A DNA stretch of 7,895 nt, taken from the NCBI GenBank assembly GCA_003022005.1, contig PXRQ01000023.1:1-7895 (forward strand). Direction: 5' to 3'. This DNA is from Halobacteriales archaeon QS_5_70_15 (GTDB taxonomy: Archaea > Halobacteriota > Halobacteria > Halobacteriales > Haloarculaceae). Positions 1 to 7,895 of the stretch are shown piece after piece (position 1 is the stretch's first letter; each line of letters opens with the position of its first letter). Under the pieces are notes generated by a model that was not told the origin of the DNA, ran no database searches, and saw only the letters and a list, made by a program, of their open reading frames with translations. A program made the translations under genes and the position numbers.

Positions 1-218
1 AGGCCGCAGCGAGCACAGCGAGCGAGGCCTCGGAGGGACGGGCCGTCCACCTGGGTCCGGGGGAACTGGTGGTGGTGCCCGCGGGCGTCGAACACCGTCC
101 CGTCGCCGACGGAACGGCCGAGATACTGCTGTTCGAGCGGACCGCGACACGGAACACGGGCGACGTCGAGGACGAGCGGACGGTCGAGGCGAGGCGGCTG
201 GGGGAGGGGGACTCGTAG
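1..218 (+). CDS. Cupin-domain protein, C-terminal part (5' end outside window)
   Basis: The frame that begins at base 3 is open to the TAG at 216-218 and gives about 71 residues. The stretch LGPGELVVVPAGVEHRPVAD is the second conserved cupin motif (G-x5-P-x-G-x2-H), with the metal-binding His in VEHRP. It is followed by ILLFERTATRNTGDVEDERT, close to the end of small haloarchaeal Cupin_2 proteins. Such proteins are single beta-barrels of about 110-120 residues of mostly unknown substrate, so about half is visible here. The first visible residues (AAASTASEASEGR) are odd: they are encoded by a GCAGCGAGCACAGCGAGCGAG-type low-complexity tract and sit where the family normally has a short loop before the barrel strand. 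Family is confident; substrate cannot be told. Confidence 0.85.
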   Translation, partial: AAASTASEASEGRAVHLGPGELVVVPAGVEHRPVADGTAEILLFERTATRNTGDVEDERTVEARRLGEGDS

Positions 219-312
219 CGGGCGGTCGGTCGGTAACACGGAGAGCGTGTCCGCGATCCGGGGTGACCGCCGCCGGACGGCCGGGGCGTGGTCCATGCCG
301 ACCGTCCGTACG

Positions 313-320
313 TTCAAGTC
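313..320 (+). promoter_or_regulatory. Probable TATA-like box of the TctA-type gene
   Basis: The sequence GTTCAAGT lies 25-32 bases before the ATG at 345 and is the AT-richest stretch there. It resembles the TTCAA/TTTAA boxes of leaderless haloarchaeal genes. The leader between it and the ATG holds a short inverted repeat, GGGGA (327-331) and TCCCC (337-341), and no Shine-Dalgarno match. Confidence 0.4.
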
Positions 321-344
321 ACATCGGGGGACCACCTCCCCGCT

Positions 345-1598
345 ATGGTCCTGGTTCCCGTCGCGGTCCCGCGGAGGCTCGCACTCGCTCCCGAGGCGAC
401 GCTGGCGACCCTCGGGTTCGTCCTCGGCGGCGTGGCGCTCGGGACCTGTTCGGGGCTCGTCCCGGGGCTCCACGCGAACAACGTGGCGCTCCTGCTCGCG
501 GCCGTCGCCGCCGACGTCCCGGGGCCGCCGCGGCTCGTCGGCGCGGCAGTCCTCGCCGCCGGGGTGGTCCACACGTTCCTCGACGTGGTACCCGCGCTCG
601 CGCTCGGGGTTCCCGACCCGTCGATGGCGGCGACCGCCCTCCCGGGCCACCGGCTCGTCCTCGAGGGTCGAGGACGGGAGGCGATCAGGCTCTCGGCGCT
701 CGGGAGCGGCCTGGCCGTCCTGCTCGCGGTGCCGCTCGCGCTCCCGGTGACCGGCGCGATGGTCGCCGTCTACCCGACCCTCCGGGCGCACCTGCCGCTC
801 GCACTCGCCCTCGTGGCGCTCCTGCTCGTCGTCACCGAGCGCGGGCGGCTCGCGATGGCCGGCGGGGTGGTGGCCCTCTGTCTCGCGGGGGCGCTCGGCT
901 GGGCGACGCTCGACCTCGACCCGGCCGCGCCGCTCGCGGCGGGCGGAACCCTCGCCCCGCTGTTCGCCGGGCTGTTCGGCGCGCCGGTGCTCGTCGAGTC
1001 GATGGGCGGTGGCGGGGTCCCGCCACAGGACGACGCGACGGTGACCCTCCCCGGGCGGGCGGTCGGCGGGCTCGGGTTCGTGGGCACCCTCTCCGGCGCC
1101 GTCGTCGGGTACGTCCCCGGCGTCTCCGCGGCGGTGGCCGCGACGGTCTCCCTGCTCGCGGTGCCGGGGCGCCACGGCGCTCGCGGGTTCCTCGTCGCCA
1201 CCAGCGGGGTCAACACCGCGAACACCGTGTTCGCGCTGTTCGCCCTCGTCGCGCTCGGGTCGCCCCGGACCGGCGTGCTCGTGGCGTTCGAGCGGTCCGG
1301 CGCGCCGACCGACCTCCCGCTCCTGCTCCCGGCGGTGGCGCTCGCCGCCGTCGCGGGGTTCTGTCTCGTCCTCCTCGTCGGCGACCGCTACCTCGACCTC
1401 GTGGGTCGGCTCGACAACACTCGACTGGCCGCGGGCGTCCTCTGCCTGCTCGCGGTCGTCTCGCTACTGTTCGCGGGAGCGGTCGGTGTCATCGTGTTCG
1501 CCGTGGCCTCGCTGGTGGGGCTGGTCCCGGCGAGGTTCGGCGCGCGGCGGGTCCACCTGATGGGGGTGTTGATCGGACCGCTCGCCCTCGGCGCGTAG
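345..1598 (+). CDS. TctA/DUF112-family membrane permease
   Basis: A 417-residue, very hydrophobic protein with about ten or more membrane segments. Two related halves are visible: GLVPGLHANN at residues 37-46 and a second GTLSGAVVGYVPGVSAA element at about 247-263. The paired G-x-x-PG signature is typical of the TctA family (PF01970), whose archaeal branch was formerly DUF112. Bacterial TctA is the large permease of tripartite tricarboxylate transporters and works with TctB and a periplasmic binding protein TctC; neither is next to this gene, as is usual for the stand-alone archaeal members, so the substrate is unknown. I chose the ATG at 345 over an in-frame ATG at 288 because the extra 19 residues are polar and unlike the family, and because a TATA-like box sits about 27 bases before 345. 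It ends 16 bases from the convergent corA remnant. Family is fairly sure; transport of organic acids is inference only. Confidence 0.8.
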   Translation: MVLVPVAVPRRLALAPEATLATLGFVLGGVALGTCSGLVPGLHANNVALLLAAVAADVPGPPRLVGAAVLAAGVVHTFLDVVPALALGVPDPSMAATALPGHRLVLEGRGREAIRLSALGSGLAVLLAVPLALPVTGAMVAVYPTLRAHLPLALALVALLLVVTERGRLAMAGGVVALCLAGALGWATLDLDPAAPLAAGGTLAPLFAGLFGAPVLVESMGGGGVPPQDDATVTLPGRAVGGLGFVGTLSGAVVGYVPGVSAAVAATVSLLAVPGRHGARGFLVATSGVNTANTVFALFALVALGSPRTGVLVAFERSGAPTDLPLLLPAVALAAVAGFCLVLLVGDRYLDLVGRLDNTRLAAGVLCLLAVVSLLFAGAVGVIVFAVASLVGLVPARFGARRVHLMGVLIGPLALGA

Positions 1599-1614
1599 GC
1601 GGCCCCCCGTCGGG

Positions 1615-2607
1615 TCACAGGTAGCCCCGCTGCCGGAAGTGCAGCAGCATGACGGCGGCCACCCCGAGGATCCCGAGCATCACGGCCGGGTAGCCGAACG
1701 TCCGGCCGAGTTCGGGCATGTTGTACGGCGAATAGGCGAAGTTCATCCCGTAGATCCCGACGACGAACGTCAACGGGAGGAAGATCGTCGCGATGACGGT
1801 CAGCACCTTCATGACCTCGTTGGTCGACTGGGTGGCGGTGTTGAGGTAGATGGCCCGCGCGCCGCGGGCGAGGTCGGGGCGCCGGCCACGCGATCTTCCG
1901 GAACGCGAGGAGGTCCCGCCGGACCGAGTTGATCCCATCCAGGATCGCGATGTCGGTCGACTCGGTGACCGGCTCCTCGATGACCTCGATCGTGTCCCGA
2001 TGGCGTCGAGTATCTCGACGTACTCGTCGACGAGGACGTCGACGATACGGTAGGCAGTGAAATCCGGACCCCGCTCGAGCAGTCGCTCGTCGCCGCGCTC
2101 GACGGCCCGCCAGACCCGCGCGACGGCGTCGGCCCGGGAACCCGAGAGCGTGACCACCCAGTCCTAGCCGAAGACGACCCCGACCGACTCGGTCCGGACC
2201 TCCTCGTCGAAGGTCCCCTCGCCCTTTCGCGGTTCGGCGTCCTCGACCAGGGTGAAGGTGTAGTCGGCGAACTCCTCGGCCTTCGGGCGGACGTCGCTCC
2301 TGACGTCCTCGACGATGAGGGGGTGGATGCCGAAGGCCTCGGCGACCCGTTCGAACCCCCCGTCGGTCGCCTCCGTGACCCGCACCCAGGTCGTCCCGGT
2401 GGCGGCCTTCGCGGCCCGGAGCGCCTCCGGCCCGTCGTCGTCCGCGGTTGCACGGCCGATCCCGACGGCGAACAGCGCGATACCGACCGTCGCGCCCGTC
2501 ACGGCGAACGAGCGTCCCGGGTAAACCGCGACGGTGCCGATGACGTAGCCGAGCGCCCCGAGGACAACCAGGGCGACGCCCGCAACCAGCGGTGCGTTCG
2601 GTCGCAT
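1615..2607 (-). pseudogene. corA: corA-type Mg2+/Co2+ transporter, degraded
   Basis: CorA is a homopentameric magnesium channel with a cytoplasmic N-terminal domain and two C-terminal membrane helices. Family signatures are strong: AFGIHPLIVEDV and VRPKAEEFADYTF in the N-terminal domain, STNEVMKVLTVIATIFLPLTFVVGIYGMNF with the pore motif GMN, and a second helix ending in a basic tail (RQRGYL). The gene is broken at several points. A TAG at 2166-2164 falls in frame between VGVVFG and DWVVTLSGS, which are continuous in the family. After LDAIG, near 1996/1997, one base is missing and the expected IEVIEEPVTESTDIAILDGI continues in another frame. Near 1873-1885 the conserved AFRKIAWP jumps straight to DLARGARAIYLNT, omitting about 40 residues including the usual YFRDVYDH segment, and this restores the original frame. 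The N-terminus is joined to an unrelated membrane segment. The surrounding codons still encode conserved residues, so decay looks recent. A full-length pentamer channel cannot be made. Confidence 0.85.
2164..2607 (-). CDS. Surviving open frame: small two-helix membrane protein fused to CorA N-terminal fragment
   Basis: This is the translatable 147-codon piece upstream of the amber codon. Residues 1-55 contain two hydrophobic segments (about 6-26 and 36-53) linked by VYPGRSFAVTGATVG, resembling small two-helix haloarchaeal membrane proteins of unknown function. From about residue 60 (GPEALRAAKAATGTTWVRV) it is the cytoplasmic domain of CorA without its normal first residues. I picked the ATG at 2607 because a TGAAAAG box (2631-2637) lies 24-30 bases upstream; longer in-frame starts at 2625 and 2694 add proline/glycine-rich sequence with no family look. 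If made, the product would be a membrane-anchored CorA fragment without the pore. It may instead be a relic of a deletion joining two adjacent genes. I do not assign it a function. Confidence 0.4.
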   Translation of the reverse strand: MRPNAPLVAGVALVVLGALGYVIGTVAVYPGRSFAVTGATVGIALFAVGIGRATADDDGPEALRAAKAATGTTWVRVTEATDGGFERVAEAFGIHPLIVEDVRSDVRPKAEEFADYTFTLVEDAEPRKGEGTFDEEVRTESVGVVFG

Positions 2608-2630
2608 ACCACCCGTGGGTCCCATGGGAG

Positions 2631-2637
2631 TGAAAAG
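2631..2637 (-). promoter_or_regulatory. Probable TATA-like box of the CorA-fusion frame
   Basis: Read on the minus strand the sequence is CTTTTCA, 24-30 bases before the ATG at 2607. It lies inside TGGGAGTGAAAAGGGG (plus strand, 2625-2640), which nearly matches TGGGACTGAAAGGGG at 6745-6759, so the box is part of a sequence type found twice in this window. Confidence 0.45.
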
Positions 2638-2692
2638 GGGAGCTCCGTTCCCGGGGGGGTGTCGTCCGTCCCGCGCCCCGTGCCCGAGGTTC

Positions 2693-2851
2693 ACACGGCC
2701 GTGCGTAGCGATCTACCGGTGATCGCCCGGTCGGACCCGGCGATCATCGCGGACTACGCACGACCGTCCCATACGGATTATCGTAGTCTTTTACCGCCGA
2801 TCACGGAGTCCGTTCGAGTGATCGGCGGTAGATCGTTACAACGATCCGTAT
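2693..2851. repeat. Cluster of four degenerate ~34-bp motifs forming two adjacent palindromes
   Basis: Four copies of one motif fill this gap: minus strand 2726-2693, plus 2740-2769, minus 2804-2771, and plus 2818-2851. Read in its own direction the motif runs GATC, then CGGTA, then TAC, then CCGT near the end. The second pair shares 26 of 34 positions, including a perfect 13-bp inverted repeat (TACCGCCGATCAC at 2792-2804 with its complement at 2818-2830) and perfect 8-bp outer arms (ATACGGAT at 2771-2778, ATCCGTAT at 2844-2851). The first pair has 8-bp arms GTGCGTAG (2701-2708) and CTACGCAC (2754-2761) around a tight dyad centred on 2733 (TGATCGCC 2720-2727, GGCGATCA 2739-2746). A 13-of-14 match also links 2705-2718 with 2826-2839 in inverted order. 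The last copy ends on the lipoprotein stop codon. Whether it acts as DNA (operator, mobile end) or RNA cannot be told from one sequence. Confidence 0.7.
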
Positions 2852-3501
2852 CAGTCCCCGGTCTCGTGCTCGATGCCCCGCAACATCGTCTCGACCCGGG
2901 CCCGCTCGCCGTCGAGGCGTGCGGGGTAGACGCCGATGGCCACCACGAAATCATCGCCGTGGCGGAATTTCGCCACGTGGAGCGCGAGGTCGACCTCCGT
3001 GTCGGCGACGGTCGTGGTCGCGTCGAACCGCGAGACCGTCCGTCCCTCGCCGAGTATCTCGACCGTGCCGTTGCCCGCGAACGACACGTCCTCGATGGAG
3101 TCGTACTGGGACTGGAGGCGGGTCGCCAGTTCGCGGTCGGAGAGCTCGCCGACGGGGTTGAACGTTCGACCGGCGATCTCGACCGCGGGCGTGGACATGA
3201 CGGTGACCCGGGCGAAGGGCTCGCTGCCGTGCGGACCCAGTTCGACCGCCCGCTGGTAGCTCGCGACGTGGTTCGTCACCGAGACGTTCCGCGTCTCGCC
3301 GGCGACGGTGAACGACCGGTTCCGTTCCACCGGCTCGACCCGGACCGCCTCGTAGCCGGCCTCCGACCGGGCGTCGTCGGCCACCGCGACGGGTTCGGAC
3401 TCGAACGCGAGCGACTCTTCCCCCGTCAGGAGGCCCACACACCCGGCGCTCAGGACGAGGAGGGCGAACGCCAGACCCGCGAGGACTCGTCGGTGATGCA
3501 C
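2851..3501 (-). CDS. Haloarchaeal lipoprotein, DUF6517-like
   Basis: A 216-residue secreted protein anchored by a lipid-modified cysteine. From the chosen start the N-terminus is MHHRRVLAGLAFALLVLSAGC: a basic twin-arginine n-region, a hydrophobic core and a lipobox ending at Cys21. Haloarchaeal lipoproteins with RR are often Tat exported, which is inference here. The mature part is acidic and beta-rich, with VEPVERNRSFTVAGETRNVSVTNHVASYQR, TFNPVGELSDRELATRLQSQYD and a final VAIGVYPARLDGERARVETMLRGIEH. This fits my recollection of the haloarchaeal DUF6517 family, whose role is unknown. I prefer the GTG at 3501 over the ATG at 3528: the latter lies within a good TATA-like box (GGCTTATG) that is 25-32 bases before 3501, and the extra nine residues add nothing to the signal peptide. 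It follows cysS in the same direction with its own promoter. Its stop codon touches the palindrome cluster at 2693-2851. Confidence 0.75.
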   Translation of the reverse strand: MHHRRVLAGLAFALLVLSAGCVGLLTGEESLAFESEPVAVADDARSEAGYEAVRVEPVERNRSFTVAGETRNVSVTNHVASYQRAVELGPHGSEPFARVTVMSTPAVEIAGRTFNPVGELSDRELATRLQSQYDSIEDVSFAGNGTVEILGEGRTVSRFDATTTVADTEVDLALHVAKFRHGDDFVVAIGVYPARLDGERARVETMLRGIEHETGD

Positions 3502-3525
3502 GGTCCGGGCTACAGGCGACCCCCG

Positions 3526-3533
3526 CATAAGCC
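3526..3533 (-). promoter_or_regulatory. Probable TATA-like box of the lipoprotein gene
   Basis: On the minus strand this reads GGCTTATG, 25-32 bases before the GTG at 3501 and within the cysS-lipoprotein gap of 79 bases. It supports a leaderless transcript and decides the GTG start. Confidence 0.5.
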
Positions 3534-3580
3534 TCGTGGCCGACTCGTCCGTGGAGTCTCCCGGTTAGCCGTCCGGAGCC

Positions 3581-5068
3581 TCAGAGCCGGTAGGTCGGTC
3601 CCTCGTCGGTGTCCTGCACCTCGATACCGAGCGCCTCCAGGTCGTCGCGGATCCGGTCGCCGAGGTCGTAGTTGCCGGCCTCCCGCTCGCGCTCGCGCAC
3701 GCTCAGTAGGAGCTCCACGAGGTCACCGACCAGTACCTCCCCCTCGGCGTCGCCCGCGAAGGCGAACCCGAGGACGTCCCCGCCGAGTTCCTCGAACGCC
3801 TCGACCGCGCGGCGGAGCCCGCGGTAGTCGTACGCCCCCCGGCCGTCCACGTGGCGGTTGACCGCCCCCGCGAGGTCGAGCAGGGCCGCCAGCGCCTCGC
3901 GGGTGTTGAAGTCGTCGTTCATCGCCGCCTCGAAGCGGTCGCGGACGTCCCCGACCGCCCCGCGGAGGTCGGCGTCCTCGACCTTCGCGTACGCCTCCGT
4001 GGAGTCGAGTGCCCCGACGGCGGCGTCGTACCCCCGCTCTATGCGCTCCCAGCGCTCCTCGGCCTCCTCGATGGCCCCCTCGCCGTAGGACTGCCGGGCG
4101 TTGTACCGCGCCGTGAGGAAGAACGACCGGAGGACGTTCGGCCCGAGTTCGCGCAGGGCGTCCTTCGCGTAGAAGTAGTTCCCGAGCGAGGTAGACATCT
4201 TCTCCCCGCCGGTCTCGAGCAACGCGGTGTGGAGCCAGTACCGGGCGAACGTCCGGCCGGTCGCCGCCTCGCTCTGTGCGATCTCGTTCTCGTGGTGGGG
4301 GAAGACGAGGTCCCGACCCCCGGCGTGGACGTCGATGGTCGGCCCGAGGTGGGTCATGCTCATCGCCGAGCACTCGACGTGCCACCCCGGCCGGCCCTCC
4401 CCCCACGGCGAGTCCCACGTCTCGCCGGTCGGGGACTCCCCGGGATCGAGTTCGGGGGCCTCATCGCGTCGGTGCTCCTCGACTGCGTCGGGGGAGACGC
4501 CGCCGGCCTTCCAGAGCGCGAAGTCCTGCGGGTGGCGCTTCTCGCTCCGCTCGTCGGGGTCGCCCTGTGCCTCGACCTCCTCGAGCCGCTGGTTCGACAG
4601 CTCGCCGTACCCCCCAAACGTCGTCACGTCGAAGTAGACCGAGCCGTTCGACTCGTAGGCGTACCCCTCCTCGATCAGCGTCTCCGCGAGCTCGATGATC
4701 TCCGGGACGTGCTCGGAAACCCGGGGGTAGACCTCCGCGCGGAGCAGGTTCAGCCCGCGCATGTCCTCGACGACGCTCGCGGTGAAGTGGCGGGCGACCT
4801 CGGGTTCGGAGTCGCCGAGGTCCCCCTCGCCGACGCGGGCGACGATCTTCTCGTTCACGTCGGTGAAGTTCTCCACGTGACGGACCCCGTAGCCGAGGTG
4901 CTCGAGCCACCGGTGGATCACGTCGACGTGGACCCACGACCGGGCGTGACCGAGGTGCGCGTGGTCCGAGACCGTCAGGCCACAGTAGTAGAGGAGGACG
5001 TCGTCCGGATCCTGTGGCTCGAACGCCTCGCGCTCGCCCGTTCGCGTGTTCGTCACGCGGAGCGGCAT
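3581..5068 (-). CDS. cysS: Cysteinyl-tRNA synthetase
   Basis: Charges tRNA-Cys with cysteine using ATP, in the cytoplasm. The 495-residue protein is a complete class I synthetase. The HIGH-type motif is HLGH at 38-41, preceded by YYCGLTVSDHA. The KMSKS-type motif is KMSTS at 290-294. The catalytic zinc ligands expected for the family are all present: Cys29, Cys233 (in GWHVECSAM), His258 and Glu262 (in FPHHENEIAQ), with the same Cys-to-His spacing of 25 as in E. coli. Relative to E. coli CysRS there is an insertion of about 23 residues before Cys233 (acidic, SPDAVEEHRRDEAPELDPGES). The C-terminal part has a DALR-type helical domain (AAMNDDFNTREALAALLDLA) and a short end, EVQDTDEGPTYRL. The ATG at 5068 is chosen over one 20 codons upstream because MPLRVTNTRTGERE is the family's N-terminus and a TATA-like box lies at the right distance. 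Divergent from the membrane-protein gene at 5191. Confidence 0.97.
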   Translation of the reverse strand: MPLRVTNTRTGEREAFEPQDPDDVLLYYCGLTVSDHAHLGHARSWVHVDVIHRWLEHLGYGVRHVENFTDVNEKIVARVGEGDLGDSEPEVARHFTASVVEDMRGLNLLRAEVYPRVSEHVPEIIELAETLIEEGYAYESNGSVYFDVTTFGGYGELSNQRLEEVEAQGDPDERSEKRHPQDFALWKAGGVSPDAVEEHRRDEAPELDPGESPTGETWDSPWGEGRPGWHVECSAMSMTHLGPTIDVHAGGRDLVFPHHENEIAQSEAATGRTFARYWLHTALLETGGEKMSTSLGNYFYAKDALRELGPNVLRSFFLTARYNARQSYGEGAIEEAEERWERIERGYDAAVGALDSTEAYAKVEDADLRGAVGDVRDRFEAAMNDDFNTREALAALLDLAGAVNRHVDGRGAYDYRGLRRAVEAFEELGGDVLGFAFAGDAEGEVLVGDLVELLLSVREREREAGNYDLGDRIRDDLEALGIEVQDTDEGPTYRL

Positions 5069-5090
5069 GGACGGGGCTACTCGTGGGGGG

Positions 5091-5100
5091 CGTTTGAACT
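5091..5100 (-). promoter_or_regulatory. Probable TATA-like box of cysS
   Basis: The minus strand reads AGTTCAAACG, 23-32 bases before the cysS ATG at 5068. It is followed by GC-rich sequence without a Shine-Dalgarno match, which fits a leaderless transcript. Confidence 0.55.
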
Positions 5101-5131
5101 CGTCGGAAGCCGGTCGGACGGTCTCCACCGG

Positions 5132-5148
5132 CCGTCGGCGGCCGACGG
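5132..5148. promoter_or_regulatory. 17-bp palindrome between divergent promoters
   Basis: CCGTCGGC (5132-5139) and GCCGACGG (5141-5148) are perfect complements around one central base. The site lies between the cysS box (5091-5100) and the box at 5161-5167, ending 12 bases before the latter. That position would suit an operator or activator site, but GC-rich palindromes also arise by chance in this DNA. Confidence 0.3.
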
Positions 5149-5160
5149 ACGCCGGGATGG

Positions 5161-5167
5161 TTTTACG
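5161..5167 (+). promoter_or_regulatory. Probable TATA-like box of the DUF6498-like gene
   Basis: TTTTACG lies 24-30 bases before the ATG at 5191 and is one of the clearest AT-rich boxes in the window. No Shine-Dalgarno site is seen before the ATG, consistent with a leaderless transcript. Confidence 0.6.
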
Positions 5168-5190
5168 AAGGGCGACGTACAGGGACCCTC

Positions 5191-5859
5191 ATGTACCGGT
5201 CGTGGCCGGGGTCGCGGGTGGCTGCCGCCGGGCTGATCCTCGCCAACGCCGTTCCGCTGGTGGGCGTCGCCGCGTTCGGGTGGGACCTGCACTCGCTGCT
5301 GGTGGTCTACTGGCTGGAGAGCGGCGCCGTCGGCGTCGCGACCGTGGCGAAGATCCGTCGCGCCGAGGGCGACGACGGCCAACGACTGCCGTCGATCCAG
5401 TTCGACGGACGGTCGATCGACTGGTTCGTGGGACGGGGGAACCTGTTGGTCGCCGGGGTCTTCGTCGTCCACTACGGTCTGTTCTGGTTCGTCCACGGCG
5501 TGTTCGTCCTGTTCTTCCCCCTCTTTTTCCCCGACCTGGACCCGGCGTCGCCGGCCGTGGTGGCCGTTGCGGCTGTCGGGCTCGCCGCCTACCACGCCGT
5601 CTCGTACCGGGCCAACTACATCGAGGCCGGGGAGTACGAGCGGACCGGACCGGTGACGCTGATGACCCAGCCGTACCGCCGGGTGTTCGTCCTCCACCTG
5701 ACGGTCGTGCTCGGCGCGTTCGGCGTCGCCGGGCTCGGCGCCCCGATCGGCGCCCTGATCGTGATGGTGCTGGTGAAGACCGCCCTCGACCTGTGGGGGC
5801 ACTGGAAGGAGCACGAGCGCGCACGGCGCCGCCCCCCGTCGAATCCCACGGCGGAGTAG
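5191..5859 (+). CDS. DUF6498-like multi-helix membrane protein
   Basis: A 222-residue integral membrane protein with roughly five hydrophobic segments at about 11-29, 35-53, 84-112, 120-138 and 165-195. Notable residues sit in or beside the helices: VVYWLESGAVG (38-48), VHYGLFWFVHG (93-103), SYRANYIEAGEYER (138-151), MTQPYRRVFVLHL (158-170) and the C-terminal DLWGHWKEHERARR (200-213). This fits, to my recollection, the DUF6498 family common in haloarchaea, which has no known function; the repeated histidines and the YWLE motif could bind a metal or heme, but that is speculation. A soluble loop (54-80) separates helices 2 and 3. The start is set by the ATG 24-30 bases after TTTTACG. It has no co-directional neighbour close by and is divergent from cysS, so it is probably a single-gene unit. 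Confidence 0.75.
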   Translation: MYRSWPGSRVAAAGLILANAVPLVGVAAFGWDLHSLLVVYWLESGAVGVATVAKIRRAEGDDGQRLPSIQFDGRSIDWFVGRGNLLVAGVFVVHYGLFWFVHGVFVLFFPLFFPDLDPASPAVVAVAAVGLAAYHAVSYRANYIEAGEYERTGPVTLMTQPYRRVFVLHLTVVLGAFGVAGLGAPIGALIVMVLVKTALDLWGHWKEHERARRRPPSNPTAE

Positions 5860-6112
5860 TCCCGCGCCGACGCCATCCGTCCCCGGTCCACCCCGTACGG
5901 CGATGCACGTGGGGGACGCCGAGGGAAAGGGCGGCCGTCGACGGCGCGGAGACGGGGCTTCCGGGACGGGGAACGCGCGCCGGTTTCCGCGGATGGCGCC
6001 GGAGCGTTCGAGCGACTTCGGTCCGACACGACCCGAGCAGCGGACGCGAGACCTGCTCGTCCCGTCCCCGGGGACGGTCTCGAGCACGGATTCGAGCCCT
6101 TCGGATCCCCCT
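5860..6112. other. Convergent intergenic region, no gene seen
   Basis: This lies between the stops of two convergent genes. All frames that cross it are arginine/proline/serine-rich shadows without conserved features. No tRNA-like fold was found. It holds a perfect 16-bp palindrome, CCGTCCCCGGGGACGG (6062-6077), that could form a hairpin near the 3' end of either transcript, but there is no T-run beside it. Confidence 0.4.
6062..6077. repeat. Perfect 16-bp GC palindrome
   Basis: Two 8-base arms (CCGTCCCC and GGGGACGG) with no spacer, 36 bases past the stop of the DUF7523-like gene. It might affect transcript ends, but lacks the T-rich tract of archaeal intrinsic terminators. Confidence 0.3.
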
Positions 6113-6592
6113 TCACTCCACGACGTCCTCGACGGTCCGGAGCGCGTCCGGGCCGTCGCGGCGGTTCACGGCCACGAGGAGGACCCCGTCGGTCGCCCCG
6201 GCCGCGCCGACGGCGATCCCCTCGGCGTCGAGCCGGGCGAGGGCGTACCCGAGCGTCCGGGGGTCGACGCCGTCACCCGTTGCGGTGATGCCGGTCAGAT
6301 CCCCGCCGCCCGGCGCGAGGAGGGTGTCGGCGACCCGGAACAGCGCCTCGTCGGGGTCGTCAGTCGGGCCGAGTCCCGAGCGCATGTTCACCCGCGTCCG
6401 TCCCTCCGGGGAGGGTCGCTCGTAATCGGGGAGGTCCTCCGCGTAGCGCCGGAGTGCGGCGGCGACGGGCTCCTCCTCGCCGACGTCGAGGAAGCGGGCG
6501 GCGGCGGTGTAGTTCACACAGCCCGCGCGGAGGGCGTCGCGGAGGAACGGGTTCGCGCGGACGGCACGGCGGGTCTCGGCGGCGACGGTCAT
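6113..6592 (-). CDS. DUF7523-like small haloarchaeal protein
   Basis: A 159-residue soluble protein. The first half (residues 1-60) is helical and conserved-looking: MTVAAETRRAVRANPFLRDA, then NYTAAARFLDVGEEEPVAAALRRYAEDL. A linker follows, and then an alternating strand/helix second half (GDLTGITATGDGVDPRTLGYALARLDAEGIAVGAAGATDGVLLVAVNRRDGPDALRTVEDV) that looks like an ACT-type ligand-binding fold. I associate this layout with the haloarchaeal DUF7523 family; its function is unknown, though a regulatory role would fit an N-terminal helical part plus ACT-like part. The ATG at 6592 begins the recognisable domain and has GGGCTTTCCC (minus strand, 6625-6616) at the promoter distance. An upstream in-frame ATG at 6721 would add 43 residues without family character, so I did not use it, although a CTTTCAG box does precede it. 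Confidence 0.7.
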   Translation of the reverse strand: MTVAAETRRAVRANPFLRDALRAGCVNYTAAARFLDVGEEEPVAAALRRYAEDLPDYERPSPEGRTRVNMRSGLGPTDDPDEALFRVADTLLAPGGGDLTGITATGDGVDPRTLGYALARLDAEGIAVGAAGATDGVLLVAVNRRDGPDALRTVEDVVE

Positions 6593-6615
6593 GGAGTGGG
6601 AAGTGTCCCCCTCGA

Positions 6616-6625
6616 GGGAAAGCCC
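6616..6625 (-). promoter_or_regulatory. Possible TATA-like box of the DUF7523-like gene
   Basis: The minus strand reads GGGCTTTCCC, 24-33 bases before the ATG at 6592. The perfect palindrome CCCTCGAGGG (6609-6618) overlaps its downstream edge and could be an operator, but this is weak. Confidence 0.3.
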
Positions 6626-6741
6626 ATCGGTGGCGATGGGACGGACCGGACGGAGCAGTCGAGGGGCAGTGTTAGGGGAGTCGGAACGGGCCGGGGAGAC
6701 CACCTCGAAAGTCCCGCCCATGCCGGCTGCTCAACCGTCGC

Positions 6742-6766
6742 GGGTGGGACTGAAAGGGGCGGGCGG
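6742..6766. repeat. Haloarchaeal dispersed repeat with TGGGACTGAAAGGGG core
   Basis: The core at 6745-6759 nearly matches 2625-2640 (TGGGAGTGAAAAGGGG). From memory, this kind of GTGGGACTGAAAGGGGC string recurs in intergenic DNA of many haloarchaeal genomes. On the minus strand it reads CCCCTTTCAGTCCCA and can supply a leftward TATA-like box (CTTTCAG). Confidence 0.5.
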
Positions 6767-6778
6767 TTACGGGAACCC

Positions 6779-6890
6779 CGGCGACGGTGAGCCGAGCGAA
6801 GCGAGGCGAGCGACGCTGGACGAAGGAGCGAGTCCAGCGGAACAAGCACGCGAGCGAACCGAGCGCGCGCAGCGAGCCGCGCGACCGTAG
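6779..6890. repeat. AGCGAG-rich low-complexity intergenic repeat
   Basis: A purine-skewed tract of GAGCGA, GCGAGC and GAACCGAGC units. It contains an exact stem-loop: CGCTGGAC (6814-6821) and GTCCAGCG (6832-6839) around a 10-base loop. The two ends are also loosely complementary (GACGGTGAGCC near 6783, and GGCT/ACCGT-type complements near 6870-6890). The same kind of sequence starts this window inside the cupin gene. Such tracts are common between haloarchaeal genes and give spurious open frames. Confidence 0.55.
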
Positions 6891-7010
6891 CTGGGGTTGC
6901 CGACTCCGCCGGTAACCGATACCGCGGCGGCGGTGCCGCCACGCAGGCCGGGGCTTTCGAGACGGTACAGTTCGTGGTCGTGCAGGCATCCCGAAACCCC
7001 CGAACGAAGC

Positions 7011-7018
7011 TCATAAGG
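7011..7018 (+). promoter_or_regulatory. Probable TATA-like box of cbiX
   Basis: TCATAAGG lies 24-31 bases before the ATG at 7042. The GGAG just after it is too far from the ATG to serve as a ribosome binding site, so a leaderless transcript is likely. Confidence 0.5.
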
Positions 7019-7041
7019 AGAGCAGACACCTTCCCTCACGC

Positions 7042-7895
7042 ATGACCGACCAGGCGCTCCTCATCGTCGCCCACGGCTCGCACCTCAACCCCGAATCGTC
7101 GACGCCGACCTACCGCCACGCCGACACCGTCCGGGACTCGGGCGCGTTCGACGAGGTGGTCACCGCGTTCTGGAAGGAGGAGCCGTCGTTCCGCGAGGCG
7201 CTTCGGACGGTCGACGCCGAGGAGGTGTACGTCGTCCCGATATTCGTCTCGGAGGGGTACTTCACCGAACAGGTCATCCCCCGCGAACTCCGGCTGGAGG
7301 AGTGGGACGTCGCGGAGTGGGATTCGGACGGCACCTCCGCGTCACACGCCACGCTCCGCGCGACGGACGTCGACGAGACCGTCCACTACTGCGGCCCCGT
7401 CGGGACGCACGACGCGATGACGGACGTCATCGTCCGTCGGGCCGAGTCGGTGACGGGCGACCCCGACGTGGGCGAGGGGTTCGGGCTCGCGGTGGTGGGT
7501 CACGGCACCGAGCGCAACGAGAACTCCGCGAAGGCGATCCAGTACCACGCCGACCGCATCGCCGAGTCCGGCCGGTTCGACGAGGTGATGGCCGTGTTCA
7601 TGGACGAGGATCCCGAGGTGGACGACGTCGCCACCCTCTTCTCGACCGACGACGTCGTCGTCGTCCCGCTGTTCATCGCCGACGGCTTCCACACCCAGGA
7701 GGACATCCCCGAGGACGTGGGGCTAACCGACGACTACCGCGAGGGGTACGACGTGCCCGCGGAGGTCTGCGGCCGGCGCATCTGGTACGCCGGTGCCGTC
7801 GGCACGGAGCCGCTGATGGCCGACGTGGTGCTGGAGCGTGCGGCCGAGGCGGGCGCGGACGTCGGCGACGCCATAGAGCGGGTCCGCGAACGGAC
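7042..7895 (+). CDS. cbiX: Sirohydrochlorin chelatase CbiX, two-domain type (3' end outside window)
   Basis: The frame is open from the ATG to the window edge, 284 codons. CbiX inserts cobalt (or a related metal such as iron or nickel) into sirohydrochlorin, an early step of anaerobic cobalamin or siroheme synthesis in the cytoplasm. Two tandem CbiX domains are visible. Domain 1 starts LLIVAHGSHLNPESS with His11, followed by YVVPIFVSEGYFTEQVIPREL. Domain 2 starts LAVVGHGTERNENSAKAIQYHADRI with His154, followed by VVVPLFIADGFHTQEDIPEDVG with His217. The spacing is identical (11 to 74, 154 to 217), so the halves arose by duplication, but domain 1 has Phe74 where domain 2 has the second chelatase His. 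Archaeal CbiX-S proteins are single domains of about 130 residues that act as dimers; this long form resembles haloarchaeal members. Other cobalamin genes may follow beyond the window. Metal preference cannot be read. Confidence 0.92.
   Translation, partial: MTDQALLIVAHGSHLNPESSTPTYRHADTVRDSGAFDEVVTAFWKEEPSFREALRTVDAEEVYVVPIFVSEGYFTEQVIPRELRLEEWDVAEWDSDGTSASHATLRATDVDETVHYCGPVGTHDAMTDVIVRRAESVTGDPDVGEGFGLAVVGHGTERNENSAKAIQYHADRIAESGRFDEVMAVFMDEDPEVDDVATLFSTDDVVVVPLFIADGFHTQEDIPEDVGLTDDYREGYDVPAEVCGRRIWYAGAVGTEPLMADVVLERAAEAGADVGDAIERVRER

Follow-up and report, generated by a model that had tools for sequence, protein, structure and literature searches.

What are the two adjacent palindromes that stand directly behind the stop codon of a lipoprotein gene in Halobacteriales archaeon QS_5_70_15, and how might they have come to lie there side by side? 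They occupy positions 2691-2853 of the window, by which we mean the whole 7,895-nucleotide stretch of DNA that was analysed. A first-pass annotation had described them as four copies of one motif, and had offered a multi-site operator, a structured RNA, a REP-like or MITE-like element, or part of a replication or partition site as readings. An inverted-repeat search confirms the two palindromes. Each palindrome is one copy of an asymmetric element of ~80 bp, the copies lie in opposite orientation, and their arms account for the four motif copies. We consider it very likely that these are copies of a non-autonomous haloarchaeal mobile element which inserted successively at the same stop codon. 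The locus is laid out as follows.

2691-2693, no strand: left outer target duplication belonging to the copy at 2694-2768, TCA on plus and TGA on minus, read from the sequence and in line with the TSA positions of covariance model R2.
2694-2768, minus strand: palindromic element of 75 bp, a diverged and probably older copy, CACGG...CCGTC on the plus strand (R2 42.7 bits, E 4e-9 on minus; 26.5 bits on plus; match region 2691-2768).
2769-2771, no strand: target duplication common to both copies, CCA, probably TCA with one change, read from the sequence and from the sharing of TSA in pairs elsewhere.
2772-2850, plus strand: palindromic element of 79 bp, better kept and probably the younger copy, TACGG...CCGTA (R2 76.1 bits, E 1.8e-17 on plus; 59.3 bits on minus; match region 2769-2853).
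2851-2853, minus strand: right target duplication TCA; read on this strand it is TGA, where the DUF6517 gene stops (end of ORF 2851-3528).
2851-3528, minus strand: DUF6517 lipoprotein gene with the insertions at its stop codon (PF20127, E 2e-63).
1615-2628, minus strand: CorA-like gene, downstream, split over frames (two separate PF01544 matches, of which the N-terminal one falls short of the family cut-off).
3581-5128, minus strand: cysteinyl-tRNA synthetase gene, upstream and in the same direction (PF01406, E 7e-103), its order kept in relatives.

The CorA-like gene lies in an N-terminal piece at 2164-2628 and a C-terminal piece within 1615-2157, and is either a pseudogene or broken by sequencing errors.

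An inverted repeat of 34 nt joins 2771-2804 with 2818-2851 at 76% complementarity, in agreement with the 26 of 34 matching positions counted earlier for the inner pair. Further inverted repeats join 2695-2708 with 2754-2767 and 2717-2732 with 2734-2749, and the two palindromes match each other across 2705-2745 and 2799-2839. When folded as RNA, the region 2690-2856 reaches -93 kcal/mol on the minus strand (z -7.6) and -85.5 kcal/mol on the plus strand (z -6.9), and no equally strong fold arose among 200 dinucleotide shuffles of either strand. As that annotation had reported, no T-run follows the stretch on either strand; an Rfam search of the window returned no match at gathering cut-offs.

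Copies gathered from other genomes define the element as a palindrome over its full length, with an asymmetric internal loop and the ends TACGG...CCGTA. The 128 copies counted range from 73 to 90 bp and contain no transposase gene. For an alignment (A1), 40 copies were chosen for diversity, two were dropped and L001 was added, giving 39 rows, in which the TACGG and CCGTA ends are nearly invariant and 86.7% of the cells of the outer helix are paired; in the inner stem the letters vary, while pairing is mostly kept (86% of cells). These statistics refer to a hand-written structure of 27 pairs, the RNAalifold structure having given 13. Both sides had changed in 141 cells, as opposed to 63.7 (sd 6.4) in shuffles, so that the count of covarying pairs proposed in the first-pass annotation places compensatory change well above chance, and when the alignment is slid only 26-44% of cells pair. 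Two other measures are less striking: further pair types numbered 43, against 38.2 in shuffles (reached by 14 of 500), and a double change was seen in 16 pairs, against 12.2 (reached by 1 of 500). It counts against a MITE that young MITEs are near-identical, whereas these copies have diverged and carry compensatory changes; perhaps the palindrome itself is maintained or repaired.

Covariance model R2 was built from the 39 copies, both window copies among them, and their own match to it is therefore partly by construction; the blastn match of the second palindrome to plasmids is independent of the model. R2 scores higher on the plus strand for 2772-2850 and on the minus strand for 2694-2768, which places the two copies in opposite orientation.

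The element is widespread among haloarchaea. In the blastn search, the second palindrome was found on haloarchaeal plasmids, mostly in unannotated stretches, and an exact pattern from the right arm occurs in at least 120 stretches of genome contigs; the titles of the 120 matches listed are all haloarchaeal, one being given only as Euryarchaeota. The covariance-model search of haloarchaeal genomes that had been suggested at the outset found R2 matches, at E 0.001 or better, in 132 of 292 genomes, an even draw from the class of Natrialba taiwanensis in which at most 15 matches were scored per genome and the stricter filters lose weak matches. One genome, G061, holds 202 exact matches to a 17-letter end pattern, against none for the reversed control pattern. 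Because the copies analysed were fetched through the conserved right arm, strongly diverged ones are under-sampled among them. Viral contigs held no exact match to two element patterns, and among phage records 24 gave a match, the 20 matches listed all having E of 0.5 or above. Another dispersed repeat, of ~115 bp, was seen in at least eight haloarchaeal loci (L127, L092, L128, L119, L018, L071, L067 and L080).

The element is mobile, as is evident from a 3-bp TSA (TCA or TGA) target duplication and from empty sites, the latter being the stronger proof but few. From 133 regex hits, the 128 copies with a recognisable left end, window copies included, were counted: their flanks are TCA on both sides in 63, TGA on both sides in 44, one of each in 2 and other in 19, so that 107 of the 128 have identical TSA pairs. 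For most loci the fetching pattern itself demanded the right-hand T of the duplication, the middle base and the A being free; T and A are nearly invariant, and hence only the middle base is informative, which agrees in 118 of 128 copies against an expected fraction of 0.49. Outside the 3 bp, agreement is no greater than base composition gives. Flanks from G061 and G128 repeat this result (TCA/TCA 35, TGA/TGA 17, one of each 0, other 2; 52 of 54 agree).

For the empty sites, the joined flanks of 13 insertions were searched against six Natrialba genomes, which gave 11 junction-crossing matches, eight of which were read. Three are clean (L076, L095 and L083): the relative has a single TSA and the element is absent. 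One relative at L112 also has a single TSA, with an adjacent base changed and other differences in the left flank; in a second relative at L112, and at L104 and L012, the element is absent and there are other changes near the junction, and the match at L057 is too diverged for use. Of the 12 constructs made from N. taiwanensis or N. aegyptia, 10 match the other of these two species in two pieces separated by roughly one element length; by our reading of the coordinates many insertions are thus common to both species, which argues against fast turnover. The element is thus short and without a transposase gene, has terminal inverted repeats and a target duplication of fixed length, and is found at occupied and empty sites, as MITEs are; we read it as a non-autonomous hairpin MITE, although no parent element was found among the sequences searched. 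Of the readings first offered for this stretch, the REP-like or MITE-like element is the one supported, in view of the dispersed copies, the 3-bp duplication and the empty sites, whereas the operator, the RNA of the locus and the replication or partition site are not supported.

The rival account that survives best is that of a REP/BIME-type element, whose palindromes would be moved single-stranded by a Y1 (RAYT) transposase and whose pairs would be functional units. The element is palindromic, has a high copy number and frequently forms pairs, and its internal GTA(A/G), which adjoins the inner loop, resembles the GTAG tag of REPs. Nevertheless we regard this account as improbable: a 3-bp target duplication together with empty sites is not expected under the Y1 transposition of IS200/IS605 elements and REPs, the ~80-bp element is twice the usual REP length, and at the foot of its hairpin stands not GTAG but TACGG...CCGTA. 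The accessible parts of two sources describe bacterial REPs and BIMEs as high-copy palindromes, often paired and often near stop codons, which differ from the present element in being 20-40 bp long and in their GTAG or CGTC tag (PMC3733652, PMC12306157). In one of these, as far as its text is available, GTAG REPs are said often to supply the TAG stop codon of adjacent ORFs, which favours the likeness, and the word 'duplication' is absent from the main text (PMC3733652).

The target of the element is C-TGA-(G/A): in G061 and G128, C stands before TGA in 50 of 54 insertions and G or A after it in 42, and the same 54 show a weaker preference for G(A/T)C to the left and for (A/T)C farther to the right. 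Insertions are depleted inside genes, where 13 of 107 lie as against 2594 of 3597 CTGA sites, and the non-coding ones fall at the TGA stop codon of a predicted gene in 44 of 94 cases, compared with 203 of 1003 sites (p 7e-9). In a second insertion set, 8 of 52 lie inside genes (804 of 1162 sites) and 13 of 44 at stop codons (56 of 358 sites, p 0.015), and in G061 alone, a genome with a recent burst, the excess is weak (9 of 33 against 43 of 294 sites, p 0.04). If the background is narrowed to CTGA sites with G or A next to them, stop-codon shares of 0.179 in the first set and 0.197 in the second are expected, 0.295 being observed in the latter. Gene positions, and with them the stop-codon excess, rest on a crude gene caller. 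Of 113 insertions, 68 have an open frame of 100 codons or more that ends exactly at the TGA; the other two frames give 32 and 18 of 115, and TGA triplets at large 609 of 3952. In G061 and G128 the same frame test gave 17 of 54, against 8 and 8. Among eight plasmid loci, seven of them annotated, an annotated gene ends exactly at the left TGA in two (L006 and L007). Strict targeting of stop codons as the sole account was rejected, 50 of the 107 insertions being intergenic and away from stops and 13 inside genes.

Taken together, the site counts and the frame test show an element that prefers CTGA, survives mostly outside genes and is about two-fold enriched at stop codons. The excess could stem from targeting or from selection, and its weaker expression in the recent-burst genome makes us lean towards selection. 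It is tempting to speculate that the insertion machinery is itself tuned to TGA stop codons, such that the C-TGA core and the 3-bp duplication restore the stop, many genes receive a hairpin directly behind their coding sequence without being broken, and the ends of the element, as they decay, form the target anew, which lets copies accumulate at the same stops; we put this forward tentatively, and think it rather less probable than its converse.

How two copies came to share one duplication can be considered from other pairs. A survey gave 41 regex hits, some with a non-element on one side, of which by our reading at least 14, the pair in the window included, are clear pairs with recognisable ends on both units. 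The junction CCGTC-TSA-TACGG or a close variant occurs in 27 of the 41 hits, and a script counted three equal TSAs in 9 of the 41; at L201 in G061 the layout is minus-then-plus, as in the window, whose own junction is CCGTC-CCA-TACGG, with CCA instead of TCA, which counts against the reading. We infer that the copy at 2694-2768 arrived first and that the copy at 2772-2850 then landed at its end. The terminal A of the earlier copy would have changed to C, this end together with TCA would have become a fresh GTC-TCA target, and the second copy would have landed on it. A CCGTC end followed by TCA is the left half of the target, and such pile-up might therefore be explained without any special function of pairs. 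Before the shared TSA, the 14 clear pairs have CCGTC in 8, CCGTA in 5 and CCGTT in 1, which lends the fresh-target idea modest support.

The DUF6517 locus was compared among the best 30 loci from matches in 340 of 391 genomes, at most 54% identical and homologues by match only, and none of the 30 has the element at the DUF6517 stop codon; L271 carries one elsewhere in the locus. The first-pass annotation had counted absence from close relatives, together with a lack of further genomic copies, against its reading: the former holds for this stop codon in the 30 relatives, and the latter fails, very many copies being found elsewhere. The order cysS-DUF6517-CorA is kept in six of the 30 (L267, L281, L284, L286, L290 and L296), with cysS cut by the locus end in some. 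This order of cysS, DUF6517 lipoprotein and CorA genes across diverged genomes of the class is an observation in its own right, which hints that the lipoprotein and the transporter may be connected.

These comparisons also bear on the idea of a host RNA element or bidirectional terminator that selection has placed after stop codons. Strong folding, compensatory pairs and an excess right at stop codons are what one might look for in such an element, yet it is present or absent between related species with a target duplication, the empty sites speak against a purely vertical origin, it stands in both orientations relative to genes, and 63 of 107 insertions lie away from predicted stop codons. 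Absence from the DUF6517 stop in 30 relatives, as well as the lack of a T-run and of an Rfam match at gathering cut-offs, adds to this, and we consider the idea very unlikely, although an element may have been put to later use as a 3' end. Nor is a structured RNA specific to this locus supported, given its absence at the DUF6517 stop in the 30 loci, six with gene order kept. A multi-site operator, at which a dimeric regulator would control CorA or the lipoprotein, is suggested by the inverted order of the motifs; it has next to no standing, and a replication or partition site finds no support either, as the copies adjoin unrelated genes in other genomes and are missing from this stop codon in relatives, the six with gene order kept included.

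If the stretch is a pair of mobile elements, a transposase should have moved them. Most likely, an enzyme with C-TNA-G specificity from the IS5-related PHIS superfamily would act in trans through the terminal repeats, movement in trans being an inferred step since no matching enzyme was found. DDE_Tnp_1 gave 101 matches in three genomes; 50 loci were compared, 40 of them gave boundaries (some partial), and none of these 40 begins TACGG. PF13359 and PF13586 had no match in four genomes. A search of 196 loci for an autonomous partner with element ends 250-3500 bp apart returned a sole match, in which a shortened element at L068 2310-2367 is paired with another right end, and in G061 and G128 54 of 55 left ends have a right end at element length. 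This shortened element appears to be a 58-bp version with TCA on both sides (L068 2307-2370); if it is real, the element can move without the middle of its hairpin. At L239 and L245 of G061, a 1068-bp insertion sequence with a 334-aa transposase apparently lies inside one element copy and at the edge of another.

An element that lands on a TGA stop codon would duplicate the TGA, so that the gene product would be unchanged and the gene would gain a strong hairpin right after its stop. A hairpin in this position may influence translation or where the mRNA ends; in the accessible part of PMC12306157, lowered translation is reported for E. coli REPs less than 16 nt from a stop codon.

A mobile element of this size in haloarchaea is not unprecedented, as Haloquadratum walsbyi has SMR-A and SMR-B, elements of 80-110 bp whose mobilisation the available portion of PMC3119063 calls 'enigmatic'. 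The likeness extends to the lack of a gene, prominent terminal inverted repeats, many copies, unexplained mobilisation and a haloarchaeal host. In that same portion, however, SMRs are said to be without target duplication, their copies are commonly more than 95% alike, and SMR-A targets the palindromes of PATEs and IS605 elements (PMC3119063). The present element has a 3-bp TSA duplication, diverged copies and a CTGA target that includes stop codons, and given the duplication we do not file it as an SMR, the nearest described kind; it is set apart by the descriptions of SMRs rather than by their sequences. ISH2 and MITEHsal2 likewise lack a transposase gene and have a target duplication, and ISH2 is moved in trans; according to the accessible parts of the sources, ISH2 is ~520 bp long, makes a 10-bp duplication and resembles ISH8 in its related ends, and MITEHsal2 is ~412 bp with a duplication of 6-8 bp (PMC3119063, PMC10264941), whereas our element is 80 bp, nearly all hairpin, with a 3-bp duplication and no parent found. 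The target C-TNA-G and a probable 3-bp duplication are shared with the NuwaII group of PHIS (PIF/Harbinger, IS5-related) in what is available of PMC4482050; these are, however, eukaryotic transposons, and a homologous transposase was not found for our element. Our literature search, from which subscription papers were mostly absent, found no description of this element, and one may exist, for example in ISfinder or in genome papers.

If this reading is true, close to half of the sampled genomes of the class would carry a mobile hairpin for which we found no name, with a good share of the insertions at gene ends, and strong hairpins directly behind haloarchaeal stop codons would have a concrete reason. 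The element would offer a simple model of harmless insertion into a compact genome, in which the 3-bp duplication is itself the stop codon, and its defined ends could be used for tracing the missing transposase. Annotators would, moreover, be cautioned against taking such hairpins for regulatory RNAs or operators.
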